DNA of 64,000 nucleotides from Promicromonospora sukumoe (GTDB lineage Bacteria > Actinomycetota > Actinomycetes > Actinomycetales > Cellulomonadaceae). The translations under genes and the position numbers were made by a program. Within the stretch, counting starts at the first letter, position 1, and each line of letters starts with the position of its first letter. Below the pieces are notes generated by a model. The model had not been told where the DNA came from and did not search any database. It saw only the letters and a program-made list of their open reading frames with translations. Below, piece by piece: positions 1-64,000 of this stretch. Location: NCBI RefSeq assembly GCF_014137995.1, contig NZ_JACGWV010000001.1, forward strand, positions 3,286,001 through 3,350,000, in the 5' to 3' direction.

Positions 1-927
1 CGTCGGGCGCTCCAGGCCCCGCCGGTCCAGGTAGGCCTGGGCCCGGGCGCGCAGGCCGCGGACGAACCGGAACGGCGTCAGCAGGCCCGCGGTCCGGACG
101 CCCTCGACGACGCGCTCCGGGCGGAACACGAGGCCGCCGTCGGACACACCGCCCTCGGACGCGCCGCCGTCAGACACCGTGAGCTCCCCGAGCACCACGA
201 AGCTCCGGTTCCCGGCGAGCTGCTCGTCGTGCCGGTGGAAGAGCAGGCTCGCCGGACCCGGCTTCGCGTCGACGCCGGGGACCAGCAGGCCGCCGTCGGC
301 GGCCACGGGGACCACGCGCTCCAGGGTGGGCCGCCCGTCGTCGTCGAGCCGGGCCAGGACGCCGCTGGTGAAGCTGCCGAGCTCCCGGGCGACCGGGGCC
401 GGCAGGCCGGGCATCGCGGGGACGGACAGCGGCCCCCTCGGGGCGGGCAGCGCCGGGCGTGTCGTGACGACGACGGGCGTCACGCTGATGATCAGCCGCA
501 TGTAGTACACGTCCAGGAGGCGGCGGACGAGCCCCCCGGTCGACAGGGCGCGCGACGACGGCTGCGCCGACGAGATCCGCTGCCACAGGTCGGCGTTGCG
601 CGCGAAGCTGGTCACGATCTCGTCCGGGCTCTCGCCCTCGCCCTGGAGCAGCACCTGGCCCGGCCGGTCCGGCACCGAGAGGTCCAGGCCGCTGCCCGTC
701 GGGTCCGAGAACAGGAGGGCGACGCGGGGGTCGCGGCGCACGTTGAGCGCCTTCTGGGCGAACCCGATCGACGTGGACAGCACGAAGGTCTGGTCGGCGG
801 GCCGCCAGACGCCGGACACCGGCCACGCGACCGGGGTGCCGGACCGCGAGATGGTGGCGACCTCGCAGGTCAGGTAGGACGACATGATGCGGGCAACACC
901 TGGATCGACCAGCTGGTCGTGTTCCAT
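1..927 (-). CDS. PPOX-like flavin-binding split-barrel protein, 3' end cut by window edge
   Basis: The first 309 codons lie in the window and no stop is reached before position 1. The start chosen is the ATG at 927 (MEHDQLVDPGVARI), with a GGAAGAG ribosome site 7 nt upstream; an in-frame ATG at 885 is a possible alternative. The N-terminal part (ATISRSGTPVAWPVSG, then RDPRVALLFSDP) has the look of the FMN-binding split barrel of the pyridoxamine 5'-phosphate oxidase superfamily. A second stretch around residues 190-240 (GVLARLDDDGRPTLERV) looks like another barrel half, so this may be a two-domain F420- or FMN-dependent reductase. Substrate unknown. A short SDGG/SEGG repeat lies near residue 265. 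Transcribed divergently from the oxidase at 1042. Confidence 0.7.
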   Translation of the reverse strand, partial: MEHDQLVDPGVARIMSSYLTCEVATISRSGTPVAWPVSGVWRPADQTFVLSTSIGFAQKALNVRRDPRVALLFSDPTGSGLDLSVPDRPGQVLLQGEGESPDEIVTSFARNADLWQRISSAQPSSRALSTGGLVRRLLDVYYMRLIISVTPVVVTTRPALPAPRGPLSVPAMPGLPAPVARELGSFTSGVLARLDDDGRPTLERVVPVAADGGLLVPGVDAKPGPASLLFHRHDEQLAGNRSFVVLGELTVSDGGASEGGVSDGGLVFRPERVVEGVRTAGLLTPFRFVRGLRARAQAYLDRRGLERPT

Positions 928-1027
928 GAGGAGTCTCTTCCGTACGGGTTCCGGAGCGGGGCGCGGAAAGTATGGCAGCGTTTCCGCAGGTCAGGTTTCC
1001 GCGGGCAACCGTCCCTGGGCGGCGGGC

Positions 1028-1033
1028 TACGAT
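1028..1033 (+). promoter_or_regulatory. -10 box (TACGAT) for a leaderless transcript
   Basis: TACGAT ends 8 nt before the ATG at 1042, so transcription should begin at or next to the start codon. No ribosome site is seen. Confidence 0.5.
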
Positions 1034-1041
1034 CCGAGACG

Positions 1042-2436
1042 ATGACCCGCACCGACTCCCCCGCGCTCGCCGCGGCCCTGCGAACCAGCCTGCCCGACGG
1101 CGCCGTGCTCACCGAGGACGTCGAGCGCTACGCCCACGACGACGCCGAGTGGGCCGACCACGCGACGCCCGCCGCCGTCGTGCTCGCCACGAGCCTGGAC
1201 GACGTCGTCGCGACCGTGCGGATCGCGGGCGAGTACGGCGCGCCCGTGGTCCCACGCGGGGCCGGGACGGGCCTGTCGGGCGGGGCGAACGCGATGGCCG
1301 GCGCCGTCGTGCTGTCGCTGGAGCGGATGACCCGGATCGTCGAGGTGAACGCCGCGGAGCGGTACGCCGTGGTCGAGGCGGGCGTGCTCAACGACGACCT
1401 GCGCCGGCACGTCGCGCAGCACGGGCTCTGGTACCCGCCGGACCCGGCGAGCCAGGCGATCTCGACCATCGGCGGCAACGTCGCGACCAACGCGGGCGGC
1501 CTGTGCTGCGTCAAGTACGGCGTGACCCGCGACTACGTGCTCGGCATGACGGTGGTGCTCGCCGACGGCTCCGTCGCCCGGCTCGGCCGGACCACGGCCA
1601 AGGGCGTCACCGGCTACGACCTGACGGGCCTGATGGTCGGGTCGGAGGGCACGCTGGGCGTCGTCGTCGACGTGACGCTCAAGCTCCGCCCGCTCGGCGG
1701 GCGCGAGGACCGGGCGATCGTCGGCTGGTTCCCCTCGCTGGCCGACGCCGGGAACGCCGTCGCCGCCGTCTCGGCCGCCGGCATCGTGCCCGCCGCGCTG
1801 GAGCTCATCGACAGCACCTGCCTGCGCGCCGTCGCCGACTGGCAGGGCTGGACGCTCCCCGAGGGCGCGGCCGCGCTGCTGCTCGCGAAGGTCGACGAAC
1901 CCGGCGCCGCGGGCGAGGCCCTCGCCGACCGGGTCGCCGCGTTCTTCGAGGAGGCGGGCGGCACCCAGGTGGAGCGCGCCTTCGAGGCGGACGAGGTGGA
2001 CCGGCTCTTCCTCGCGCGCCGCCTCGCCTACCCCGCGCTCGAACGGCTCGGCCCCGTGCTCACCGAGGACGTCTGCGTGCCGCGCGGCGCCGTACCCGAG
2101 ATGCTGAGCCGGATCGAGCGGATCGCCCGGGAGGCCGACGTCGTGATCGCGAACATCGCGCACGCGGGCGACGGCAACCTCCACCCGCTGATCATCGCGC
2201 CCGACGGCGACGACGCCGCCAAGGCCCGCGCCAAGACGGCGTTCGACCGGATCGTCGACGAGTGCCGGGCGCTGGGCGGCACGGTGACCGGCGAGCACGG
2301 CGTCGGGCTGCTGAAGCTGCCGGGCGCGGCGGCCGAGCTGAGCCCGGCGGTGCTCGCGATGCACCGGGCGATCAAGGACGCGCTGGACCCGCGGGGGCTG
2401 CTGAACCCGGGGAAGGCGTTCCCGGCGGCGGGCTGA
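1042..2436 (+). CDS. FAD-binding oxidase, GlcD/D-lactate dehydrogenase type
   Basis: A 464-residue flavoprotein of the vanillyl-alcohol-oxidase/GlcD family, whose members oxidise 2-hydroxy acids such as glycolate or D-lactate. The N-terminal FAD-binding half shows VVPRGAGTGLSGGANA (about residues 71-86), GGNVATNAGG (about 152-161) and MVGSEGTLGVVVDV (about 198-211). The C-terminal cap shows HAGDGNLHPLI with the usual substrate-site histidines and TVTGEHGVGLLK near the end. Length is normal for the family. The reading frame stays open far upstream, but homology-like sequence begins only at ATG 1042, and that ATG sits at a leaderless promoter. Probably a single-gene unit: no GlcE or GlcF partner follows. 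Exact substrate not determinable. Confidence 0.9.
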   Translation: MTRTDSPALAAALRTSLPDGAVLTEDVERYAHDDAEWADHATPAAVVLATSLDDVVATVRIAGEYGAPVVPRGAGTGLSGGANAMAGAVVLSLERMTRIVEVNAAERYAVVEAGVLNDDLRRHVAQHGLWYPPDPASQAISTIGGNVATNAGGLCCVKYGVTRDYVLGMTVVLADGSVARLGRTTAKGVTGYDLTGLMVGSEGTLGVVVDVTLKLRPLGGREDRAIVGWFPSLADAGNAVAAVSAAGIVPAALELIDSTCLRAVADWQGWTLPEGAAALLLAKVDEPGAAGEALADRVAAFFEEAGGTQVERAFEADEVDRLFLARRLAYPALERLGPVLTEDVCVPRGAVPEMLSRIERIAREADVVIANIAHAGDGNLHPLIIAPDGDDAAKARAKTAFDRIVDECRALGGTVTGEHGVGLLKLPGAAAELSPAVLAMHRAIKDALDPRGLLNPGKAFPAAG

Positions 2437-2460
2437 CGGGCTGACCCGGCTGGACAAACC

Positions 2461-2515
2461 GGACCATGCAGCTGCTGCCAGGACAGCGCTCTCCCTGGCA
2501 GCAGGTGCATGGTCC
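2461..2515. terminator. Long inverted repeat, 22-bp arms, downstream of the FAD oxidase
   Basis: GGACCATGCAGCTGCTGCC begins the left arm (2461-2482). The right arm (2494-2515) is its reverse complement with one mismatch, and the loop is 11 nt. It lies 24 bp after the oxidase stop and has no T tract. Placement suggests a hairpin terminator or REP-like element. Confidence 0.6.
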
Positions 2516-2641
2516 GTAATCGCCGGTCGTCCCAGCACACCGGGCGGGTCGGCCAGCCTCCGGGCGAACCGCGGGCCTCAACGGCCTGATTCACCCCCTG
2601 GTCCCCGGCGACCCGGCACCCCTACACTGGCGACCGCGTGT

Positions 2642-2655
2642 TTGAAACGTTGCAA
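2642..2655. promoter_or_regulatory. LacI-type operator upstream of the rhamnosidase
   Basis: TTGAAACGTTGCAA is a near-palindrome (12 of 14 positions symmetric) with the central CG typical of LacI-family operators. It lies 41 bp upstream of the rhamnosidase start. Its sequence differs from the GTGATCGATCAC sites next to the LacI gene at 61940, so a different LacI protein, not in this window, probably binds it. Confidence 0.55.
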
Positions 2656-2696
2656 CGGAGCTCGTTCTCTCGACACCGCACCCGCCTGGAGGCGTC

Positions 2697-5600
2697 ATGG
2701 CCCTGGACCGCAGAACGTTCCTCAAGACCGCCGGCGTCGCGTCGACGTCGGCCGCCCTGCCCGTCGGCACAGCCGGCACCGCCGCCGCGTTGCCGGGCCA
2801 GCCCGGCGCCCTCCGGCTGACCGACCCCCTCGTCGAGAAGAAGACCAGCCCGCTCGGGATCGACGTCGACCGCCCCCGGTTCTCCTGGACCGTCGCGACC
2901 GAGCGGCGCGGCGTCGAGCAGAAGTCGTACCGCCTGCGGGTCAGCACCACGGGGCCACGCCCCACCACGGTCTGGGACAGCGGCGTCGTGCGCTCCCCCG
3001 AGTCGGCCAACGTCGAGTACGCCGGGCCCTCGCTCGACGCCGCGACCGAGCACACCTGGCGGGTCGACGTCGTCACCACGCACGGGGCGGCGTCGGCGAC
3101 GTCGGGCTTCCGCACCGGGCTGTACGCCGACGACGACTGGGCGGGCGCCGCCTGGATCGGCAACGAGCGCGTCCCGGACCAGGTCACCGACCTGCGGTTC
3201 GACGGCGCCGCGTGGATGTGGGCGGCCGAGGGCGACCTGCCCGGCCAGGACCGGGCGTTCCGGGTCACGCGGCCCGCGCCCGACGGCGCGCACGCCACCC
3301 GGGCGGAGGCTCTGATCACGGCCGACGACTCCTTCACGCTCTGGGTCGACGGCACCGAGGTGGGCGGCACCGAGCCCGCCGAGAACGGCTGGCAGGCGGG
3401 GCGCTTCTTCGCGACTGACCTGTCCGGGGGCGCGTCCAGCACGGTGCTCGCTGTACGCGGCACCAACGACGCCGTCAGCGCGGGCGCGGTGCTCGCCGTC
3501 GTCCGCCTGACCTACTCGGACGGGACCACCGCGACCCTGACCAGCGGGGACGAGTGGAAGGCCGCCACCGACTTCGCGGACGACTTCGCCCGCCCCGACC
3601 TCGACGACGCAGGCTGGGAGCAGGCCGCCGAGATCGCGACCTACGGTTCGGGCCCGTGGGGCAGCGGGGTGCGGCTGCCGACGCCGGACCCGCAGCCGGC
3701 GCCGCTGCTGCGCACGGAGATCGAGGTCGGGGCCGGGCTCGCGAGCGCCACGCTGTACCTGGCCGCGGGCGGGTACGCCGCCGTGTCGGTGAACGGGCGG
3801 CCCGCCGACGACAGCGTGCTGGCGCCGGGGTTCTCCGACTACGACGACACCGTGCAGTACACCGCGACCGACGTGACGCGGCGGCTGCGCCGGGGCCGCA
3901 ACGCACTGGGCGTCGAGCTGGGCCGCGGCTTCTACGGGATGACCGGCGGCAACGTGTGGCGCTGGGAGGCGCCGCCGTGGCACGACGAGCCCGTGGCGCG
4001 CGCGGTGCTGCGCCTGGAGTACGCCGGCGGGCGCGTCGAGCGCGTCGTCACGGACGGGACGTGGCGCCTGCACGCGGGTCCGACGGTGTTCGACGACCTC
4101 TACGGCGGCGAGCGGTTCGACGCGCGGCGGGCGCTGCCCGGCTGGGACACGATCGGGTTCGACGACGCCGGCTGGGCGCCGGTCACCGTGGCGCCCGGGC
4201 CGCGGGGCGTGCTGGTCAACCAGCGTCAGCAGCCGATCGAGGTCACGGAGTCGCTGCCCGCCGTCGAGGTGACCGAGCCCGAGCCGGGCGTGTACGTGGT
4301 GAAGTTCCCGCGCGTGATCGCGGGCTGGGTGCGGTACTCCGTCACGGGTCCGGCCGGCGCGACGGTCCGGGCCGCCCACGGCGAGAAGCTGACCGCGGCC
4401 GGGCGCGTGAACCTGAGCAACAACGGCGGGTTCCAGGCCGGGTTCCAGACCGACCGGTTCACGCTGGCCGGCACCGCGCGGCCGGAGACGTGGGAGCCGC
4501 GCTTCTCGTACAAGGGCTTCCAGTACATCGAGGTCACGGGCTGGCCGCAGGACGGGCCGCCGCCGCTGTCGGCCTTCACCGCGCGGGTGGTGCACACGGC
4601 CGCCGCCGAGACCGGGACGTTCGACAGCTCCAGCGACATCATGAACCGCACGCACCGGGCCGTGGTGGACACGCTGAAGAACAACATCCACGGCATCCCG
4701 ACCGACACCCCGATGTTCGAGAAGAACGGCTGGACCGGCGACGCCGCCGTCGGCGCCGAGATGTTCCTGGTCAACCTCGACGTGCACGAGCTGTTCGCCA
4801 AGTGGCTGCGCGACGTGCACGAGACCCGGGACGAGGCGGGCCGCCCGCTGGTCATCGCGCCGAGCTCCGGCGACTGGGGCGAGTGGGGCGTGTGCCCGCC
4901 GTGGCACGCGGCGTACGTGATGATCCCCTGGTGGCTCTACCAGTACGGCGGCGACACCCGCGTGCTGACCGACTGCTACGACGGCATGAAGCGGTACGTC
5001 GACCTGGAGTTCGACCGCTCCCAGGGCGGCATCGTGCCCGACGCGCGGCTCGGCGACTGGGTGAGCCCCGAGGCGAGCCCGGCCGGCGGCAACGCGCCGG
5101 AGGACCTGCGGGTCTCCGCCACGGCGTTCCTCTACGCGATGACGACGTCGATGCGGCGCAGCGCCGGTTTCCTGGGCAAGGCGGCCGACGTCGAGCACTT
5201 CGCCCGCAACGCCGCCACGATCAGGGCCGCCTTCAACGACGCCTTCCTCGACGCCGACGCCGGGCACTACCGCGGCACCGGGGACCGGGGTTACCGGCAG
5301 ACGCACAACGTGCTGGCCGTGGAGTTCGGGCTCGTGCCGGACGCCGCGACGACGACGCGGGTCGTGGACAGCATCGTGGCCGACGTGCGCGCCAAGGGCA
5401 CCAAGCTCAACACGGGGGTGCTCGGCACCAAGTGGCTGCTGCCGGTGCTGACCCGGCACGGGCACGCCGACGTCGCCTACCAGCTCGCCGTGCAGACCGG
5501 CTACCCGAGCTGGGGCTACATGATCGAGAGCGGCGCGACCTCGATGTGGGAGCACTGGTCGCGGGAGGCCCGCTCCTACGGCCACTACTTCCTCGGCACC

Positions 5601-5957
5601 GTGGACGACTGGTTCTACCAGCACGTCGCGGGCATCCAGGCCTCGCCCGAGACCGGGTTCCGGGACCTGACGATCGCCCCGGCGGTCACGGAGCACCTGG
5701 ACCGGGCGAGCGCGAGCGTGCGGACGCCGTACGGCACCGTGTCCAGCGCGTGGCGGCGCACGGGCGGGCGGCTCCGGCTCAGCGTGACCGTGCCCGTGGG
5801 GTCGACCGCGACGGTGCGCCTGCCGGTCGACGACCCGGACGCCGTCACCGAGCAGGGCCGCCCGCTGGGGCGCGCCGAGGGGGTCCGCGACGTCGCGGCC
5901 GAGGACGGCGCGGTCCTGGTGCGGGTCGGTTCCGGCCGGTACACGTTCGTCGCGTAG
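2697..5957 (+). CDS. Secreted alpha-L-rhamnosidase, GH78
   Basis: A 1086-residue enzyme that removes terminal alpha-L-rhamnose from plant glycosides or pectic side chains. The N terminus (MALDRRTFLKTAGVAS) is a Tat signal with the twin arginine, so it should be exported folded. Beta-sandwich domains typical of bacterial rhamnosidases fill roughly residues 35-600, followed by the (alpha/alpha)6 barrel. The family signature DTPMFEKNGWTGDA places the probable general acid at Glu675, and ESGATSMWEHW places the probable base at Glu944. A C-terminal beta-sandwich ends the protein. The ATG at 2697 has GGAGG 4 nt upstream. A LacI-like operator at 2642 suggests sugar-induced expression. Monocistronic. 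Confidence 0.95.
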   Translation: MALDRRTFLKTAGVASTSAALPVGTAGTAAALPGQPGALRLTDPLVEKKTSPLGIDVDRPRFSWTVATERRGVEQKSYRLRVSTTGPRPTTVWDSGVVRSPESANVEYAGPSLDAATEHTWRVDVVTTHGAASATSGFRTGLYADDDWAGAAWIGNERVPDQVTDLRFDGAAWMWAAEGDLPGQDRAFRVTRPAPDGAHATRAEALITADDSFTLWVDGTEVGGTEPAENGWQAGRFFATDLSGGASSTVLAVRGTNDAVSAGAVLAVVRLTYSDGTTATLTSGDEWKAATDFADDFARPDLDDAGWEQAAEIATYGSGPWGSGVRLPTPDPQPAPLLRTEIEVGAGLASATLYLAAGGYAAVSVNGRPADDSVLAPGFSDYDDTVQYTATDVTRRLRRGRNALGVELGRGFYGMTGGNVWRWEAPPWHDEPVARAVLRLEYAGGRVERVVTDGTWRLHAGPTVFDDLYGGERFDARRALPGWDTIGFDDAGWAPVTVAPGPRGVLVNQRQQPIEVTESLPAVEVTEPEPGVYVVKFPRVIAGWVRYSVTGPAGATVRAAHGEKLTAAGRVNLSNNGGFQAGFQTDRFTLAGTARPETWEPRFSYKGFQYIEVTGWPQDGPPPLSAFTARVVHTAAAETGTFDSSSDIMNRTHRAVVDTLKNNIHGIPTDTPMFEKNGWTGDAAVGAEMFLVNLDVHELFAKWLRDVHETRDEAGRPLVIAPSSGDWGEWGVCPPWHAAYVMIPWWLYQYGGDTRVLTDCYDGMKRYVDLEFDRSQGGIVPDARLGDWVSPEASPAGGNAPEDLRVSATAFLYAMTTSMRRSAGFLGKAADVEHFARNAATIRAAFNDAFLDADAGHYRGTGDRGYRQTHNVLAVEFGLVPDAATTTRVVDSIVADVRAKGTKLNTGVLGTKWLLPVLTRHGHADVAYQLAVQTGYPSWGYMIESGATSMWEHWSREARSYGHYFLGTVDDWFYQHVAGIQASPETGFRDLTIAPAVTEHLDRASASVRTPYGTVSSAWRRTGGRLRLSVTVPVGSTATVRLPVDDPDAVTEQGRPLGRAEGVRDVAAEDGAVLVRVGSGRYTFVA

Positions 5958-5977
5958 CGCCGTCCGCCCCGGAGGCC

Positions 5978-6871
5978 TCAGGCCTTCGGGGCCTGCCGCT
6001 CCGCCTCCAGGTACGACTCGGGCGGGTCGAACTGCGCGAGCACGAGCTCGGCGCCGAACGGGTCGCGGATCAGCGCCTCCTTGCTCCACTCGCCGTCCTC
6101 CTTGTGGAGCACCGTCGCTCCGCCCCGCTCGGCGTCCGCGGCGGACCGGTCCCGGTCGGCGACGGCGAACGTCACCTGCCAGTGCGCCGGGCCCTCACCG
6201 GTCAGCATCCCGGCCACGACGTCGGAGAAGCCGGGCGGCACACCCTCCTGCCGCTCGTTGATGCGGGGGTCGACCGTGGCGGCCAGGTGGTCGCCGTACC
6301 CGGGGACGCGCGCCATGCCCGCCCCCAGGTCGTCGGTGCGCTCCCAGCCGAGCAGCGGGCCGTAGAACCGCAGCGCGGTGTCCAGGTCCGGCGTGAACAG
6401 GTTGCTGAAGTTCCAGGTGTCCGGCGCGTTGACGGCCTGGGCGCCGGGCCGCCCGTCCGCCTGGAAGAGCCGGCTGGGCGCGCCCTGCGGGTCGACGATC
6501 CGCGCCATGCGCCCGGCGCGGTGGTCCGGGGGCCCGACGTCCTCCGGCCGCGAGCTGACGACGCCGCCCAACTCGGTCACCCGCGCGACGGCGGCGTCGA
6601 CGTCGTCCACCGCGAGGTAGGTGTGCCACGCGACCTCGCCGTCGAGGCCCGCGGACGGCGTGGCGATGGCGGCGACGGACGTGCCGCCGGAGTCGTCCAG
6701 CGACGCGACGACGTAGCGCCCGGGCGCGCCGGGCGGGAGCTGTTCGGTGAACCGCCAGTGGAACAGGTCGCCGTAGAAGCCGAGCGCCGCGTCGACGTCC
6801 GACGTCTCCAGGTCGACCCAGCTCGGCACGCCGTGCGGGTAGGTCCGAGGGGTGGTGGGTGTGTCAGCCAT
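5978..6871 (-). CDS. Double VOC-domain protein (glyoxalase/bleomycin-resistance fold)
   Basis: 297 residues made of two vicinal-oxygen-chelate modules, about 10-135 (PSWVDLETSDVDAALGFYGD) and 150-290 (WNFSNLFTPDLDTALRFYGP). Such two-module proteins bind a metal or small ligand; many actinobacterial members are annotated only as VOC family proteins, and no specific reaction can be read from this one. The start codon lies inside the 3' end of the glycosyltransferase gene (8-bp overlap), with GGAGGA upstream, so translation is probably coupled. Last gene of the three-gene unit 9016 to 5978. Confidence 0.85.
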   Translation of the reverse strand: MADTPTTPRTYPHGVPSWVDLETSDVDAALGFYGDLFHWRFTEQLPPGAPGRYVVASLDDSGGTSVAAIATPSAGLDGEVAWHTYLAVDDVDAAVARVTELGGVVSSRPEDVGPPDHRAGRMARIVDPQGAPSRLFQADGRPGAQAVNAPDTWNFSNLFTPDLDTALRFYGPLLGWERTDDLGAGMARVPGYGDHLAATVDPRINERQEGVPPGFSDVVAGMLTGEGPAHWQVTFAVADRDRSAADAERGGATVLHKEDGEWSKEALIRDPFGAELVLAQFDPPESYLEAERQAPKA

Positions 6872-8030
6872 GCCGTCCTCCAGATGGGGTTGCGCTACTG
6901 ACGATCCTGCCTCCCGCCACTGACATCCGCCGCTGGGCCGGGACGACGCTCACCGGAGCCGGCGCGACCGTGCTCTCGTCCCCCGCGAACACCACGTGCC
7001 GCTGCACCGTGTACCCCGCCAGGAACAGCGTCGCGTCGGTGACCGCCTTGGCCGCCAACAGCGGCACGCCGAGCGTGCCGGTCAGGGCGTCGAGCATGCC
7101 GTAGCTCGCGGCGAGCAGCAGGCCCGCGAGCGTCGCGTACTGCACGGCGGACCGCCGGGCGGGGGCGCGTCGTCCGGCACGGAAGACGAGGTGGCGGTTG
7201 ACCAGGTAGTTGACGCCGGCCGAGACGAGGCGGGCGCCGACGACGCTCACGAGGAGCGATCCCGTGAGCGCCTGGAGCGCGAGGAGGAGCGCGGCGTCGA
7301 GGACGAACGCCGTCAGGCCGGAGGCGGCGAAGGCGAGCAGCGGGCCCAGCACGCTCGCGGAGTCGTGCAGCGGCCGGAAGTGGGACGAGCTGTTGCGTTC
7401 CAGGTAGACGGTGGTGATCGGCACCTGGGCGAGCCGGACGGGCCAGCGCGTGGCCCGCAGCAGCACGCGCTGCTCGTACTCGAACCGGTCGCCGGGCACA
7501 GCCAGGAGACGCGGGAGCAGGTCGGGGGCGTAGCCGCGCAGCCCGGTCTGGGTGTCGGGCAGGCGGACGCCGGTGGCGAGCCGGAAGGCGTGCGCGCTGA
7601 CGGTGTTGCCCACACGGCTGCGCAGCGGCACGTCCGGCCCGGAGAAGGATCGGACGCCGAGCACGACGTCGCCCGCCCCCGCCACCAGGGCGTCGGCGAC
7701 GGCGCGGACGTCGTCCGGGGTGTGCTGCCCGTCGGCGTCCGCGGTGACAACGGGGGTGCCGGGGCCCGCCAGCAGCCGCGCGAACGCGGTGCGCAGGGCC
7801 GCGCCCTTGCCACGGTTGCGGTCGTGCCGCAGCACGGGGACGCCCCGGGCCTCGACGGCGGCGAACACGTCGGCGAAGGCGGGACCGGAGCCGTCGTCCA
7901 CCACCAGGACGTCGGTGAGGCCGCGCGCCGCGAGGCCGTCGAGCAGGCTGGTCAGCCGCGCGTCGGGCCGGTAGGCGGGCACGACGACGACGGGGGTCAC
8001 GGGCTCCGGGCCGACGGACACCGCCCTCAC
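6864..8030 (-). CDS. GT2 glycosyltransferase fused to a GtrA-like membrane domain
   Basis: 388 residues. The N-terminal half is a family 2 glycosyltransferase (VVVPAYRPDARL, then VVDDGSG, then a DAD motif in TADADGQHTPDD) that resembles polyprenol-phosphate mannose/glucose synthases. From about residue 225 four hydrophobic segments form a GtrA-like domain, thought to help flip polyprenol-linked sugars (NYLVNRHLVFR is characteristic). The GTG at 8030 overlaps the upstream stop as GTGA, the usual sign of translational coupling; a second in-frame GTG at 8021 is possible. The arrangement fits synthesis and membrane delivery of a lipid-linked sugar for a surface polymer. Confidence 0.88.
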   Translation of the reverse strand: MRAVSVGPEPVTPVVVVPAYRPDARLTSLLDGLAARGLTDVLVVDDGSGPAFADVFAAVEARGVPVLRHDRNRGKGAALRTAFARLLAGPGTPVVTADADGQHTPDDVRAVADALVAGAGDVVLGVRSFSGPDVPLRSRVGNTVSAHAFRLATGVRLPDTQTGLRGYAPDLLPRLLAVPGDRFEYEQRVLLRATRWPVRLAQVPITTVYLERNSSSHFRPLHDSASVLGPLLAFAASGLTAFVLDAALLLALQALTGSLLVSVVGARLVSAGVNYLVNRHLVFRAGRRAPARRSAVQYATLAGLLLAASYGMLDALTGTLGVPLLAAKAVTDATLFLAGYTVQRHVVFAGDESTVAPAPVSVVPAQRRMSVAGGRIVSSATPSGGRHG

Positions 8031-9016
8031 CCCGCCACGTACAGGATGTCGGAGGTGGCGCGCTCGCCGCCGTTGGACGGCTGGTTGACGACCTCGCCGT
8101 CGAAGTAGAGCGTCGAGGACCCGCCGCCGTCGAGGTTGTACGCGGTGGTGGCGCCGAGGTCGGTCATGATCTGGGCGAGCTCGGTGAGGGTGACGCCGCG
8201 GCTGTAGCCCTCCTGCCGCCCGTCGACCACGACGATGACGTAGTGATTCTCGTCGATCACGCCGATGGCGGTGCGCGGCTGCTCGCCCTGGATGGAGTGG
8301 TTGCCGACGTTGGTGTCGACCTCGACGTCCTCGATCCCGTCCACGACCGACCCGTCCTCGACGAGCGCGGGGCCGAAGGAGACGGTGTTCCACACGCCGT
8401 CGGCGACGAGCTCGTCGGCCGTGGTGGTGGTCTCGTCGTAGACCTCGGCGTGGCCGTCCGTGTAGAAGGCGAGGCCCTCGCGGGCACCGTCGTCCCGGTA
8501 GACGACGCCGTTGCGGATCACGATGCCGGTGTCGCGGAACCCGTAGTAGTCGCCGTTGACGGCGAGCACGGCGCCGACGTCATCGGCGATGTCGCTGGTC
8601 TCGTCGGTGATGTTGGTGCCGAACTGGTCCTGGGCGAACGCGGAGCGGAGCTGCGTCGCGTCGTCGACCTGGACGTCGGCGACGTAGTAGGTGACCGTGT
8701 CGTCGCCCTCGCCGGTGCTGACCTGGCTGACGGTGATCCCGGTGTCGTCCGAGGTGTAGGAGTCGTCGGTGACCGTCGCGTCGGCGTCGGCTGCGTCGGC
8801 GTCACTGTCGGAGCTGCTGTCGTCGTCGGCGCCGCCTGTGGAGGAGGTGACGCCTTGCTCGGCCTCGTAGGCGGAGACGTCGGCGATCTCGACGTGCTCG
8901 ACGAGGTACCGGTCGGCGGCCCAGGCGACGCCGCCGACCGTGGGCAGGAGGAGGCCGGCGGTGATCGCGAGGGCGATCCGGCGCCGGCGGCGTGGGTGGT
9001 GGGTCGATGTGCTCAT
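8027..9016 (-). CDS. Membrane-anchored phosphodiester glycosidase family protein
   Basis: 329 residues with an N-terminal membrane anchor (about 12-35) and an acidic, Ser/Asp-rich spacer (about 60-95). The C-terminal NAGPA/DUF2233-type domain shows NGDYYGFRDTG, PRTAIGVIDEN, TTAYNLDGGGSSTLYFDG and a terminal NGGERATSDILYV, all hallmarks of the family that uncovers mannose-6-phosphate in eukaryotes and acts on exopolysaccharide or wall phosphodiester sugars in bacteria. First gene of the unit containing the GT2-GtrA protein, which supports a role in remodelling extracellular glycans. No strong ribosome site is visible; TAGGCC about 25 nt upstream of the ATG may be the -10 box. Confidence 0.88.
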   Translation of the reverse strand: MSTSTHHPRRRRRIALAITAGLLLPTVGGVAWAADRYLVEHVEIADVSAYEAEQGVTSSTGGADDDSSSDSDADAADADATVTDDSYTSDDTGITVSQVSTGEGDDTVTYYVADVQVDDATQLRSAFAQDQFGTNITDETSDIADDVGAVLAVNGDYYGFRDTGIVIRNGVVYRDDGAREGLAFYTDGHAEVYDETTTTADELVADGVWNTVSFGPALVEDGSVVDGIEDVEVDTNVGNHSIQGEQPRTAIGVIDENHYVIVVVDGRQEGYSRGVTLTELAQIMTDLGATTAYNLDGGGSSTLYFDGEVVNQPSNGGERATSDILYVAG

Positions 9017-9130
9017 GCGAACCGATGGAACGCGGTCGGCCTATGCCTGCGCCCCGGGGCGGCTCGGAGTTCTCCGAGAGTGCTGGGCGTCTCCTGGACG
9101 ACGTCGGGCCTCGCCCTGCTCCTGCGGGAC

Positions 9131-9652
9131 CTACGGGACCGCCCGCTCGCGGTGCCGCCGCACGGCAGCGCGGTTGGCGCAGCGCACCGAGCAGTACCGC
9201 TGCCGCCCGTTGCGGGTCACGTCGACGACGACGTTGGCGCAGGGCTCCGACGCGCACCGCCCGAGCCGGTGCATCCCCCGCGTGACCAGGTGCAACGCCG
9301 TGCCGACGCCGATCACGGCGCGCAGCACCGCGGACAGCACCTGGTTGTCGTCGCGGTAGTGCAGGTGCCAGCCCTCGCCGTCGTGGTCGGTGAGGCGCGG
9401 GTACGCCGCGACCGCCGCCATCTGGGCGTTCAGCAGCGCGGCGCGCTCCCCCGGGTCGGCGGCGTCGACGACGCGGAGCCAGTCGTCGATCACCTGGCGC
9501 GAGCGCGCATGGTCCGCCGGCGCCTCCCGGAACTCCATCGTCATGCCGAACTCGCGCGTGCGGGCCTCGATCCCCGCCCGGTCCGCCGGCCAGTCGTTGG
9601 CGAGGGACGCGGCGAGCAGCACCGCGTACTCGCCGTAAGGGTTGAGATGCAT
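9131..9652 (-). CDS. CGNR zinc-finger (ABATE-domain) transcriptional regulator
   Basis: 173 residues. The N-terminal ABATE-like helical domain precedes a C-terminal zinc finger with the characteristic Cys pattern (GRCASEPCANVVVD then RYCSVRCANRAAVRRHRER). Proteins of this type are predicted stress-responsive DNA-binding regulators. The ATG at 9652 is preceded by TGTAAT 6 nt upstream, so the message is probably leaderless. The divergent small gene at 9679 starts only 26 bp away, so the two must share one compact promoter region. The open frame extends further upstream, but that would overlap the neighbour. Confidence 0.85.
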   Translation of the reverse strand: MHLNPYGEYAVLLAASLANDWPADRAGIEARTREFGMTMEFREAPADHARSRQVIDDWLRVVDAADPGERAALLNAQMAAVAAYPRLTDHDGEGWHLHYRDDNQVLSAVLRAVIGVGTALHLVTRGMHRLGRCASEPCANVVVDVTRNGRQRYCSVRCANRAAVRRHRERAVP

Positions 9653-9658
9653 AAGGCC

Positions 9659-9666
9659 ATTACAGC
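9659..9666. promoter_or_regulatory. Overlapping divergent -10 boxes
   Basis: On the minus strand TGTAAT (9664-9659) ends 6 nt before ATG 9652. On the plus strand TACAGC (9661-9666) would start a transcript near 9673 for the gene at 9679. The boxes overlap, so polymerase can occupy only one direction at a time. Confidence 0.4.
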
Positions 9667-9678
9667 ATCGTGGGTGCC

Positions 9679-9936
9679 ATGACGACGAGCGACACCATGA
9701 GCGCGCCCCTGACCAGCCCCAGCGCCCCCGCCGACGCCGCCCGCGAGGCCGGGCACGAGCACTCGTGGACCACGGAATCGCGCCACCCGACGTCGGCCGG
9801 TCACGTGCTCTACGTCCGGTGCACGGGGTGCGGGGCGCACCGCGTGGACCTGCAGGCCCGGACGGACGCGCCGCCGGCACCCCTGAGCAGGGCGGTCGGC
9901 GCTACGGAGCGGACGGCGCGACGGTCAGCACCCTGA
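9679..9936 (+). CDS. Small Cys-x2-Cys protein divergent from the CGNR regulator
   Basis: 85 residues, no family assigned. The conserved-looking core HSWTTESRHPTSAGHVLYV followed by RCTGCGAHRVD has one C-x2-C pair and nearby histidines, as in half of a zinc ribbon. Flanks are Ala/Pro-rich and probably disordered. An in-frame GTG at 9670 is an alternative start. Placement head to head with a zinc-finger regulator suggests co-regulation. It could be a small metal-binding or nucleic-acid-binding accessory protein, but nothing in the sequence decides that. Confidence 0.6.
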   Translation: MTTSDTMSAPLTSPSAPADAAREAGHEHSWTTESRHPTSAGHVLYVRCTGCGAHRVDLQARTDAPPAPLSRAVGATERTARRSAP

Positions 9937-10047
9937 CGACGTCGTCGATACCGGCGGTGGCCCGCGCCACGTGCCACCAGCCCGGATACGGACCTCCGCC
10001 TGCTCGGCCAACGGCCCGTGTCAGTGGTGCCGGATACCGTGCGAGCC

Positions 10048-10875
10048 GTGACGCACACAAACTTCCCGGCACTGCCCGAGGCCCTGCCGGCCGGCCGCAT
10101 TGTCGATACGGCCGAGCACGACAGAGCGCCGTCCGCCGCGCCGGCGAGGGGCCTCCTGTGGATGTCGGACGCACCGGTCGACGCCGCGGGCGTGACGTGG
10201 ACACGGCTCCGGAACGACCACGAGCGGTCCGGCCTCTATCCGGTGCTGCTGGAGCACGACTATGACGACAGCAGGAACGACCGCTGGTCGTTCTTCGGGA
10301 CGGCTGGCGGCCTCGACGTCGATCCCGAGACGGCCCTGCGCACGCTGTGGGACCGGCTCCAGGAGGACCGGGAGCCGGAGGAGGACGACGAGGACGAGAT
10401 CCCTGAGGAGGAGTGGCCCGCCGGCCCCTGGCCGGGGCTCGCACCAGCCGGCACCGGCGAGGACAGCCCCTGGGCGATGGCCGAACAGTACGCGGCCCAT
10501 CTCCAGGACGACCCGGACCTCCACGGCCGACCGCCGCGGTGGCGCCTCGGCCTGATCCCCGCCGACACCGGCGCCGGCGCTCTCACGCTCGTCGGCTGGG
10601 ACGGACCGTGCAACCACACCAACCAGGTCGAGCTGATCTCAGCGGCCCTGCGGACCTGGGAGGAACGGTTCGGGGTGCGTGTCGTCGGCCTCGGGTCCGA
10701 CAGGCTCTGGGTGTCGGTCGCCCGGCCGCCGAAGGACCTCGACCACGCCCGTGCCGTGGCACTGGAGCACTTCGCGTTCTGCCCGGACAACCTGTGGCAG
10801 GGCGGTTACGAGTCGCTCGACGCATATGCCGCCGCGCTCGTCGGGGCGAACAGCTGGACCTTCTGGTGGGACTGA
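10048..10875 (+). CDS. DUF4253 domain protein
   Basis: 275 residues. The C-terminal 110 residues match the DUF4253 pattern (ELISAALRTWEERFGVRVVG, HFAFCPDNLWQG, then SWTFWWD at the very end). The middle is strongly acidic (about residues 115-130, runs of Glu and Asp). Function unknown; the family is common in actinobacteria and often annotated as an immunity-like or uncharacterised protein. The GTG at 10048 is preferred to one 30 nt upstream because TACCGT (10035-10040) ends 7 nt before it, the leaderless arrangement seen repeatedly here. Confidence 0.75.
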   Translation: MTHTNFPALPEALPAGRIVDTAEHDRAPSAAPARGLLWMSDAPVDAAGVTWTRLRNDHERSGLYPVLLEHDYDDSRNDRWSFFGTAGGLDVDPETALRTLWDRLQEDREPEEDDEDEIPEEEWPAGPWPGLAPAGTGEDSPWAMAEQYAAHLQDDPDLHGRPPRWRLGLIPADTGAGALTLVGWDGPCNHTNQVELISAALRTWEERFGVRVVGLGSDRLWVSVARPPKDLDHARAVALEHFAFCPDNLWQGGYESLDAYAAALVGANSWTFWWD

Positions 10876-10878
10876 CCG

Positions 10879-11361
10879 CTACCGCTCGACGTCGCTCCGT
10901 TGACGGGCCGCCTCCCGCGCGCGACGACGGCGGTCACTCATGAATGCCTGCCGGTCGTTGAAGAACGCCCTGGGCATCCGTTCACCGGCCAGCCGGATCA
11001 CCCGCCCGGACCGCGGGTCCACGACGTCGAGCTCTACCATCGCCTCGTCGGCGATGTCATCACTCAACGTCGTGGTGTACCCGGCGGCCGCCTCGATCCG
11101 CTGCCTGCGTTCCTCGAGCCAGACGAGAGGTCTGAGACCGCGCACGCCGACGAGCATCACGCACACCAGCCACACCGCGAACGAGACGAAGAGATAGACC
11201 GGGGTGCCCGCGTCCTCGGCACGCACCGCGGCGAAGAGGGTCACGACGAGCAGCGGCACCCATGCCAGGGCAGCGCCGCGCCACACCTGACCCCAGAGCT
11301 GCGCCGACGGACCGGGCAGGACGTCACGGCGCATGTCCGGGTGCCACTCGTCCGCCGTCAC
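10879..11361 (-). CDS. Two-helix membrane protein, unknown function
   Basis: 160 residues with two hydrophobic segments (about 30-48 and 56-75) and a basic, Arg-rich C-terminal tail (SDRRRRAREAARQR). No family recognised. The GTG at 11361 overlaps the stop of the upstream gene by the GTGA quartet, so it is translated together with the DUF4190-type protein and probably works with it. It converges on the DUF4253 gene with only 3 bp between the stops. Confidence 0.6.
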   Translation of the reverse strand: MTADEWHPDMRRDVLPGPSAQLWGQVWRGAALAWVPLLVVTLFAAVRAEDAGTPVYLFVSFAVWLVCVMLVGVRGLRPLVWLEERRQRIEAAAGYTTTLSDDIADEAMVELDVVDPRSGRVIRLAGERMPRAFFNDRQAFMSDRRRRAREAARQRSDVER

Positions 11362-12503
11362 TCGGCGTACCGCTCCACGGACTCGACGCGGAACACCGCG
11401 TCGACCGGGACCTCGTCGAAGAAGTCGACGGTGGTCTTCTCCTTCTTGCCGGCGCCGATCTTCTCGACGTACACGGTGCCCTTGCCGTACGTCTCCTCGC
11501 CGTCCTTGCTCTCGGCGGTGACCGTGGCGCTGTAGGTGAACGGCCGGCTTCCGGTGTTCGTCACGGTGACCGGCAGCGAGAACCAGCCGGGCTGGACCTC
11601 CTCGGGCGTGCCGACCGCGAGGTCCTCGCGCAGGTCGACGAAGCCGACATCCTCCACCTGCGCGACCGTCAGCACCGGCACCTCGGACAGTCCCCCGAGC
11701 TGGGTATCCAGCTCCAGGGAACCGGTCACGACGGCGTGGATCCGCAGCACGTCGCCGGTCTCCACGCCGTCGAGCAGCGGCACGTCCCCGACGACGACGG
11801 CCGGGTCCTCCAGCTCGCGCTCGGACCCAGGCTGGTCGACGCCGACGCCGCCCAGGAAGCGGTCGTCGCCGGTGGTGCCGTCGAACCGCGCGACCTCGGC
11901 GTAGACCACGACGGCGCGCCCCTCGGCCCGGCCCGGGTGCTTGACGACGGACTCCCACTCCGCGGCGTCGACCGCGACGAACTCGTCCAGGTCGGGACCC
12001 GCGGACGCCTCGGGAGCCGCCGAGGCGGCGTCCTCGACGATGGTCCGCGCGGTGTCCGACACGAGGTTCGAGACGGTCACCGCGGTGACGACCCCGAGGG
12101 CCGCGCCGACCACCGACAGGACGATGCCCGTGATCGCGGCCCCGCGCCCGGTCGGCGGGGAGGTGCGGCCCGAGCGCGCGAGACCGACGATCCCCAGCAC
12201 GACACCGAGGATCGAGGGCACGAACAGCAGGCCCAGGAACAGCGACGCGATACCGAGCACGAGGCTCGCGGTGGCCTGCGAGTTGGTCGGAGCCGGCGGC
12301 CCGCCCGGCGCACCGTACGGCGTCGGGCCCGGGGCGTACGGGTGCGGTGCGTACGGGTGCGGCACCACGGACGGCGGCGCGCCGGGCGGGGGCGCCCCAG
12401 CCCCGCCGGCCGACGGCGGAGCCAGCGGCAGCGTGTCCGACGCCGGCGGCTCCGGCGCGGTGAACCTCAGGTCGCGCGTCCGTTCGGACTCCCGCTCGTC
12501 CAC
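11358..12503 (-). CDS. DUF4190 membrane protein with C-terminal DUF4352-like domain
   Basis: 381 residues. A Pro/Gly-rich cytoplasmic N terminus (about 1-90, repeated PHPYAPHPYAPG) leads to two transmembrane segments (about 100-165, SLVLGIASLFLGLLF and ITGIVLSVVGAALGVV) typical of DUF4190. The large outer region ends in an immunoglobulin-like part (VTVTNTGSRPFTYSATV) like telokin-type DUF4352 domains. The start is GTG 12503, which has AGGGGAG 5 nt upstream; an ATG at 12596 would add a region with no visible homology. Surface-exposed, role unknown. Confidence 0.7.
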   Translation of the reverse strand: MDERESERTRDLRFTAPEPPASDTLPLAPPSAGGAGAPPPGAPPSVVPHPYAPHPYAPGPTPYGAPGGPPAPTNSQATASLVLGIASLFLGLLFVPSILGVVLGIVGLARSGRTSPPTGRGAAITGIVLSVVGAALGVVTAVTVSNLVSDTARTIVEDAASAAPEASAGPDLDEFVAVDAAEWESVVKHPGRAEGRAVVVYAEVARFDGTTGDDRFLGGVGVDQPGSERELEDPAVVVGDVPLLDGVETGDVLRIHAVVTGSLELDTQLGGLSEVPVLTVAQVEDVGFVDLREDLAVGTPEEVQPGWFSLPVTVTNTGSRPFTYSATVTAESKDGEETYGKGTVYVEKIGAGKKEKTTVDFFDEVPVDAVFRVESVERYAE

Positions 12504-12663
12504 CGTGCTCCCCTGTCGCCGCGTCGCGTCACGCCCGCCACCAGCGCGTTCATCCGGAGCACGGGCGCTCTCATGAGAAGGAATCCTACGGGCCAAGATC
12601 GGACAATTGTGGGAAAAACCCGCAGGATCACCACGGCCCCCGGGGTGAAGCGCGCGGCGCGCC

Positions 12664-13116
12664 TCACACCCGCACGTCGAGCTCCCCGACCACCTCGCCC
12701 AGCAGCTCGCCCGTGGGCCGGAACCCGCACCTCAGGTAGAACTGCTCCGGGCTCCGGGCATGGGTCGCGTCCCACAGGACGGTGATCCGGTCCACGCCGC
12801 GGCGTCGGGCCTCGGCGGCGACCTGCTCGACGGCGAACCGCCCCACCCCGCGCCCCCGCGCCGCCGTCGCGACGTTCAGCCGCCAGATGCCCGCGCGGAA
12901 GGCCGGCTCCGGCTCCTCGGGACTCCAGTTCGCCATGACGAAGCCGACCACCACGCCGTCGTCGGTCACCGCCCGGGGCCACGCCGTCGGATGGACGTAC
13001 GCCTCGGCGACCGACCAGACCGTGGGCGCGACCGGCTCGTCGTCCGCGGCCTGCGGCGGCAGGCGCAGGACGTCGCCGAGATTGTCGACGCTCAGTTCCT
13101 CGAGTCGCAGCACCAT
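12664..13116 (-). CDS. GNAT-family N-acetyltransferase
   Basis: 150 residues with the GNAT acetyl-CoA loop: LNVATAARGRGVGRFAVEQV contains the R-G-x-G-V-G motif A, and AEARRRGVDRITVLWDATH with SPEQFYLRCGFRPTGE supplies motif B. Acceptor unknown; small-molecule or antibiotic acetylation is typical of the family. The start at ATG 13116 has GGAGG only 1 nt away, so initiation may use the next codon (GTG). Confidence 0.85.
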   Translation of the reverse strand: MVLRLEELSVDNLGDVLRLPPQAADDEPVAPTVWSVAEAYVHPTAWPRAVTDDGVVVGFVMANWSPEEPEPAFRAGIWRLNVATAARGRGVGRFAVEQVAAEARRRGVDRITVLWDATHARSPEQFYLRCGFRPTGELLGEVVGELDVRV

Positions 13117-13174
13117 GCCTCCGAAGGTACGCGCCACCACTGACACTCAAGATCACACTCCGACATGTATTAAG

Positions 13175-13203
13175 GGGGCGCCGGCACCACGTGCCGACGC
13201 CCC
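13175..13203. terminator. Hairpin terminator of the secreted glucanase-like gene
   Basis: Arms GGGGCGCCGGCAC and GTGCCGACGCCCC (one mismatch) flank a 3-nt loop, 10 bp past the stop of the gene at 13213. Confidence 0.65.
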
Positions 13204-13212
13204 GCCGTCGAA

Positions 13213-16200
13213 CTACTGCCCGGTGAACACGAACTGCGAACCCGGCTCCTTCTCGACGTCCCCCTCACCGGAGTTGGTGACGGTCACGTTCGACAGGATC
13301 GCGTTGCCACGAGCGCCGCCCATCGCGAGGATGCCGGACCCGTTGTTCGACCTGTCGATCCGCACGTTGGTGATGCGGACGTCGCGCATGTTGCCGCCGC
13401 CGTTCTTGAACTGGATGCCGTCGTACGTGGAGTCGACGATGTCCGTGTCGCGGATGGTGACCCCGGTGATGTCGTGGGTCTGCGGGAAGATCGTGATCGC
13501 CCCGAACTCCTGGTCCTCGTTCCAGAACGCCCCGCCCGTGCGGTACAGGCCGTTGTTGGCGATGAGCGTCGTCCCCGAGAACGGCAGGGGGTCGTGGTCG
13601 GTCGCCAGCATGATGCCGGGGTAGTTCATGGTGTCGTAGACCAGGTTGTTCTCGATGGAGTTGTCGTAGCCGCCGTAGATCGCGATGCCGTTGGCGCGCC
13701 ACGGGAGCTGGACGGTGTTGTTGCGGAACGCGTTGTCGTGGCCGATGTCGACGTTGCGGTCCTTGACGTACGGGTTGGCCCAGACGGCGAGCGCGTCGTC
13801 GCCCGTGTTGCGGAACGACGAGTTGAAGACGAGCGAGTTGCGCGTGCCGTTGCTGAAGTTGATGCCGTCCGCGTAGGTGTTGCGGATGCGCATGCCGGAG
13901 AACTCCAGGCCGTCGCCGGGGCCCCACAGCTCGGGGATGTTGGTGTAGTCGCGCCCCACCCACACGCCGACGTTCGCGTGCTCGATCCACACGTTGGTGA
14001 TCTTGGTGTTCTGCCCGAACCGGCCGTTCAGGCCGACGCCGCCCTCCTCCTGGCCGTTGTTGCCGCGGATGTCGCCGGAGCCGAAGATCGCGATGTCGGA
14101 GATCTGGACGTTGTCGTCGATGTCGAACCCGAAGTTGCCCTCGTGCGGGTGGTTGATGACGCCCGGGGCGAGGTGCGGCTTGATGAGGCTGTAGAGCTGC
14201 GAGTGCCACATGCCCGCGCCGCGGATCGTGACGTCGCTGATGCCCACCTGGTTGTGCGTGCCGCGGTTGAGCGGGTCGTCGGTGAGGATCTTCTTCTCCT
14301 GGCGCCACTGGCCGGCCGGGATCCACACGCAGTCGATCTCGCCCTCCTGGTTGGCGGTGACGGCGGCCTGGATGGCGGCCGTGTCCTCCAGCCCGTCGTT
14401 CGGGATCGCGCCGTACTCGGTGATCGACGTGCACTGCGCCGGCTTGGACGTGGGCGGCGCGACCTGCTCGAGCTCGACCAGGTCGATGATGTAGAACGCG
14501 GCATCGTCGCCGGCGTCGCGCTGCAGCTTGAACACCGTGCCCGCCGGGAAGGACCGGTTCAGCAGGGCGTGCGACTCGTCGAAGAGGCGCCGGGCGTCGC
14601 CGCCCGGGGTGTTGACGAGGCCCTCGGGCTGGTCGGTGGTGCCGTACAGCCACGAGTGCTTGGACGAGAGGGTCAGCTTCTGCACGAACTGGCCGTCCGC
14701 GTAGAGGCTGATCGTCTTCTCCTGTCCCCCGCCGCCCGCGGCGTCGGGGATCGAGTTGCGCACCACGATCGAGTTGGTCGGGTTGGTCGACGTGAACTGC
14801 ACGTACTGGCCGGTGCTGTTCAGCCGCACCGACTCGCGGCCCGACGACTCGGTCGCGAAGTTGGTGTGCCCGAACGTGCGCAGCGGGTCGGTCTGGAGCA
14901 GCGTGCCCGTGTGCTGCCCGTCCTCGGCCTCGTAGGTGGTGTACGGCACGGCGGCGCCGCGGCCCACGGTCACCGCGAGCGTGCCGGTGTTGTTGTCCTC
15001 GTTCGTCTCGTCGACGACGTCGGTCGCGTCGGCCGTGGCCGTGACCGTGACGCCGCCATTGGTCGCCGTCCACGTCGCGGACGGCGTGACGGTGACGGTG
15101 CCGCCCGCGGGAACGGCCGGCGTCGTGCCGTTCAGGGTGGTCGAACCCGCCACCACGCGGGTGACGGAGCCGGCCGGGACCGCCTGGTTGCCGCGGTTGC
15201 GCACCTGGACGGAGAAGGAGACGGCCGCGCCGACGGCGGGGCTGGCCGGGTTGGAGGTGACCGAGACGACCTCCAGGTCGGGCCCGGGCGCCTCGCCGAC
15301 GACGAGCTTCGCCGTGGCCGTGAACCCGTTGTCGGTCTCGTCCTGCTCGGCCACCGTGTTGCCGGGGTCGACGACGGCGCCGACCGTGTACTCACCGGCG
15401 GGCTTCGTACCGGCAGCGACCTGCACCTGGGCGGTCGCGCCGGGCTGGAGCGCGGCGACGTTCGCCGAGCCCGCCGTGCTGCCGCCGAGCTTCCCGTCCA
15501 GCGTCGTGGCCGCCGAGGCCCGGTCGCCCGTGTTCCGCACGGTCGCCGTGAGCGTCAGCGGTGTGGTCGCGGTGGGCGACGCCGGGGACGCCGTCACGGC
15601 CGTGACCGTGAGGTTCGGGTTCGGCGCCGGGGCGCCGTAGACCCCGAGCTCGGCGACCTGGCCGTTGCCCGCGCCCGTGTTGGCGGTGAACCGCAGCCGG
15701 ACGTCGGTGACGGTGCCGCTCACGGGGATGTCGACGAGGTTGCCGCTCGACGGCGCGAACGCGTACGCGGCGGACGCCTTGATCTCCTGCCAGGCGGCCG
15801 TGCCGGAGCGGCCCCAGACGGAGAAGGTCTGCGTGCGCTGGCCCCATGCGCCGTCGGGGTTGACGCGCACCCGCACGCTGCTGACCTGCGTGGGCGCGGC
15901 CAGCGAGACGTCGAGCGTGGACGGGTACTGCCCGCCGGCGCCCTCCCAGTAGGTGTTCGTCTGCCCGTCCACGGCGTTCGCGGCGACGTACGTCCACTCG
16001 GTCGACGACGCGGCGGCCGGCCGGTTCAGGGCGTAGTTGGTGCCGGTCGGGTCGGTGGGATCGGTCGGGTCCGGCGGGTCGGTCGGGTCGGGATCGCCCG
16101 TGGGCGTGCCCCAGACCTGCAGCTCGGAGACCTGGCCGTTGCCCGCGCCGGTGTTGGAGCTGAACGCGAGGCGGACCTCGTCGGCCTCCGCGTCCACCGG

Positions 16201-16614
16201 GATCTCGACCTTGTTGCCGCTCGCCGGGTCGAAGGCGTACGCCGCCGAGGCCTTCAGCGTCCGGTACGACGACTCGCCCTCGGAGCGGCCGAGCACGCTG
16301 AACGTCTGGGTGCGCGGCGACCACGCGGCGGGCGGGGGCAGCGTGACGACGACGCGCTCGACGTCGGCCTCCGCACCCAGGTCGACCGTGAGGTGCGCCG
16401 GGTACTGCCCGCCCGCACCCTCCCAGTAGGACCCGGTGTTCCCGTCGTTGGCGTTGCCCGCGACGTAGTTCTGCGTCACGGACGACGCCGTGATCGGCTT
16501 GCCGAGCGCGAGGTTGGTGGCGTCCGCGGCGTGCGCGACGACGGCCAGGCCGAGCGGCGCGACGAGCGCCAGCGCGGCGCCCGTCACGACCGTGTGCTTC
16601 CAGGGGATTCTCAT
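13213..16614 (-). CDS. Secreted multidomain beta-helix glycosidase, GH87 alpha-1,3-glucanase/mycodextranase-like
   Basis: 1133 residues with a signal peptide (MRIPWKHTVVTGAAL, cleavage near HAADA). Then come two discoidin/F5-8C-like domains (about 30-185 and 215-345) joined by a PDPTDP linker, two CARDB domains (about 350-450 and 455-560), a galactose-binding CBM6/35-like domain (from YEAEDGQHTG, about 570-715), and a right-handed beta-helix of pectate-lyase-3 type (from TSITEYGAIPNDG, about 730 to the end). The helix carries TYADGINFSNG and FRNTGDDALAVWA, whose Asp-Asp pair near residue 938 resembles the catalytic aspartates of GH87. The architecture matches bacterial mycodextranases, though other beta-helix families remain possible. 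Likely acts on fungal-wall or biofilm alpha-glucan. Confidence 0.8.
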   Translation of the reverse strand: MRIPWKHTVVTGAALALVAPLGLAVVAHAADATNLALGKPITASSVTQNYVAGNANDGNTGSYWEGAGGQYPAHLTVDLGAEADVERVVVTLPPPAAWSPRTQTFSVLGRSEGESSYRTLKASAAYAFDPASGNKVEIPVDAEADEVRLAFSSNTGAGNGQVSELQVWGTPTGDPDPTDPPDPTDPTDPTGTNYALNRPAAASSTEWTYVAANAVDGQTNTYWEGAGGQYPSTLDVSLAAPTQVSSVRVRVNPDGAWGQRTQTFSVWGRSGTAAWQEIKASAAYAFAPSSGNLVDIPVSGTVTDVRLRFTANTGAGNGQVAELGVYGAPAPNPNLTVTAVTASPASPTATTPLTLTATVRNTGDRASAATTLDGKLGGSTAGSANVAALQPGATAQVQVAAGTKPAGEYTVGAVVDPGNTVAEQDETDNGFTATAKLVVGEAPGPDLEVVSVTSNPASPAVGAAVSFSVQVRNRGNQAVPAGSVTRVVAGSTTLNGTTPAVPAGGTVTVTPSATWTATNGGVTVTATADATDVVDETNEDNNTGTLAVTVGRGAAVPYTTYEAEDGQHTGTLLQTDPLRTFGHTNFATESSGRESVRLNSTGQYVQFTSTNPTNSIVVRNSIPDAAGGGGQEKTISLYADGQFVQKLTLSSKHSWLYGTTDQPEGLVNTPGGDARRLFDESHALLNRSFPAGTVFKLQRDAGDDAAFYIIDLVELEQVAPPTSKPAQCTSITEYGAIPNDGLEDTAAIQAAVTANQEGEIDCVWIPAGQWRQEKKILTDDPLNRGTHNQVGISDVTIRGAGMWHSQLYSLIKPHLAPGVINHPHEGNFGFDIDDNVQISDIAIFGSGDIRGNNGQEEGGVGLNGRFGQNTKITNVWIEHANVGVWVGRDYTNIPELWGPGDGLEFSGMRIRNTYADGINFSNGTRNSLVFNSSFRNTGDDALAVWANPYVKDRNVDIGHDNAFRNNTVQLPWRANGIAIYGGYDNSIENNLVYDTMNYPGIMLATDHDPLPFSGTTLIANNGLYRTGGAFWNEDQEFGAITIFPQTHDITGVTIRDTDIVDSTYDGIQFKNGGGNMRDVRITNVRIDRSNNGSGILAMGGARGNAILSNVTVTNSGEGDVEKEPGSQFVFTGQ

Positions 16615-16962
16615 GAACGTCCTCGTTCTCCCGCCGGGGGCGGGCTCGGCCACCCGCGGGCATCGTCGCCCGACGACGGCGCGACCGGCTGGAGCTGGTG
16701 CGTCGACGTCCTGGGTGGATCGGGTCGGCGCCACCGAGGCAGCCCGCTGGAGGGCTGCGTGCCGGGGGCGAGAGTGCAGAGTTGCAGTACGTGCACTGCT
16801 TTGTGCTCGTTGTCTGTCAAATTCTTGCAGTCTTGCGGTTGGGATATTACGAGGGCGAAACCTGGGGCGTCAAGGGTCCGGGGGCGTCCCGGAGCGCGCC
16901 GGGGCGTCGTCGGCAAATCACGTCGCCCCGATGGACGCCGTCCGCTACGGTCATCCCCGCGA
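16615..16962. other. 348-bp intergenic region between the glucanase and the tRNA-like RNAs
   Basis: No gene. The part at 16795-16860 is much richer in A/T than its surroundings and contains TTCTTG, a 17-nt gap and TATTAC at 16845-16850, a possible plus-strand promoter. On the minus strand a TTGACA (16820-16815) faces the glucanase without a convincing -10. The stretch 16790-16805 is an imperfect 16-bp palindrome. Confidence 0.4.
16946..16951 (+). promoter_or_regulatory. -10 box (TACGGT) for the tRNA-like RNAs
   Basis: TACGGT ends 11 nt before the 5' base of the first cloverleaf, so a transcript would begin only a few bases ahead of it, as for tRNA genes. The -35 region is weak. Confidence 0.4.
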
Positions 16963-17033
16963 CGGCGTGTAGCTCAGGGAAGAGCACCCGGCTTGGACCG
17001 GGAGGGCGCGGGTTCGTCACCCGCCACGCCGGC
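16963..17033 (+). ncRNA. tRNA-like RNA 1 (cloverleaf, UGG in a 6-nt anticodon loop)
   Basis: Folds as a complete cloverleaf. The 7-bp acceptor pairs 16963-16969 with 17025-17031, and U-A occupy positions 8-9. A 4-bp D stem (GCUC/GAGC) has a 6-nt AGGGAA loop. A 5-bp anticodon stem (CCCGG/CCGGG) closes a 6-nt loop CUUGGA, followed by a 5-nt variable region and a 5-bp T stem with a 7-nt loop TTCGTCA. If the loop U is U33, the anticodon reads UGG (Pro). The loop is one base short, the D loop is short, A58 is replaced and no CCA is encoded, so it is unlikely to be an ordinary decoding tRNA. Every helix differs from RNA 2 by one compensatory pair. Confidence 0.8.
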
Positions 17034-17036
17034 CGA

Positions 17037-17106
17037 CGACGTGTAGTTCAGGGAAGAACACCGGGCTGATCCCGGAGGGCGCAGGTTCGGAGCCTGCCAC
17101 GTCGGC
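17037..17106 (+). ncRNA. tRNA-like RNA 2 (cloverleaf, GAU in a 5-nt anticodon loop) abutting the next start codon
   Basis: Same architecture as RNA 1: acceptor 17037-17043 with 17098-17104, U8-A9, D stem GUUC/GAAC with the same AGGGAA loop, anticodon stem CCGGG/CCCGG closing a 5-nt loop CUGAU, variable AGGGC, and T stem GCAGG/CCUGC with loop TTCGGAG. A GAU (Ile) triplet follows the presumed U33, but the loop lacks two bases. The acceptor helix ends at 17104 and only G and C separate it from the ATG at 17107. A spacer of a few bases separates the two RNAs, so both RNAs and the gene are probably co-transcribed. Confidence 0.8.
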
Positions 17107-19296
17107 ATGTCCTACGAGGAGCAGCAGCTGTTCGCTGCCGTGCAGACCGCCGTCGGCCACCCGGAAGCCGCCACGCGGGAACGCGCGCACCGGCGCGCCC
17201 AGGCCTGGGTGCAGCACCTGGCCGGGGTGCTGGCCGGCTCGATCACCACGGGTACCCGCGTACCGGTGCGCGGCCTGCCCGCCTGGGTCACGCTCGACGT
17301 GCTGCACGGCGGCTTCGCCTCCGGCAGCGCCGCCGCGGGCGGCACGTTGGCCGACGACGAGCGCGACCTCGCGCGCGAGGTCGGCGTGCCGCTCACGCGT
17401 GCCGGGCTCAACTCCTGGTTCCTGACCGACGAGGGTCGCGCGCGCCTCGAGGCGATGCTCGACGACGGACGCTACGACGTCGTGCACCCGGAAAACGCAG
17501 CGCTGCTCGTGGTCGCATGGCTGGTCCGGGCGGGCGACACCCCGGCGGCGGTCTCCCTGCTGGAAGAGGTGGGCCCGTTCCTGGACCGGATCCGCTTCTA
17601 CCCGGTCGCGACGGAGCAGTCCGAGGCGCCGGCCGGTCAGGTCTTCCGGCGGTCGGAGGCGACCACGCACGAGGTGCTGGCCTCGCGCGCACCGAACCCT
17701 CGCGTGGAGGCGCAGCGCGAGGCGCTGACGGTGTGGGCGCCGTTCGCGGACGAGCTCCTGGCGCTGTGGTGGCCCCTGGCCGACGGCGGGACGGCGCTGC
17801 CTGACCGCTCCGCGCTCGCCGACGCCGCCGTCCGGTACCGCGCACTGGCCGCGACCCACACTCGCACCACGGCGCACACCAGCAGCAAGACCAACCTCGG
17901 CGTCCTGGTGGCGGCGACGCTCCGGGCCGAGGCCGACGACGTCCTCCCCGACGGCGAACGTTCGCGGGTCGCCCACGCGGTACGCAGCATGGCCGCCAAG
18001 CGTGGCGCGCCCGGCTCGGCCGACCTCGCACGGGCTCGTGACCTGCGGCGGGACGCCGTGCGGGCGCCGTCGTACGCGGCCGTGGCGCACGTGGTCGCCG
18101 AACGTCTCGACGACGAGGCCACGCGCCGCGGCGTGGTCGACCCGGACGCCGTCCTCGTTCCGGTCGCCGCCGGGGAGGCGACCGAGGCGGTACCCGCGGG
18201 CGCGGCCGTCCCCTCGTCCGCGGTGCGGATCGTCGGGCTGGCGGCGCAGGCCACGGTCGAGGAGCTGCACGAGCGCGGCGTCGTGCCGTCGGCCGAGGTC
18301 CTGGCCGAGCTCGCCCCGCAGCTCGTCGGGGCGCAGCACGCCGCGACCTACCCGGACCCGGACCTCGGGCTGCTGATGGCACGGACCTACCGCGCGTTCC
18401 GTCGCCGGCGGTCGCTGCTGCTGACCGACCTCAGCGCCCAGGTGAAGCTCGCCGAGCTGCCCTGGGTGGTCGCCGTCGCCCCCTACCGGACCGTCGACGA
18501 CGCGGCGCGCGACGCCGCCGCGGCCGCCCTGCACCAGATCGGCGGCCTGTACCTGGAGTGGTTCGGCGGCACGCCGCTGCCCAACCCGCTCCTGGTCGAG
18601 CTCGAAGCCCTCGCGGGCCAGGCCGGACTCGACGTCCCCCTGGTGCCGGAGCTGGCCGCCGACATCTTCCAGGACGCGTTCTCCGGGCGGTTCCCGACCG
18701 CCGCCGCGCTGGTGGCGGCGCACGCCGGCCCCGCGTACCTCACGTACTACGGGCTCGGGAACGACCTCGACGACCTCGCGCGGCACGGCTACGACAAGAA
18801 GGTCTTCGCGAAGATCTGCCGGCGCCGGGCGGCCGACGCCGGGAGCGGCGACTCCTGGTCGGTCACGCGCAACGGCATGGTGATCGAGCAGGCCCAGCTC
18901 CTGACGAGCCACAACCTGGCGTCGCTGGCCGCCCTGGGCGTGCCCGCGGACGCGGAGGCGACGGCGCGGGTGGCGTTCGACGAGGTGCTGCGCCTGGTGC
19001 GGTCCGCCTCCCGTCCGGGGGCGGACCGGTACCTCGCCATGAGCGACGCCCGCGCCGCGGGCCTCGCGTGGCGGCACGTCGTGTGGTTCACCGCGCTGCT
19101 CCCCGAGCAGGCGGCCCGTGCACTGGTCCACGACCTGAAGACCCTGACCGGTCACGAGTCGCCGCAGCTCATGGCAGCACTATCCGACCTGGCCGCCGCC
19201 TGCGCCGGAACCGCGCCGAGCCGGGCACTGCTCGGCTGGTCGAACGGTCCGCACCCGCTCCTCGTTGCGGCGTCGGGCGGGCGCTCGGCCCGGTAG
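17107..19296 (+). CDS. 729-residue protein of unknown family behind two tRNA-like RNAs
   Basis: No family recognised. The protein is predicted largely helical and soluble, with no signal peptide, membrane segment or nucleotide-binding loop. Regions that look conserved rather than low-complexity are FRRRRSLLLTDLSAQVKLAE (about 430-450), a Tyr-rich stretch TYYGLGNDLDDLARHGYDKK (about 546-565), and SWSVTRNGMVIEQAQLLTSH (about 580-600). Basic patches (KKVFAKICRRRA) could contact RNA. The ATG lies 2 nt after the second cloverleaf, with no ribosome site; release of the RNA by 3' processing would leave a leaderless message. GAGGAG just inside the coding region could serve a later start. The tight linkage suggests that the protein binds, processes or is controlled by the tRNA-like RNAs. 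That is inference. Confidence 0.75.
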   Translation: MSYEEQQLFAAVQTAVGHPEAATRERAHRRAQAWVQHLAGVLAGSITTGTRVPVRGLPAWVTLDVLHGGFASGSAAAGGTLADDERDLAREVGVPLTRAGLNSWFLTDEGRARLEAMLDDGRYDVVHPENAALLVVAWLVRAGDTPAAVSLLEEVGPFLDRIRFYPVATEQSEAPAGQVFRRSEATTHEVLASRAPNPRVEAQREALTVWAPFADELLALWWPLADGGTALPDRSALADAAVRYRALAATHTRTTAHTSSKTNLGVLVAATLRAEADDVLPDGERSRVAHAVRSMAAKRGAPGSADLARARDLRRDAVRAPSYAAVAHVVAERLDDEATRRGVVDPDAVLVPVAAGEATEAVPAGAAVPSSAVRIVGLAAQATVEELHERGVVPSAEVLAELAPQLVGAQHAATYPDPDLGLLMARTYRAFRRRRSLLLTDLSAQVKLAELPWVVAVAPYRTVDDAARDAAAAALHQIGGLYLEWFGGTPLPNPLLVELEALAGQAGLDVPLVPELAADIFQDAFSGRFPTAAALVAAHAGPAYLTYYGLGNDLDDLARHGYDKKVFAKICRRRAADAGSGDSWSVTRNGMVIEQAQLLTSHNLASLAALGVPADAEATARVAFDEVLRLVRSASRPGADRYLAMSDARAAGLAWRHVVWFTALLPEQAARALVHDLKTLTGHESPQLMAALSDLAAACAGTAPSRALLGWSNGPHPLLVAASGGRSAR

Positions 19297-19377
19297 CCCG
19301 CGGGCCGACGAGGACGCTGCAAAAGATCCCCCGCTCCCGCGGTGGTGCGCCAGGCGACACAGGCGGACCGTGGAGAG

Positions 19378-20487
19378 ATGGACACGGGCACGGACACGGC
19401 GCCTACCGACGCCGTTTCCACCGACGCAACCTCCGCCGAGGCCGTGGCCGACCGCCTCTTCGGCGCGATCCTCGGCACCGTCGACCTGCTGTCGACGGTC
19501 CTCGGCGACCGCCTGGGCTGGTACCGATCGCTGGCCGACGACGGTCCCGCCACACCGCCGCAGCTCGCCGAACGCACCGGCACGGACGCCCGCTACGCTC
19601 GGGAGTGGCTGGAGCAGCAGGCCGTCACGGGCCTGCTGCACCTGGACGCCGACGGCGCCCCCGACGAGCGCGTCTTCAGCATCCCGCCGGGCACCGCCGA
19701 GATCCTGACCGACCCCGACAGCCTGAACCTGCTCGCGCCGATCGGCCGTATGCTCGGCGCGGTCGGCGCCGCGCTCCCCCGGCTCCTGGGCGCCTACCGC
19801 ACCGGCGACGGCGTGAGCTGGGACGACCTGGGCGACGACGCGCGCGAGGGCCAGTCGGACGCGAACCGGCCGTGGTTCGAGCACCGGCTGGCGGGCGCGC
19901 TGGCCGGCGTCGCCGACCTGCACCAGCGGCTCACGCGGCCCGACGCCCAGTTCCTCGACGTCGGCTCCGGCGGCGGCTGGTCGAGCATCGCGCTCGGCCG
20001 GGCGTACCCGACCGCGCGGGTGCGCGGGATCGACATCGACGCGCCGTCGGTCCTCATGGCCACCGAGAACGCCCTGGCGGCGGGCGTCGCCGACCGGGTC
20101 CGGTTCACCCACGGCGACGCCGCCGACCTGCCCGCCGGCCGCTACGACGCGGCCTTCGCCTTCGAGTGCGTCCACGACATGCCCCGGCCCGTCGAGGTGC
20201 TCGCCGCCGTCCGGAGGTCGCTCGCGCCGGGCGCCCCGCTGATCGTCATGGACGAGGCGGTGGCCGAGACGTTCGCCCCGGACGGCGACGACGTCGAGCG
20301 CCTCATGTACGGCTACAGCATCCTCATCTGCCTGCCCGACGGGCGCTCCAGCAGCCCGAGCGCGGCCACCGGGACGGTGATGCGCCCGGCCCTGCTGCGG
20401 GAGTACGCCGAGGCCGCCGGGTTCCGCGAGTTCGAGGTGCTGCCGGTCGAGGACTTCGCGTCCTTCCGCTTCTACCGGCTCGCCTGA
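19378..20487 (+). CDS. Class I SAM-dependent methyltransferase with winged-helix N terminus
   Basis: 369 residues. A winged-helix dimerisation region (about 25-110, LAERTGTDARYAREWLEQQA) precedes a Rossmann methyltransferase domain with motif I FLDVGSGGGWSSIAL (about 184-198), an acidic second strand RVRGIDIDAP and VRFTHGDAADLP. The organisation resembles small-molecule O/C-methyltransferases. Substrate unknown. The ATG at 19378 follows GGAG by 2 nt; an in-frame GTG at 19342 is a weaker alternative. Stands alone downstream of the RNA-associated gene. Confidence 0.85.
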   Translation: MDTGTDTAPTDAVSTDATSAEAVADRLFGAILGTVDLLSTVLGDRLGWYRSLADDGPATPPQLAERTGTDARYAREWLEQQAVTGLLHLDADGAPDERVFSIPPGTAEILTDPDSLNLLAPIGRMLGAVGAALPRLLGAYRTGDGVSWDDLGDDAREGQSDANRPWFEHRLAGALAGVADLHQRLTRPDAQFLDVGSGGGWSSIALGRAYPTARVRGIDIDAPSVLMATENALAAGVADRVRFTHGDAADLPAGRYDAAFAFECVHDMPRPVEVLAAVRRSLAPGAPLIVMDEAVAETFAPDGDDVERLMYGYSILICLPDGRSSSPSAATGTVMRPALLREYAEAAGFREFEVLPVEDFASFRFYRLA

Positions 20488-20554
20488 CCGCGCCGTCAGC
20501 GCCGGCCCTCTCGTGCCGTCCTTATCCCGTCCTGATCCTGTCCTGGCCCCGGCC

Positions 20555-20560
20555 TAGGCT
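20555..20560 (+). promoter_or_regulatory. -10 box (TAGGCT), leaderless
   Basis: TAGGCT ends 6 nt before GTG 20567. Confidence 0.5.
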
Positions 20561-20566
20561 GTCCCC

Positions 20567-21091
20567 GTGGCGCTGGCCGTCTGCCTGCTCTTCGACAGGC
20601 CCACCGAGCGGGTCCTGCGACGGCTGTGGCAGCGACTCGAGGACCAGGGCGTGCCCACGCTCGCCGGCCACACCCACCGGCGGCACGTGCCGCACCTCTC
20701 CCTGGCGGTGCTGCGCTCCTGGGACCTGGACAAGGTGCGCGCCGCGATGGAGGCCCTGCCCGACGCCGGTGCGACCACCGTCCGGTTCGACGCCGTCGCC
20801 GCGTTCCGGCGCGGCCGGATGAGCCTGGTGCCGGCCGTGACCAGCACGCTCGCGGCGCGGCAGGAGCGGGTCGTCGAGGCCCTCGGCGCCACGGACGACG
20901 AGCTGCACAAGCACTACGTCCCCGGCGTCTGGACGCCGCACGTCACCGTCGCGACCCGCGCCCGGCTCGACCAGACCCCGCTGGTGCTGGAGGCGGTCTA
21001 CGAGATCGTGCCGCTCACGGGCACGCTGACCCACGCCGCGCTGATCGACGCCGGGACGGGCGCCGCGTACCCGCTCAGGACCGTGCCGTGA
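20567..21091 (+). CDS. 2'-5' RNA ligase-like 2H phosphoesterase
   Basis: 174 residues with the two His-x-Ser/Thr signatures of the 2H superfamily: HVPHLSLAV near residue 41 and WTPHVTVATR near residue 126. Members act on 2'-5' or cyclic phosphodiester bonds in RNA or nucleotides (ligase, cyclic phosphodiesterase). GTG 20567 is the only start consistent with the leaderless promoter. The nearest RNA-related neighbour is the tRNA-like RNA unit 1.3 kb upstream, with a methyltransferase between; a shared role is possible but unsupported. Confidence 0.85.
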   Translation: MALAVCLLFDRPTERVLRRLWQRLEDQGVPTLAGHTHRRHVPHLSLAVLRSWDLDKVRAAMEALPDAGATTVRFDAVAAFRRGRMSLVPAVTSTLAARQERVVEALGATDDELHKHYVPGVWTPHVTVATRARLDQTPLVLEAVYEIVPLTGTLTHAALIDAGTGAAYPLRTVP

Positions 21092-21163
21092 GGGCAGTGA
21101 CGACCGCGCCGTGAGCACGGGGCCGGACGGGCAGGCCCGCTCGTCCGCCCGCAGACTGGGCTG

Positions 21164-22840
21164 ATGACCGAACCCCTCGTCGCGATCGTGTGCGCCCTCC
21201 TGGTGATCGCCGCCTCGACCGTGCTCGGCCCGCGCGTCGGCGTCGCGCCCCCGCTCGTCCTGGTGGCGGTGGGCGTCGCGGCGAGCTTCCTGCCGATGTT
21301 CTCCGCGGTGGACATCGATCCCGAGTGGATCCTCGCGGGCGTGCTGCCGCCGTTGCTCTACTCGGCGGCGGTGTCGATGCCGGCCATGAACTTCCGCCGG
21401 GAGTTCGGGGCGATCAGCGGGTTGTCCGTCCTGCTCGTCGTGGGGACGTCGCTGCTGCTCGGGCTGTTCTTCATGCTGGTCCTGCCCGGGCTCGGGTTCG
21501 CGTGGGGCGTGGCGCTCGGCGCCGTGGTCAGCCCGACCGACGCCGTGGCGACGTCGATCGTCAAGCGGACGCCGGTGTCCAAGCGCGTCGTCGCGCTGCT
21601 GGACGGCGAGAGCCTGCTCAACGACGCGACGGCCCTCGTGCTGCTGCGCACCGCGATCGTCGCGACGGCGGCGTCGTTCTCGTTCTGGGGCGCGGTCGGC
21701 ACCTTCGCCTGGTCCGTGGTGGTCGCGCTCCTGGTGGGCGTGCTCGTCGGCGCGGTCAACCTCGCGGTCCGACGGCGCGTGACCGACCCGACCGTGAACA
21801 CGGTCATCTCGTTCACCGTCCCGTTCGTCGCGGCGGTGCCGGCCGAGGCCCTCGGCGCGTCCGGGCTGGTCGCGGCCGTCGTCGCGGGCCTGGTCACCGG
21901 GTTCCGCTCGCCCCGCGAGCTGTCCCCGCAGAACCGCCTGTCGGACACGCAGAACTGGCGCACCGTCGAGCTGGTCCTGGAGGGCGCCGTGTTCCTGACC
22001 ATGGGCCTGCAGCTCCGGTCCGTGGTCACGGCCGTCGAGCGGGACCACGCCGGCGTCGGGCCCGCGGTGCTCGTCGCCGTCGGCGCCCTGGCCCTGACCG
22101 TCCTGGTGCGCGCGGCCTACGTCGCGCCCCTGCTCGCGGCCCTGGACCGTCGCGTCCGACGCGGCGAACGGATGCAGGACCGGCTGCTCGGCATGCAGGA
22201 CGAGCTGAGCACCCCGGAGGGCAAGCAGGACACGTTCGAGCGCATGCAGGAACGGCGCGGGCCCCGCCGCGCCACCGAACGGGACCTCGACCGGCTCTCC
22301 GTCCGGATCACCCGGGTGCTGGCCGACATCGACTACTTCCTGCGCGAACCGCTCGGGTGGCGGGAGGGCACCGCCGTCGTCTGGGCGGGCATGCGCGGCG
22401 CCGTGACCGTGGCGGCGGCGCAGACCCTGCCCGAGGACACGCCGCAGCGGTCGGTCCTCGTGCTGGTCGCGTTCACGGTGGCGCTGCTGTCGCTGGTGGT
22501 CCAGGGCGGCACCGTCGGCCCGCTGCTGCGCCGCATCACGCCGCCGGTCGACGAGGCGGCGGCCCGGGAGCGGGACGCCGCAGAGCGGACGCGGATCTTC
22601 GAGCTGCTGCGCACCAGCGCCGAGGCGATCCCCGAACCGCCGGAGCTCAGCGGCGACCCCACTCCCGAGATGTTCGGGGTGTCCAAGAAGCACCGCCTCA
22701 CGGTGATCGCCGCGCAGCGGTCGGCGCTGCTGGACGCCCGCGACAACGGCACCTTCGACGCCGACGTGCTGGCCCACGTCCTGGCGACCCTCGACGCGTC
22801 GCAGATCGACATCGAGATGCGCGGTGGCCCCGTCACCTGA
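21164..22840 (+). CDS. Na+/H+ antiporter, CPA1/NhaP type
   Basis: 558 residues: about twelve membrane helices in residues 1-330, then a 220-residue cytoplasmic tail. SPTDAVATSIVK and GESLLNDATALVLL (with the ion-binding Asn-Asp) are the transport-site signatures of CPA1 exchangers. Role: exchange of cytoplasmic Na+ or K+ for protons in pH and salt homeostasis. The tail includes a charged helical part (MQDRLLGMQDELS) and a later hydrophobic piece (VVWAGMRGAVTVAAAQ) that is actually the final transport helices, so the polar insert interrupts the membrane domain, as in other actinobacterial members. Confidence 0.92.
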   Translation: MTEPLVAIVCALLVIAASTVLGPRVGVAPPLVLVAVGVAASFLPMFSAVDIDPEWILAGVLPPLLYSAAVSMPAMNFRREFGAISGLSVLLVVGTSLLLGLFFMLVLPGLGFAWGVALGAVVSPTDAVATSIVKRTPVSKRVVALLDGESLLNDATALVLLRTAIVATAASFSFWGAVGTFAWSVVVALLVGVLVGAVNLAVRRRVTDPTVNTVISFTVPFVAAVPAEALGASGLVAAVVAGLVTGFRSPRELSPQNRLSDTQNWRTVELVLEGAVFLTMGLQLRSVVTAVERDHAGVGPAVLVAVGALALTVLVRAAYVAPLLAALDRRVRRGERMQDRLLGMQDELSTPEGKQDTFERMQERRGPRRATERDLDRLSVRITRVLADIDYFLREPLGWREGTAVVWAGMRGAVTVAAAQTLPEDTPQRSVLVLVAFTVALLSLVVQGGTVGPLLRRITPPVDEAAARERDAAERTRIFELLRTSAEAIPEPPELSGDPTPEMFGVSKKHRLTVIAAQRSALLDARDNGTFDADVLAHVLATLDASQIDIEMRGGPVT

Positions 22841-22870
22841 GGATGTTCCTTGGGCTCGGCACAACTGAGA

Positions 22871-22928
22871 TCGGTCGGCTGCGTCGAGACCGGTCCATCG
22901 ACGGACCGGTCTCGACGCAACCGACCGA
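22871..22928. terminator. Long inverted repeat between convergent genes (GAGACCGGTC family, copy 1)
   Basis: Arms of 26 bp (22871-22896 and 22903-22928, one mismatch) with a 6-nt loop; the core is CGAGACCGGTCC/GGACCGGTCTCG. It lies between the convergent stops at 22840 and 22949, so it is well placed as a bidirectional terminator. A related element lies at 46209. Confidence 0.65.
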
Positions 22929-22948
22929 GCTCACGACCGTCCCGCGCG

Positions 22949-23821
22949 CTACCGCCCGATCCGGTCCAGCTCGGCGAGGTCCTCCGCACCGAGCTCCAGG
23001 CCCGCGCCCGCCACGTTCTCCCGGAGGTGCGCGACCGACGACGTGCCCGGGATCAGCAGCACGTTGGGCGAGCGCCGGAGCAGCCACGCCAGCGCCACCA
23101 CGATCGTCGTCGTGCCCAGCCGGGCGGCGACGGCGGACAGCGCCTCGGACTGCAGCGGGCTGAACCCGCCGAGCGGGAACCAGGGCACGTAGGCGATGCC
23201 GTCGGCGGCGAGCCGGTCGATCAGCTCGTCGTCCTCGCGGTGGGCGAGGTTGTACATGTTCTGCACGCTCACCACCGGCGCGATGGCCCGGGCCTCCGCG
23301 ACCTGACGGGCGGTCACGTTCGTCAGGCCCAGGTGCCGGACCAGCCCTTCCTGCTGCAGCGCGGCCATCGTCTCGAAGGCCTCCGCGAGCGAGCCCTCCT
23401 TCCGGCCCGAGGCGTCGCCGAGGCGCAGGTGGACCAGGTCCAGCGTGTCCAGCCCGAGGGTCTCCAGGTCGCCGTCGATCTGCCGCCGGAGCTGGTCGGG
23501 CCGGCGCTCCACGGGCCAGCCGCCCTGCTCGTCGCGGTAGGCACCGGCCTTCGTGACCACGTGCAGCGTGTCGGGGTAGGGGTGCAGCGCCTCGCGGATG
23601 AGCTCGTTGGTGACCCGCGGCCCGTAGGCGCCGGCGGTGTCGATGTGGGTGATGCCCAGGTCGACGGCCTCGCGCAGGACGGCGAGAGCACCGTCGCGGT
23701 CGGCGGGCGGACCCAGCACACCGGGACCGGCGAGCTGCATCGCGCCGTAGCCGAAGCGGGTGACGGTCAGGTCGCCCAGGGTCCAGGTGCCGCCGGGCAG
23801 GGTGGGAGCGATGGTGCTCAA
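22949..23821 (-). CDS. Aldo/keto reductase
   Basis: 290 residues, (beta/alpha)8 NADPH-dependent reductase. The catalytic tetrad is visible: Asp and Tyr in THIDTAGAYGP, Lys in VVTKAGAYRD, His in LVHLRLGD. The NADPH-binding end includes LLIPGTSSVAHLREN. Reduces aldehydes or ketones; substrate unknown. The start is probably TTG 23821 (TTG-AGC-ACC), with AGAGG 8 nt upstream, since no ATG or GTG precedes the conserved region in a sensible place. Divergent from a LysR gene, with a palindromic operator in between, so it is the likely target of that regulator. Confidence 0.85.
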   Translation of the reverse strand: MSTIAPTLPGGTWTLGDLTVTRFGYGAMQLAGPGVLGPPADRDGALAVLREAVDLGITHIDTAGAYGPRVTNELIREALHPYPDTLHVVTKAGAYRDEQGGWPVERRPDQLRRQIDGDLETLGLDTLDLVHLRLGDASGRKEGSLAEAFETMAALQQEGLVRHLGLTNVTARQVAEARAIAPVVSVQNMYNLAHREDDELIDRLAADGIAYVPWFPLGGFSPLQSEALSAVAARLGTTTIVVALAWLLRRSPNVLLIPGTSSVAHLRENVAGAGLELGAEDLAELDRIGR

Positions 23822-23937
23822 GGTCGTGGCCTCTCGTCCGTGGAGGTCGCGGACGACGGCGGGTACCCGGCCGTCCGGCCTCCGACGTCGATCGTGCGGC
23901 CGCCACCACGACGGCGTCCAAGACCCGTTCGATCGAA

Positions 23938-23960
23938 GCTGATACCCCACCGGTATCAGC
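23938..23960. promoter_or_regulatory. Palindromic LysR operator
   Basis: Perfect 9-bp arms GCTGATACC and GGTATCAGC around a 5-bp spacer contain the T-N11-A core expected of LysR sites. It sits in the 168-bp region between the aldo/keto reductase and its divergent LysR gene, just upstream of the LysR promoter. Confidence 0.65.
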
Positions 23961-23977
23961 GGTGCTCCGGCCCCCGA

Positions 23978-23983
23978 TACCCT
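23978..23983 (+). promoter_or_regulatory. -10 box (TACCCT), leaderless
   Basis: TACCCT ends 6 nt before GTG 23990. Confidence 0.5.
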
Positions 23984-23989
23984 GGCCCC

Positions 23990-24850
23990 GTGGACGGACT
24001 GGAGACCCGCGAGCTGAGGTACTTCGTCGCCGTGGCCGAGGAGCTGCACTTCGGCCGGGCCGCGGAACGCCTGAACATGGCCCAGCCGCCGCTGTCGCGG
24101 GCCGTCCAGCAGCTCGAGCGGCGGCTGGGCGTCGTCCTCCTGGACCGGGACCGCCGGGGTGTCTCGCTCACGGCCGCCGGTGCGGCGATGCTGGCCGAGG
24201 CGCGGCTGGCCCTCGACGCGGTGGACGCCGTCGTCCGCCGGACCCGGCGCGCGGCCGCGCCGACCCCTGGACTGGTCCTGACCACGAAGGCCGGCTCCTC
24301 GCACGAGCTGCTCAAGCGGCTGCTCGACGCGTACGCGGCCCGGCCCGGTGCCGTGGAGGTCGACGTGCTGCTCTGCGAGATCGGCGGGCAGGGGCAGCTC
24401 CTGCGCAACGGCAGCGCGGACGTCGCGATCGTGCACGCCCCGTTCGACGTGCTGACGGGCCTGGACACCGTGGAGATCGTGACCGAGGGCCAGGTGGCGA
24501 TCGTGCCCGCCGTGCACCCGCTCGCGCAGCGCACCAGCGTGACCATGGCCGAGGTGAGCGACGTGCCCGGCCTGCCGATCGCGCGCTGGCCGCAGCACGA
24601 CGGCACCTACCCGCCCGGCCCCGGGCCCGAGGTCCGGAGCCAGTCCCAGCTCGCGCAGCTCGTCGCCCTCGGTCGCACGCTGCTGGTCATCCCGGGCTCC
24701 AGCCGGGCCTGGCAGTGGCCCGAGCACGTGGCGGTGCCCGTCTCCGACGCGCCCGACGTGACGACGCTGCTCGCCTGGCCGGCGGGCGTCCGGTCGGCGG
24801 CCCTGGACGACCTCGTCGAGACCGCGACGCGTCTGGTCGCCGCGGCCTGA
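23990..24850 (+). CDS. LysR-family transcriptional regulator
   Basis: 286 residues. The N-terminal winged helix (LRYFVAVAEELHFGRAAERL, then QPPLSRAVQQLERRLG) is classic LysR. The periplasmic-binding-like effector domain spans about 88-280. GTG 23990 lies directly after a leaderless promoter. Probably controls the divergent aldo/keto reductase and itself through the palindrome at 23938. Confidence 0.92.
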   Translation: MDGLETRELRYFVAVAEELHFGRAAERLNMAQPPLSRAVQQLERRLGVVLLDRDRRGVSLTAAGAAMLAEARLALDAVDAVVRRTRRAAAPTPGLVLTTKAGSSHELLKRLLDAYAARPGAVEVDVLLCEIGGQGQLLRNGSADVAIVHAPFDVLTGLDTVEIVTEGQVAIVPAVHPLAQRTSVTMAEVSDVPGLPIARWPQHDGTYPPGPGPEVRSQSQLAQLVALGRTLLVIPGSSRAWQWPEHVAVPVSDAPDVTTLLAWPAGVRSAALDDLVETATRLVAAA

Positions 24851-24875
24851 ACCGCCTGGCCCAGCCTGACGCGCC

Positions 24876-25931
24876 TCAGCAGCTCCCGTGCACGGAGTCG
24901 TCCCACCAGCCCAGCACCCGCGCGGCGTGGAACGTGAGCCACTTCGAGGGCTGCCCGGCGTCGACGTCGACCTCGAACCAGACCCGCCCCGGGTGCCGGC
25001 GGGCCTGCAGCCAGGTGCCGTCGGGCTGCCGCTGCGCGCGGACCGCCTCCACGGCCTCGGCGAGGCGGGCGTCGGGCGGGGTGTCGCGCAGCAGGGACGC
25101 GGCGCGGAAGTAGTCGGTGGCGCTGAGCACGTCGTAGAACGAGCGGAACGGGTAGGCGAGCCGGAACACCCAGTCCGCCACGGGCTCCCCCGTCGTCAGC
25201 CGCCGGACCAGGTGCCGCTCCAGCAGGTACTCCTCGGCCCGGGCCTGCGCCTGGCGGACGGCGTCGCTGCCGGCTGTGCTGCCCGTGCCGCCCGCGCCTT
25301 CCGTGCCACTCGTGCCACTCGTGCCACTCGTGGCCTCCTCGTACACGAGCAGGCCCTTGAGCGAGTTGAGCGTGGAGCGCACCGAGGCGCGCGTCGAGCC
25401 CTCGACCCACTCGCAGTTCCAGCCGCCCTCGTCCATCTGGTGCGCCACGAACCAGTCGGCGAGGCCCCGGACGTCCGCCCCGAGCCACACGCCGTTGGCG
25501 AGCGTGAACCCGTTGATGCAGGCGTCGACCTCGCCGTCCCAGTAGGGCAGGTCGTCGTACTCCCAGCGCGTGTTCACGCCGATCAGGCGCACGGTGTCGC
25601 GCTCGCGCAGCACCTCGGGGTCCAGGCCCCACTCGCGCAGCGTGTTCAGGGACCAGGTGGTGGCCGTCCACGGCTGCCCCGCGCCGGGCTGCGCCTCCGG
25701 GCCCGTGAAGTCGAAGCCCGCCGGGAAGAAGGCCCCACCGGCCCAGGTCCCGGCCTCGTCCTGCACCGCCAGCAGGCGGGCCCCGAGGCCCTCCGTGGCG
25801 ATGCGGGCGCGCGTGGCCCGCCAGACGTCGTCGGGCGCACGCAGCAGGTCGCGCTCGACCTGCCAGCGCAGCGCCGGGTCGCTGTCGAGCAGCCACGTCA
25901 GCACGTCGTCGGACACCCGCGAGGAGGTCAT
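24876..25931 (-). CDS. Squalene-cyclase-fold (alpha/alpha-barrel) protein of unknown activity
   Basis: 351 residues resembling the terpenoid-cyclase/prenyltransferase alpha6-alpha6 barrel: repeated QW-like pieces such as QDEAGTWAGGAFFP, MDEGGWNCEW and RQPDGTWLQARRHPGRVWF. The DxDD catalytic motif of true squalene-hopene cyclases is not seen and the protein is half their length, so cyclase activity is doubtful. A Thr-Ser-Gly repeat near residue 205 comes from a 9-bp DNA repeat and probably lies in a loop. ATG 25931 is preceded by TAGTCT 7 nt upstream (leaderless). Such solitary proteins are often annotated as squalene cyclase; the role is unknown. Confidence 0.7.
   Translation of the reverse strand: MTSSRVSDDVLTWLLDSDPALRWQVERDLLRAPDDVWRATRARIATEGLGARLLAVQDEAGTWAGGAFFPAGFDFTGPEAQPGAGQPWTATTWSLNTLREWGLDPEVLRERDTVRLIGVNTRWEYDDLPYWDGEVDACINGFTLANGVWLGADVRGLADWFVAHQMDEGGWNCEWVEGSTRASVRSTLNSLKGLLVYEEATSGTSGTSGTEGAGGTGSTAGSDAVRQAQARAEEYLLERHLVRRLTTGEPVADWVFRLAYPFRSFYDVLSATDYFRAASLLRDTPPDARLAEAVEAVRAQRQPDGTWLQARRHPGRVWFEVDVDAGQPSKWLTFHAARVLGWWDDSVHGSC
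25302..25328. repeat. Three tandem 9-bp repeats inside the cyclase-fold gene
   Basis: CGTGCCACT occurs three times in a row and encodes the SGT repeats of a surface loop. The frame is kept, so copy number could vary without inactivating the gene. Confidence 0.8.
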
Positions 25932-25938
25932 ACGCCCG

Positions 25939-25944
25939 AGACTA
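25939..25944 (-). promoter_or_regulatory. -10 box (TAGTCT), leaderless
   Basis: Minus-strand TAGTCT ends 7 nt before ATG 25931. Confidence 0.5.
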
Positions 25945-26053
25945 GGGCGCACCGGCCGACCGTTCCACGCAAGTGCGGGTGAGGTCACGGCGTTTGCGAC
26001 CGGATTCCACGGGGCATACGTTCGACGGAGCCTGCTGACAGGGGACGCGCACC

Positions 26054-27787
26054 ATGACCAACGTTGCCGAGACCATCGTCGAGATCATCGAGGACGCCGG
26101 GGTGGAGCGGGTCTACGGCCTGCCGGGCGACTCGCTGAACGGCTTCACCGACGCCATCCGGCGCACCGACAAGATCGCCTGGCAGCACGTGCGCCACGAG
26201 GAGGCGGCCGCCTTCGCGGCCGCTGCCGAGGCCACCCTGACCGGCGAGCTGACCGTCTGCGCCGGGAGCTGCGGGCCCGGCAACCTGCACCTGATCAACG
26301 GGCTGTTCGACGCCAACCGCAGCCGGGTTCCCGTGCTCGCGATCGCGGCGCAGATCCCGGCGAGCGAGATCGGCAGCGGCTACTTCCAGGAGACGCACCC
26401 GCAGGACCTGTTCCGCGAGTGCAGCGTCTACACCGAGCTGGTGAGCGTGCCCGAGCAGCTCCCCCGCGTGCTGGAGATCGCGATGCGCACGGCGGTCGAG
26501 AAGCGCGGCGTCGCCGTCGTCGTCGTGCCGGGCGAGGTGTTCCTCGCGGAGAGCGCCGGCCGCAAGAAGTCGGCCCCCATCCGGGCCACGCAGAGCGTGG
26601 TGCGCCCCGGCGAGCACGAGCTCGGCATCGCCGCGCAGATCCTCAACGAGGCCAAGCGGGTGACCATCCTGGGCGGCGCCGGCACGGAGGGCGCCCACCG
26701 GCAGGTGCTGCAGATCGCCGAGAAGCTCAAGGCGCCGGTCGTGCACGCGCTGCGCGGCAAGGAGTTCCTGGAGTACGACAACCCCTACGACGTGGGCATG
26801 ACGGGGCTGCTCGGTTTCTCCTCCGGGTACCGGGCCATGGAGAGCTGCGACGCGCTGCTCATGCTCGGCACCGACTTCCCGTACCAGCAGTTCTACCCGT
26901 CCAAGGCGCAGGTCGTGCAGGTCGACATCCGGGGCGAGCAGCTCGGCCGGCGCACCCCGGTGGACCTGGGCCTGGTGGGCGACGTCGGCGACACGATCGA
27001 GGCCCTGCTCCCCCGGCTCGACGACCGCGGCAACCGCCGGCACCTCGACTCCTCGCTCAAGCACTACGCGAAGGCGCGCAAGGGCCTCGACGAGCTCGCC
27101 GACAACGACCACAACCGGCAGCCGATCCACCCGCAGTACGTCGCGCGGCTGGTCAGCGAGCTGGCGAGCAACGACGCCGTGTTCATCCCGGACGTCGGCT
27201 CGCCGGTCGTCTGGGCCTCCCGCTACCTGACGATGAACGGCCGGCGCCGGCTCATCGGGTCGTTCAGCCACGGCACGATGGCGAACGCGCTGCCGCACGC
27301 GATCGGCGCCCAGTCGGCGTTCCCGGACCGGCAGGTGGTCGCGCTGGCCGGCGACGGCGGCCTCGGCATGCTGTTCGGCGAGCTGCTGACCGTCCGGCAG
27401 AACAAGCTGCCCGTCAAGATCGTGGTGTTCAACAACTCGTCGCTCAACTTCGTCGAGGTCGAGATGAAGGCCGCCGGGTTCGTGAACTACGGGACCCACC
27501 TCGACAACCCGAACTTCGCCGACGTCGCGAACGCCATGGGCATCCACGGCCGCCGGGTCGAGCAGCCCGACGACCTGGAGGGCGCCCTGCGCGAGGCGTT
27601 CGACCACGACGGGCCGGCGCTGGTCGACGTCGTCACCGCCCAGCAGGAGCTGTCGATCCCGCCCGCGATCAACGCCCAGCAGGTCAAGGGCTTCACGCTC
27701 TACGCGATCCGGACGATCATGTCGGGGCGCGGGGACGAGCTGGTCGACCTCGCGGACACGAACGTGTTCCGGCGGCTGTTCGACTGA
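26054..27787 (+). CDS. poxB: Pyruvate dehydrogenase (quinone)/pyruvate oxidase, ThDP-dependent
   Basis: 577 residues. The three ThDP-enzyme domains are clear: PYR domain from the N terminus (ERVYGLPGDSLNGF, catalytic Glu in VRHEEAAAFAAA), a central FAD/Rossmann domain (VTILGGAGTEGAHRQV), and the PP domain with the ThDP motif GDGGLGMLFGEL ending in NN (residues about 435-465). The C-terminal tail (about 550-577) corresponds to the lipid-binding segment of PoxB. Reaction: oxidative decarboxylation of pyruvate to acetate with electrons to the quinone pool at the membrane. AGGGGA precedes the ATG. Monocistronic with its own terminator. Confidence 0.93.
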   Translation: MTNVAETIVEIIEDAGVERVYGLPGDSLNGFTDAIRRTDKIAWQHVRHEEAAAFAAAAEATLTGELTVCAGSCGPGNLHLINGLFDANRSRVPVLAIAAQIPASEIGSGYFQETHPQDLFRECSVYTELVSVPEQLPRVLEIAMRTAVEKRGVAVVVVPGEVFLAESAGRKKSAPIRATQSVVRPGEHELGIAAQILNEAKRVTILGGAGTEGAHRQVLQIAEKLKAPVVHALRGKEFLEYDNPYDVGMTGLLGFSSGYRAMESCDALLMLGTDFPYQQFYPSKAQVVQVDIRGEQLGRRTPVDLGLVGDVGDTIEALLPRLDDRGNRRHLDSSLKHYAKARKGLDELADNDHNRQPIHPQYVARLVSELASNDAVFIPDVGSPVVWASRYLTMNGRRRLIGSFSHGTMANALPHAIGAQSAFPDRQVVALAGDGGLGMLFGELLTVRQNKLPVKIVVFNNSSLNFVEVEMKAAGFVNYGTHLDNPNFADVANAMGIHGRRVEQPDDLEGALREAFDHDGPALVDVVTAQQELSIPPAINAQQVKGFTLYAIRTIMSGRGDELVDLADTNVFRRLFD

Positions 27788-27818
27788 GGCTGGGGTGTCT
27801 GCCCGGGTCTTGCCGGGG

Positions 27819-27841
27819 CTGCCCGGGTCCTGTCCGGGCAG
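27819..27841. terminator. Hairpin terminator of poxB
   Basis: CTGCCCGG and CCGGGCAG arms enclose a 7-nt loop, 32 bp after the stop. Confidence 0.6.
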
Positions 27842-27868
27842 TGTCAGTGGCTCGTGTGAGCATCAGGT

Positions 27869-28270
27869 ATGGAACGGATACAGCGTCTTCGACCCGAGGG
27901 GCTCGTCTCGAGTCCCGCCTTCAGCCACGTCGCCGTCGTCCCGCCCGGCGCGACCACGATCTACGTCGGCGGGCAGAACGCCGTCGACTCCGACGGTGCG
28001 CTCGTCGGCGGGGACGACGTCGCGGAGCAGTCCCGCCGCGCAGTCCAGAACGCGGGCACCGCGCTCGCCGCGGCCGGGGCGACCTTCGTCGACGTCGTCC
28101 AGTGGACCGTGCTCTTCGTCGACGGCGTCGACCTCGCCGCGGCCTATGGCGCGATCGCCCCGTTGCTCGCTGCCGAGGAGCCGCCGCTGGTGCTCGGGGC
28201 GCGTGTCGCCGGGCTGGGCGTGCCGGGCGCGCTCATCGAGGTGAGCGTGATCGCGGCGGTGCTGCGCTGA
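27869..28270 (+). CDS. RidA/YjgF family protein
   Basis: 133 residues. The sequence follows the RidA pattern: SHVAVVPPGATTIYVGGQNA, then AGATFVDVVQWTVLF, with a late VPGALIEVSVIAAV that keeps the Glu of the active-site region. RidA proteins hydrolyse reactive enamine/imine intermediates released by PLP enzymes, but many paralogues have other roles; the usual active-site Arg is not clearly present, so deaminase activity is uncertain. Stands between poxB and a convergent TPR gene. Confidence 0.85.
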   Translation: MERIQRLRPEGLVSSPAFSHVAVVPPGATTIYVGGQNAVDSDGALVGGDDVAEQSRRAVQNAGTALAAAGATFVDVVQWTVLFVDGVDLAAAYGAIAPLLAAEEPPLVLGARVAGLGVPGALIEVSVIAAVLR

Positions 28271-28349
28271 TCGGGGGCGGTGCTGCGCTGATTGCGGACG
28301 GGCTGAGTGCGGACGGGCTGAGTGCGGGCGGTTTGTCGGCGGGCGGTCG

Positions 28350-29099
28350 TCAGGCGCCGGGCTCGGTGCCGTGCTCGACCGCGAGCGCCAGCGTGGCCCA
28401 CGGGTCCAGTGCGGCCCCGGTAGCGCGCTCGTCCGCGAGCCGCTGGTCGCCGAGCACGTCGCGGACGGCGGTCTCGATCGCGGCGAGCTCCTCGGCGTCG
28501 TCCGGGTCGGGCACCTGGCCCAGGTCGGCGAACGCGCGCCGCGCGAGGCCGAGCAGGCGTGCGGCGCGGACGAGGTCGTCGTCGGCCACGGCGACCGCGG
28601 CGGCCCCGACGTAGGCGTACGGGACGAAGTCGCGGTACCCGGCGCCGACGATCCGCGCCCGGCTGGTCGCGAACCGTTCGCGCGCCGCCGCCGTCTCGCC
28701 GAGGCGTAGCTCGGTGAAGGCGAGGTTGTGCAGCTCGGAGGTGACGGTGTCGTGGTTGCCGAGCGCGTCGTTGAGGTCGATGGACTCCTGGTAGAGCACG
28801 CGGGCGCGGGTCAGGTCGCCGGCCATGCGCGTCACGCCGGCGAGGACGTGCCGGGGGCGTTCCTCCAGGCGGCGGTCGCCGGTCCGGACGGCGACGTCCA
28901 GCGCCTCGGAGGCGATGCGCGCCGCCTCCGTGAGGTCGCCGCCGCGGATCGCGAGGCGGGAGAGCATGTAGAGCGCCTCGACGAGCGCGGGCAGGTCGTC
29001 GGCGGCACGGGCGCGCTCGGTCTCGTCGTGCGCCAGGCGCGCGACGGCGTCGTCGTCCCCGCGCCGGAACGCCGCCCGTGCGGTCTCGCTGAACGTCAT
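28350..29099 (-). CDS. Tetratricopeptide-repeat protein
   Basis: 249 residues of helical TPR-like repeats (LPALVEALYMLSRLAIRGGD, LHNLAFTELRLGETAAARER and others), similar to the C-terminal repeat region of actinobacterial LAL or SARP regulators but without DNA-binding or ATPase domains. Probably a cytoplasmic protein-interaction scaffold. The ATG has AAGGGG upstream. Four GGTTGGCG repeats lie in its upstream region. Confidence 0.75.
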   Translation of the reverse strand: MTFSETARAAFRRGDDDAVARLAHDETERARAADDLPALVEALYMLSRLAIRGGDLTEAARIASEALDVAVRTGDRRLEERPRHVLAGVTRMAGDLTRARVLYQESIDLNDALGNHDTVTSELHNLAFTELRLGETAAARERFATSRARIVGAGYRDFVPYAYVGAAAVAVADDDLVRAARLLGLARRAFADLGQVPDPDDAEELAAIETAVRDVLGDQRLADERATGAALDPWATLALAVEHGTEPGA

Positions 29100-29163
29100 C
29101 CGGGTACCCCTTCTCGTGGCCCCCGGAGCCTAACCGCCCCCCGCCGCCGCCCAGCCCCGCCCC

Positions 29164-29242
29164 CGCCAACCGTCGCCAACCCTCCCGGCCAAACCCGCCG
29201 CCGACTCGCCCCGCCAACCGAACACGCCCGGCTACGCCAACC
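29164..29242 (-). repeat. Four GGTTGGCG direct repeats upstream of the TPR gene
   Basis: CGCCAACC on the plus strand at 29164, 29174, 29212 and 29235 (GGTTGGCG facing the TPR gene). Could be a regulator-binding array; the surrounding sequence is C-rich, so chance recurrence is possible. Confidence 0.4.
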
Positions 29243-29254
29243 GGCGGCGGCCCA

Positions 29255-29337
29255 TTCACCTTCGAGACCTAAGTTTCTTCGCTTTCGACGGCCGCAAAGC
29301 GAAGAAACCTAGGTCTCGAAGGAGAGTCGCGTCAGGC
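29255..29337. repeat. 83-bp hairpin element, copy 1
   Basis: Arms of 25 bp (29261-29285 and 29296-29320, one mismatch) end in TTCGAGACC/GGTCTCGAA with a 10-nt loop, followed by GGAGAGTCGCGTCAGG. Copy 2 at 29395 is identical at 81 of 83 positions. Confidence 0.85.
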
Positions 29338-29394
29338 AGTGAGCCAAGGCCCGGGAGCGAACCGGGTCAGGCAAGCAGCACGGCCGACGACGAG

Positions 29395-29477
29395 TTCACC
29401 TTTGAGACCTAAGTTTCTTCGCTTTCGACGGCCCCAAAGCGAAGAAACCTAGGTCTCGAAGGAGAGTCGCGTCAGGC
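29395..29477. repeat. 83-bp hairpin element, copy 2
   Basis: Arms 29401-29425 and 29436-29460. Differs from copy 1 by C to T in the left arm and G to C in the loop. The 57-bp spacer between copies is unrelated to the element except for short GGGTCAGGC pieces. Confidence 0.85.
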
Positions 29478-29719
29478 TGTTGGACGGGAGCCGGTAGTGA
29501 GTCGGGTCAGGCGGTGTGCCGACGTCCGGCGGGTTGCGCCCCTTCTGGACGCAGCCCCGCCGCGCCGCTAGCGTCCAGCCGGGACGACAACGCTCAACGA
29601 CGAGGCAGCGCTCCACAACCGGAACGCCGGCAACCACAGGGCACCACAACCACAACGCCGACAACCACAGCGCACCAGGACCACAGGGCACCACGACCGC
29701 AGGGCACAGGGGGCACGTG

Positions 29720-30247
29720 ATGGCCGAAGGGACCGTGTCGGCGTACGACCGCGAGGCCGGCTGGGGCACGATCGTGCCGGACGACGGCGGTCCGCCCGTC
29801 CGCGTGCACCAGGTCGAGATCCGGTCGCACGGCGACCAGGTCCTGGAGCGCGGCGAGCGGGTCGCGTTCGGCATCGAGCAGGACGACGACGGCGCGTTCG
29901 CCACGACCGTCACACCGCTGGGCCCGATTCTCTCCGAGGAGGAGCTGGCGCAGCTCGGGCTGGTACCGGAGCCCGAGCCGGCCGGGAACGACGCGGCGGC
30001 GGACGGTGCGGCGGCGGACGCGGACGGCGCGGCGATTGCTGGTCGGGCGGCGGATTGCCCCGAGGAGCCGGAGAAGCTGCCGACCTGGATGAGCGCCGTG
30101 ATCGCGCTCCTCGGCTCGGCGGCGCTGGTCCTCCTCGTGATCGGCGTGTTCCAGGTGTCCGACGGGAACGACGAGTGGCTGGCCCCGCTCATCATCAGCG
30201 GCGTCGTGCTCACGGTCCTGCAGTCGATCCCGCACGAACGCTGGTGA
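29720..30247 (+). CDS. Cold-shock-domain protein fused to a two-helix membrane tail
   Basis: 175 residues. The first 70 form a divergent cold-shock-like OB fold (GTVSAYDREAGWGTIVPDDG, then FGIEQDDDGAFATTV) lacking the usual aromatic RNP1 FGFI core. An acidic Ala/Asp-rich linker (about 85-115) follows, then two hydrophobic helices (about 122-143 and 153-168). This fusion would tether the nucleic-acid-binding fold to the membrane. The ATG at 29720 follows AGGGGG. Function unknown. Confidence 0.75.
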   Translation: MAEGTVSAYDREAGWGTIVPDDGGPPVRVHQVEIRSHGDQVLERGERVAFGIEQDDDGAFATTVTPLGPILSEEELAQLGLVPEPEPAGNDAAADGAAADADGAAIAGRAADCPEEPEKLPTWMSAVIALLGSAALVLLVIGVFQVSDGNDEWLAPLIISGVVLTVLQSIPHERW

Positions 30248-30277
30248 TGGCCGGTCCGCCCAAGGAGAGACCCTGCG

Positions 30278-31036
30278 TCAGCCGACCGGCCTGTGGTCCT
30301 CGCTCGCGAGCCAGTCGTCGAAGGTGATGGTGCCCTCGACGCGCTCCCCGGTGCCGCGCAGCGCTCCCGACGCCAGCCCGCGGGTGTAGGTGCCGGGCAG
30401 CCGGACCTCCCAGACCCGGCGGCGGACGCCCTCATCGGCGAGCTGGCGCCGCGCGACGTCGGCGAGCTGCTCGTCCCGGGGCCCGACCAGGTCGGTCGCG
30501 CGGCCCACTGGCCCGTCCTCGGCGACGGACACGAGGTAGGCGCCGACGTCGCGCGCGGCCACGGGGCGGATCGGCGCGGTGGGCATGACGACGACGGGCC
30601 CCCTCTGCTGGCCGGACAGGAGCTGCCCGACGAACTCGTGGAACTGGGCCGCACGCACGATCGTGTACGGGACGTGCCCGGCCCGAACGGCCCGCTCCTG
30701 CGCGATCTTGCCCGCGTAGTAGGAGGCGTCGATGCCGTCGATCCCCACGATGGACAGGGCCACGTGGTGCCCCACCCCGATCTCCTGCTCGGCGGCCAGC
30801 AGGTGGTGCGTCGCGGCCTCGAAGAACCTGCGCGACGTGCGCGCGAAGAACGTCGTCGTGTTGGTGACGTCGACGACGGCGTCCGCGTCGCGCAGCGCCT
30901 CGATCACGCCCCGGCCGCTGGTGACGTCCACGCCGTGCGCCCGCGTCAGGGCCACGACGTCGTGGCCGCGCTCCTCTGCCGACGCGACGACATACCTGCC
31001 GACCGTGCCCGTTGCTCCTGCGACTGCGATCCTCAT
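30278..31036 (-). CDS. NmrA/SDR-like oxidoreductase, partner of the ECF41 sigma factor
   Basis: 252 residues starting with a Rossmann dinucleotide site MRIAVAGATGTVGRYVV (GxxGxxG) and continuing as an atypical SDR (SIVGIDGIDASYYAGKIAQE, with the Tyr-x3-Lys pair). Genes of this kind, collectively called COE (carboxymuconolactone decarboxylase, oxidoreductase or epimerase), sit beside ECF41 sigma factors and are their main targets; here the sigma gene is divergent at 31259. GGAGGA lies 6 nt before the ATG. Substrate unknown. Confidence 0.85.
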   Translation of the reverse strand: MRIAVAGATGTVGRYVVASAEERGHDVVALTRAHGVDVTSGRGVIEALRDADAVVDVTNTTTFFARTSRRFFEAATHHLLAAEQEIGVGHHVALSIVGIDGIDASYYAGKIAQERAVRAGHVPYTIVRAAQFHEFVGQLLSGQQRGPVVVMPTAPIRPVAARDVGAYLVSVAEDGPVGRATDLVGPRDEQLADVARRQLADEGVRRRVWEVRLPGTYTRGLASGALRGTGERVEGTITFDDWLASEDHRPVG

Positions 31037-31124
31037 CGCTCTTCCTCCGGTCCTCGCCCCAGTGTCACGCGGAAGGGCCGGCACCGCGCACCCTGACGGC
31101 CGGGCCGGACGCACCTTCCGGCCC

Positions 31125-31195
31125 CCTGACGAGACAGCCCGGAGAAGTGTGAGGTGGCGCCCGGACCTCACACCCCGCGAGGCTGTCTCGTCAGG
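31125..31195. repeat. Nested inverted repeat in the ECF41/oxidoreductase divergent region
   Basis: Outer arms CCTGACGAGACAGCC (31125-31139) and its exact complement (31181-31195); inner arms GTGTGAGGT (31147-31155) and ACCTCACAC (31165-31173). It lies between two divergent genes, so it is unlikely to be a simple terminator and may act in the promoter region or in the sigma-factor leader. Confidence 0.7.
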
Positions 31196-31221
31196 TTGAT
31201 GATGAGTCAGGTTGATGATGA
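31190..31221. repeat. Exact tandem 16-bp repeat
   Basis: GTCAGGTTGATGATGA occurs twice in direct succession and overlaps the right edge of the nested hairpin. It contains the possible early start codons (ATG 31199, 31202) of the sigma gene. Confidence 0.8.
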
Positions 31222-31258
31222 ACGGGAGAACCCGCACCCCGAAGCCAGAGGACGCTCT

Positions 31259-32203
31259 GTGGAAGACGACGTGGAAGACGACGTGAAGGATCTCGGCGAC
31301 GTGTTCGCCGAGCGCCGTCGGCTCCTGTCGCTCGCGTACCGGATGACCGGCACCCTGGCCGACGCCGAGGACGTGGTGCAGGAGACCTACGTGCGCTGGT
31401 ACCGGCAGGACGAGGCCGAACGCGCCGAGATCCTCAACCCGGCCGGGTGGCTGACGCGCGTCGCCAGCCGGATCGCGCTCGACCTCCTCGCCTCGGCGCG
31501 CCGACGGCGGGAGCGGTACATCGGGCAGTGGCTGCCCGAGCCGGTGCCGGCCGACCTGTTCGACGGCACGGCGCCGTCGGCCGGCACGTCCGACCCGCTG
31601 GAGCGGGTCACGCTCGACGACGCCGTCAGCACGGCGCTGCTCGTGGTGCTGGAGGCGATGACGCCCGCACAGCGCGTGGCGTTCGTGCTGCACGACGTGT
31701 TCGCCGTGCCGTTCGACGAGATCGGGCAGATCGTGGGGCGGACGCCGGCCGCCGTCCGGCAGCTCGCGGCGTCCGGCCGCCGGCAGGTCCGCGAGAACCG
31801 GACCGCCGCGGTGCCCCGCGACGAGCACGACCGCGCGGTGCGGGCCTTCCTGCGGGCCGCGCAGGCGGGCGACGTCGAGCAGCTCGTGCGCGTGCTCGCG
31901 CCGGACGTCCAGCTCCGCAGCGACGCCAACGGGCTCGTGAGCGCGGCGCGCAACGTGATCGAGGGCCCCGACCGGGTCGCGCGGCTCGTGCTCGGTGTGG
32001 GCGCGAAGATGCCCGACCTGGTTCCTTCGCTGGAGCGCACGGCCGACGGGCTGAGCGTCGTCTTCCGCACGGGCGAGGTCGTGACCGCCGTCATGACGCT
32101 GCACGTCGAGAACGAGCTGGTCACCGACGTGTGGATCGTGCTCAACCCCGCCAAGCTCACCCACTGGCTCCCCCTGCCCCGCACGGAGACGGACGAGCGG
32201 TAG
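31259..32203 (+). CDS. ECF sigma factor, SigJ/ECF41 group with SnoaL-like C-terminal domain
   Basis: 314 residues. Sigma2 (LAYRMTGTLADAEDVVQETY) and sigma4 (LEAMTPAQRVAFVLHDVF, then EIGQIVGRTPAAVRQLA) are followed by a SnoaL-like extension (about 190-314, RAFLRAAQAGDVEQLVRVLA) ending in VLNPAKLTHW, close to the NPDKL motif of ECF41 proteins. In this group the extension regulates the sigma factor, replacing a membrane anti-sigma. GTG 31259 is preferred because GAGGA lies 6 nt upstream; ATG 31202 would place the start in a tandem repeat. Its COE partner is divergent. Confidence 0.88.
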   Translation: MEDDVEDDVKDLGDVFAERRRLLSLAYRMTGTLADAEDVVQETYVRWYRQDEAERAEILNPAGWLTRVASRIALDLLASARRRRERYIGQWLPEPVPADLFDGTAPSAGTSDPLERVTLDDAVSTALLVVLEAMTPAQRVAFVLHDVFAVPFDEIGQIVGRTPAAVRQLAASGRRQVRENRTAAVPRDEHDRAVRAFLRAAQAGDVEQLVRVLAPDVQLRSDANGLVSAARNVIEGPDRVARLVLGVGAKMPDLVPSLERTADGLSVVFRTGEVVTAVMTLHVENELVTDVWIVLNPAKLTHWLPLPRTETDER

Positions 32204-32208
32204 GTCGC

Positions 32209-32583
32209 TCAGGACAGGTGCCAGACCTCCCGCATGTCGCGCCAACCCTCGCCCGGCGCGGCGTCCGTGCCGAACGCGGTCTGGCACGGGTCGGTGTGCG
32301 TCCACCACTCCTGGGTCACCGGGTCCTGCGCGATCCGCGCCATGTCGGCCGCGTGGTCGTCGCCGGTGTACTCGTAGTAGGCGAAGAGCGTGTTCTCCAG
32401 CACGAAGATCGTGTAGTTGTGCACGTTGCAGGCCTGGAGGGTCGCCTCGACCTGCGGCCAGACGGCGGCGTGCAGGCGCAGGTACTCCTCACGCTTCTCG
32501 GGGACCACGTCGACCACGAGACCGTGCCGTTCGACCTGTTGTCCTACCCGCTGCTCGACCGGCTGCTCTGCTTGTCGCTCCAC
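32209..32583 (-). CDS. rhaM: L-rhamnose mutarotase
   Basis: 124 residues of the RhaM/DUF718 family: HGLVVDVVPEKREEYLRLHA, then YTIFVLENTLFAYYEYTGDD and TDPCQTAFGT. It interconverts the alpha and beta anomers of L-rhamnose or a related 6-deoxy sugar before catabolism. The GTG at 32583 follows a TACCGT -10 box by 8 nt, so the leader is absent and the first about 18 residues are an unusual Gln-rich extension. It faces the sigma gene with 5 bp between stops. Functionally it fits the rhamnosidase at 2697 and the deoxy-sugar genes at 38-45 kb, though it is not adjacent to either. Confidence 0.82.
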   Translation of the reverse strand: MERQAEQPVEQRVGQQVERHGLVVDVVPEKREEYLRLHAAVWPQVEATLQACNVHNYTIFVLENTLFAYYEYTGDDHAADMARIAQDPVTQEWWTHTDPCQTAFGTDAAPGEGWRDMREVWHLS

Positions 32584-32591
32584 GGGTCGGG

Positions 32592-32597
32592 ACGGTA
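32592..32597 (-). promoter_or_regulatory. -10 box (TACCGT), leaderless
   Basis: Minus-strand TACCGT ends 8 nt before GTG 32583. Confidence 0.45.
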
Positions 32598-32626
32598 TCA
32601 GGTACCCGGTCAGAGGCCGCTGCTGG

Positions 32627-33148
32627 TCAGAGCCCGATGCGGACCGGCTCGTCCCCCAGCAGGCCCGCCCGGTCGTCGGCGAGGGTGGCGGCCAGCAGCG
32701 CCGGCAGGGTGCGCGGGCAGAACAGGACGCCGTCGCCCGGGTGCGCCAGGTCGGCGCGCGACCACCACCGCACGTCGACGATGCCCTCGGCGTCCGGGTG
32801 CCCCGGCGTGCCCGGCGCGAGGCCCGACGCCGGCTCGAAGGCTTCCGTCCGCACGAGGTAGAAGTCCTCGTGCACACCCGCGTAGCCGGGCCGCGGCGTC
32901 CCGGGCGGGTACTCGACCTCGCGGGTCCACACCGGCGAGAGCGGCCGGTCGTCCGGAACGACCAGCCCCACCTCCTCGAAGAGCTCGCGCCGCAGCGCCT
33001 CCTCGACGGTCTCGCCCGGCTCGACCCCGCCGCCCGGGCCGATCCAGACGGTGCTCACCTCGTCGAGCGCGTGCGCGACGAGCAGGATGCGGTCCTGCTC
33101 GTCGACGACGAGACCACGGCACTGGCGGCGCAGACGAGGCAACGACAT
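32627..33148 (-). CDS. Nudix hydrolase
   Basis: 173 residues with a complete Nudix box, GGGVEPGETVEEALRRELFE followed by EVGLV (G-x5-E-x7-R-E-U-x-E-E-x-G-U), near residues 38-62. Hydrolyses a nucleoside diphosphate linked to another moiety; substrate not deducible. ATG 33148 is preceded by TACGTT 6 nt upstream, so the message is leaderless. Confidence 0.9.
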   Translation of the reverse strand: MSLPRLRRQCRGLVVDEQDRILLVAHALDEVSTVWIGPGGGVEPGETVEEALRRELFEEVGLVVPDDRPLSPVWTREVEYPPGTPRPGYAGVHEDFYLVRTEAFEPASGLAPGTPGHPDAEGIVDVRWWSRADLAHPGDGVLFCPRTLPALLAATLADDRAGLLGDEPVRIGL

Positions 33149-33177
33149 CTCCGGAACGTATCGCGGGACGCGCGGCG

Positions 33178-33222
33178 CGGCCAGGGTCAACGCGGGCAGG
33201 GTCAGGGTCAATGCGGGCAGGG
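33178..33222. repeat. Short tandem GGGTCA-type repeats between the AraC and Nudix genes
   Basis: Two imperfect 21-bp units of the form GGGTCAAYGCGGGCAGGGTCA. No hairpin; role unknown. Confidence 0.5.
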
Positions 33223-34188
33223 TCAGCCCGGCTCGGCCCCGACCCGCCTCGGCCCTTCCGCGAGCCGACGCCGGTACGCCGCCGGGCTGACGCCGAACGC
33301 GCGCGTGAACGCCGTGCTCAGCGCGAAGCCGCTGGAGTACCCGACCCGCCCGGCCACGGCGTCGAGCGTGAGCGAGCGGTCGACCAGCAGGTCGCGCGCG
33401 AGCGCGAGCCGCCAGCTCGTGAGGTAGCGCAGGGGCGGCGTGCCGACCAGGTCCGTGAACCGCGCCGCGAGCGTCGCGCGGGAGACGGCGGCCCGCCGGG
33501 CCAGGGCGGCGAGGGTCCAGGCGCGCTCGGGCTCGGCGTGCATCGCCCGCAGGGCCGCGCTGACCGCCGGGTCGCCGACGCCGCCCACCCAGGTGGGCCG
33601 GGCCGGCGGGTGCGCTGCCGTCCAGGTGCGGATCGACTCGATGGTCACCACGTCGACGAGGCGGTCGAGCACCACGCTCTGGCCCAGGTCGTCGCGGGCG
33701 ATCTCCCGCGCCAGGTGGGCGACGAGCGCCGGGTCGAGCGCACCCGCCGGGAGCACGGCGGCGTCGGGCAGGACGTCGGTGACGAACCGCCCCACGCTGC
33801 CGACGTCGGCGTAGGAGGCGACGATCATCGTGTCGGGACCGTCGGGGTCGTTGCCCCAGTGCCGCAGCCCGTGCGCGAGGGCCAGGTCGAGCGGGGCGCC
33901 GTCGGGCGTGACGCAGCGCTGGCCGGGCTCGATGATCGCGAGGGTCGCGCTGCCCGCGGCGTCGGACACGCGGTAGGGCAGGGGGCCGCGGACCAGGGCG
34001 ACGTCGCCGGTCGCCAGCTCGTGCCCGACGCCGCCGGCCTCCAGCCGGCCGCCGCCCGAGGTGACGATCACGACGGTGAGCGCCGACTCGTCCTCGACGC
34101 GGACCGCCCAGGGCGCGCGCATCGACATCAGGAGCGTGAAGGCGCCCTCGGCGTGCGGGTGCGCGAGGAGCTGGGACAGCGGGTCCAT
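33223..34188 (-). CDS. AraC-family transcriptional regulator with cupin sensor domain
   Basis: 321 residues. The N-terminal cupin-like region (about 10-110, VVIVTSGGGRLEAGGVGHEL, GDVALVRGPLPYRV) precedes the double helix-turn-helix (about 215-310: WTLAALARRAAVSRATLAAR, then VAGRVGYSSGFALSTAFTRA). This layout is typical of AraC proteins that regulate a divergent NmrA/SDR oxidoreductase, as found here at 34269. TAGGCT ends 6 nt before ATG 34188 (leaderless). Confidence 0.9.
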   Translation of the reverse strand: MDPLSQLLAHPHAEGAFTLLMSMRAPWAVRVEDESALTVVIVTSGGGRLEAGGVGHELATGDVALVRGPLPYRVSDAAGSATLAIIEPGQRCVTPDGAPLDLALAHGLRHWGNDPDGPDTMIVASYADVGSVGRFVTDVLPDAAVLPAGALDPALVAHLAREIARDDLGQSVVLDRLVDVVTIESIRTWTAAHPPARPTWVGGVGDPAVSAALRAMHAEPERAWTLAALARRAAVSRATLAARFTDLVGTPPLRYLTSWRLALARDLLVDRSLTLDAVAGRVGYSSGFALSTAFTRAFGVSPAAYRRRLAEGPRRVGAEPG

Positions 34189-34194
34189 GCGTCG

Positions 34195-34200
34195 AGCCTA
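34195..34200 (-). promoter_or_regulatory. -10 box (TAGGCT), leaderless
   Basis: Minus-strand TAGGCT ends 6 nt before ATG 34188. Confidence 0.5.
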
Positions 34201-34225
34201 GACGCTGGAACATGGGATGTAGATC

Positions 34226-34238
34226 CTGAACTATTCAG
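34226..34238. promoter_or_regulatory. Small palindrome in the AraC/NmrA divergent region
   Basis: CTGAA-CTA-TTCAG lies in the 80-bp region between the divergent genes, in a locally A/T-rich patch. A candidate binding site for the AraC protein. Confidence 0.35.
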
Positions 34239-34268
34239 AGTCCAGGGCGGCCGGGCTTCGATGTACCC

Positions 34269-35159
34269 ATGGCTACTTCAACGAACACCTCACCCGTCCT
34301 CGTCACCGGCGGTACGGGCCGCACCGGCCGCCGCGTCGCCGACCGGCTCCGGGCCCAGGGCCGCCAGGTCCGCATCGCCTCGCGCACCGGCACCGCGTCG
34401 GCCCCCGTTCCCGCCCCCGTTCCCTCCGCCGCCTCTGTCCCCGTCCCCTTCGACTGGCACGACGACGCCGGCTGGGACGCGGCCCTCGACGGCACGTCCG
34501 CCGTCTACGTCTGCTACTCCCCCGACCTGGCCCTGCCCGGCGCCGACGCCGTGATCGACGCCTTCACCGCGCGGGCCGTCCGGCACGGCGTCGAGCGGAT
34601 CGTCCTCCTCTCCGGCCGCGGGGAGGACGCCGCGAAGGCCTGCGAGGACATCGCGCTCGCCGCCTCGGCCGCCACCACCGTGGTGCGCTGCTCCTGGTTC
34701 CAGGAGAACTTCAGCGGGCACTTCCTGCTCGACGGCGTGCTCGCCGGCCGCGTCGCCGTACCCGCCGACCAGGTACGCGAGCCGTTCGTCAGCCTGGAGG
34801 ACGTGGCCGACGTCGCCACGCTCGCCCTGACGAGCGACGCCCACGCCGGAGAGGTCCTGGAGCTGACGGGGCCCGAGGCCCTGACGTTCACCGAGGTGGC
34901 GCACCTGCTGAGCGGGGCGACCGGCCGCTCGGTCGAGCACGTCGCGCTCACCCCGGCCGATTTCGTCGACGAGCTCACCGCCGCCGGCGTCCACCCCGAG
35001 GAGGCCGACGGCCTCGCCTGGCTGTTCCAGGAGGTGCTCGACGGGCGCAACACGGCCACGACGGACACGGTCGAGCGGGTGCTCGGCCGGCCCGCCACCC
35101 CGTTCGACGCGTTCGCCCGTCGCGCGGCGGCAGCCGGCGCCTGGACGCGGGGCATCTGA
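34269..35159 (+). CDS. NmrA-like NAD(P)-binding protein (atypical SDR)
   Basis: 296 residues. An N-terminal Rossmann motif PVLVTGGTGRTGRRVADRL (GxxGxxG) leads into an NmrA/ergot-biosynthesis-type fold (DTAVYV-like stretch TSAVYVCYSPDLALPG, FQENFSGHFLLDGV, ELTGPEALTFTEVAHLLSGA). The family includes NADPH sensors and reductases; catalytic Tyr and Lys are not evident. Residues about 45-60 are Pro/Ala-rich. Head to head with the AraC gene and probably controlled by it. Confidence 0.85.
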   Translation: MATSTNTSPVLVTGGTGRTGRRVADRLRAQGRQVRIASRTGTASAPVPAPVPSAASVPVPFDWHDDAGWDAALDGTSAVYVCYSPDLALPGADAVIDAFTARAVRHGVERIVLLSGRGEDAAKACEDIALAASAATTVVRCSWFQENFSGHFLLDGVLAGRVAVPADQVREPFVSLEDVADVATLALTSDAHAGEVLELTGPEALTFTEVAHLLSGATGRSVEHVALTPADFVDELTAAGVHPEEADGLAWLFQEVLDGRNTATTDTVERVLGRPATPFDAFARRAAAAGAWTRGI

Positions 35160-35177
35160 CGGGCGCGGGGCGCGCGC

Positions 35178-35939
35178 TCAGGCCCTGGGCACCACCGGCG
35201 TCGCCCCCGGGCGCGTCCACTGCGGGGTCGGCCGGCGGGTCGGCCCCCAGGTGCCGTTGCCCTCGGCGTCGGTGGCCCAGTACCAGCACGAGGTGTGCCC
35301 CGCGGGCCAGCCGTCCGGCACGTCCTCCCACGACTCCCCGCGGCCGTACGGCGTCATGTCGAGCAGGCCGAAGATCCCCGCGGCCGGCTCGTTGCCCCGG
35401 CCCGTGGTGCGGTAGGTGAGGTAGACCTGGTCGCCGTCGCGCAGGAAGACGGCGATGTGCCCCATGTCGACGCCGATCGGCCCGGGCAGGTCGCGCACCG
35501 AGTACCAGGGCTCGGTGTAGCCCATGAACTCCAGGAAGGGCACGACCTCGCCCCACGGCCCCTCGGTCAGCATCGCGAACGAGACACCGCGCGCCCGGAG
35601 GTAGGGCGCGGACCGCTGGACGTGCCAGGCGTTCGTGGTGCAGCCGGGGCACTGGCCGCTGATCGGGTCGCCGTCGTGCCACATGTGCTGGTAGACCACG
35701 AGCTCGTCGCGGCCCTCGAACAGGTCGGTGAACGGCACCGGACCCTCGGCGCCGGTGACCAGCACGCTCCCGTCGACCTCCACCATCGGCATCCTGCGCC
35801 GGGCCGCCGCAAGCGCGTCGCCGGCGCGGGTGTGCGCCTTCTCCTGGGCCAGGAGCTCGGCGCGGGCCGCCTCCCACGCGTCCCGGTCGACGACGGGCGG
35901 ACGGGCGGGTGCGCTGGTCGTCACGGGCGTCTCGGTCAT
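35178..35939 (-). CDS. DUF899 thioredoxin-like protein
   Basis: 253 residues of the DUF899 family: GRDELVVYQHMWHDG, SGQCPGCTTNAWHV, and the late DMTPYGRGESWED. The thioredoxin-like fold carries Cys-Pro-Gly-Cys (about residues 96-99) where thioredoxins have CGPC, so redox activity is plausible but unproven. GGAGGA lies 4 nt before the ATG. Converges on the NmrA gene with 18 bp between stops. Confidence 0.88.
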   Translation of the reverse strand: MTETPVTTSAPARPPVVDRDAWEAARAELLAQEKAHTRAGDALAAARRRMPMVEVDGSVLVTGAEGPVPFTDLFEGRDELVVYQHMWHDGDPISGQCPGCTTNAWHVQRSAPYLRARGVSFAMLTEGPWGEVVPFLEFMGYTEPWYSVRDLPGPIGVDMGHIAVFLRDGDQVYLTYRTTGRGNEPAAGIFGLLDMTPYGRGESWEDVPDGWPAGHTSCWYWATDAEGNGTWGPTRRPTPQWTRPGATPVVPRA

Positions 35940-36111
35940 GGTGTCCTCCGGCTGGGTCGTCAGGTCGTCAGGGGTCGAGTCGTCAGGTCGGCTCGGGCGC
36001 TCGAACGCGCGCTCCCCCTACCGACGACGGCGAGGACCCGGACTCATCGCCACTACGGCCCGCGATGCGACGGCCGCGCCAGGCGAGGCACCCCGGGACA
36101 AGTCCTCGCGC

Positions 36112-36167
36112 CCGGGGTGTGTTGCCCTCGGTCGACAATGTCTACGCAGAGCAACACACTCCCCGGA
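36112..36167. terminator. Hairpin after the GntR gene
   Basis: CCGGGGTGTGTTGC pairs with GCAACACA and, after a 2-nt bulge, CCCCGG; loop about 25 nt. It lies 22 bp beyond the GntR stop. The rest of 35940-36189 shows only three GTCGTCAGG-like repeats. Confidence 0.5.
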
Positions 36168-36189
36168 CGTACTGTCTCCCCCGGAGCGT

Positions 36190-36861
36190 TCAGCCCGCCG
36201 GCTCCGCCCGGCGATCCGCGGCCGCCGCCCGGCTCGTGCGCAGGTGCTCGCTGGCGAGCCGCGCGGCGGCGTCGGCGTCGCGGTTGCGGACGGCGTCCAG
36301 CAGCGCCCGGTGCTCGTCGGCGATGCCGGTCAGGTCGGAGTGCTGGGCCAGGAGCCACCGCACCCGGCTCGCGGTGACGGCGTGCAGCTCGGCCAGCACC
36401 GGGTTGCCCGACGCCGCGACCACCGCCTCGTGGAAGTCCGCCGCCGCGCGCCGCGCCGCCGGGGCGTCCCCGCGTGCCGCCGCTGCCGCCTCGCGCTCCC
36501 ACGCCTCGGTCAGGCCCGCGAGCTGTTCGGCGGTACGACGCTCGGCGGCGAGTCGGAACTGCGTCGGGTCGGTCGCCTCGCGCACCTCCTGCAGGTGCGC
36601 GACGTCGGCGTCGGTGAACTCCCGCACGACGGCCCAGGTCCGCGGCCGCGGCGTGACCAGCCCCTCCGCGACGAGGGCGCGCAGCGCGTCCCGCACCGGG
36701 ATGCGGCTCACGCCCAGCTCCGCGGCGAGGTCGCGCTCGACGAGGCGGCTGCCCGGCGCGCGCGTGCCGTCCACGATCTGCTCGCGGACCGCGCGGGCGA
36801 CCCGCGCCGACTCGGGCTCGAAGTCGCTCTCGGGACCGGGATCGTCCGGCGGCATGTTCAT
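36190..36861 (-). CDS. GntR-family regulator, FCD subfamily
   Basis: 223 residues. The winged helix (VAREQ-like RVARAVREQIVDGTRAPGSR, then LAAELGVSRIPVRDALRAL) is followed by a helical FCD ligand-binding domain (about 95-210) with the metal/ligand histidines in AADFHEAVVAASGN and ADEHRALLDAV. Divergent from the amidohydrolase at 36904. A perfect palindrome overlaps that gene's -10 box, so this is probably its repressor, relieved by the amidohydrolase substrate. Confidence 0.9.
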   Translation of the reverse strand: MNMPPDDPGPESDFEPESARVARAVREQIVDGTRAPGSRLVERDLAAELGVSRIPVRDALRALVAEGLVTPRPRTWAVVREFTDADVAHLQEVREATDPTQFRLAAERRTAEQLAGLTEAWEREAAAAARGDAPAARRAAADFHEAVVAASGNPVLAELHAVTASRVRWLLAQHSDLTGIADEHRALLDAVRNRDADAAARLASEHLRTSRAAAADRRAEPAG

Positions 36862-36883
36862 GCGGCAATCCTGCCAGGAACCC

Positions 36884-36899
36884 AAATGGGATACCATTT
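36884..36899. promoter_or_regulatory. GntR operator overlapping the amidohydrolase -10 box
   Basis: AAATGG-GATA-CCATTT is a perfect 6+6 palindrome. The -10 box TACCAT (36892-36897) lies inside it and ends 6 nt before ATG 36904, so a bound repressor would block polymerase directly. Confidence 0.7.
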
Positions 36900-36903
36900 T
36901 TCC

Positions 36904-38187
36904 ATGAGCACCGCCCCGAGCAACACCCCCAGCACCACCCCGCCGACCAGCCGGACCGACACCGTCACCGTCCTGCGCGACGTCCGCCCCTGGGGCGGCG
37001 AGCGCAGTGACCTGCACGTCGCCGACGGCGTGATCACCGCCGTCGTCCCGCACGACCCGGCGGCGCGGGCAGTCGGCACCCCCGGCAGCACCGACGCCGA
37101 CACCGCGCCCGACGCCGGTGTCGTCGAGGGCAACGGCCTGCTCGCCCTTCCCGGCCTGGTCAACGCGCACGCGCACGTCGACAAGTCGTGGTGGGGCAAG
37201 CCGTGGGTGAGCTACGGCGGCGAGCCGGGCACGCAGGGCCGCATCGCGCACGAGCGCGCGCACCGCGACGAGCTCGGCATCCCCGGCGTCGACGTGACGC
37301 TCGCCGTGCTGCGCGAGTCGGTCCGTACCGGCACGACGGCGGTCCGGTCCCACGTGGACGTCGACCTCGGCGTCGGGCTGCGCGGCATCGAGGTGGTGCG
37401 CGAGGCCGCGGCAACGCTGGGCGGCGCCGTGCACGTCGAGATCGTGGCGTTCCCGCAGGACGGCGTGCTGCGCCGGCCCGGTGTGCTGGACCTGCTCGAC
37501 CAGGCGGCGGCCGCGGGGGCCGAGCACATCGGCGGTCTGGACCCGGCGTCGATCGACCGCGACCCCGTGGGTCAGCTCGACGGGCTGTTCGCGATCGCGG
37601 AGCGGCACGGCGTGGGCATCGACGTGCACCTGCACGACGGCGGCGAGCTCGGCGCGTTCCAGATCGAGCTGATGATCGACCGCACGGTGCGGGCCGGGCT
37701 CCAGGGCAAGGTGAACGTGGCGCACGGCTTCGCCGTCGGGCAGCTCGCGGGCGCCCGCCAGGCCGACCTGGTCGCCGCGATGGGCGAGGCGGGCATCAGC
37801 ATGACGACGGTCGCGCCGATCGGCGCCGCTCCCCTGCCACTGCACGCGCTGCGCGCCGGCGGGGTGCCCGTCGGCCTGGGCACGGACGGCATCCGCGACC
37901 TGTGGTCCCCCTACGGCACGGGCGATCTGCTCACGCTGACCACGCAGCTCGCGCGGCTGTCCGGCTTCCGCCGCGACGAGGACCTCGTCACCGCGGCGCG
38001 GATCGCCTCGGCGGACGCCGCCCGGTTCGTGGGCCGCGAGGTGCACGACCTCGTCGTCGGCGCGCCGGCCGACGTCGTGCTGGTCGACGCCCAGAACGTG
38101 CCCGACGCCGTGGTCCGCGCCCCGCGCCGCGCCCTCGTGGTCGCGGCCGGCCGCGTCGTCGCCCGGGACGGCGAGGTCCTGGTCTGA
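36904..38187 (+). CDS. Amidohydrolase, cytosine-deaminase-like
   Basis: 427 residues of the metal-dependent amidohydrolase superfamily. The metal-binding H-x-H is in NAHAHVDKSWWGKPW, later ligands in DVHLHDGGELG, NVAHGF and the catalytic Asp in LGTDGIRDLW. The His-x-Asp-Lys spacing after the first motif is that of cytosine deaminase and triazine/ammelide hydrolases rather than of sugar lactonases. Likely deaminates or hydrolyses an N-heterocycle or amide. Leaderless start; controlled by the divergent GntR. Confidence 0.87.
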   Translation: MSTAPSNTPSTTPPTSRTDTVTVLRDVRPWGGERSDLHVADGVITAVVPHDPAARAVGTPGSTDADTAPDAGVVEGNGLLALPGLVNAHAHVDKSWWGKPWVSYGGEPGTQGRIAHERAHRDELGIPGVDVTLAVLRESVRTGTTAVRSHVDVDLGVGLRGIEVVREAAATLGGAVHVEIVAFPQDGVLRRPGVLDLLDQAAAAGAEHIGGLDPASIDRDPVGQLDGLFAIAERHGVGIDVHLHDGGELGAFQIELMIDRTVRAGLQGKVNVAHGFAVGQLAGARQADLVAAMGEAGISMTTVAPIGAAPLPLHALRAGGVPVGLGTDGIRDLWSPYGTGDLLTLTTQLARLSGFRRDEDLVTAARIASADAARFVGREVHDLVVGAPADVVLVDAQNVPDAVVRAPRRALVVAAGRVVARDGEVLV

Positions 38188-38192
38188 GGTGA

Positions 38193-38218
38193 GGGGCATT
38201 GATCGAACCAATCGCCCC
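38193..38218. terminator. Hairpin terminator of the amidohydrolase gene
   Basis: GGGGCATTG pairs with CAAT and, after a 1-nt bulge, GCCCC around a 7-nt loop, 5 bp past the stop. Confidence 0.6.
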
Positions 38219-38285
38219 GCGATACCGCAGCCATCCCCCGCAGTGTCTTGACCCGTGGCACCCTCGTCCGTAGATTGCAGGCATT

Positions 38286-38296
38286 TCATCGGATGT
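38286..38296. promoter_or_regulatory. CATCnGATG operator, site 1 (fuconate dehydratase)
   Basis: CATCGGATG at 38287-38295, 16 bp before the start codon of the dehydratase. The same palindrome occurs before the ABC importer (44125) and the aldo/keto reductase (45331). Confidence 0.65.
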
Positions 38297-38311
38297 TTGC
38301 GAGGGAGCGGC

Positions 38312-39703
38312 ATGGCCACGATCACCGGAGTGCGCGTCGAGGACGTGCGGTTCCCGACGTCGGTCACCGCCGACGGCTCGGACGCGATGAACAAGGACGC
38401 CGACTACTCGGCCGCCTATGTCGTGCTGGAGACCGACGCCCCCGGGCCCGACGGCGCACCCCTGGGCGGCTACGGCCTGACCTTCACCATCGGGCGCGGC
38501 AACGACATCGTGGCGGAGGCAGCGCGCCAGCAGGCCGTGACCCTCGTGGGCCGCGACGTCGACGAGCTCGCCGCGGACATGGGCGCGCTCTACCGGGACC
38601 TGACCGCCGACAGCCAGCTCCGCTGGCTCGGGCCAGAGAAGGGCGTGGTGCACCTGTCGCTCGCGGCCGTGCTCAACGCCGTCTGGGACCTCGTGGCCCG
38701 CCGCGCGGGCAAGCCGCTGTGGCGCCTGCTCGTGGACCTGACGCCGGAGCAGCTCGTCGACGTCGCCGACCTGCGCTACCTCTCCGACGCCCTGACCCGC
38801 GACGAGGCGCTGGCCCTGCTCAAGGCCCAGGAACCCGGTAGGCAGGAGCGCCTGGCCCACCTGGAGCGCACCGGCTACCCGGTGTACACGACGTCGGCCG
38901 GCTGGCTCGGCTACAGCGACGACAAGCTGCGGCGGCTGTGCCAGGAGGCCGTGGACGCCGGGTACCAGCACGTGAAGCTGAAGGTCGGGGCGGACCTCGC
39001 CGAGGACGTCCGCCGGCTGACCATCGCGCGCGAGGTGCTGGGCCCCGACCGGAACCTGATGATCGACGCCAACCAGGTGTGGGACGTGCCGCAGGCCATC
39101 GAGTGGATGCGCGAGCTGGCCCGGTTCGACCCGCTGTGGATCGAGGAGCCCACCTCCCCCGACGACATCCTGGGACACGCCGCGGTGCGCCGCGCCGTCG
39201 CGCCGGTCGGGGTCGCGACGGGCGAGCACTGCCACAACCGCGTGATGTTCAAGCAGCTCTTCCAGGCCGAGGCGATCGACTACTGCCAGCTCGACACGGG
39301 GCGGCTGGCGAGCGTCAACGAGATCGTCGCCGTGCTGCTGCTCGCGGCCAAGTTCGGCGTGCCGGTCTGCCCGCACGCGGGCGGCGTCGGCCTGTGCGAG
39401 ATGGTGCAGCACGTCTCCGTGCTGGACTACGTGGCGATCGGCGGCGACCTGACCGGCCGGGTCACCGAGTACGTGGACCACCTGCACGAGCACTTCACCG
39501 ACCCGGTCACCGTCGCAGACCGGGGTGCGGGCACGGCATACGTGCTGCCGTCCCTCCCGGGCTACTCCACGCAGATGTACGAGGAGTCGGTGGAGCGGTT
39601 CCGGTTCCCGGACGGTGCGTACTGGGTGGGCGACACTTCGGCGCCCGGTACGACTGTGCGCGATACCGCTGTGCGGGATACTTCCCAGCATGTCCCGCAC
39701 TGA
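38312..39703 (+). CDS. L-fuconate dehydratase, enolase superfamily
   Basis: 463 residues closely following characterised L-fuconate dehydratases: VRFPTSVTADGSDAMNKD, LTFTIGRGNDIV, SQLRWLGPEKGVVHL and TTSAGWLGYSDDKL. Enolase-superfamily residues are visible: Lys in HVKLKVGAD, metal ligands Asp and Glu in MIDANQVWD and WIEEPTSPDD, Glu in TGEHCHNR, and His in CPHAGGVGLCE. Reaction: L-fuconate to 2-keto-3-deoxy-L-fuconate plus water, the third step of oxidative L-fucose breakdown. The ATG at 38312 has GAGGGAG upstream. Its last 14 bp overlap the GntR gene. Confidence 0.93.
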   Translation: MATITGVRVEDVRFPTSVTADGSDAMNKDADYSAAYVVLETDAPGPDGAPLGGYGLTFTIGRGNDIVAEAARQQAVTLVGRDVDELAADMGALYRDLTADSQLRWLGPEKGVVHLSLAAVLNAVWDLVARRAGKPLWRLLVDLTPEQLVDVADLRYLSDALTRDEALALLKAQEPGRQERLAHLERTGYPVYTTSAGWLGYSDDKLRRLCQEAVDAGYQHVKLKVGADLAEDVRRLTIAREVLGPDRNLMIDANQVWDVPQAIEWMRELARFDPLWIEEPTSPDDILGHAAVRRAVAPVGVATGEHCHNRVMFKQLFQAEAIDYCQLDTGRLASVNEIVAVLLLAAKFGVPVCPHAGGVGLCEMVQHVSVLDYVAIGGDLTGRVTEYVDHLHEHFTDPVTVADRGAGTAYVLPSLPGYSTQMYEESVERFRFPDGAYWVGDTSAPGTTVRDTAVRDTSQHVPH

Positions 39704-40388
39704 CGAGGTCGTCGACGGCATCCGCAGGATGATCCTCGACGGCACGCTGCGTCCCGGCGACCGCCTGCCGGTCGAGAAGGACCTGGCCGACGCGCTCCAG
39801 GTCTCCCGCGGCTCCCTGCGCGAGGGCGTGCGCGCACTGTCAATCCTCGGCGTCCTGCACACGCGGCAGGGCGACGGCACGTACGTGACCAGCCTCGACG
39901 CCGCGCGCCTCCTGTCCCCCATGGCGCTCGTCCTCGACCTGCAGGACGACGGCGCGCTGCCCGCCTTCCACAGCGTCCGCCGCGTCCTGGAGACGGAGGC
40001 GGCGGGGCTCGCGGCCACCCGGATGACCGACGACGCGCTCGCCGAGGCCCGCGCCGTCCTCGACCAGGTGTCCGAGGTGCTGGACGGCACGGAGGTGGAC
40101 CACGACCGGTTCATCGAGGTGGACATCGCCTTCCACCGCGTGATCGCGGCGCACAGCGGCAACCCGGTGCTGGAGGCGCTCATCGAGTCGTTCGCCGGCC
40201 GCACCGTGCGGGCCCGGCTGTGGCGCGTGCTGCACGCCGAGGGCATCGAGGCACGCACGCACGGCGAGCACGAGGCCATCTGGCGTGCGCTCGCCGCGCG
40301 CGACCCCGAGGCAGCCCGCATCCGGATGGCGGCCCACCTCCTGGGCGTCGAGGACTGGCTCCCGAAGCCGGAGAACCTGGACGACTGA
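39690..40388 (+). CDS. GntR-family regulator (FCD), probable controller of deoxy-sugar genes
   Basis: 232 residues. The winged helix (VVDGIRRMILDGTLRPGDRL, then LADALQVSRGSLREGVRALS) is followed by an FCD domain (about 85-225) with EVDIAFHRVIAAHSGNP and GEHEAIWRAL. The ATG overlaps the dehydratase stop region; a GATACT 7 nt upstream could also give a separate leaderless transcript. Genes for the importer, dehydratase and dehydrogenase share a CATCnGATG palindrome of the size bound by FCD regulators, so this protein is the natural candidate to bind it. That is inference. Confidence 0.88.
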   Translation: MSRTDEVVDGIRRMILDGTLRPGDRLPVEKDLADALQVSRGSLREGVRALSILGVLHTRQGDGTYVTSLDAARLLSPMALVLDLQDDGALPAFHSVRRVLETEAAGLAATRMTDDALAEARAVLDQVSEVLDGTEVDHDRFIEVDIAFHRVIAAHSGNPVLEALIESFAGRTVRARLWRVLHAEGIEARTHGEHEAIWRALAARDPEAARIRMAAHLLGVEDWLPKPENLDD

Positions 40389-40402
40389 GCCTGACCTCCC
40401 CC

Positions 40403-40452
40403 CACGTGTCAGACGTACAGGTCCCCCGGGGGACCTGTACGTCTGACACGTG
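40403..40452. terminator. Perfect 50-bp palindrome between convergent genes
   Basis: The 25-bp arms, starting CACGTGTCAGACGTACAGG and meeting at CCCCCGGGGG, are exact complements with no spacer. It lies between the GntR stop (40388) and the ABC binding-protein stop (40471) and should end transcription from both sides. Confidence 0.75.
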
Positions 40453-40470
40453 CATGGGGTCTGACAGCAC

Positions 40471-41475
40471 CTATTCGTAGAGGACCGCCGCGATCTCCGG
40501 GTCGTCGATGTTCGTCTCGTCGTACCAGTAGAAGCCGGAGTCGATGACGGGCTCGACCTCCTCGCCGTTGATCGCGGCGACGGCGGCCTTGACCGTCTCG
40601 TAGCCCATCTTGATCGGGTCCTGGGTGATCGCGCCGGCCATGAGCCCGTCGCGGATCGCGTCGGTCTGCGCCGTCCCGGAGTCGAAGCCGATCACGGTCA
40701 GCTCGCCCGACCGCCCGGACTCCTGCACCGCCTTGACGACGCCGATCGCCGAACCCTCGTTGGTGCCGTAGATGCCCTTGAGGTCGGGGTGGGCCTGCAT
40801 GATCGCCTTCGCGGCGTCGGCGGACTTGAGCTGGTCGCCCGCGGCGTACTGCGTGTCGACGATCTCGATGTCCGGCGCGTTCTCCTCGATGTACTGCGTG
40901 AAGCCCTCGACGCGCTGCTGCCCGGTCTGCGACGTCTGGTCGTGCCCGACGATCGCGATCTTGCCGCTGCCGACGAGTTCGGCCATGTGCTTGGCGGCCT
41001 CGGCCGACGCCGCGAGGTTGTCGGTGGACACCGTGGTCACCGGGGCGTCGGAGTCGACGCCGGAGTCGAACGCGATGACGGGGATGCCGCGGGAGACGGC
41101 GTCGGTCATCATCGGGATGGACGCCTCGGAGTCGAGCGCCGCGTAGCCGATCGCGTCCGGGCTCTTGTCCAGGGCGGTCTGCAGCATGGTGAGCTGCTTC
41201 TCGACCTCCGTCTCGGTCTCCGGCCCCTCGAACGTGACCTCGACGTCGAGCTCGGCCGCGGCGTCGTCGGCACCCTGCTTGACCGCCTGCCAGAACTGGT
41301 GCTGGAAACCCTTGGAGACGAGGGCGACGTAGGGCTTGTCCCCCGTCCCGGGTGCGCCGCCGCCCGAGCCCGAGCCGCCCGAGGCGCACGCCCCGAGAGC
41401 GAGCACGAGCGCGGTCACGGAGGCGGACGCGGCCAGCGCCGCGAGGCGCCTGCGCGTGGTGCTGCTGCTGTTCAT
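40471..41475 (-). CDS. Sugar ABC transporter substrate-binding lipoprotein (ribose/rhamnose type)
   Basis: 334 residues. Signal peptide with lipobox LALGAC (Cys29), then a Gly/Ser tether and a type I periplasmic-binding fold: YVALVSKGFQHQFWQAVKQG, VIAFDSGVDSDAPVTTV, HPDLKGIYGTNEGSAIG and TVIGFDSGTAQTDAI. It belongs to the RbsB-like cluster that serves pentose and deoxyhexose importers. Follows the permease and ATPase genes in one operon, and the CATCnGATG operator sits ahead of that operon, so L-fucose or L-rhamnose is the likely ligand. Confidence 0.9.
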   Translation of the reverse strand: MNSSSTTRRRLAALAASASVTALVLALGACASGGSGSGGGAPGTGDKPYVALVSKGFQHQFWQAVKQGADDAAAELDVEVTFEGPETETEVEKQLTMLQTALDKSPDAIGYAALDSEASIPMMTDAVSRGIPVIAFDSGVDSDAPVTTVSTDNLAASAEAAKHMAELVGSGKIAIVGHDQTSQTGQQRVEGFTQYIEENAPDIEIVDTQYAAGDQLKSADAAKAIMQAHPDLKGIYGTNEGSAIGVVKAVQESGRSGELTVIGFDSGTAQTDAIRDGLMAGAITQDPIKMGYETVKAAVAAINGEEVEPVIDSGFYWYDETNIDDPEIAAVLYE

Positions 41476-41544
41476 CCGGGTCCAGCTCCTTCGGTGGTCG
41501 GGTAGAACGGTTGGGTTGGAACGGGTCGGGTCAGGCAGTTCGGG

Positions 41545-42534
41545 TCATGCCTCTTTGCCGCGCCGCAGCATGTCCGCGTACACGGCGAGCACGATGACGA
41601 TGCCGACGGCGACCTTCTGCCACTCCTGCGGGATCGACATGATCCGCAGGCCGTTGGTGAGGGTCGCCATGATGAGCGCGCCGATGACGGTGCCGAGGAT
41701 CGTCGCCTTGCCGCCGCGCAGCGACGTGCCGCCGATGACGACGGCGGCGATGGCCTCCAGCTCGTACCCGAGCCCGAGGCCAGGCTGCGCGGAGTTGAGC
41801 CGGGAGGCCATGACGACGCCCGCGAGCCCCGTGAACAGCCCCGCGACGACGTAGATGACCACCTTCCAGCGCCGCACGTCGACGCCGGAGATCGCGGTGG
41901 CCTCCTCGTTGGAGCCGATGGACAGCGCGTAGCGCCCGGTGAGCGTCTTGCTCAGCGTCACGCCCGCGAGGACGGCGGCCACGAAGAAGATGAGGACGGC
42001 GTTCGGCAGCCCCGGCACGAGCTCACCGCCCGCGAGCTGGCCGAACCCGGCGACGTCGGAGAAGTAGATGGGCTTGGTCCCCGAGATGACCAGCGAGAGG
42101 CCCTGCGCCACCATCATCATCGCGAGCGTCGCGATGAAGGGAGGCAGCCGCAGGTAGGCGACGTTCAGCCCGTTGAGCAGGCCGATCAGCGCCCCGATCG
42201 CGAGCCCGCCCAGCACGCCGACGACGAGCGGCAGGCCGAGGTTCGCCAGGAACACGCCCGTCATCACGGAGCACAGCGTCATGCCGGTGCCCACGGACAG
42301 GTCGATGCCGCCCGTCGCGATGACGAGCGTGGCACCCAGCGCCATGATCCCGGTGACGGCCGTGGCCAGCAGGATGCCCTTCACGTTCGCCCAGTCCAGG
42401 AAGTACGGGCTGGCCACCGAGAAGAACACGAAGATGACCACCAGCCCGGCGAAGGCGAGGAGCTGCTGGAGCTGCTGGCGGTTGCCCAGCCCGTTCTTGC
42501 CCTGCCCGGCTCTGCCAAGGATGGTCGTGGTCAT
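41545..42534 (-). CDS. Sugar ABC transporter permease (RbsC type)
   Basis: 329 residues, eight to ten membrane helices. The RbsC-family core is visible (VIATGGIDLSVGTGMTL, GGLAIGALIGLLNGL, YALSIGSNEEATAISGVDVR, GGTSLRGGKATILGT). The ATG overlaps the ATPase stop as ATGA, so the two are translated in fixed ratio. Only one permease gene is present, as expected if it forms a homodimer. Confidence 0.92.
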   Translation of the reverse strand: MTTTILGRAGQGKNGLGNRQQLQQLLAFAGLVVIFVFFSVASPYFLDWANVKGILLATAVTGIMALGATLVIATGGIDLSVGTGMTLCSVMTGVFLANLGLPLVVGVLGGLAIGALIGLLNGLNVAYLRLPPFIATLAMMMVAQGLSLVISGTKPIYFSDVAGFGQLAGGELVPGLPNAVLIFFVAAVLAGVTLSKTLTGRYALSIGSNEEATAISGVDVRRWKVVIYVVAGLFTGLAGVVMASRLNSAQPGLGLGYELEAIAAVVIGGTSLRGGKATILGTVIGALIMATLTNGLRIMSIPQEWQKVAVGIVIVLAVYADMLRRGKEA

Positions 42535-44069
42535 GCGTCGCCTCCGGTCGTGACGAGCGAGCGGTCCGCACCGAACCGCGTCGCGAGCTCCATGATGTGG
42601 TGCTGGGTCGCGTCGGCATTGGCGAGCGTCCCGGTGACCCGGCCCTCGCACATGACGACGATCCGGTCGGCCAGCCGCATCACCTCCGGCAGCTCCGACG
42701 AGATGACGACGATCGACTTGCCCTGCGCGGCCAGGCCCGTGAGCAGCGTGTAGATCTCGTCCTTGGCGCCGACGTCGATGCCGCGCGTCGGCTCGTCGAC
42801 GATCAGCACGTCGCAGTCGCGCACGAGCCACTTCGCCAGGACCACCTTCTGCTGGTTGCCGCCCGAGAGATTCTTGGCCCGCTGGTTCACCGACGGCGTC
42901 CGGATCGAGAGCCGGTCCACCATGTCGGCGGCGACCCGGCGCCCGTCGGCGTCCCGGACGAACCCGCCGCGCGTCATGCCGGGCAGCGAGGAAAGCATGA
43001 CGTTGCGCACCACGTCCTGGTCCAGCAGCAGGCCGTAGCGCTTGCGGTCCTCCGACAGGTAGCCGATGCCGTGGCGGACGGCGTCGGCGGGCGTACGTAT
43101 CGTGACCGGACGCCCGTTCACCTCGACGACGCCGGTGGACCGGTCGGCCCCGATGATCGCGCGGGCGACCTCCGTGCGGCCGGCGCCCATGAGGCCGGCG
43201 AGGCCGAGGATCTCGCCGCGGCGCAGCTCGAAGGACACGTCCTTGAGCAGCGCGCGCGTGCTGAGCCCGCGGACGGCGAGCGCCACTTCACGGTCCGCCA
43301 CCTCGGGTGCGGGATGGGGCCGCACCCCCGTCTCGAGCTGCCGCCCCACCATGGCGGCGATGACCTCCCGGGTCTCCGTGGTCGCCGTCGGCAGCGTGTC
43401 CACGTACCGGCCGTCCCGCAGCACCGTGATGCGGTCGGAGATCTCCTTGATCTCGTCCATCCGGTGCGACACGTAGATGACTCCGGTCCGCGGCGAGACG
43501 AAGTCCCGCACGATCCAGAACAGCGTGGCGACCTCGGTCTCGGTGAGCGCCGCCGTCGGCTCGTCCATGATCAGCACGCGGGCGTCGAACGAGAGGGCCT
43601 TGGCGATCTCGACCATCTGCTGGCCCGCGACGCTCAGGTGCGCGACGGGCTGCCGCGGGTCCAGCGGGATGCCGAGCCGCTCGAACAGTGCGGTGGCGCG
43701 GCGCTCCAGCTCGTCGTCCCGGATGAGCAGCCCGGCGCGTCGCGGCTCGCGGCCGATGAAGATGTTCTGCGCGACCGTCAGGTCGGGCATCAGGTGGAAT
43801 TCCTGGTGGATCACGCTGATGCCCAGCTCGTTGGCCTGCCGGGGCCCGGACGGGCTCATCGGCGTGCCGTCGAGCGCCATGGTCCCGGCGTCGGGCCGGT
43901 GCAGGCCGGAGAGCAGCTTGAGCAGGGTCGACTTGCCGGCACCGTTCTCGCCCACCAGCGCGAGCACCTCGCCGTGCCGCAGGTCGAGGTGCACGTCGTC
44001 GAGCGCGCGGACCCCGGGGAACGACTTGCTGATCCCCGTGGCGCTCAGCAGTGCAGGGCTGTCCGTCAC
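42531..44069 (-). CDS. Sugar ABC transporter ATP-binding protein, two ATPase domains (RbsA type)
   Basis: 512 residues with two ABC modules. The first has Walker A GENGAGKST, signature LSVAGQQ and Walker B VLIMDEPTAAL. The second is degenerate at Walker A (AGLMGAGRTEVA) but keeps LSGGNQQKV and VLIVDEPTRGID, as is usual for RbsA/MglA proteins. Starts at GTG 44069 with AAGGGAG 5 nt upstream. First gene of the importer operon. Confidence 0.93.
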   Translation of the reverse strand: MTDSPALLSATGISKSFPGVRALDDVHLDLRHGEVLALVGENGAGKSTLLKLLSGLHRPDAGTMALDGTPMSPSGPRQANELGISVIHQEFHLMPDLTVAQNIFIGREPRRAGLLIRDDELERRATALFERLGIPLDPRQPVAHLSVAGQQMVEIAKALSFDARVLIMDEPTAALTETEVATLFWIVRDFVSPRTGVIYVSHRMDEIKEISDRITVLRDGRYVDTLPTATTETREVIAAMVGRQLETGVRPHPAPEVADREVALAVRGLSTRALLKDVSFELRRGEILGLAGLMGAGRTEVARAIIGADRSTGVVEVNGRPVTIRTPADAVRHGIGYLSEDRKRYGLLLDQDVVRNVMLSSLPGMTRGGFVRDADGRRVAADMVDRLSIRTPSVNQRAKNLSGGNQQKVVLAKWLVRDCDVLIVDEPTRGIDVGAKDEIYTLLTGLAAQGKSIVVISSELPEVMRLADRIVVMCEGRVTGTLANADATQHHIMELATRFGADRSLVTTGGDA

Positions 44070-44100
44070 GTGAGCTCCCTTGCCGTACGTGCGACACATC

Positions 44101-44128
44101 CAACCGCAGGCATTCAACCGCAGACATC
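44101..44128. repeat. Two 14-bp direct repeats before the importer operon
   Basis: CAACCGCAGGCATT and CAACCGCAGACATC stand in tandem immediately beside the operator, in the presumed promoter. Confidence 0.55.
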
Positions 44129-44134
44129 GGATGC
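44124..44134. promoter_or_regulatory. CATCnGATG operator, site 2 (ABC importer)
   Basis: CATCGGATG at 44125-44133, 56 bp upstream of the ATPase start. Half-site pieces (ACATCC, GCATC) lie close by. Confidence 0.65.
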
Positions 44135-44231
44135 ATCTCAAGGGTTCGTGACAGATTTCCCGGGAAACTGCCTCGTTCCGGCGTCGATCGGGACAGATAG
44201 GTCCGACGTTTACCCTGCCGAGCGCTCGGCG

Positions 44232-45248
44232 TCAGCCCGCTTCCGGCCCCTCTCCCTGCACGGTTCCGGGCACGGCTTCCGGCGCGAGCAGTCCGACGTC
44301 GGCGAGCGCCTGCCACAGCTCCCCCGGCACCTGGACCGCCGCCCGCTGCGCGGCCTGGGCCGCGTGCCCGGGCTCCCCGAGCCCGACGACGGTGCTGACG
44401 ACCGCCGGGTGCGTGCGCACGTAGGCGAGCGCCGCCTGCGGGAGGGTGACGCCGTGCTCCGCGCACACGTCGGCGATGCGGCGGGCGCGCTCCAGCGGCC
44501 CGGGCGCGACGGGCGCGTAGTCGTAGGTGGCGTCCGACGGCGGCCGGTCGTGCGCGAGGAGCCCCGAGTTGTAGACGGCGGCCGCGACGACGGCGACGCC
44601 GCGCTCGGCCGCGGCAGGCAGCAGGTCGGCCAGCGCGGGCTGCTCCAGGAGCGTGAACCGCCCGGCGCACATGACGACGTCGACGTCGGTCTCGCGCACG
44701 AACCGGGTCAGCATCGCGGACTGGTTCATCCCTGCGCCGATCGCGCCGACCACGCCCTGGTCGCGCAGTTCGACGAGCGCCGGGAGCGCCTCACCGGCCG
44801 CCTGCGCCCAGTGCTCGTCGGGGTCGTGCAGGTAGACGACGTCAAACCGGTCCAGGCCGGTGCGCTCCAGGCTGGCCTCGATCGAGGCGAGCACGCCGTC
44901 GCGGGAGAAGTCCCAGACGCGGCGCGCTGTGGCGGGCACGTCGAACATCTCGGGGTCGCGCCGGCCGGCGGTCTCGGGCGACGGGACGAGCAGTCGTCCG
45001 ACCTTGGTCGAGACCACCACCTCCTCGCGTGGCCGGGTGCGCAGGTACGCGCCCAGCCGCCGCTCGGACAGCCCGAGGCCGTAGTGGGGTGCGGTGTCGA
45101 AGTACCGGATGCCGGCGTCCCAGGCGGCCCGGAACGTCGCGTGCGCCGCGTCGTCCGTGGTCGCGCGGTACAGGTTGCCGGCCGGGGCGGCGCCCAGCCC
45201 GAGCGTGGTGAGCCGGACGCCGGTGGCGCGCACCTCGGTGGTCGGCAT
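44232..45248 (-). CDS. Aldo/keto reductase, L-fucose dehydrogenase-like
   Basis: 338 residues of the aldo/keto reductase group that includes L-fucose dehydrogenase and D-threo-aldose 1-dehydrogenase (LGLGAAPAGNLYRAT, then RYFDTAPHYGLGLSERRLG). Tetrad: Asp and Tyr in YFDTAPHYG, Lys in VVVSTKVGR, His in VVYLHDPDE. Expected reaction: NAD(P)+-dependent oxidation of L-fucose or a related sugar to the lactone, the first step of the path that leads to the fuconate dehydratase. The CATCAGATG operator 83 bp upstream supports shared control. Confidence 0.87.
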   Translation of the reverse strand: MPTTEVRATGVRLTTLGLGAAPAGNLYRATTDDAAHATFRAAWDAGIRYFDTAPHYGLGLSERRLGAYLRTRPREEVVVSTKVGRLLVPSPETAGRRDPEMFDVPATARRVWDFSRDGVLASIEASLERTGLDRFDVVYLHDPDEHWAQAAGEALPALVELRDQGVVGAIGAGMNQSAMLTRFVRETDVDVVMCAGRFTLLEQPALADLLPAAAERGVAVVAAAVYNSGLLAHDRPPSDATYDYAPVAPGPLERARRIADVCAEHGVTLPQAALAYVRTHPAVVSTVVGLGEPGHAAQAAQRAAVQVPGELWQALADVGLLAPEAVPGTVQGEGPEAG

Positions 45249-45329
45249 GCGTGGTCCTCCTCGACCTCACTGCGGCACTACGGGACGTCGCCGGACCTGG
45301 CCGGACGTTGCCGGACCCTGCCGACGAAA

Positions 45330-45340
45330 ACATCAGATGT
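45330..45340. promoter_or_regulatory. CATCnGATG operator, site 3 (aldo/keto reductase)
   Basis: ACATCAGATGT is a perfect palindrome around the central A. It lies between the divergent aldo/keto reductase and alpha/beta-hydrolase genes. Confidence 0.65.
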
Positions 45341-45393
45341 ATAGCACGCCGCCGTCGGCCACGGAACGGACGATCGGAGTCGATGACGCTGGA

Positions 45394-45399
45394 TAGGCT
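45394..45399 (+). promoter_or_regulatory. -10 box (TAGGCT), leaderless
   Basis: TAGGCT ends 7 nt before GTG 45407. Confidence 0.5.
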
Positions 45400-45406
45400 C
45401 GCGCCC

Positions 45407-46207
45407 GTGACGGCACTGTGGTGGACGGAGACCGGACCGAGCGACGCGCCCGTGGTGCTGCTGCTCCACGGCGGCGGCGTCGGCGCCTGGATGTGGCGCG
45501 ACCAGGTCGAGGCACTCCGCGACCGATACCGCGTGATCACGCCCGACCTGCCCGGCCACGACCACAGCGCCGGGGTGCCGTTCCCGTCCGACGGCGGCTC
45601 CCCGGCCCCGGGCGAGATCGTCGCGGACCTCGCGGAGCTGCTCCGGGAGGTCGCGCCAGGCGCAGCGTCCGACACCACCGGGGCGACCGTCGTCGGCTTC
45701 TCGTTCGGCGCCCAGCTCACGGTCGCCCTCGCAGCGGCGCACCCCGACCTGGTCGCGCGCGCCGTCGTCGTCAGCGCCCTGACGGAGCCCCTGCCCATGC
45801 CGGGCCTCAGCGCGGGACTCAGCGCAAGCCTCGTGCGGGCGGCGGCCCCGCTCGGCGGGCAGCGCTGGTTCGCGCGGCTCCAGGCCAAGGCCCTCTACGT
45901 CGACGACGCGATGTTCGACGACTACCTGCGCACCGCCCGGTCACTGTCCGCGGCGGACCTGGTCTCGATGACGACGGCCAACGCCGCCTTCCGCATCCCG
46001 GAGGCCTGGGCGGACTTCCCGGGGCGGGCGCTGCTCCTGGCCGGCGGCGCCGAGCCGCGCGCCCTCGTGCGCGGCATGCGCGACCTGCACGACCGGCTCC
46101 CGGGGTCAGAGCTGGAGATCCTGGCAGGCGCCGGCCACGGCCTCCCGCTCCAGCACACCCCATGGTTCAACCAGCGGCTCCTGGGCTGGCTGGACGAGCA
46201 GAACTGA
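45407..46207 (+). CDS. Alpha/beta hydrolase
   Basis: 266 residues. HGGGVGAWMWRDQ is the oxyanion-hole region, GFSFGAQLTVAL carries the nucleophile Ser (about residue 106), and AGAGHGLPLQ carries the catalytic His; the acid is probably an Asp or Glu near residue 215. Esterase, lipase or lactonase activity is possible. GTG 45407 is chosen over ATG 45383 because the TAGGCT promoter would otherwise lie inside the gene. It shares its upstream region with the fucose-dehydrogenase-like gene, so a sugar-lactone role is conceivable, but bacterial fuconolactonases belong to a different fold. Confidence 0.82.
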   Translation: MTALWWTETGPSDAPVVLLLHGGGVGAWMWRDQVEALRDRYRVITPDLPGHDHSAGVPFPSDGGSPAPGEIVADLAELLREVAPGAASDTTGATVVGFSFGAQLTVALAAAHPDLVARAVVVSALTEPLPMPGLSAGLSASLVRAAAPLGGQRWFARLQAKALYVDDAMFDDYLRTARSLSAADLVSMTTANAAFRIPEAWADFPGRALLLAGGAEPRALVRGMRDLHDRLPGSELEILAGAGHGLPLQHTPWFNQRLLGWLDEQN

Positions 46208-46208
46208 C

Positions 46209-46266
46209 TCGGTCCGTCGTCTTGAGACCGGTCGGTCGATTGACCGGTCTCAAGACAACGGACCGA
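46209..46266. terminator. Long inverted repeat (GAGACCGGTC family, copy 2)
   Basis: Arms of 25 bp (46209-46233 and 46242-46266, one mismatch), core TTGAGACCGGTC/GACCGGTCTCAA, 8-nt loop. It starts 2 bp after the hydrolase stop. GACCGATCTGAGA follows twice (46261 and 46281), and its complement also flanks the related element at 22871. Confidence 0.7.
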
Positions 46267-46357
46267 TCTGAGATGCGCCCGACCGATCTGAGAAACGTCA
46301 GCCGGAGGCGCCAGCCCCTGGCCCCGCAAGCCGCGCGGGGCTGAGGCACAATGCAGG

Positions 46358-48067
46358 ATGACCACTGACGAGAACCCCCCGGTCGACGTCAAGCCCCGCT
46401 CCCGGCAGGTGACCGACGGCCTCGAGGCCACCGCGTCCCGCGGCATGCTCCGCGCTGTCGGGCTGGGCGACGACGACTTCGCCAAACCGCAGATCGGCGT
46501 CGCGAGCTCGTGGAACGAGATCACGCCCTGCAACCTCTCGCTGGACCGGCTCGCCAAGGCGAGCAAGGAGGGGGTGCACGCCGCGGGCGGCTACCCGCTG
46601 GAGTTCGGCACCATCTCCGTCTCGGACGGCATCTCGATGGGGCACGAGGGCATGCACTTCTCGCTCGTGTCCCGCGAGGTCATCGCCGACTCCGTCGAGA
46701 CGGTCATGCAGGCCGAGCGCCTGGACGGCTCGGTGCTGCTGGCCGGGTGCGACAAGTCGCTGCCGGGCATGCTGATGGCCGCCGCCCGCCTGGACCTGTC
46801 CAGCGTGTTCCTCTACGCGGGCTCGATCATGCCGGGCTGGGTCAAGCTGACCGACGGCACCGAGAAGCAGGTCACGATCATCGACGCCTTCGAGGCGGTC
46901 GGCGCGTGCTCGCGCGGGCTGATGAGCCAGGAGGACGTCGACCGTATCGAGCGGGCGATCTGTCCCGGCGAGGGCGCGTGCGGCGGCATGTACACGGCCA
47001 ACACGATGGCGTCGGCCGCCGAGGCGCTCGGCATGTCGCTGCCCGGCTCCGCGGCGCCGCCCGCGGCCGACCGGCGCCGCGACACCTGGGCGCACAGGTC
47101 CGGCGAGGCCGTGGTGAACCTGCTGCGCAAGGGCATCACGGCGCGCGACATCCTGACCAAGGAGGCGTTCGAGAACGCGATCGCCGTCGTCATGGCGTTC
47201 GGCGGGTCCACGAACGCGGTGCTGCACCTGCTCGCCATCGCGCACGAGGCCGAGGTGGAGCTCACCCTCGACGACTTCTCCCGCGTCGCCGACCGCGTGC
47301 CGCACCTGGGCGACCTCAAGCCCTTCGGGCAGTACGTGATGAACGACGTCGACCGCATCGGCGGCGTGCCCGTGGTGATGAAGGCGCTGCTCGACGCCGG
47401 CCTGCTGCACGGCGACGCTCTGACCGTCACGGGCCGCACCATGGCCGAGAACCTCGCCGACATCGCTCCGCCCGACCCGGACGGCAAGATCCTGCGCGCC
47501 ATGGACAACCCGATCCACCGCACCGGCGGCATCACGATCCTGAACGGGTCGCTGGCGCCGGGTGGCGCCGTCGTGAAGTCGGCGGGCTTCGACTCCGACG
47601 TCTTCGAGGGCACGGCGCGCGTGTTCGAGCGCGAGCGGGCGGCGCTCGACGCGCTGGAGGACGGCACGATCCAGGCCGGCGACGTCGTCGTCATCCGCTA
47701 CGAGGGCCCGAAGGGCGGGCCGGGCATGCGCGAGATGCTCGCCATCACGGGCGCCATCAAGGGCGCGGGCCTCGGCAAGGACGTGCTGCTCATCACCGAC
47801 GGCCGGTTCTCCGGCGGCACCACCGGCCTCTGCGTGGGGCACATCGCCCCCGAGGCCGTCGACGCCGGGCCCATCGCCTTCGTGCGCGACGGCGACCGCA
47901 TCCGCCTCGACGTGGCGAGCAAGACGCTCGACCTGCTCGTCGACCCGGCCGAGCTGGAGACCCGCACGACGGGCTGGGCGCCGCTGCCCCACTCGTACCA
48001 GCGGGGCGTGCTCGCCAAGTACACGAAGCTGGTCCAGTCGGCGTCGAAGGGGGCGGTGCTCGAGTAG
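46358..48067 (+). CDS. ilvD: Dihydroxy-acid dehydratase
   Basis: 569 residues, normal length. Fe-S cluster cysteines are in [18 protein letters not shown] and [14 protein letters not shown]; the C-terminal half has [12 protein letters not shown] and [16 protein letters not shown]. Converts 2,3-dihydroxy-isovalerate and its homologue to 2-keto acids in valine and isoleucine synthesis, in the cytoplasm. The active-site details are those of true IlvD rather than of sugar-acid dehydratases such as EDD. A CACAAT 7 nt before the ATG suggests a leaderless start; a small CCCCGC/GCGGGG hairpin lies just upstream. No other ilv gene is nearby. Confidence 0.95.
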
Positions 48068-48128
48068 GAGAACGCCCACACTGCGGACCAGGTCGTTGCC
48101 GAGGGTAACTATCTGGCACGATGGCGGT

Positions 48129-49358
48129 GTGACGAGCGACGGCGGTTCAGGGGGCAGCGGTACCGGAGACGACCGGGACTTCCGGTTCCGCGACATCGCC
48201 GCCGTCGCCTACCTCCCGTCGGTCGTCAGCTCGGTGGGCCACGGCGCGGTGATGCCGGTGCTGGCGATCCACGCCGGCGACCTGGGGGCGGGCACGGCGC
48301 TGGCCGCGTTCGTCGTCGCCCTGCTGGGGATCGGGCAGCTCGCCAACTCGCTCCCGTCGGGCGCGCTCGTGGCCCGGCTCGGCGAGCGCCGCACCCTGGT
48401 GATCGCCGGGCTGGTCGACGCCGTGGCGATGCTGGTCGCGTTCTTCGTGCCCTCGGTGTGGCTGCTGTGCGTGTGCGTCTTCGTCAGCGGCATGAGCTGG
48501 ACGGCGTTCCTGCTGGCCCGGCAGGGGTTCCTCATCGACGCCGTGCCGCTCAGCCACCGGGCGCGCGGGATGGCGCTACTGGGCGGGTCGATGCGCCTGG
48601 GCATCCTCGTCGGCCCGCTGCTGGGCGCACTCCTGATCCACCTGTTCGGCGTGCGGTCCGTGTTCCTGCTCGCGGCGAGCGCGTCTCTCGTGTCCGCGCT
48701 GATCGTGACCCGGATGCCGGACTTCGGCCGCGTGCGCCGCGGCACCGTCCCGCTGCCGGTGCACTCGGTGCTCTGGGAGCACCGCCGCACGCTGCTGACC
48801 CTGGGCGTGGCCGTCATCATCATCGGCGCGTCGCGGTCGGTGCGCACCGGCCTGCTGCCCCTGTGGGCCGACCACGTGCACATCTCCGCGGCGGTGGTCT
48901 CGCTGCTCTTCGCGGTCGCGGCGACCATCGACATTCTGCTCACCCTGCCCGGCGGCTGGCTGCTCGACACCAAGGGGCGCCGGGTGGTGGCCGTCCCGGT
49001 CGTGCTCGCGGTCGGCGTCGGCTGCCTGCTGCTCCCCCTCGCCGACTCGGCGCTCACCGTCGGCCTGGTGATGGCGATCATCGCGCTCGGCAACGGCCTG
49101 GGCTCGGGCATCGTGATGACCCTGGGCGCCGACGTCGCGCCCGAGGAAGGCCGGTCGCAGTTCCTCGGCGGCTGGCGGCTCTGCGGCGACATCGGCAACA
49201 CCGGCGGCCCGCTGCTCGTCTCCGCCGTGGCGGCGATCGCGCCCCTGGCCGCGGCGCCCGTGCTGATCGGCGTGCTGGCGCTGCTCGGCGCCATCTGGGT
49301 GGGGCACTGGACCGGCAAGGCCGACCGGGACCGGCGGGGCGGCGCGGCACCCGCGTAG
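48129..49358 (+). CDS. MFS transporter
   Basis: 409 residues with about twelve membrane helices. The loop 2-3 motif appears as GALVARLGERRT and the loop 8-9 equivalent as GWLLDTKGRR. Drug or metabolite efflux is typical. The first about 20 residues are Gly/Ser-rich and polar. The start is GTG 48129, with CACGAT 6 nt upstream as a weak leaderless promoter. Confidence 0.85.
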   Translation: MTSDGGSGGSGTGDDRDFRFRDIAAVAYLPSVVSSVGHGAVMPVLAIHAGDLGAGTALAAFVVALLGIGQLANSLPSGALVARLGERRTLVIAGLVDAVAMLVAFFVPSVWLLCVCVFVSGMSWTAFLLARQGFLIDAVPLSHRARGMALLGGSMRLGILVGPLLGALLIHLFGVRSVFLLAASASLVSALIVTRMPDFGRVRRGTVPLPVHSVLWEHRRTLLTLGVAVIIIGASRSVRTGLLPLWADHVHISAAVVSLLFAVAATIDILLTLPGGWLLDTKGRRVVAVPVVLAVGVGCLLLPLADSALTVGLVMAIIALGNGLGSGIVMTLGADVAPEEGRSQFLGGWRLCGDIGNTGGPLLVSAVAAIAPLAAAPVLIGVLALLGAIWVGHWTGKADRDRRGGAAPA

Positions 49359-49452
49359 TCGGTGCCGTGCTGACGTCGGTGCCGTGGTGACGTCGCTGCC
49401 GGGCTGACGTCGCTGCCGGGCACGAGGCGCCGCCGCGTGCCACGGTGAGACC

Positions 49453-50403
49453 GTGACAGCGCCAGACCCGCCCGCATCACCCGACCCGGCCGACCTCGAC
49501 GCCGTCGTCGACGCCGTCGTCGACGCGCTCTACACGCAGCCGCTCGACGGGTTCATCGCCGCCCGCGACGCCGCGGCCCGGCAGGCGGTCGACACCGGCG
49601 ACAAGCTCGGCGCCGAGCGGGTCAAGCGCCTGCCCAAGCCCTCGGTCGCGGCCTGGGTGATCAACCACGTGGTGCGCGAGCGGCCCGACGACGTCGCGGC
49701 GCTGACCGCCGTCGGCGACGAGCTGCGGGCCGCGACGCAGGACCGGGACCGCGCCCGGATCAAGGCGCTGGACCACCTGCGCCGCGAGCGTACGGAGTCC
49801 CTGGTCGGCGCGGTGCGAGACGCCGGTGAGGTGGACGGCCGGCCCGTGTCGGCCGCCGTGCTCGACCGCCTCACCGAGACGCTGACGGCCGCCGTCATGG
49901 ACGCCGACGCCGGCGCGGCCGTGCGGGCCGGACGCCTGTCGCGCGGACTGCAGCACGCCGGCTTCGGCGTCGTGGACGAGGAGGGCGAGGAGGCCGACCT
50001 CGTCGCGCTGCGCCCGGAGGCGCAGGAGACGGCGGCGGAGGCGGGAGCGGAGCCGGAGCCCGAGCCGGCGGCGGAACCAAGCACGGCAGACGACGCCGAA
50101 CGAGCCGTCGAGGAGACCTCCGCCGCGGTGGACGCCCTGGAGGCCCGGCGCGACGACGTGGCCGACCGGCTGCGCGCCGCCGACTCCGCCGTCGGGCAGG
50201 CGCAGGACGAGGTGACGCGCCTGGACGAGGAGCTCGCGCGGTTGTCCGCCGAGCGCGACGCCGCGAGCGCCACCCTCGACGAGGCCCGGACGGCCGCGGA
50301 CGAGGCGCGCGCGGACCTGACAGCCGTCGAGCAGGAGCTCGACGAGGCGGAGGACCAGGCGGCGCAGGCCCGACGCCGGAGACGCGCGGCGCGCGGGCGC
50401 TGA
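49453..50403 (+). CDS. Coiled-coil protein of unknown function
   Basis: 316 residues. The N-terminal part (about 15-165) is helical and looks conserved (LDGFIAARDAAARQAVDTGD, RLPKPSVAAWVINHVVRE). An acidic Glu/Pro/Ala linker (about 180-215) leads to a long heptad-like coiled coil (about 218-305, VGQAQDEVTRLDEELARL) and a basic tail (ARRRRRAARGR). No enzymatic motif. Starts at GTG 49453 with CACGGT 6 nt upstream. Possibly a nucleoid- or envelope-associated structural protein, but this is a guess from composition. Confidence 0.7.
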   Translation: MTAPDPPASPDPADLDAVVDAVVDALYTQPLDGFIAARDAAARQAVDTGDKLGAERVKRLPKPSVAAWVINHVVRERPDDVAALTAVGDELRAATQDRDRARIKALDHLRRERTESLVGAVRDAGEVDGRPVSAAVLDRLTETLTAAVMDADAGAAVRAGRLSRGLQHAGFGVVDEEGEEADLVALRPEAQETAAEAGAEPEPEPAAEPSTADDAERAVEETSAAVDALEARRDDVADRLRAADSAVGQAQDEVTRLDEELARLSAERDAASATLDEARTAADEARADLTAVEQELDEAEDQAAQARRRRRAARGR

Positions 50404-50748
50404 GCACTGCGGGCGCGGTGCACGTGGGACTAGTTCGTGCGGCAGCCGCTACAGGATCCAGCCCTCTTCGATACAGCCCTTGTCGATCCAGCCCATTTTC
50501 GATCCAGCGCTGCCCCTCCGCAGGGGGCCCCAGCTGCGGAGGGGTATTGCCCGGCAGCGCCCGTCCCAGACACGAGAACTACCAATTGCACCGTATCAGC
50601 GTGAAATTAGCCCTGCGGACTGAGAATGCGCGAAAAGTCACCAATGTATGGGGCAATTCGGTCATCGCACATTAGTGTCTTTCGGCGTACTGATTTCACA
50701 TCACGAACTCGCTTCACCCGAGATCGGGCACCCCAACCGCGGGGCACC
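50404..50748. other. 345-bp gene-free region with repeats, hairpin and an A/T-rich tract
   Basis: Four CGATCCAGCCC-like repeats (50455-50508) precede a hairpin. The tract 50580-50715 is clearly poorer in G/C than the genes around it and has GTGAAAT and ATTTCAC about 80 bp apart. No credible gene. Confidence 0.6.
50513..50544. terminator. Hairpin terminator after the coiled-coil gene
   Basis: Perfect 11-bp arms CCCCTCCGCAG and CTGCGGAGGGG around a 10-nt loop, then TATT. GCGCTGCC and GGCAGCGC further out could pair as well. Confidence 0.6.
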
Positions 50749-51345
50749 TCAACCGCGGGGCAGCGCCGCCACCAGCAGCTCCACCGTCTCGTCCGCGGAG
50801 GACTCCTGCCCCACGACGATCTCCCGCCCGACCCCCAGCCGGTCGTCGAGCGTGAACCAGCCCGCCATCTGCTCGGGCGTGAAGTCGGCGGACTGCGGCC
50901 GGGTCGTGTGCCGACGGAGCGTCTCCTCGAACGGGACGTCCAGGTACGCGCACACCGTCGCGCCGGCGTGGTCCGCGACCAGGGCGGTGAGCATGGGCCC
51001 GTAGTGGTCGAACGCCAGGATGCCCTCCAGCACCACGGAGTAGCCGGAGTCCAGCGAGTGCCGCACGACGGTGTCGATCAGCCCGATGTTGACCCCGCCG
51101 GGCACGTCCTTCTCCCACAGCAGGATGCGGCGCAGGTAGTCCTGCTGCACCAGCGCCGTTCCCCGGCCCATCCGGCGGCGCAGCGCCGCCGCGACGGTCG
51201 ACTTGCCCGACCCGGACGGTCCCCGCACGACGACGAGCCGGGTGTCGGCGCTGCCCGTCAGGCTCTGCTGCCTGCCACGCTCCGCCGTCCCACCGCCGTA
51301 CCCGGCCACGCCTTGCTGCCCGGTCACACCCTGCTGCCCGGTCAC
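50749..51345 (-). CDS. P-loop kinase (AAA family)
   Basis: 198 residues. Walker A GPSGSGKST near residue 40; LVQQDYLRRILLWEKD and VVLEGILAFDHYGPML suggest a small nucleotide- or sugar-kinase-like fold often annotated as AAA family ATPase or zeta-toxin-like kinase. Substrate unknown. GTG 51345 overlaps the LysE stop as GTGA. The first 20 residues come from an 18-bp tandem repeat (VTGQQG) and are probably disordered. Confidence 0.78.
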   Translation of the reverse strand: MTGQQGVTGQQGVAGYGGGTAERGRQQSLTGSADTRLVVVRGPSGSGKSTVAAALRRRMGRGTALVQQDYLRRILLWEKDVPGGVNIGLIDTVVRHSLDSGYSVVLEGILAFDHYGPMLTALVADHAGATVCAYLDVPFEETLRRHTTRPQSADFTPEQMAGWFTLDDRLGVGREIVVGQESSADETVELLVAALPRG

Positions 51346-51359
51346 ACCTTGCTGCCGGT
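51311..51359. repeat. 18-bp tandem repeat across the LysE-kinase junction
   Basis: CCTTGCTGCCCGGTCACA occurs twice (second copy with one change) plus a partial third copy in the lysE 3' end. Duplication of the lysE tail appears to have created the kinase gene's present 5' end. Confidence 0.7.
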
Positions 51360-51983
51360 GAGCGCAAGCGTGCCGCCGAGCCCGATCATCATGCCGCCGC
51401 CCGTGGCACGGATGGCGGACAGGCGCCGCGGCGACGACGCGAACCACTCACGGGCCGTGCCGGCCAGCAGGGCCCAGATGCTGTCGAAGACCAGCGCCAC
51501 GAGCAGGAAGATCAGCCCGAGCGCCAGCATCTGCAGCGGGAGGTGCCCGGCGCGCACGTCGACGAACTGGGGCAGCGCCGCCACGAAGAACACGATGGTC
51601 TTCGGGTTGGTCACGCCCACCACGAAGCCCTGCCGCAGCGTCACCCAGTTCGACGGCGGCCGCCGACCGGGCGCGTCCTGCGCCTCGACGCCGACGCGCC
51701 GGTGCCGGATGGTCTGGACGCCCAGGTAGACCAGGTAGGCCGCGCCGAGCAGCTTGATGACCGTGAACACCACGATCGACTCGGCCACGATCGTGCCGAC
51801 GCCGAAGGCGACGGCCGTGACCAGCGGGAGGCCGCCCAGCTCGTTGCCGACGACGCTCAGCAGGCCGCTGACACGCCCCTGCGCGAGCGAGCGCCCGACG
51901 ACGAACAGGACGCTGGGCCCCGGGATCACGACGAGGATCACCGACGCCACGGTGAACGCGACAAGAGTCTCGACAGCCGGCAT
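51342..51983 (-). CDS. LysE/RhtB-family amino-acid exporter
   Basis: 213 residues, six membrane helices. Family signatures are ILVVIPGPSVLFVVGRSLAQ, GVGTIVAESIVVF, GAAYLVYLGVQ and GVTNPKTIVFF. Exports amino acids or related metabolites. TAGAGT ends 6 nt before ATG 51983 (leaderless). Coupled to the downstream kinase gene. Confidence 0.92.
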   Translation of the reverse strand: MPAVETLVAFTVASVILVVIPGPSVLFVVGRSLAQGRVSGLLSVVGNELGGLPLVTAVAFGVGTIVAESIVVFTVIKLLGAAYLVYLGVQTIRHRRVGVEAQDAPGRRPPSNWVTLRQGFVVGVTNPKTIVFFVAALPQFVDVRAGHLPLQMLALGLIFLLVALVFDSIWALLAGTAREWFASSPRRLSAIRATGGGMMIGLGGTLALTGSKV

Positions 51984-51989
51984 GGCACC

Positions 51990-51995
51990 ACTCTA
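51990..51995 (-). promoter_or_regulatory. -10 box (TAGAGT), leaderless
   Basis: Minus-strand TAGAGT ends 6 nt before ATG 51983. Confidence 0.5.
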
Positions 51996-52034
51996 GGACC
52001 GGGCGGGCGGCCTCTCGAAGCCCAATTTCCCGGC

Positions 52035-53579
52035 TCATTCCCCGCTCGTGTGCACGCCCTCCATCTGGTCCGCCCGGCGCACGTGCCGGGTGACCCACGG
52101 GCCGAGCAGCGCGAGCACGGCCGCGAAGCCGAGGGCGACCAGGCCGATGCCGCCGAAGTACGCGGTGTCGGACGCTCCCGCGGTGGCCTGCACGAGCTGC
52201 GCCGTGATGGCCTGCCCGGCGGCGGGCGCGAGGAACCAGAGCGCCATCGCCTGCCCCTGGTAGGCACGTGGGGCCAGCAGCGTGGTCGCGGCGAGGCCCA
52301 CCGGCGAGAGGCAGAGCTCGCCGAGCGTCTGGATCACGTACACGAGCGCGAGCACCCAGCCCGGCGTCAGGCCGTCGCCCGCCATGGCCGAGGCGCCGGC
52401 CAGCACCAGGAACGACAGGGCCGCGAGCGCCAGGCCGATCGCGAACTTGTACGGCGTCGGCGGGCGGTCCTTGGTGCGGACCCAGAGCCAGGCGAACACG
52501 GGCGCCAGGATGATGATCGAGGCCGGGTTGATCGACTGGAAGAACTCGGGGCTGACGGTGAACCCGAGCACCTCGCGCGACGTCCGGTCGGCGGCGAAGG
52601 TCGCGAGCGTGGTCGCGGCCTGCTCGAAGATCATGAAGAAGAGCATCGCGGCCACGAACAGCGGGATGTAGGCGATCAGGCGCGGGCGTTCCGCGTCGGT
52701 CACGCGCGGTGAGCGGTACATCGTGATGAAGAACGCGATGGGGGCGAGGAACGCGATGTAGCTGAGGGCGTCGATGAGGGCGTGCACCCCCCAGTCGCCG
52801 GACACGAGCCGCGCCACGAGGTACACGAGCACGACGGCGCCGAGGATGATCGCGAACATGCGCGCCACGGCGGGCCGCTCCCCCGGCAGCACGGGGTTGG
52901 GGACGACGTCGCCCGCGCCGTGCAGGTTCTTGCGGCCCAGCACGAAGAACACGAGCGCGAAACCCATGCCGATCGCGGCCACGGAGAACGCGGCGTGGTA
53001 GCCCCAGACGGCGCGGACGGCACCGACGATGATCGGCGAGAAGAACGAGCCGATGTTGATGCCCATGTAGAAGATCGAGAACGCCGACTCCCGCCGCGGG
53101 TCCTGCCGCTCGTACAGGGCGCCCACCATGGAGGACACGTTGGGCTTGAGCAGGCCGGTGCCGAGCGCGACGAGCACGATGCCCAGGTAGGAGAACCCGG
53201 CCGACGGGATCGAGAGGCACACGTGCCCGGCGGCGATGATGACGCCGCCGTAGAGCGTGGAGCGCCGCGCGCCGATGACCCGGTCCGCGAGCCAGCCGCC
53301 GACGACGGACAGCAGGTAGACGCCGGTGCCGTAGATCGAGACCAGGGCCTCGCCGAGCGTCTGCTCGAGGCCGAGGCCGCCGTTCGCGATCGTGTCGGTC
53401 AGGTAGTAGACCAGGATCGCGCGCATGCCGTAGTAGCTGAACCGCTCCCACAGCTCCGTGGTGAACAGGGTCATCAGCCCCAGCGGGTGCCCGAAGAACC
53501 GCCTGTCCCCCGCCACCGCGGCGGGTGGTGTCGAGTCCGGTCCGGTTCCTGACGGCGGTGTCGCCGAGCCTGTGCTCAT
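52035..53579 (-). CDS. Proton-dependent oligopeptide transporter (POT/PTR family)
   Basis: 514 residues with about fourteen hydrophobic segments. The POT signatures are present: ELWERFSYYGMRAILVYYL (the E-x-x-E-R-F-x-Y-Y-G motif) and FSIFYMGINIGSFFSPI. Imports di- and tripeptides with protons. The start is ATG 53579; a GTG directly before it is also in frame. The N-terminal about 30 residues are polar and Pro/Thr-rich. Confidence 0.92.
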   Translation of the reverse strand: MSTGSATPPSGTGPDSTPPAAVAGDRRFFGHPLGLMTLFTTELWERFSYYGMRAILVYYLTDTIANGGLGLEQTLGEALVSIYGTGVYLLSVVGGWLADRVIGARRSTLYGGVIIAAGHVCLSIPSAGFSYLGIVLVALGTGLLKPNVSSMVGALYERQDPRRESAFSIFYMGINIGSFFSPIIVGAVRAVWGYHAAFSVAAIGMGFALVFFVLGRKNLHGAGDVVPNPVLPGERPAVARMFAIILGAVVLVYLVARLVSGDWGVHALIDALSYIAFLAPIAFFITMYRSPRVTDAERPRLIAYIPLFVAAMLFFMIFEQAATTLATFAADRTSREVLGFTVSPEFFQSINPASIIILAPVFAWLWVRTKDRPPTPYKFAIGLALAALSFLVLAGASAMAGDGLTPGWVLALVYVIQTLGELCLSPVGLAATTLLAPRAYQGQAMALWFLAPAAGQAITAQLVQATAGASDTAYFGGIGLVALGFAAVLALLGPWVTRHVRRADQMEGVHTSGE

Positions 53580-53636
53580 CACCCGATCGTCGGCGTGTTG
53601 GCGGCGCGCCGCACGTCGGACGACAAAAACGGCGCT

Positions 53637-53690
53637 CGTCCGACGGCGGTGCTTGTCCGACGGCGGGGCTCACCTGACGGCGGTGCTCAT
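53637..53690. repeat. Three 17-bp GTCCGACGGCGGTGCT-type repeats
   Basis: Imperfect tandem units between the POT gene and the stop of the b561-like gene. No hairpin. The last unit runs into the 3' end of that gene. Confidence 0.6.
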
Positions 53691-54388
53691 CTCACTGCGC
53701 TGGCCCGTCCCCAGATCATCCGGCCCACCGTCCGCCGTCGGACCACGACACCGACGTGCGCCACGAGCGCCACGTAGAAGCAGAGGTGCGCGGCGATGTG
53801 GAGCGGCAGGAGGTCGGTGCTGCCGACCACGAGCGCGATGCCGGTCGCCGGGACCACGAAGAGCATCGCGAGCAGGGTGCGCTCGGCGTGGTGCAGCACC
53901 TTGCGGTCGGTGCGCGTCAGCCGCGGGTCCCAGGGCGGCAGCGGCGTCGTCCGGCGCCACACCACGCGCAGGACGCCGATCGCGACGATCGCCAGCCCCA
54001 GCAGCACGTGCCACGCGGGCAGCCCGAGCCCGCCGGAGGCGTCGAGGAGGCCGAACGCGCCGCCGTCGGCCCCACCCGCGCTGCCGGACCCGCCGCCCGA
54101 CCAGAGATCCGACCACGCCGAGCCGACGGCGTCGTCGGCGTCCTGCTCCCGGACGTCCTGCGCCTGCTCGCACGCCTCCTCGAGCTGGTCGAACCGGTCC
54201 TCCTCGGCGTCGGTCGTGTCGCCGCCGCTGCGGTCCTCCCCCGCCGGGTCGCAGTCGACGTCGGGCACGTCGGCGTCGTCGTCCATGACGTAACCCACGG
54301 CGAGCTGGGCCACGAGCAGCGCGACCGTCGCCCAGTGCAGGACCTTCGTGACGATGCCGTAGCCCTGATCACCGTTGCGCCATCTCAT
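53687..54388 (-). CDS. Cytochrome b561-like membrane protein
   Basis: 233 residues with four membrane helices. Histidines fit b-type haem ligation: VLHWATVALL (helix 1), LPAWHVLLGL, KVLHHAERTLLAMLF and LPLHIAAHLCFYVALVAHVG. A long acidic, Gln/Glu-rich insert (about 36-105, with Cys pairs) between helices 1 and 2 is unusual for the family. Likely transfers electrons across the membrane or anchors a periplasmic oxidoreductase. No linked partner. Confidence 0.8.
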   Translation of the reverse strand: MRWRNGDQGYGIVTKVLHWATVALLVAQLAVGYVMDDDADVPDVDCDPAGEDRSGGDTTDAEEDRFDQLEEACEQAQDVREQDADDAVGSAWSDLWSGGGSGSAGGADGGAFGLLDASGGLGLPAWHVLLGLAIVAIGVLRVVWRRTTPLPPWDPRLTRTDRKVLHHAERTLLAMLFVVPATGIALVVGSTDLLPLHIAAHLCFYVALVAHVGVVVRRRTVGRMIWGRASAVR

Positions 54389-54493
54389 GCGGGCAACCTC
54401 AGCGCAGGTGGGCGGTCCTGTCCAGCCCGCGTGGCTTGTCTTCACCCTGCGTCTCACCCCGGCCGTGACCTCAGAGGCGACCCGGGCGCTCCT

Positions 54494-54499
54494 TAGGCT
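54494..54499 (+). promoter_or_regulatory. -10 box (TAGGCT), leaderless
   Basis: TAGGCT ends 7 nt before ATG 54507. Confidence 0.5.
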
Positions 54500-54506
54500 G
54501 GGCCCC

Positions 54507-55121
54507 ATGACATCTCGCCCCTACCGGTCGGCCGTGCGCGAGCAGGCGGCGGCCTCCACACGCGCCGCGATCCTGGACGCGGCGGAGACGCTGTTCGCGC
54601 AGGACGGCTACGCCCGGGTGACGATCGGCCGCATCGCGCAGGCCGCCGGGGTCTCCCCGAACACCGTGTACGTCGCGTTCGGCACCAAGGTCGGCCTGGT
54701 GCGCGGCCTGACGGAGCGCGCGTCGGGCGAGGACAGCATCCAGGAGACGCTCGCGACGATCGCGGAGGCGGACGACGCCGACCGCATCGTCGACCTCGCG
54801 GTGCGCAGCGCCGGCGACGTCGTGCACCGGCACAGCCGGCTGATGACCGTGCTGGTCGCCAACGCGTCGGCCGACCCGGAGATCGGCGCGACGTTCCAGG
54901 GCACGGAGCGGCTGCTGCGCGAGCGGTTCGGGCTGATCACGGCCCGGCTGGAGGCGCTGGGCACGCTGCGCGCGGGACTGACCACGGATCGCGCCACGGA
55001 CGCGCTCGCCTACTACCTGAGCCCCGAGTCGTGGCTGCGGCTGGACGCGCTCGGGTGGACCCCGGAGAACCAGACGGCCTGGCTGCGGGAGCAGGTGCGG
55101 TACGCGCTGCTGGGGGCTTGA
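54507..55121 (+). CDS. TetR-family transcriptional regulator
   Basis: 204 residues. The N-terminal helix-turn-helix (AILDAAETLFAQDGYARVTI, then IAQAAGVSPNTVYVAFGTK) is typical; the helical ligand domain follows. It may control the glycosyltransferase gene 64 bp downstream or the divergent b561-like gene. No clear operator palindrome was found between 54389 and 54506. Confidence 0.9.
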   Translation: MTSRPYRSAVREQAAASTRAAILDAAETLFAQDGYARVTIGRIAQAAGVSPNTVYVAFGTKVGLVRGLTERASGEDSIQETLATIAEADDADRIVDLAVRSAGDVVHRHSRLMTVLVANASADPEIGATFQGTERLLRERFGLITARLEALGTLRAGLTTDRATDALAYYLSPESWLRLDALGWTPENQTAWLREQVRYALLGA

Positions 55122-55172
55122 CCTGCGACAGGACCCGTTCCGAGATGGCTTCGGATGAATCCGGAGTAGTCC

Positions 55173-55178
55173 TACACT
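55173..55178 (+). promoter_or_regulatory. -10 box (TACACT), leaderless
   Basis: TACACT ends 7 nt before GTG 55186. Confidence 0.5.
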
Positions 55179-55185
55179 AATCAAT

Positions 55186-56394
55186 GTGCGCATACTCTTC
55201 TCAAGCACTCCTGCCCACGGGCACCTGCTGCCCCTGCTCCCCCTCGCCCGCGCGTTCCGCGACCGCGGCGACGCCGTGGCGGTCCTGACCGCGGGCGCGT
55301 TCGCTCCCCTGCTCGACGCCGAGGGCATCACCCTGCTGCCCGCCGGCCCGACGGCGGACGTCCTGTTCGCCGAGTCGGCACGCCGCACCGGCGTCGACGC
55401 CGCCGCGGACCCCCGCCCGGAGGCCGTGGCGGACTTCTTCGCGGGCACCCGCGTCGACCTCACCGCCGACGACGCCCTCGCCGCCGCGCGGGAGTTCGCG
55501 CCGGACCTGATCGTGGCCGAGGCCCTGGACTTCGTCGGCCCCCTGGTCGCGGCCGCGCTGGACGTCCCGGTCGCCACGATGGCGTTCGGCCCGGCGATCC
55601 CCGCCGAGTTCACCGACGGCATGACCGCCGTCGTCGGCTCGCGGTACGCCGACCGCGGCCTGGCGCCCGTCCCCGCCCGGTGGCACCTCGACCCCTGCCC
55701 CGACCTGCTCCAGCCGCCGGGCTGGCAGGCGCCCGCCAACCGGGTCCCGGTCCGGCCGGAGCCGCACCGGGGCGCGGGCGGCGCGGGCACAGGTGCTGGC
55801 GCGGGAACGGGTGCGGAGTCCAGCTCGGGCGCGGTGTCGGACGACGCCGCGGGCGCGCCCGGCGACCGCCCCAGGGTGCTCGTCACGTTCGGCACGCACT
55901 TCTCGGACCCCGCGACGCTGACCCCGATCCTCGCCGAGCTGCGCACCGTCGGCGTGGACCTCGTCGTCACGCTCGGCCTCACGGCGAGCGCGGCGGACTA
56001 CGACCTTGCTGCTAGCGGCTCCGCTGACGTCTCTGCTGGCAGCGACATCACGTTCGCCGCCTTCACCCCGCTCGCGGACCTGCTGCACGACGTCGACCTC
56101 GTGGTCACCCACGGCGGCGCCGGCACGACGCTCGGGGTCCTGTCGCGCGGGCTCCCGCTCGTCGTCGTCCCGCAGGGCGCCGACCAGTTCCTCCAGGCGG
56201 CGGTCGTCAGCGCGTCCGGCACGGGCATCGCCGTGCAGCCCGGGCCCGACGTCGCCGAGACAGTGGCCAAGGCCGTCGTCACCCTGCGCACCGACCCCGG
56301 CTACACCGAGGCCGCCCGCACGGTAGCCGCCCAGATCGCCGCCATGCCGACCCCGTCCGACGTCGCCGCCACCCTGGCCGCATCCCTGGCCTGA
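55186..56394 (+). CDS. GT1/macrolide-type glycosyltransferase
   Basis: 402 residues of the UDP-glucuronosyltransferase/MGT fold. The N-terminal acceptor domain opens with ILFSSTPAHGHLLPLLPLAR. The C-terminal nucleotide-sugar domain has VVTHGGAGTTLGVLSRGLPL and PQGADQFLQAAVV, containing the donor-binding His, Gly and Asp-Gln. A Gly/Ala/Ser-rich linker (about 194-223) joins the lobes. Expected to glycosylate a small hydrophobic acceptor such as a macrolide or other xenobiotic. GTG 55186 follows a leaderless promoter; TetR lies directly upstream. Confidence 0.88.
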   Translation: MRILFSSTPAHGHLLPLLPLARAFRDRGDAVAVLTAGAFAPLLDAEGITLLPAGPTADVLFAESARRTGVDAAADPRPEAVADFFAGTRVDLTADDALAAAREFAPDLIVAEALDFVGPLVAAALDVPVATMAFGPAIPAEFTDGMTAVVGSRYADRGLAPVPARWHLDPCPDLLQPPGWQAPANRVPVRPEPHRGAGGAGTGAGAGTGAESSSGAVSDDAAGAPGDRPRVLVTFGTHFSDPATLTPILAELRTVGVDLVVTLGLTASAADYDLAASGSADVSAGSDITFAAFTPLADLLHDVDLVVTHGGAGTTLGVLSRGLPLVVVPQGADQFLQAAVVSASGTGIAVQPGPDVAETVAKAVVTLRTDPGYTEAARTVAAQIAAMPTPSDVAATLAASLA

Positions 56395-56416
56395 CCCGCC
56401 CCACCAACCCCAGCCC

Positions 56417-56485
56417 GCTCGTTGAGTGCGGGATATTCGCCCTTTTCTGCGTCTCAGAAGGGCGAATATCCCGCACTCAACGAGC
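56417..56485. terminator. Long inverted repeat (CGTTGAGTGC family, copy 1)
   Basis: Perfect 28-bp arms (56417-56444 and 56458-56485), core CGTTGAGTGCGGGATATTCG. It lies between the convergent glycosyltransferase and lipoprotein genes. CCCAG and CTGGG outside extend the stem. Related copy at 61841. Confidence 0.75.
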
Positions 56486-56503
56486 GCCTGGGGCCGGGTT
56501 CGG

Positions 56504-57202
56504 TCAGATCGTCTCGGCCTTCGTCTTCAGGGCCTCGAGCCAGATGTCGAGGCCGCCGCCGAGCATGCCCGCGACGGCGTCGTGGTCGGGGCCTTCGAGC
56601 GCGGCCAGGATGTCGGCGTCCCAGGACTCCTCCGTGTGTACGAGGGTCCCCTCGTCCGTCTCGGTGAAGGTCCACAGGTGGACGCCGCGGTCGATCTGGA
56701 TCGCCTCGCCGATCGCGGGCCCCTCCCAGAGCACGCACTTCCCGGGCTCCAGCTCCTGGACGCCGGAGGTGATGACCAGGGTGTCGGCGGGCGCGAAGTC
56801 CGACTCCGGCACGGGGGTGGTCCACTCGAACCGCGAGTCGGCGTCGAAGTCGCCGTCGTCGAGCCGCTTCACGGTCAGGACGGCGTCCTGCCACTCGTCC
56901 CACGCCTCGACGTCGGTCTGGACGTCCCAGACGACGTCGAGGGGCGCGTCGATCAGGATCTCGGTCGAGCGCGTGACGGGCGCCGCGTCGTCGATGGTGG
57001 CGCCGCCGCACTGGCCCGGCTGCGCGTCCTCTGGTGACGGGGCAGCGGGCTGTTCGGTGGACGCCGCGGGCGAGGCAGCGACATCGGCGTCCTCCGTGCC
57101 GTGCCCGGCGCCGCACCCCGTGGCGGCGACGGCGATCCCGACGGCGGTGGCGAGCGCCAGGGCGACCTGCGCGGGACGGCGGGGCGAGCTGAAAACGGTC
57201 AT
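56504..57202 (-). CDS. SRPBCC-fold lipoprotein
   Basis: 232 residues. Signal peptide ending in the lipobox VAATGC (Cys30), an Ala/Ser/Pro-rich tether (about 31-65), then a START/polyketide-cyclase-like domain (about 78-228: STEILIDAPLDVVWDVQTDV, then WDEWQDAV and GVHLWTFTETDEGTLV). Such domains bind hydrophobic ligands. Lipid-anchored on the outer face of the membrane. GAGGA precedes the ATG. Confidence 0.83.
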   Translation of the reverse strand: MTVFSSPRRPAQVALALATAVGIAVAATGCGAGHGTEDADVAASPAASTEQPAAPSPEDAQPGQCGGATIDDAAPVTRSTEILIDAPLDVVWDVQTDVEAWDEWQDAVLTVKRLDDGDFDADSRFEWTTPVPESDFAPADTLVITSGVQELEPGKCVLWEGPAIGEAIQIDRGVHLWTFTETDEGTLVHTEESWDADILAALEGPDHDAVAGMLGGGLDIWLEALKTKAETI

Positions 57203-57228
57203 GACAAGGTCCTCGGATTCTGAAGGGT

Positions 57229-57281
57229 GCTGGGTTTCTGGAAGCGCTGGGTTCTCTGGAAGCGCTGGGTTCTCTGGGAGA
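57229..57281. repeat. 18-bp tandem repeat (GCTGGGTTCTCTGGAAGC)
   Basis: Two and a half nearly identical units in the 88-bp gap between the multicopper oxidase stop and the lipoprotein start. Confidence 0.75.
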
Positions 57282-57290
57282 CAGCGCTGC

Positions 57291-58871
57291 TCACGGATGG
57301 TGGTCGTGCCCGGCCCCGACGGCGCCCACCTGCTCGCCGTCGGCCAGGACGACGAACTGGCCCATCATTCCGTCGTCCTCGTGCTGCAGCAGGTGGCAGT
57401 GGTACATGTAGGGCGCGTTCGGGTCGGTGTGGTCGCTGAACCGCATGGCGAGCCGGTAGCGGCTGCCCGGCACCAGCAGCACGGTGTCCTTCCAGCCGCG
57501 CAGGTGGGGCGGCGGCGTGGTGCCATCGACCGTGAGCACCTGGAACTGGACGTCGTGCACGTGGAAGTTGTGGATGTAGCCGTTGTCGTTGGTCACCTCC
57601 CACACCTCGACGGTGCCCTCCCGGACGCCGAAGTCGATGCGGTCCATCGCCATGGACCGGCCGTTGATCTGGTCCGACGCGAGCACGAAGGACCGCTCGG
57701 CCGCGACGACGGCGTCGCCCAGGTCCGGCGCGTCGCCGAGCGCGGCGGGCAGCTCGGTGTCGTCGGCGAGGTCGTCCCCGGCGCGGAACCGGCAGACGTC
57801 GAGCCGGTCCGCGAAGCCGTCGAGCCGCCCCGACGCGCCGCCGTAGTCCGGTGACGGGTAGGAGCGCAGGTCCACGGTCTCGCCGGGCTCGAAGGCGACG
57901 ACGACCTCCGCACGCTCGCCGGGCGAGAGGTACAGCCGGTTCGTCTCCCAGGGCTCGGCCAGCAGGCCGCCGTCGGTGCCGATCAGCGCGAAGGAGCGGT
58001 CGTCGGAGAAACCGAAGTTGTACAGCCGCGCGTTGGAGCCGTTGAGCAGCCGCAGCCGCACGAGCCGGGTCGTGACGTCGAAGTACGGGCCGAGGGTGCC
58101 GTTGACGAGGATCTCGTCGCCGATCACGCCCAGCGAGCCGGCCAGCGGGATGCGCTCGGTGAACTGGTTGTCGCCGTCGAAGGCGCGGTCCTGGACGATC
58201 ATCGGCACGTCGTCGACGCCGTACGTGGAGGGCAGGTTCAGCGTGGCGGAGGCTTCGTTGTCGCCGGCAGGGCCGCCGGCCGGGTCGTCGCCGGAAGGGT
58301 CGTCGACGATGAACAGGCCGGTCAGGCCCCGGTAGGTGTGGTCGGCCGTCGCGCCGTGCACGTGCGGGTGGTACCAGAGCGTGGCCGCCCGCTGGTCGAC
58401 GGTCCACCGCGGCGTCCAGGTCTCGCCCGCCGCGACCGGCTGGTGCGGGCCGCCGTCCATGGCCGCGGGCAGGTGCATGCCGTGCCAGTGGAGCGACGTC
58501 TCCCGGTCCAGGCCGTTGTGCACGGCGATCTCGACGGTCTCGCCGCGGCGGGCGCGGATCGTCGGCGCGAGGTAGGTGCCGTTGATGCCCCAGGTGCGGG
58601 TGGGCGTCCCCTCCTTGAGCTGCGTCTCGCCGGCCTGGATGCCGAGCGCGAAGCGCCGCACCGTGGAGGCTGCGCCGGAAGCGGCAGCACCGGAAGCGGC
58701 GTCGGCGAGCGCCTCGGCGAGCGGTGGGATCGCGAGCGCGGTGCGGAAGTCGATCTTGCCCGCGGTGTCGCGCCGCGCGGCGGCGTAGTACACGCCGAGG
58801 CCACCACCACCGGCGAGCAGCGCACCCCCGACGCCGATACCGAAGATCTTGAGAGCTGTACGGCGTTTCAT
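57291..58871 (-). CDS. Tat-exported multicopper oxidase (CueO/bilirubin-oxidase type)
   Basis: 526 residues. N terminus MKRRTALKIFGIGVGGALL has the Arg-Arg of a Tat signal, possibly an uncleaved anchor. Copper ligands are all visible: HWHGMH and WYHPHVHG in the first domain, HNFHVHDVQF and HCHLLQHEDDGMM in the last; the final Met is an axial ligand of the type 1 copper. Three cupredoxin domains. Oxidises Cu(I), phenols or similar substrates with reduction of oxygen to water. The C terminus is His-rich (GAGHDHHP). Confidence 0.93.
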   Translation of the reverse strand: MKRRTALKIFGIGVGGALLAGGGGLGVYYAAARRDTAGKIDFRTALAIPPLAEALADAASGAAASGAASTVRRFALGIQAGETQLKEGTPTRTWGINGTYLAPTIRARRGETVEIAVHNGLDRETSLHWHGMHLPAAMDGGPHQPVAAGETWTPRWTVDQRAATLWYHPHVHGATADHTYRGLTGLFIVDDPSGDDPAGGPAGDNEASATLNLPSTYGVDDVPMIVQDRAFDGDNQFTERIPLAGSLGVIGDEILVNGTLGPYFDVTTRLVRLRLLNGSNARLYNFGFSDDRSFALIGTDGGLLAEPWETNRLYLSPGERAEVVVAFEPGETVDLRSYPSPDYGGASGRLDGFADRLDVCRFRAGDDLADDTELPAALGDAPDLGDAVVAAERSFVLASDQINGRSMAMDRIDFGVREGTVEVWEVTNDNGYIHNFHVHDVQFQVLTVDGTTPPPHLRGWKDTVLLVPGSRYRLAMRFSDHTDPNAPYMYHCHLLQHEDDGMMGQFVVLADGEQVGAVGAGHDHHP

Positions 58872-58916
58872 GGGACGAAGATCCCGCGAGCGGGTCCCTC
58901 GTCGCGTCGGCAAGAA

Positions 58917-61766
58917 CTACGTAATTACGCCTGCCGCCGGCCGGAGGTCCGGCAGGTCCCGGAGCTGCCGCCGGGAGCTGATGCCGAGCTTCCGGTAGAT
59001 GTTGCGCAGGTGGGCGTCCACGGTGCGCGGGCTGATGAACAGCCGGCCCGCCACCTCGTTCGACGTCGCGCCCGTGGCGACCAGCCGGGCGATGTGCAGC
59101 TCCTGCATCGTGAGCTGGTCGCGGGTGTGCCCGGACCGGCTGCGCGCTGTCTCGCCCGTCGCACGGAGCTCGTCGGCGGCCCGGCGCGCGAACGCCTCGA
59201 TGCCCGCCCCGGAAAGCAGCTCGTGCGCGGTCCGCAGGTGCGGCCGGCAGTCCCGACGTCGGCCCGCACGCCGCAACCACTCCCCGTACAGGAGGTGCGC
59301 CCGGGCGCGGTACGGGAGCAGCGGGCTGTCGGCGAGGTGCTCGACGGCCTCCCGGTAGTCGTCCTCGGCCCCGGTCACCAGGCCGCGCGCGTAGGCGGCG
59401 ATCCCCAGGCCCGTCGGGGTCGCGCTCGCCTCGGTCCGTTCGGTCAGGGCGGCCAGGGCGCCGACGGCGGCAGCACGCTCGCCGCACCGGACCGCCGCCT
59501 CGACCAGCTCGGGCAGGGAGAACCCGGCGATGAAGAGGTCGTCGAGATCGACTGCCTTCCGGGCCGCCGCGAGCGCCGCCGGGTAGTCGCCGAGGCCGTT
59601 GTTCAGCACCGCCTCGGCCCAGTGCACGTTGGCGACGAGCTGTCCCTCGCCCTGGGCCGCGGCCGTCGCGACGGCCGCCTCGAACAGTTGCTCCGCCTCC
59701 TGCCGCCGTCCGCGCATCGCGGCGAGCTGCAGCCGGTGGTACATCACCGAGGTGCCGCCGGTGGCGTCCGCGATGGCGGCCTCCTCCGCGACGGCGGCCA
59801 GCGCGCCGTCGAGGTCGCCGGTCAGGGCGGCGTTCGACGCCGCCTGCGCGAGACCGAGCCGCAGCACCAGCGGCGACCCCGACTCGCGGCCCGTCTTCAT
59901 CAGCCACTCGAGGATCGTCGCGTGGGTGTGCGGGTCCCACAGCTCGGCGGCGAGCGTGATCGCGAGGGCGGGGTGCCGGGTCCACGTCGCGCCGTCGGCG
60001 CCGGCCAGGACGTCCCGGATCAGCGGGACGGCGGCGCGGTGGCCCCGCGACGCGAGCACGGTGAGCGCGTCGAGGACGTCGGGGGCGCGGGAAGCGGTGC
60101 CGGCCGGGGCGTGCTGGTCGGTCTCAAGATGGTCGGTCTCCAGCTGGTCGGCCTCAAGAGCCGCGGCGAGCACCCGGTCCGTCATGCCCGTCCCCCGGCC
60201 CACGAGCTGCGCCATCTCGAGCGCCTCCAGGTAGCTCTCGCGGGACCGCTCCGGGTCCGACGCCGCGAGGCGCCGGGCGGCGCGCAGCATGAAGAGCGGC
60301 CCGTTCGAGTCGCCCGGCTGCACGAAGGCGATCCGGCCCCGCAGGAGGTCGGCCTCGGCGAGCTGGATGTTGTCAGTACCGGCCGTGTCAGAACCGGCCC
60401 CGTCACCGCCAGCTCCTTCACCGCCAGCCCCGTCACCACCAGCCCCGTCGACGGCGGCGAGCAGCTCCGCGGCCCGGTCGACCGCGCCGGCGTCGAGCAG
60501 AGCGCCGACCGCCGCGAGCGTCCGGCCGGTCCGCAGGCCGGCGTCCAGCGACAGCTCCGCCGCCCGTTCGAGGAAGGCGGCCGCGGCCACGACGCCACCC
60601 CGCGAGCGGGCACGGGACGCGGACCGTTCCAGCTCGGCGGCGACGTCGTCGTCGGGCCCCGCCTCCGCCTGGGCGCGGTGCCAGGCGCGCCGGTCCGGGT
60701 CCACGACCGGGTCGGTGACCGCGGCGAGCGCCCGGTGCGCGGCGCGGCGCTCGTCCGCCCCGGCGGCCTCGTACACCGCCGCCCGGGCCAGCGGGTGGAA
60801 GAAGCGGACGCGGGTGCCGAGCTCGACCAGCCCGGTACCGGCCGCGGCCGCGGACACCGTCGCGACGTCGAGGCCCAGGTGCCGCGCGGCGGGCCACAGG
60901 AGGCCGGGGTCGCCGGTCGGGTCCGCGCTCGCGACCGTCAGCAGCAGCCGGGCGTCGTCGGGCAGGCCGGTCAGGGCCTCGCGGAACCCGCGCTCGACGC
61001 GGCTCGGCACCGGCGACGTGTCCGGCGGCGCGAACCCGCCCGCCCGGGGCAGCGCGAGCAGGGCCAGCGGGTTGCCCCGCGCCTCGGCCACGATCCGGTC
61101 GCGCACCTGCTCGTCGAGGGTCTCGTGGCTCTGCGCGGCGAGCAGCGACCGCGCCTCGGCATCGCTCAGCCCGCCGACGGCGAGGCCCGGCAGGTCGTCC
61201 AGCTCGCCCGCCGCGCACGGCAGCCGGACGGCGAGCACCAGGGCGACGGGCTCCGCCGCGACCCGCCGGGCCACGAACGCGAGCGCCCGCGACGACGCGG
61301 CGTCGAGCCACTGGGCGTCGTCGACGAGGCAGAGGAGCGGGCGCTCCCGGGCCGCGGCCGCGAACAGGCCCAGGGCCGCCAGCCCGATGCGGAACAGGTC
61401 CGGGGTGCCCGTCGTCAGCCCGAACGCGACCCGGAGTGCGTCGCGCTGCGGCTCCGGCAGCTCGTCGAGGTGCCCCAGCACAGGCAGGCAGAGCTGGTGC
61501 AGGGCGGCGAACGGCAGCTCCGCCTCGTACTCGGAACCGGACACGGCGACCACCCGGAACCCCGACGCCGACCGCCGGGCCCGGTCCAGCAAGGCACTCT
61601 TGCCGATACCGGCCTCGCCGCGCAGGACGAGCGCGCCGCCCTCGCCCGCCTGCGCGGCCCGCGTCAGGTCGTCGACGCGCTGGATCTCGCGGGCCCTGCC
61701 GACGAGCGCGTCCCCGACCTGCCCGCCGTCGACGAACGACCCACGCACCTCACCCGACGTCCCCAT
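58917..61766 (-). CDS. Large LuxR-family (LAL) transcriptional regulator
   Basis: 949 residues. The N-terminal AAA/STAND ATPase has Walker A LRGEAGIGKSALLDRA (about residues 48-63) and Walker B LCLVDDAQWLD (about 147-157). A long TPR-like helical middle region contains an expanded Gly/Ala/Asp repeat near residue 445. The C-terminal LuxR helix-turn-helix is QLTMQELHIARLVATGATSN followed by RTVDAHLRNIYRKLGI. LAL regulators activate secondary-metabolite, sugar or degradative genes in response to unknown ligands. TAACGT ends 7 nt before ATG 61766 (leaderless). Its target could be the adjacent multicopper oxidase, but no site was identified. Confidence 0.92.
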   Translation of the reverse strand: MGTSGEVRGSFVDGGQVGDALVGRAREIQRVDDLTRAAQAGEGGALVLRGEAGIGKSALLDRARRSASGFRVVAVSGSEYEAELPFAALHQLCLPVLGHLDELPEPQRDALRVAFGLTTGTPDLFRIGLAALGLFAAAARERPLLCLVDDAQWLDAASSRALAFVARRVAAEPVALVLAVRLPCAAGELDDLPGLAVGGLSDAEARSLLAAQSHETLDEQVRDRIVAEARGNPLALLALPRAGGFAPPDTSPVPSRVERGFREALTGLPDDARLLLTVASADPTGDPGLLWPAARHLGLDVATVSAAAAGTGLVELGTRVRFFHPLARAAVYEAAGADERRAAHRALAAVTDPVVDPDRRAWHRAQAEAGPDDDVAAELERSASRARSRGGVVAAAAFLERAAELSLDAGLRTGRTLAAVGALLDAGAVDRAAELLAAVDGAGGDGAGGEGAGGDGAGSDTAGTDNIQLAEADLLRGRIAFVQPGDSNGPLFMLRAARRLAASDPERSRESYLEALEMAQLVGRGTGMTDRVLAAALEADQLETDHLETDQHAPAGTASRAPDVLDALTVLASRGHRAAVPLIRDVLAGADGATWTRHPALAITLAAELWDPHTHATILEWLMKTGRESGSPLVLRLGLAQAASNAALTGDLDGALAAVAEEAAIADATGGTSVMYHRLQLAAMRGRRQEAEQLFEAAVATAAAQGEGQLVANVHWAEAVLNNGLGDYPAALAAARKAVDLDDLFIAGFSLPELVEAAVRCGERAAAVGALAALTERTEASATPTGLGIAAYARGLVTGAEDDYREAVEHLADSPLLPYRARAHLLYGEWLRRAGRRRDCRPHLRTAHELLSGAGIEAFARRAADELRATGETARSRSGHTRDQLTMQELHIARLVATGATSNEVAGRLFISPRTVDAHLRNIYRKLGISSRRQLRDLPDLRPAAGVIT

Positions 61767-61773
61767 GCGCCGT

Positions 61774-61779
61774 ACGTTA
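61774..61779 (-). promoter_or_regulatory. -10 box (TAACGT), leaderless
   Basis: Minus-strand TAACGT ends 7 nt before ATG 61766. Confidence 0.5.
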
Positions 61780-61840
61780 TCGAGACCCAGCTGCACCCCG
61801 ATCCCCCGCCCCTCTCCTGCCACCGACCTGCCCACCCGGC

Positions 61841-61909
61841 CTTCGTTGAGTGCTGGGTATTCGCCCTTTTCAGCGCTCCAGCAGGGCAAATATCCAGCAC
61901 TCAACGAAG
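61841..61909. terminator. Long inverted repeat (CGTTGAGTGC family, copy 2)
   Basis: 27-bp arms (61841-61867 and 61883-61909) with two wobble-type mismatches, core CGTTGAGTGCTGGGTATTCG. It lies 31 bp past the LacI stop and upstream of the LuxR gene. Relative to the copy at 56417 one stem pair has changed G-C to T-A on both sides. Confidence 0.75.
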
Positions 61910-61939
61910 CCCCGTACGGGGCGGGGCGGGCGGGGGAAG

Positions 61940-63019
61940 TTACGACGGCGGCGGGCCCGTCGAGCCGCGCCAGATGATCGTGTTCAGCGGGCCGTCCGAC
62001 GCCGGGTCGGAACCGCGCGCGGCGGTCCCCGGCTGGAGAGTCTCGACCAGCCGGGCCATGGCCGCCCGGCCGAGCTTGCGGTGGTCGACCCGGACCGTGG
62101 TCAGCGTCGGCTCCAGGTACGCCCCGAGCAGGTTGTTGTCCCAGCCCGTCACGCTCAGGTCCCCCGGGATGGTCCAGCCGCGCTCGCGTGCGGCCAGGAC
62201 GACGCCGGCCGCGCCGATGTCGCTCGCCGCGACGACGGCGGTCGGGTGGTCCCGCTCGGGCAGGGCGAGCACCGCCTCGCGGGCGCCCTCGGCCGACCAG
62301 TCGCTCTCGATGACCTGGGCCGGCCCGAGCCCGAGCCGTTCGACCGTCGCCACGAAGACGTCGCGGCGTCCGCGCGCGGAGGCGTAGTCGAGCGCGCCGG
62401 TCACGTGCAGGAACCTGCGGTGGCCCAGCTCGGCAAGGCGCACGACGAGGTCCTCGACGGGCGAGCCGTCGGCGAGCTCGCCGACGCCGCGGAACTTGTC
62501 GTCGTAGTCCGCGGACACGACGATCGCGGCCCGCTCGGGGAACCGTCCGCCGGAACCGGGCGGCAGCGGCGCGAGCGCGAGGACCCCCTCGACCTGACCC
62601 GAGTCCGCGAGCTCCCGCACGCGCTCGAAACGGTCGGCCGGGGACCCCTCGACGCTGAACGCCTCGACCGTGTACCCGTGCTCGTGGGCCACCTCCATGA
62701 CGCCGCTCAGGATCTGCGGCGGACCGTAGGTGGCGACCGCGGGAAGCAGCACGGCGACCCGGCCGCTGCGGCGGGTACGCATGGACCGCGCGGTCAGGTT
62801 GGGCCGGTAGTCGAGCTCCTCGACGGCCTGGCGCACACGGGCCACCGTCTCGGGCCGCATCTTCGCGTCGTTGCGCAGGTAGCGCGAGACGGTCTGGTGG
62901 GAGACGCCCGCGACCTTCGCGACCTCCCAGATGGTCGCGCGCCGGCCACCCTTCGCCGTGTCTGTCGAGCTGCCCGTCGAAGTGCCCGTCGAAGTGCCGG
63001 TCGAGCTCTCGTTCACCAT
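61940..63019 (-). CDS. LacI-family transcriptional regulator
   Basis: 359 residues. The helix-turn-helix (TIWEVAKVAGVSHQTVSRYL) and hinge (YRPNLTARSMRTRRSG) are followed by a periplasmic-binding-like sensor domain (about 65-345). A Ser/Thr/Gly repeat (about 5-20) precedes the DNA-binding domain and comes from repeated codons. GAGGA lies 6 nt before ATG 63019. Divergent from the sugar ABC permease, with two identical palindromes between them, so it should repress that transport operon, itself, or both. Confidence 0.92.
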   Translation of the reverse strand: MVNESSTGTSTGTSTGSSTDTAKGGRRATIWEVAKVAGVSHQTVSRYLRNDAKMRPETVARVRQAVEELDYRPNLTARSMRTRRSGRVAVLLPAVATYGPPQILSGVMEVAHEHGYTVEAFSVEGSPADRFERVRELADSGQVEGVLALAPLPPGSGGRFPERAAIVVSADYDDKFRGVGELADGSPVEDLVVRLAELGHRRFLHVTGALDYASARGRRDVFVATVERLGLGPAQVIESDWSAEGAREAVLALPERDHPTAVVAASDIGAAGVVLAARERGWTIPGDLSVTGWDNNLLGAYLEPTLTTVRVDHRKLGRAAMARLVETLQPGTAARGSDPASDGPLNTIIWRGSTGPPPS

Positions 63020-63172
63020 GCCCCGTCCTCGCTGGTCAGCGCCGTTTGTCAGCCCCCGCACCCTGTGGCACCCCAGCATTCTGGCACGCACCGTCGGTCG
63101 CCGTCCCGACCACCTCGGCAGGCTCCCCGGAGGCACCTACGGAGGCATCTCCGCTGGAGGGACCCTTGCGAA

Positions 63173-63184
63173 GTGATCGATCAC
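63173..63184. promoter_or_regulatory. LacI operator 1 (GTGATCGATCAC)
   Basis: Perfect 12-bp palindrome with central CG, in the LacI/ABC-permease divergent region. Confidence 0.8.
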
Positions 63185-63206
63185 CTCCTAGCCTAACCCG
63201 CGAGCG

Positions 63207-63218
63207 GTGATCGATCAC
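63207..63218. promoter_or_regulatory. LacI operator 2 (GTGATCGATCAC)
   Basis: Identical to operator 1; centres are 34 bp apart. The TAGCCTAACC stretch between them may hold a promoter. Confidence 0.8.
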
Positions 63219-63522
63219 TCTGCAACGGAGCAGCCGTGGAACAACGATGTACCAGGTCTCGTGCCGTCGTCCGCGGCGCGGGGCCGACAGCACGCGACAA
63301 CCAGCGCAGCGCGCGACGACCAGCAGCCTCCGGACCCGGTCCGGAAGGTCGTCCACGCCCGGGACAACGCCCCGGGCCGCCTGCCCGATCACCGAGGAGC
63401 ACCACCATGCCTGAGCCCCTGCATCAGCACGCGGCCGCTGTGCCTTCCACAGCGCTGCCGACAGTGCCGCCCACAGCACTGACCAGAGCGCTGACCAGCT
63501 GTGGCGCGCCAGAGGTCGCCGG
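63219..63522. other. 304-bp leader of the sugar transport operon
   Basis: No convincing gene. It holds CCACAGCGCTG- and CTGACCAGAGCG-type short repeats in its last 80 bp and no strong hairpin. Confidence 0.4.
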
Positions 63523-64000
63523 ATGACCGCCGTCAAGGAGTCGGCCGCGAGCCGGCGGGCGGCCTCCGACGGCAGTGCCCGCGGCAGTTCCGACGGCAGT
63601 TCCGACGGCGGTGGCGACAACGGCGGGTCGCCGTCGACCCGCCGTCCGCTGCCGTGGTGGAAGCGCCTGGCGCGCGACCGCGCGGTGCTGCTGCTGGCGC
63701 TGCCCGGGATGGCGGTCATCGTCGTCTTCCAGTACCTGGCGCTCGGCGGCAACGTCATCGCGTTCCAGGACTACCAGCCGTACCTCGGTGTCGAGCGCAG
63801 CCTCTGGGTCGGGTTCGAGAACTTCCAGATCCTGTTCTCCGGCGACCCGGAGTTCCTGGCCGCGCTGCGCAACACGCTGATCATCACGCTGCTGCAGACG
63901 GTCTTCGTCTTCCCGGCGCCGATCATCCTGGCGCTGCTGCTGCACAGCCTGGTGTCCAACCGTGTGCGCCAGTGGGTGCAGTCGATCCTGTACCTGCCCC
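63523..64000 (+). CDS. Sugar ABC transporter permease, LplB/YtcP type (3' end cut by window edge)
   Basis: The first 159 codons are present. A Ser/Gly/Asp-rich cytoplasmic lead (about 1-45, with repeated SSDG) is longer than usual. The first transmembrane helix follows (RAVLLLALPGMAVIVVFQYL), then NVIAFQDYQPYLGVERSLWV with GFENFQILF, the MalF/LplB-type periplasmic loop, and a second helix region (TLIITLLQTVFVFPAPIILA). Permeases of this type import complex oligosaccharides, for example from pectin or rhamnogalacturonan. GAGG lies 7 nt upstream of ATG 63523. Likely repressed by the divergent LacI protein. Confidence 0.88.
   Translation, partial: MTAVKESAASRRAASDGSARGSSDGSSDGGGDNGGSPSTRRPLPWWKRLARDRAVLLLALPGMAVIVVFQYLALGGNVIAFQDYQPYLGVERSLWVGFENFQILFSGDPEFLAALRNTLIITLLQTVFVFPAPIILALLLHSLVSNRVRQWVQSILYLP

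Follow-up and report, generated by a model that had tools for sequence, protein, structure and literature searches.

Why should two RNAs that fold like transfer RNAs stand in tandem directly before a gene whose product belongs to no recognised family? The question is raised by a locus of Promicromonospora sukumoe (GCF_014137995.1, contig NZ_JACGWV010000001.1, positions 3,286,001-3,350,000 of the forward strand); this whole stretch of 64,000 nt is called the window here, and positions below follow its numbering. We use TLS (tRNA-like structure) for a cloverleaf upstream of the orphan protein gene. Across actinobacteria, tRNA-shaped RNAs occur in one to three copies and usually end at the start codon of the orphan protein, which suggests an undescribed RNA-protein module with a tRNA mimic inside an mRNA. 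The module is real, conserved and, within reach of our searches, undescribed, as no description of a TLS paired with such a protein was found in the open-licence PMC literature, judged by titles and the starts of abstracts. Since gene finders call the RNAs tRNA genes and the protein is named hypothetical, a pair conserved in actinobacteria, and present on some plasmids, is easily missed.

The two RNAs and the orphan protein of the window

An earlier, sequence-only reading of this DNA had proposed two full cloverleaves in tandem, and ARAGORN (16963-17034 and 17037-17106), the Rfam tRNA family RF00005 (16963-17032 and 17037-17105, with 53.9 and 52.5 bits where gathering requires 29) and our own reading of the letters agree in placing them there (Table 1). 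Both copies have a 7-bp acceptor stem, U8-A9, a 4-bp D stem, a 5-bp anticodon stem, a 5-nt variable region (AGGGC) and a 5-bp/7-nt T arm opening with TTC, and they differ by one compensatory pair in each of the four helices (G-C/A-U, C-G/U-A, C-G/G-C and G-C/A-U), exactly as had been described. The anticodon loops of 6 and 5 nt were likewise borne out, as was the ending of the second RNA 2 nt before the start codon, its acceptor stem stopping at 17104 and the ATG beginning at 17107.

Table 1. Features of the module, in window coordinates
Feature	Position	Strand	Description	Basis
Whole module	16880..19319	+	promoter-like box, two TLS, reading frame and about 24 nt past the stop	comparison with congeners G660 and G659
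-10-like box	16946..16951	+	TACGGT, 17 nt before TLS 1; no clear -35; putative promoter	
TLS 1	16963..17033	+	cloverleaf, 6-nt anticodon loop CTTGGA, 3' GC	ARAGORN, Rfam, cloverleaf scan, folding
TLS 2	17037..17106	+	cloverleaf, 5-nt anticodon loop CTGAT, 3' GC directly before ATG	ARAGORN, Rfam, cloverleaf scan, folding
Orphan protein	17107..19296	+	729 aa, all-helical	reading frame, family searches, homologues, AlphaFold2

Folded singly, the copies adopt the cloverleaf at -37.1 and -30.8 kcal/mol (z -2.5 and -1.9), while the 150-nt tandem piece is less clear-cut than the single copies, with an energy that is not unusual (z -1.1). In the predicted tandem fold (16963-17112), the spacer and the 5' end of TLS 2 pair with the 3' end of TLS 2 in a register shifted by 3 nt, and this shifted acceptor register may be a switch. 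The T loops of the window, TTCGTCA and TTCGGAG, keep TTC and lack A58. Compared with functional tRNAs, the two RNAs reach the score of RF00005 and have neither a 7-nt anticodon loop nor a canonical T loop with A58. No other Rfam family, yjdF and T-box included, reached its gathering score in the window or at 17 related loci. When the host genome was scanned with a family model that includes both copies, these scored 85.4 and 80.4 bits and the remaining 27 matches 66 bits or less, the 20 of them that were checked being ordinary tRNA genes.

The protein had been described as a 729-residue product of no recognised family, and indeed no family of Pfam, NCBIfam or PADLOC matched it; 24 members of the protein group gave no relevant Pfam match and no TROVE match at E 1 or better, nuclease and toxin families did not match the protein, and solved structures offered no convincing fold match. 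Homologues number at least 558 proteins at E 0.001 or better (7994 candidates scored), and the genera among the matches listed include Promicromonospora, Antribacter, Myceligenerans, Oerskovia, Streptomyces, Kitasatospora, Dactylosporangium, Micromonospora and Actinomadura. The AlphaFold2 model is confident and all-helical (mean pLDDT 87.2, pTM 0.79), and the partner is probably an RNA-binding helical protein. Residues 46-53, 63-75 and 436-444 have low model confidence and yet hold several invariant residues, which makes them candidate segments that may become ordered on binding.

Seven Streptomyces loci (L136-L142) encode short paralogues of 488-625 aa, with an N terminus shorter by very roughly 45 to 190 residues. 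All seven keep a TLS, with an in-frame ATG 1 nt past C74, which leaves the TLS and the protein core, without its N-terminal part, as the constant pair. Their anticodon stems (CCGAC/GTCGG, CCGAA/TTCGG or CCGGC/GCCGG) were not noticed in the other TLS listed.

Linkage of RNA and protein, and selection on the fold

If the arrangement in the window were an accident, homologues of the protein should often lack the RNA. With our own cloverleaf scanner, a same-strand upstream TLS was found at all 73 loci with an intact homologue, a set that takes in plasmids, the short paralogues and one genome from beyond the class, so that the expectation of the sequence-only reading that homologues always carry the RNA held throughout, and no intact homologue without it was seen among these loci. 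In the first locus set at least one TLS was present at 36 of 36 loci, six of them on plasmids of Streptomyces, Embleya and Curtobacterium; in the second set, from the genus of G350, judged to be Streptomyces, 41 loci were fetched and 36 of the 36 intact ones had a TLS, L142 included, whose TLS turned up closer to the gene, and with genome G913 contributing two loci (L110 and L149); and L206, in a genome from another class of the phylum, has two upstream TLS. Ten gene fragments were dropped before the count of 73, which also leaves out G870, the second match of G805 and duplicates (L060, the same as L001; L007 and L009, the same as L063; and shorter loci of the same places). At L207, a weak protein match, no TLS was found. 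In 70.7 kb of control DNA the scanner made one match, the TLS of L062 itself.

Independently of the scanner, the Rfam tRNA model reached its gathering score where a TLS was expected at 14 of 17 loci (missing L015, L021 and L024), and ARAGORN made a call in 21 of 34 upstream pieces and none in 13, some of the pieces being fragments. Four of the ten gene fragments keep a TLS (L068, L069, L145 and L148); none was found upstream of L002, L008, L071, L144, L146 or L147, and at the L008 fragment a tRNA lies on the downstream side.

The search was also run from the RNA side. A GG-type T-arm pattern, which covers one type of T arm and does not occur in 9 of the 27 protein-bearing genomes, matched 30 times in 394 genomes of the class; 19 matches in 18 genomes were TLS, and all 18 genomes with this cloverleaf hold the protein (the copy in G554 being broken), while the other 11 matches showed no cloverleaf, judged by eye. 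The reversed pattern, used as a control, gave 34 matches in our own count, so the pattern alone is unspecific and the cloverleaf context gives the specificity. Distances between proteins correlate with distances between TLS bodies (Mantel r 0.64, 0 of 2000 permutations). This comparison of sequences shows the TLS and the protein to be inherited together; the linkage and the correlation would also be expected from shared descent without contact.

The covariation predicted for an alignment of these RNAs proved strong, with no sign of the absence that would have spoken against it. Among 45 TLS, standard pairs fill 99.7% of the pair cells, a percentage biased upwards because the scanner demanded helices, and 10 of the 21 pairs have changed on both sides. 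The covariation score was reached by 0 of 500 shuffles, and pairing falls to about 40% when the partners are slid by one column; further pair types, one of five covariation measures, were reached by 10 of 500 shuffles. Of 84 distinct TLS, among them the inner copies of tandems, 77 end in a 3' GC. Judged by these substitutions, the TLS fold is shown to be under selection.

Mobility and layout of the module

Homology between the window and congener G660 ends at 16879 and resumes at 19320, and for G659 the limits are 16902 and 19322; in both congeners 89-96 nt without match replace the module. The alignments show what appears to be an insertion, with loss in the congeners as the alternative. The protein or a piece of it was found in 27 of 394 genomes of the class, in 43 of 295 in one genus and in 5 of 396 phylum-wide, where one match was weak, and in none of 12 other genomes of the host genus; six records place the module on plasmids. 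Putative promoter, TLS and reading frame are what is inherited as one unit.

In two other genomes of the genus, G656 and G661 (loci L180 and L181), the same intergenic site holds other DNA, about 1.27 kb and 0.85 kb, and the site may be a hotspot for accessory genes. The adjoining gene (13213-16734, minus strand) encodes a large secreted-looking protein with a repeated N-terminal sequence, of which 11 of 13 genomes of the genus, the host's own included, have a close copy. In G913 the same TLS occurs at 0.59 Mb (L110) and 10.95 Mb (L149), near both ends of the 11.5-Mb chromosome, as expected for the terminal inverted repeats of a linear chromosome. Gene fragments lie in several Streptomyces genomes (L144-L148), with a remaining TLS in L145 and L148, and the module seems to decay often.

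An operon partner was rejected, as every neighbour family was confined to at most 2 of 13 genera among 242 proteins near 30 loci (rough ORF calling). A phage origin was rejected as well: no homologue was found in 50,697 phage records or viral contigs, and one Streptomyces-type TLS pattern gave no match there.

The leader was compared over 75 loci, namely 72 of the 73 (without L206) plus L068, L145 and L148. A TANNNT motif starts at -26 to -12 before the first TLS in 61 of them, with -16 the commonest start, whereas a control window contained it in 3 of 75; if it is a -10 box, transcription would start a few nucleotides before the TLS. An in-frame start codon follows C74 after 0-2 nt, again at 61 of the 75 (after 0 nt in the window), and the remaining 14 have wider spacing. 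The TLS is thus shown to fill nearly all of the stretch from the putative promoter box to the start codon in most loci. At L055, L057, L077, L078 and L206 a Shine-Dalgarno-like purine-rich stretch precedes the start, by eye, so leaderless translation cannot be the sole purpose of the TLS; together with the longer spacers, these stretches indicate that the TLS is conserved whatever the mode of translation.

Decoding, proposed excision and rival roles

The anticodon loops had been judged too short for normal decoding, which stands for this locus and fails for the family, in which the loop has 7 nt in 76 of 84 distinct TLS and 5-6 nt in 8. Family-wide, the case against decoding comes instead from the non-canonical T loop, of GGC type instead of TTC in 72 of 84, and from one RNA body common to 20 anticodon triplets, a sharing that, on sequence grounds, speaks against aminoacylation and decoding. 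The enzymes of tRNA usually need T54, T55 and A58, and most TLS T loops are without them. All 76 seven-nucleotide loops have C32-U33 and none has A34, and positions 34-37 carry an entropy of 1.4-1.8 bits. In 46 pairs of loci with proteins 10-20% apart, the loop (positions 34-38) differs by 32%, or 0.32 per site, and the TLS body by 4%, or 0.04; loops, too, grow more distant as proteins do (Mantel r 0.30). The anticodon loop is either drifting freely behind the U-turn or under diversifying selection.

The reading that we favour, tentatively and at somewhat less than an even chance, is of an obligate two-part module in which the TLS is excised from the leader, leaving a leaderless mRNA, and is bound by its all-helical partner protein. 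Transcription would start about 5 nt before the TLS, and enzymes of tRNA ends (RNase P, RNase Z or equivalents) would recognise and excise it, releasing a small free tRNA-like RNA and a leaderless mRNA whose new 5' end would coincide with the AUG or lie 1-3 nt away from it. The protein would bind the TLS, freed or still attached, as its RNA partner; its synthesis would thereby be tied to free TLS or tRNA, and the variable anticodon triplet, behind C32-U33, would be the part presented outwards. Excision with protein binding is favoured because the layout resembles punctuation by tRNAs, because leaderless mRNAs are prevalent in an actinobacterium (PMC3848588), and because grafted tRNAs boost translation. 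We count against it the wider spacing in 14 of 75 loci, T loops that mostly lack T54, T55 and A58, and a protein with no known RNA-binding fold.

In mitochondria, tRNAs border leaderless reading frames, a tRNA punctuation of mRNAs that Ojala reportedly set out in 1981, and the excised leader would be its bacterial counterpart. The likeness lies in a tRNA fold directly before a reading frame, the TLS ending near the start in 61 of 75 loci, whereas the module is bacterial, concerns a single gene, has a tRNA mimic in place of a decoding tRNA and undergoes processing that is putative. Another parallel is Rsr (Ro60) with its Y RNA YrlA. Ro60 has the structure of a helical-repeat RNA-binding protein. 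The tRNA-like RNA is encoded beside Rsr (PMC7790460); the module protein, in contrast, has no TROVE match and no recurrent neighbour, and the TLS is a stand-alone cloverleaf abutting the start codon, unlike a Y RNA with a separate tRNA-like domain.

Should the TLS be excised, bacteria would own a tRNA punctuation and a new route to leaderless mRNA; should the protein read the TLS, it would be a reader of tRNA shape without a convincing match among solved folds. A fuller version, which we consider unlikely, is a new bacterial RNA-protein system in which a tRNA mimic with a fast-evolving triplet is excised to yield a leaderless message and serves as the RNA subunit or bait of its partner, reading out tRNA damage or competition. 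The sequence-only reading had inferred an RNA-protein system, perhaps in stress sensing or defence; the linkage at 73 of 73 loci and the strong covariation sustain the first part, and the second finds neither a conserved neighbour nor a PADLOC match.

Could the TLS instead act purely in cis, as an uncut translation enhancer or an operator for its own protein, with no free RNA partner? We regard this as doubtful. Its place immediately ahead of the start codon in 61 of 75 loci fits such a role. PMC9142559 describes a 2- to 6.3-fold gain in translation in vitro from tRNAs grafted into mRNA leaders, and a tRNA-like fold of the yjdF riboswitch; in both, as in the module, a tRNA-shaped element sits in the 5' leader of a bacterial message. 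The grafts sat upstream of a Shine-Dalgarno sequence, whereas none lies between TLS and AUG here; the window RNAs have no yjdF match at the Rfam gathering score, and the module is sometimes tandem and has one obligate partner gene. A leader acting in cis would need neither tandem copies nor fast-changing triplets behind C32-U33.

Less likely still is an RNA-gated effector or guard, in which the TLS would restrain the protein or bait anticodon nucleases, cleavage of the loop then freeing the protein. In type III toxin-antitoxin systems (ToxIN and kin), RNA units that form pseudoknots stand upstream of a protein gene, sometimes in tandem, and one to three RNA units ahead of a large protein recall them. 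The patchy occurrence (27 of 394 genomes), the six plasmid records, the decayed copies and a loop that changes at 0.32 per site against 0.04 for the body, with C32-U33 invariant and A34 absent, are compatible with this role. The module differs from type III systems in having cloverleaf units, not pseudoknots, no match to a toxin family and usually no room for a ribosome-binding site; no nuclease family matches and no neighbour recurs, and the variability may be mere drift, since loop distance tracks protein distance. In PMC7790460, YrlA itself was left uncut.

That these are ordinary or pseudo tRNA genes, or attachment-site duplicates, lying upstream by chance is very improbable: Rfam and ARAGORN call both RNAs tRNA, and there are divergent members with canonical T loops and 7-nt loops, but the linkage to the protein, the body shared by 20 triplets and the GGC-type T loop all speak against it, and an ATG follows as closely after only 2 of 20 host tRNAs, one of them meeting a stop at once.

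The anticodon loops of the short paralogues are unlike the variable loops of the main group, with CTGCACA in five of the seven and CTGCAAA in one; that of L141 is the 6-nt CCCACG, which is without U33.
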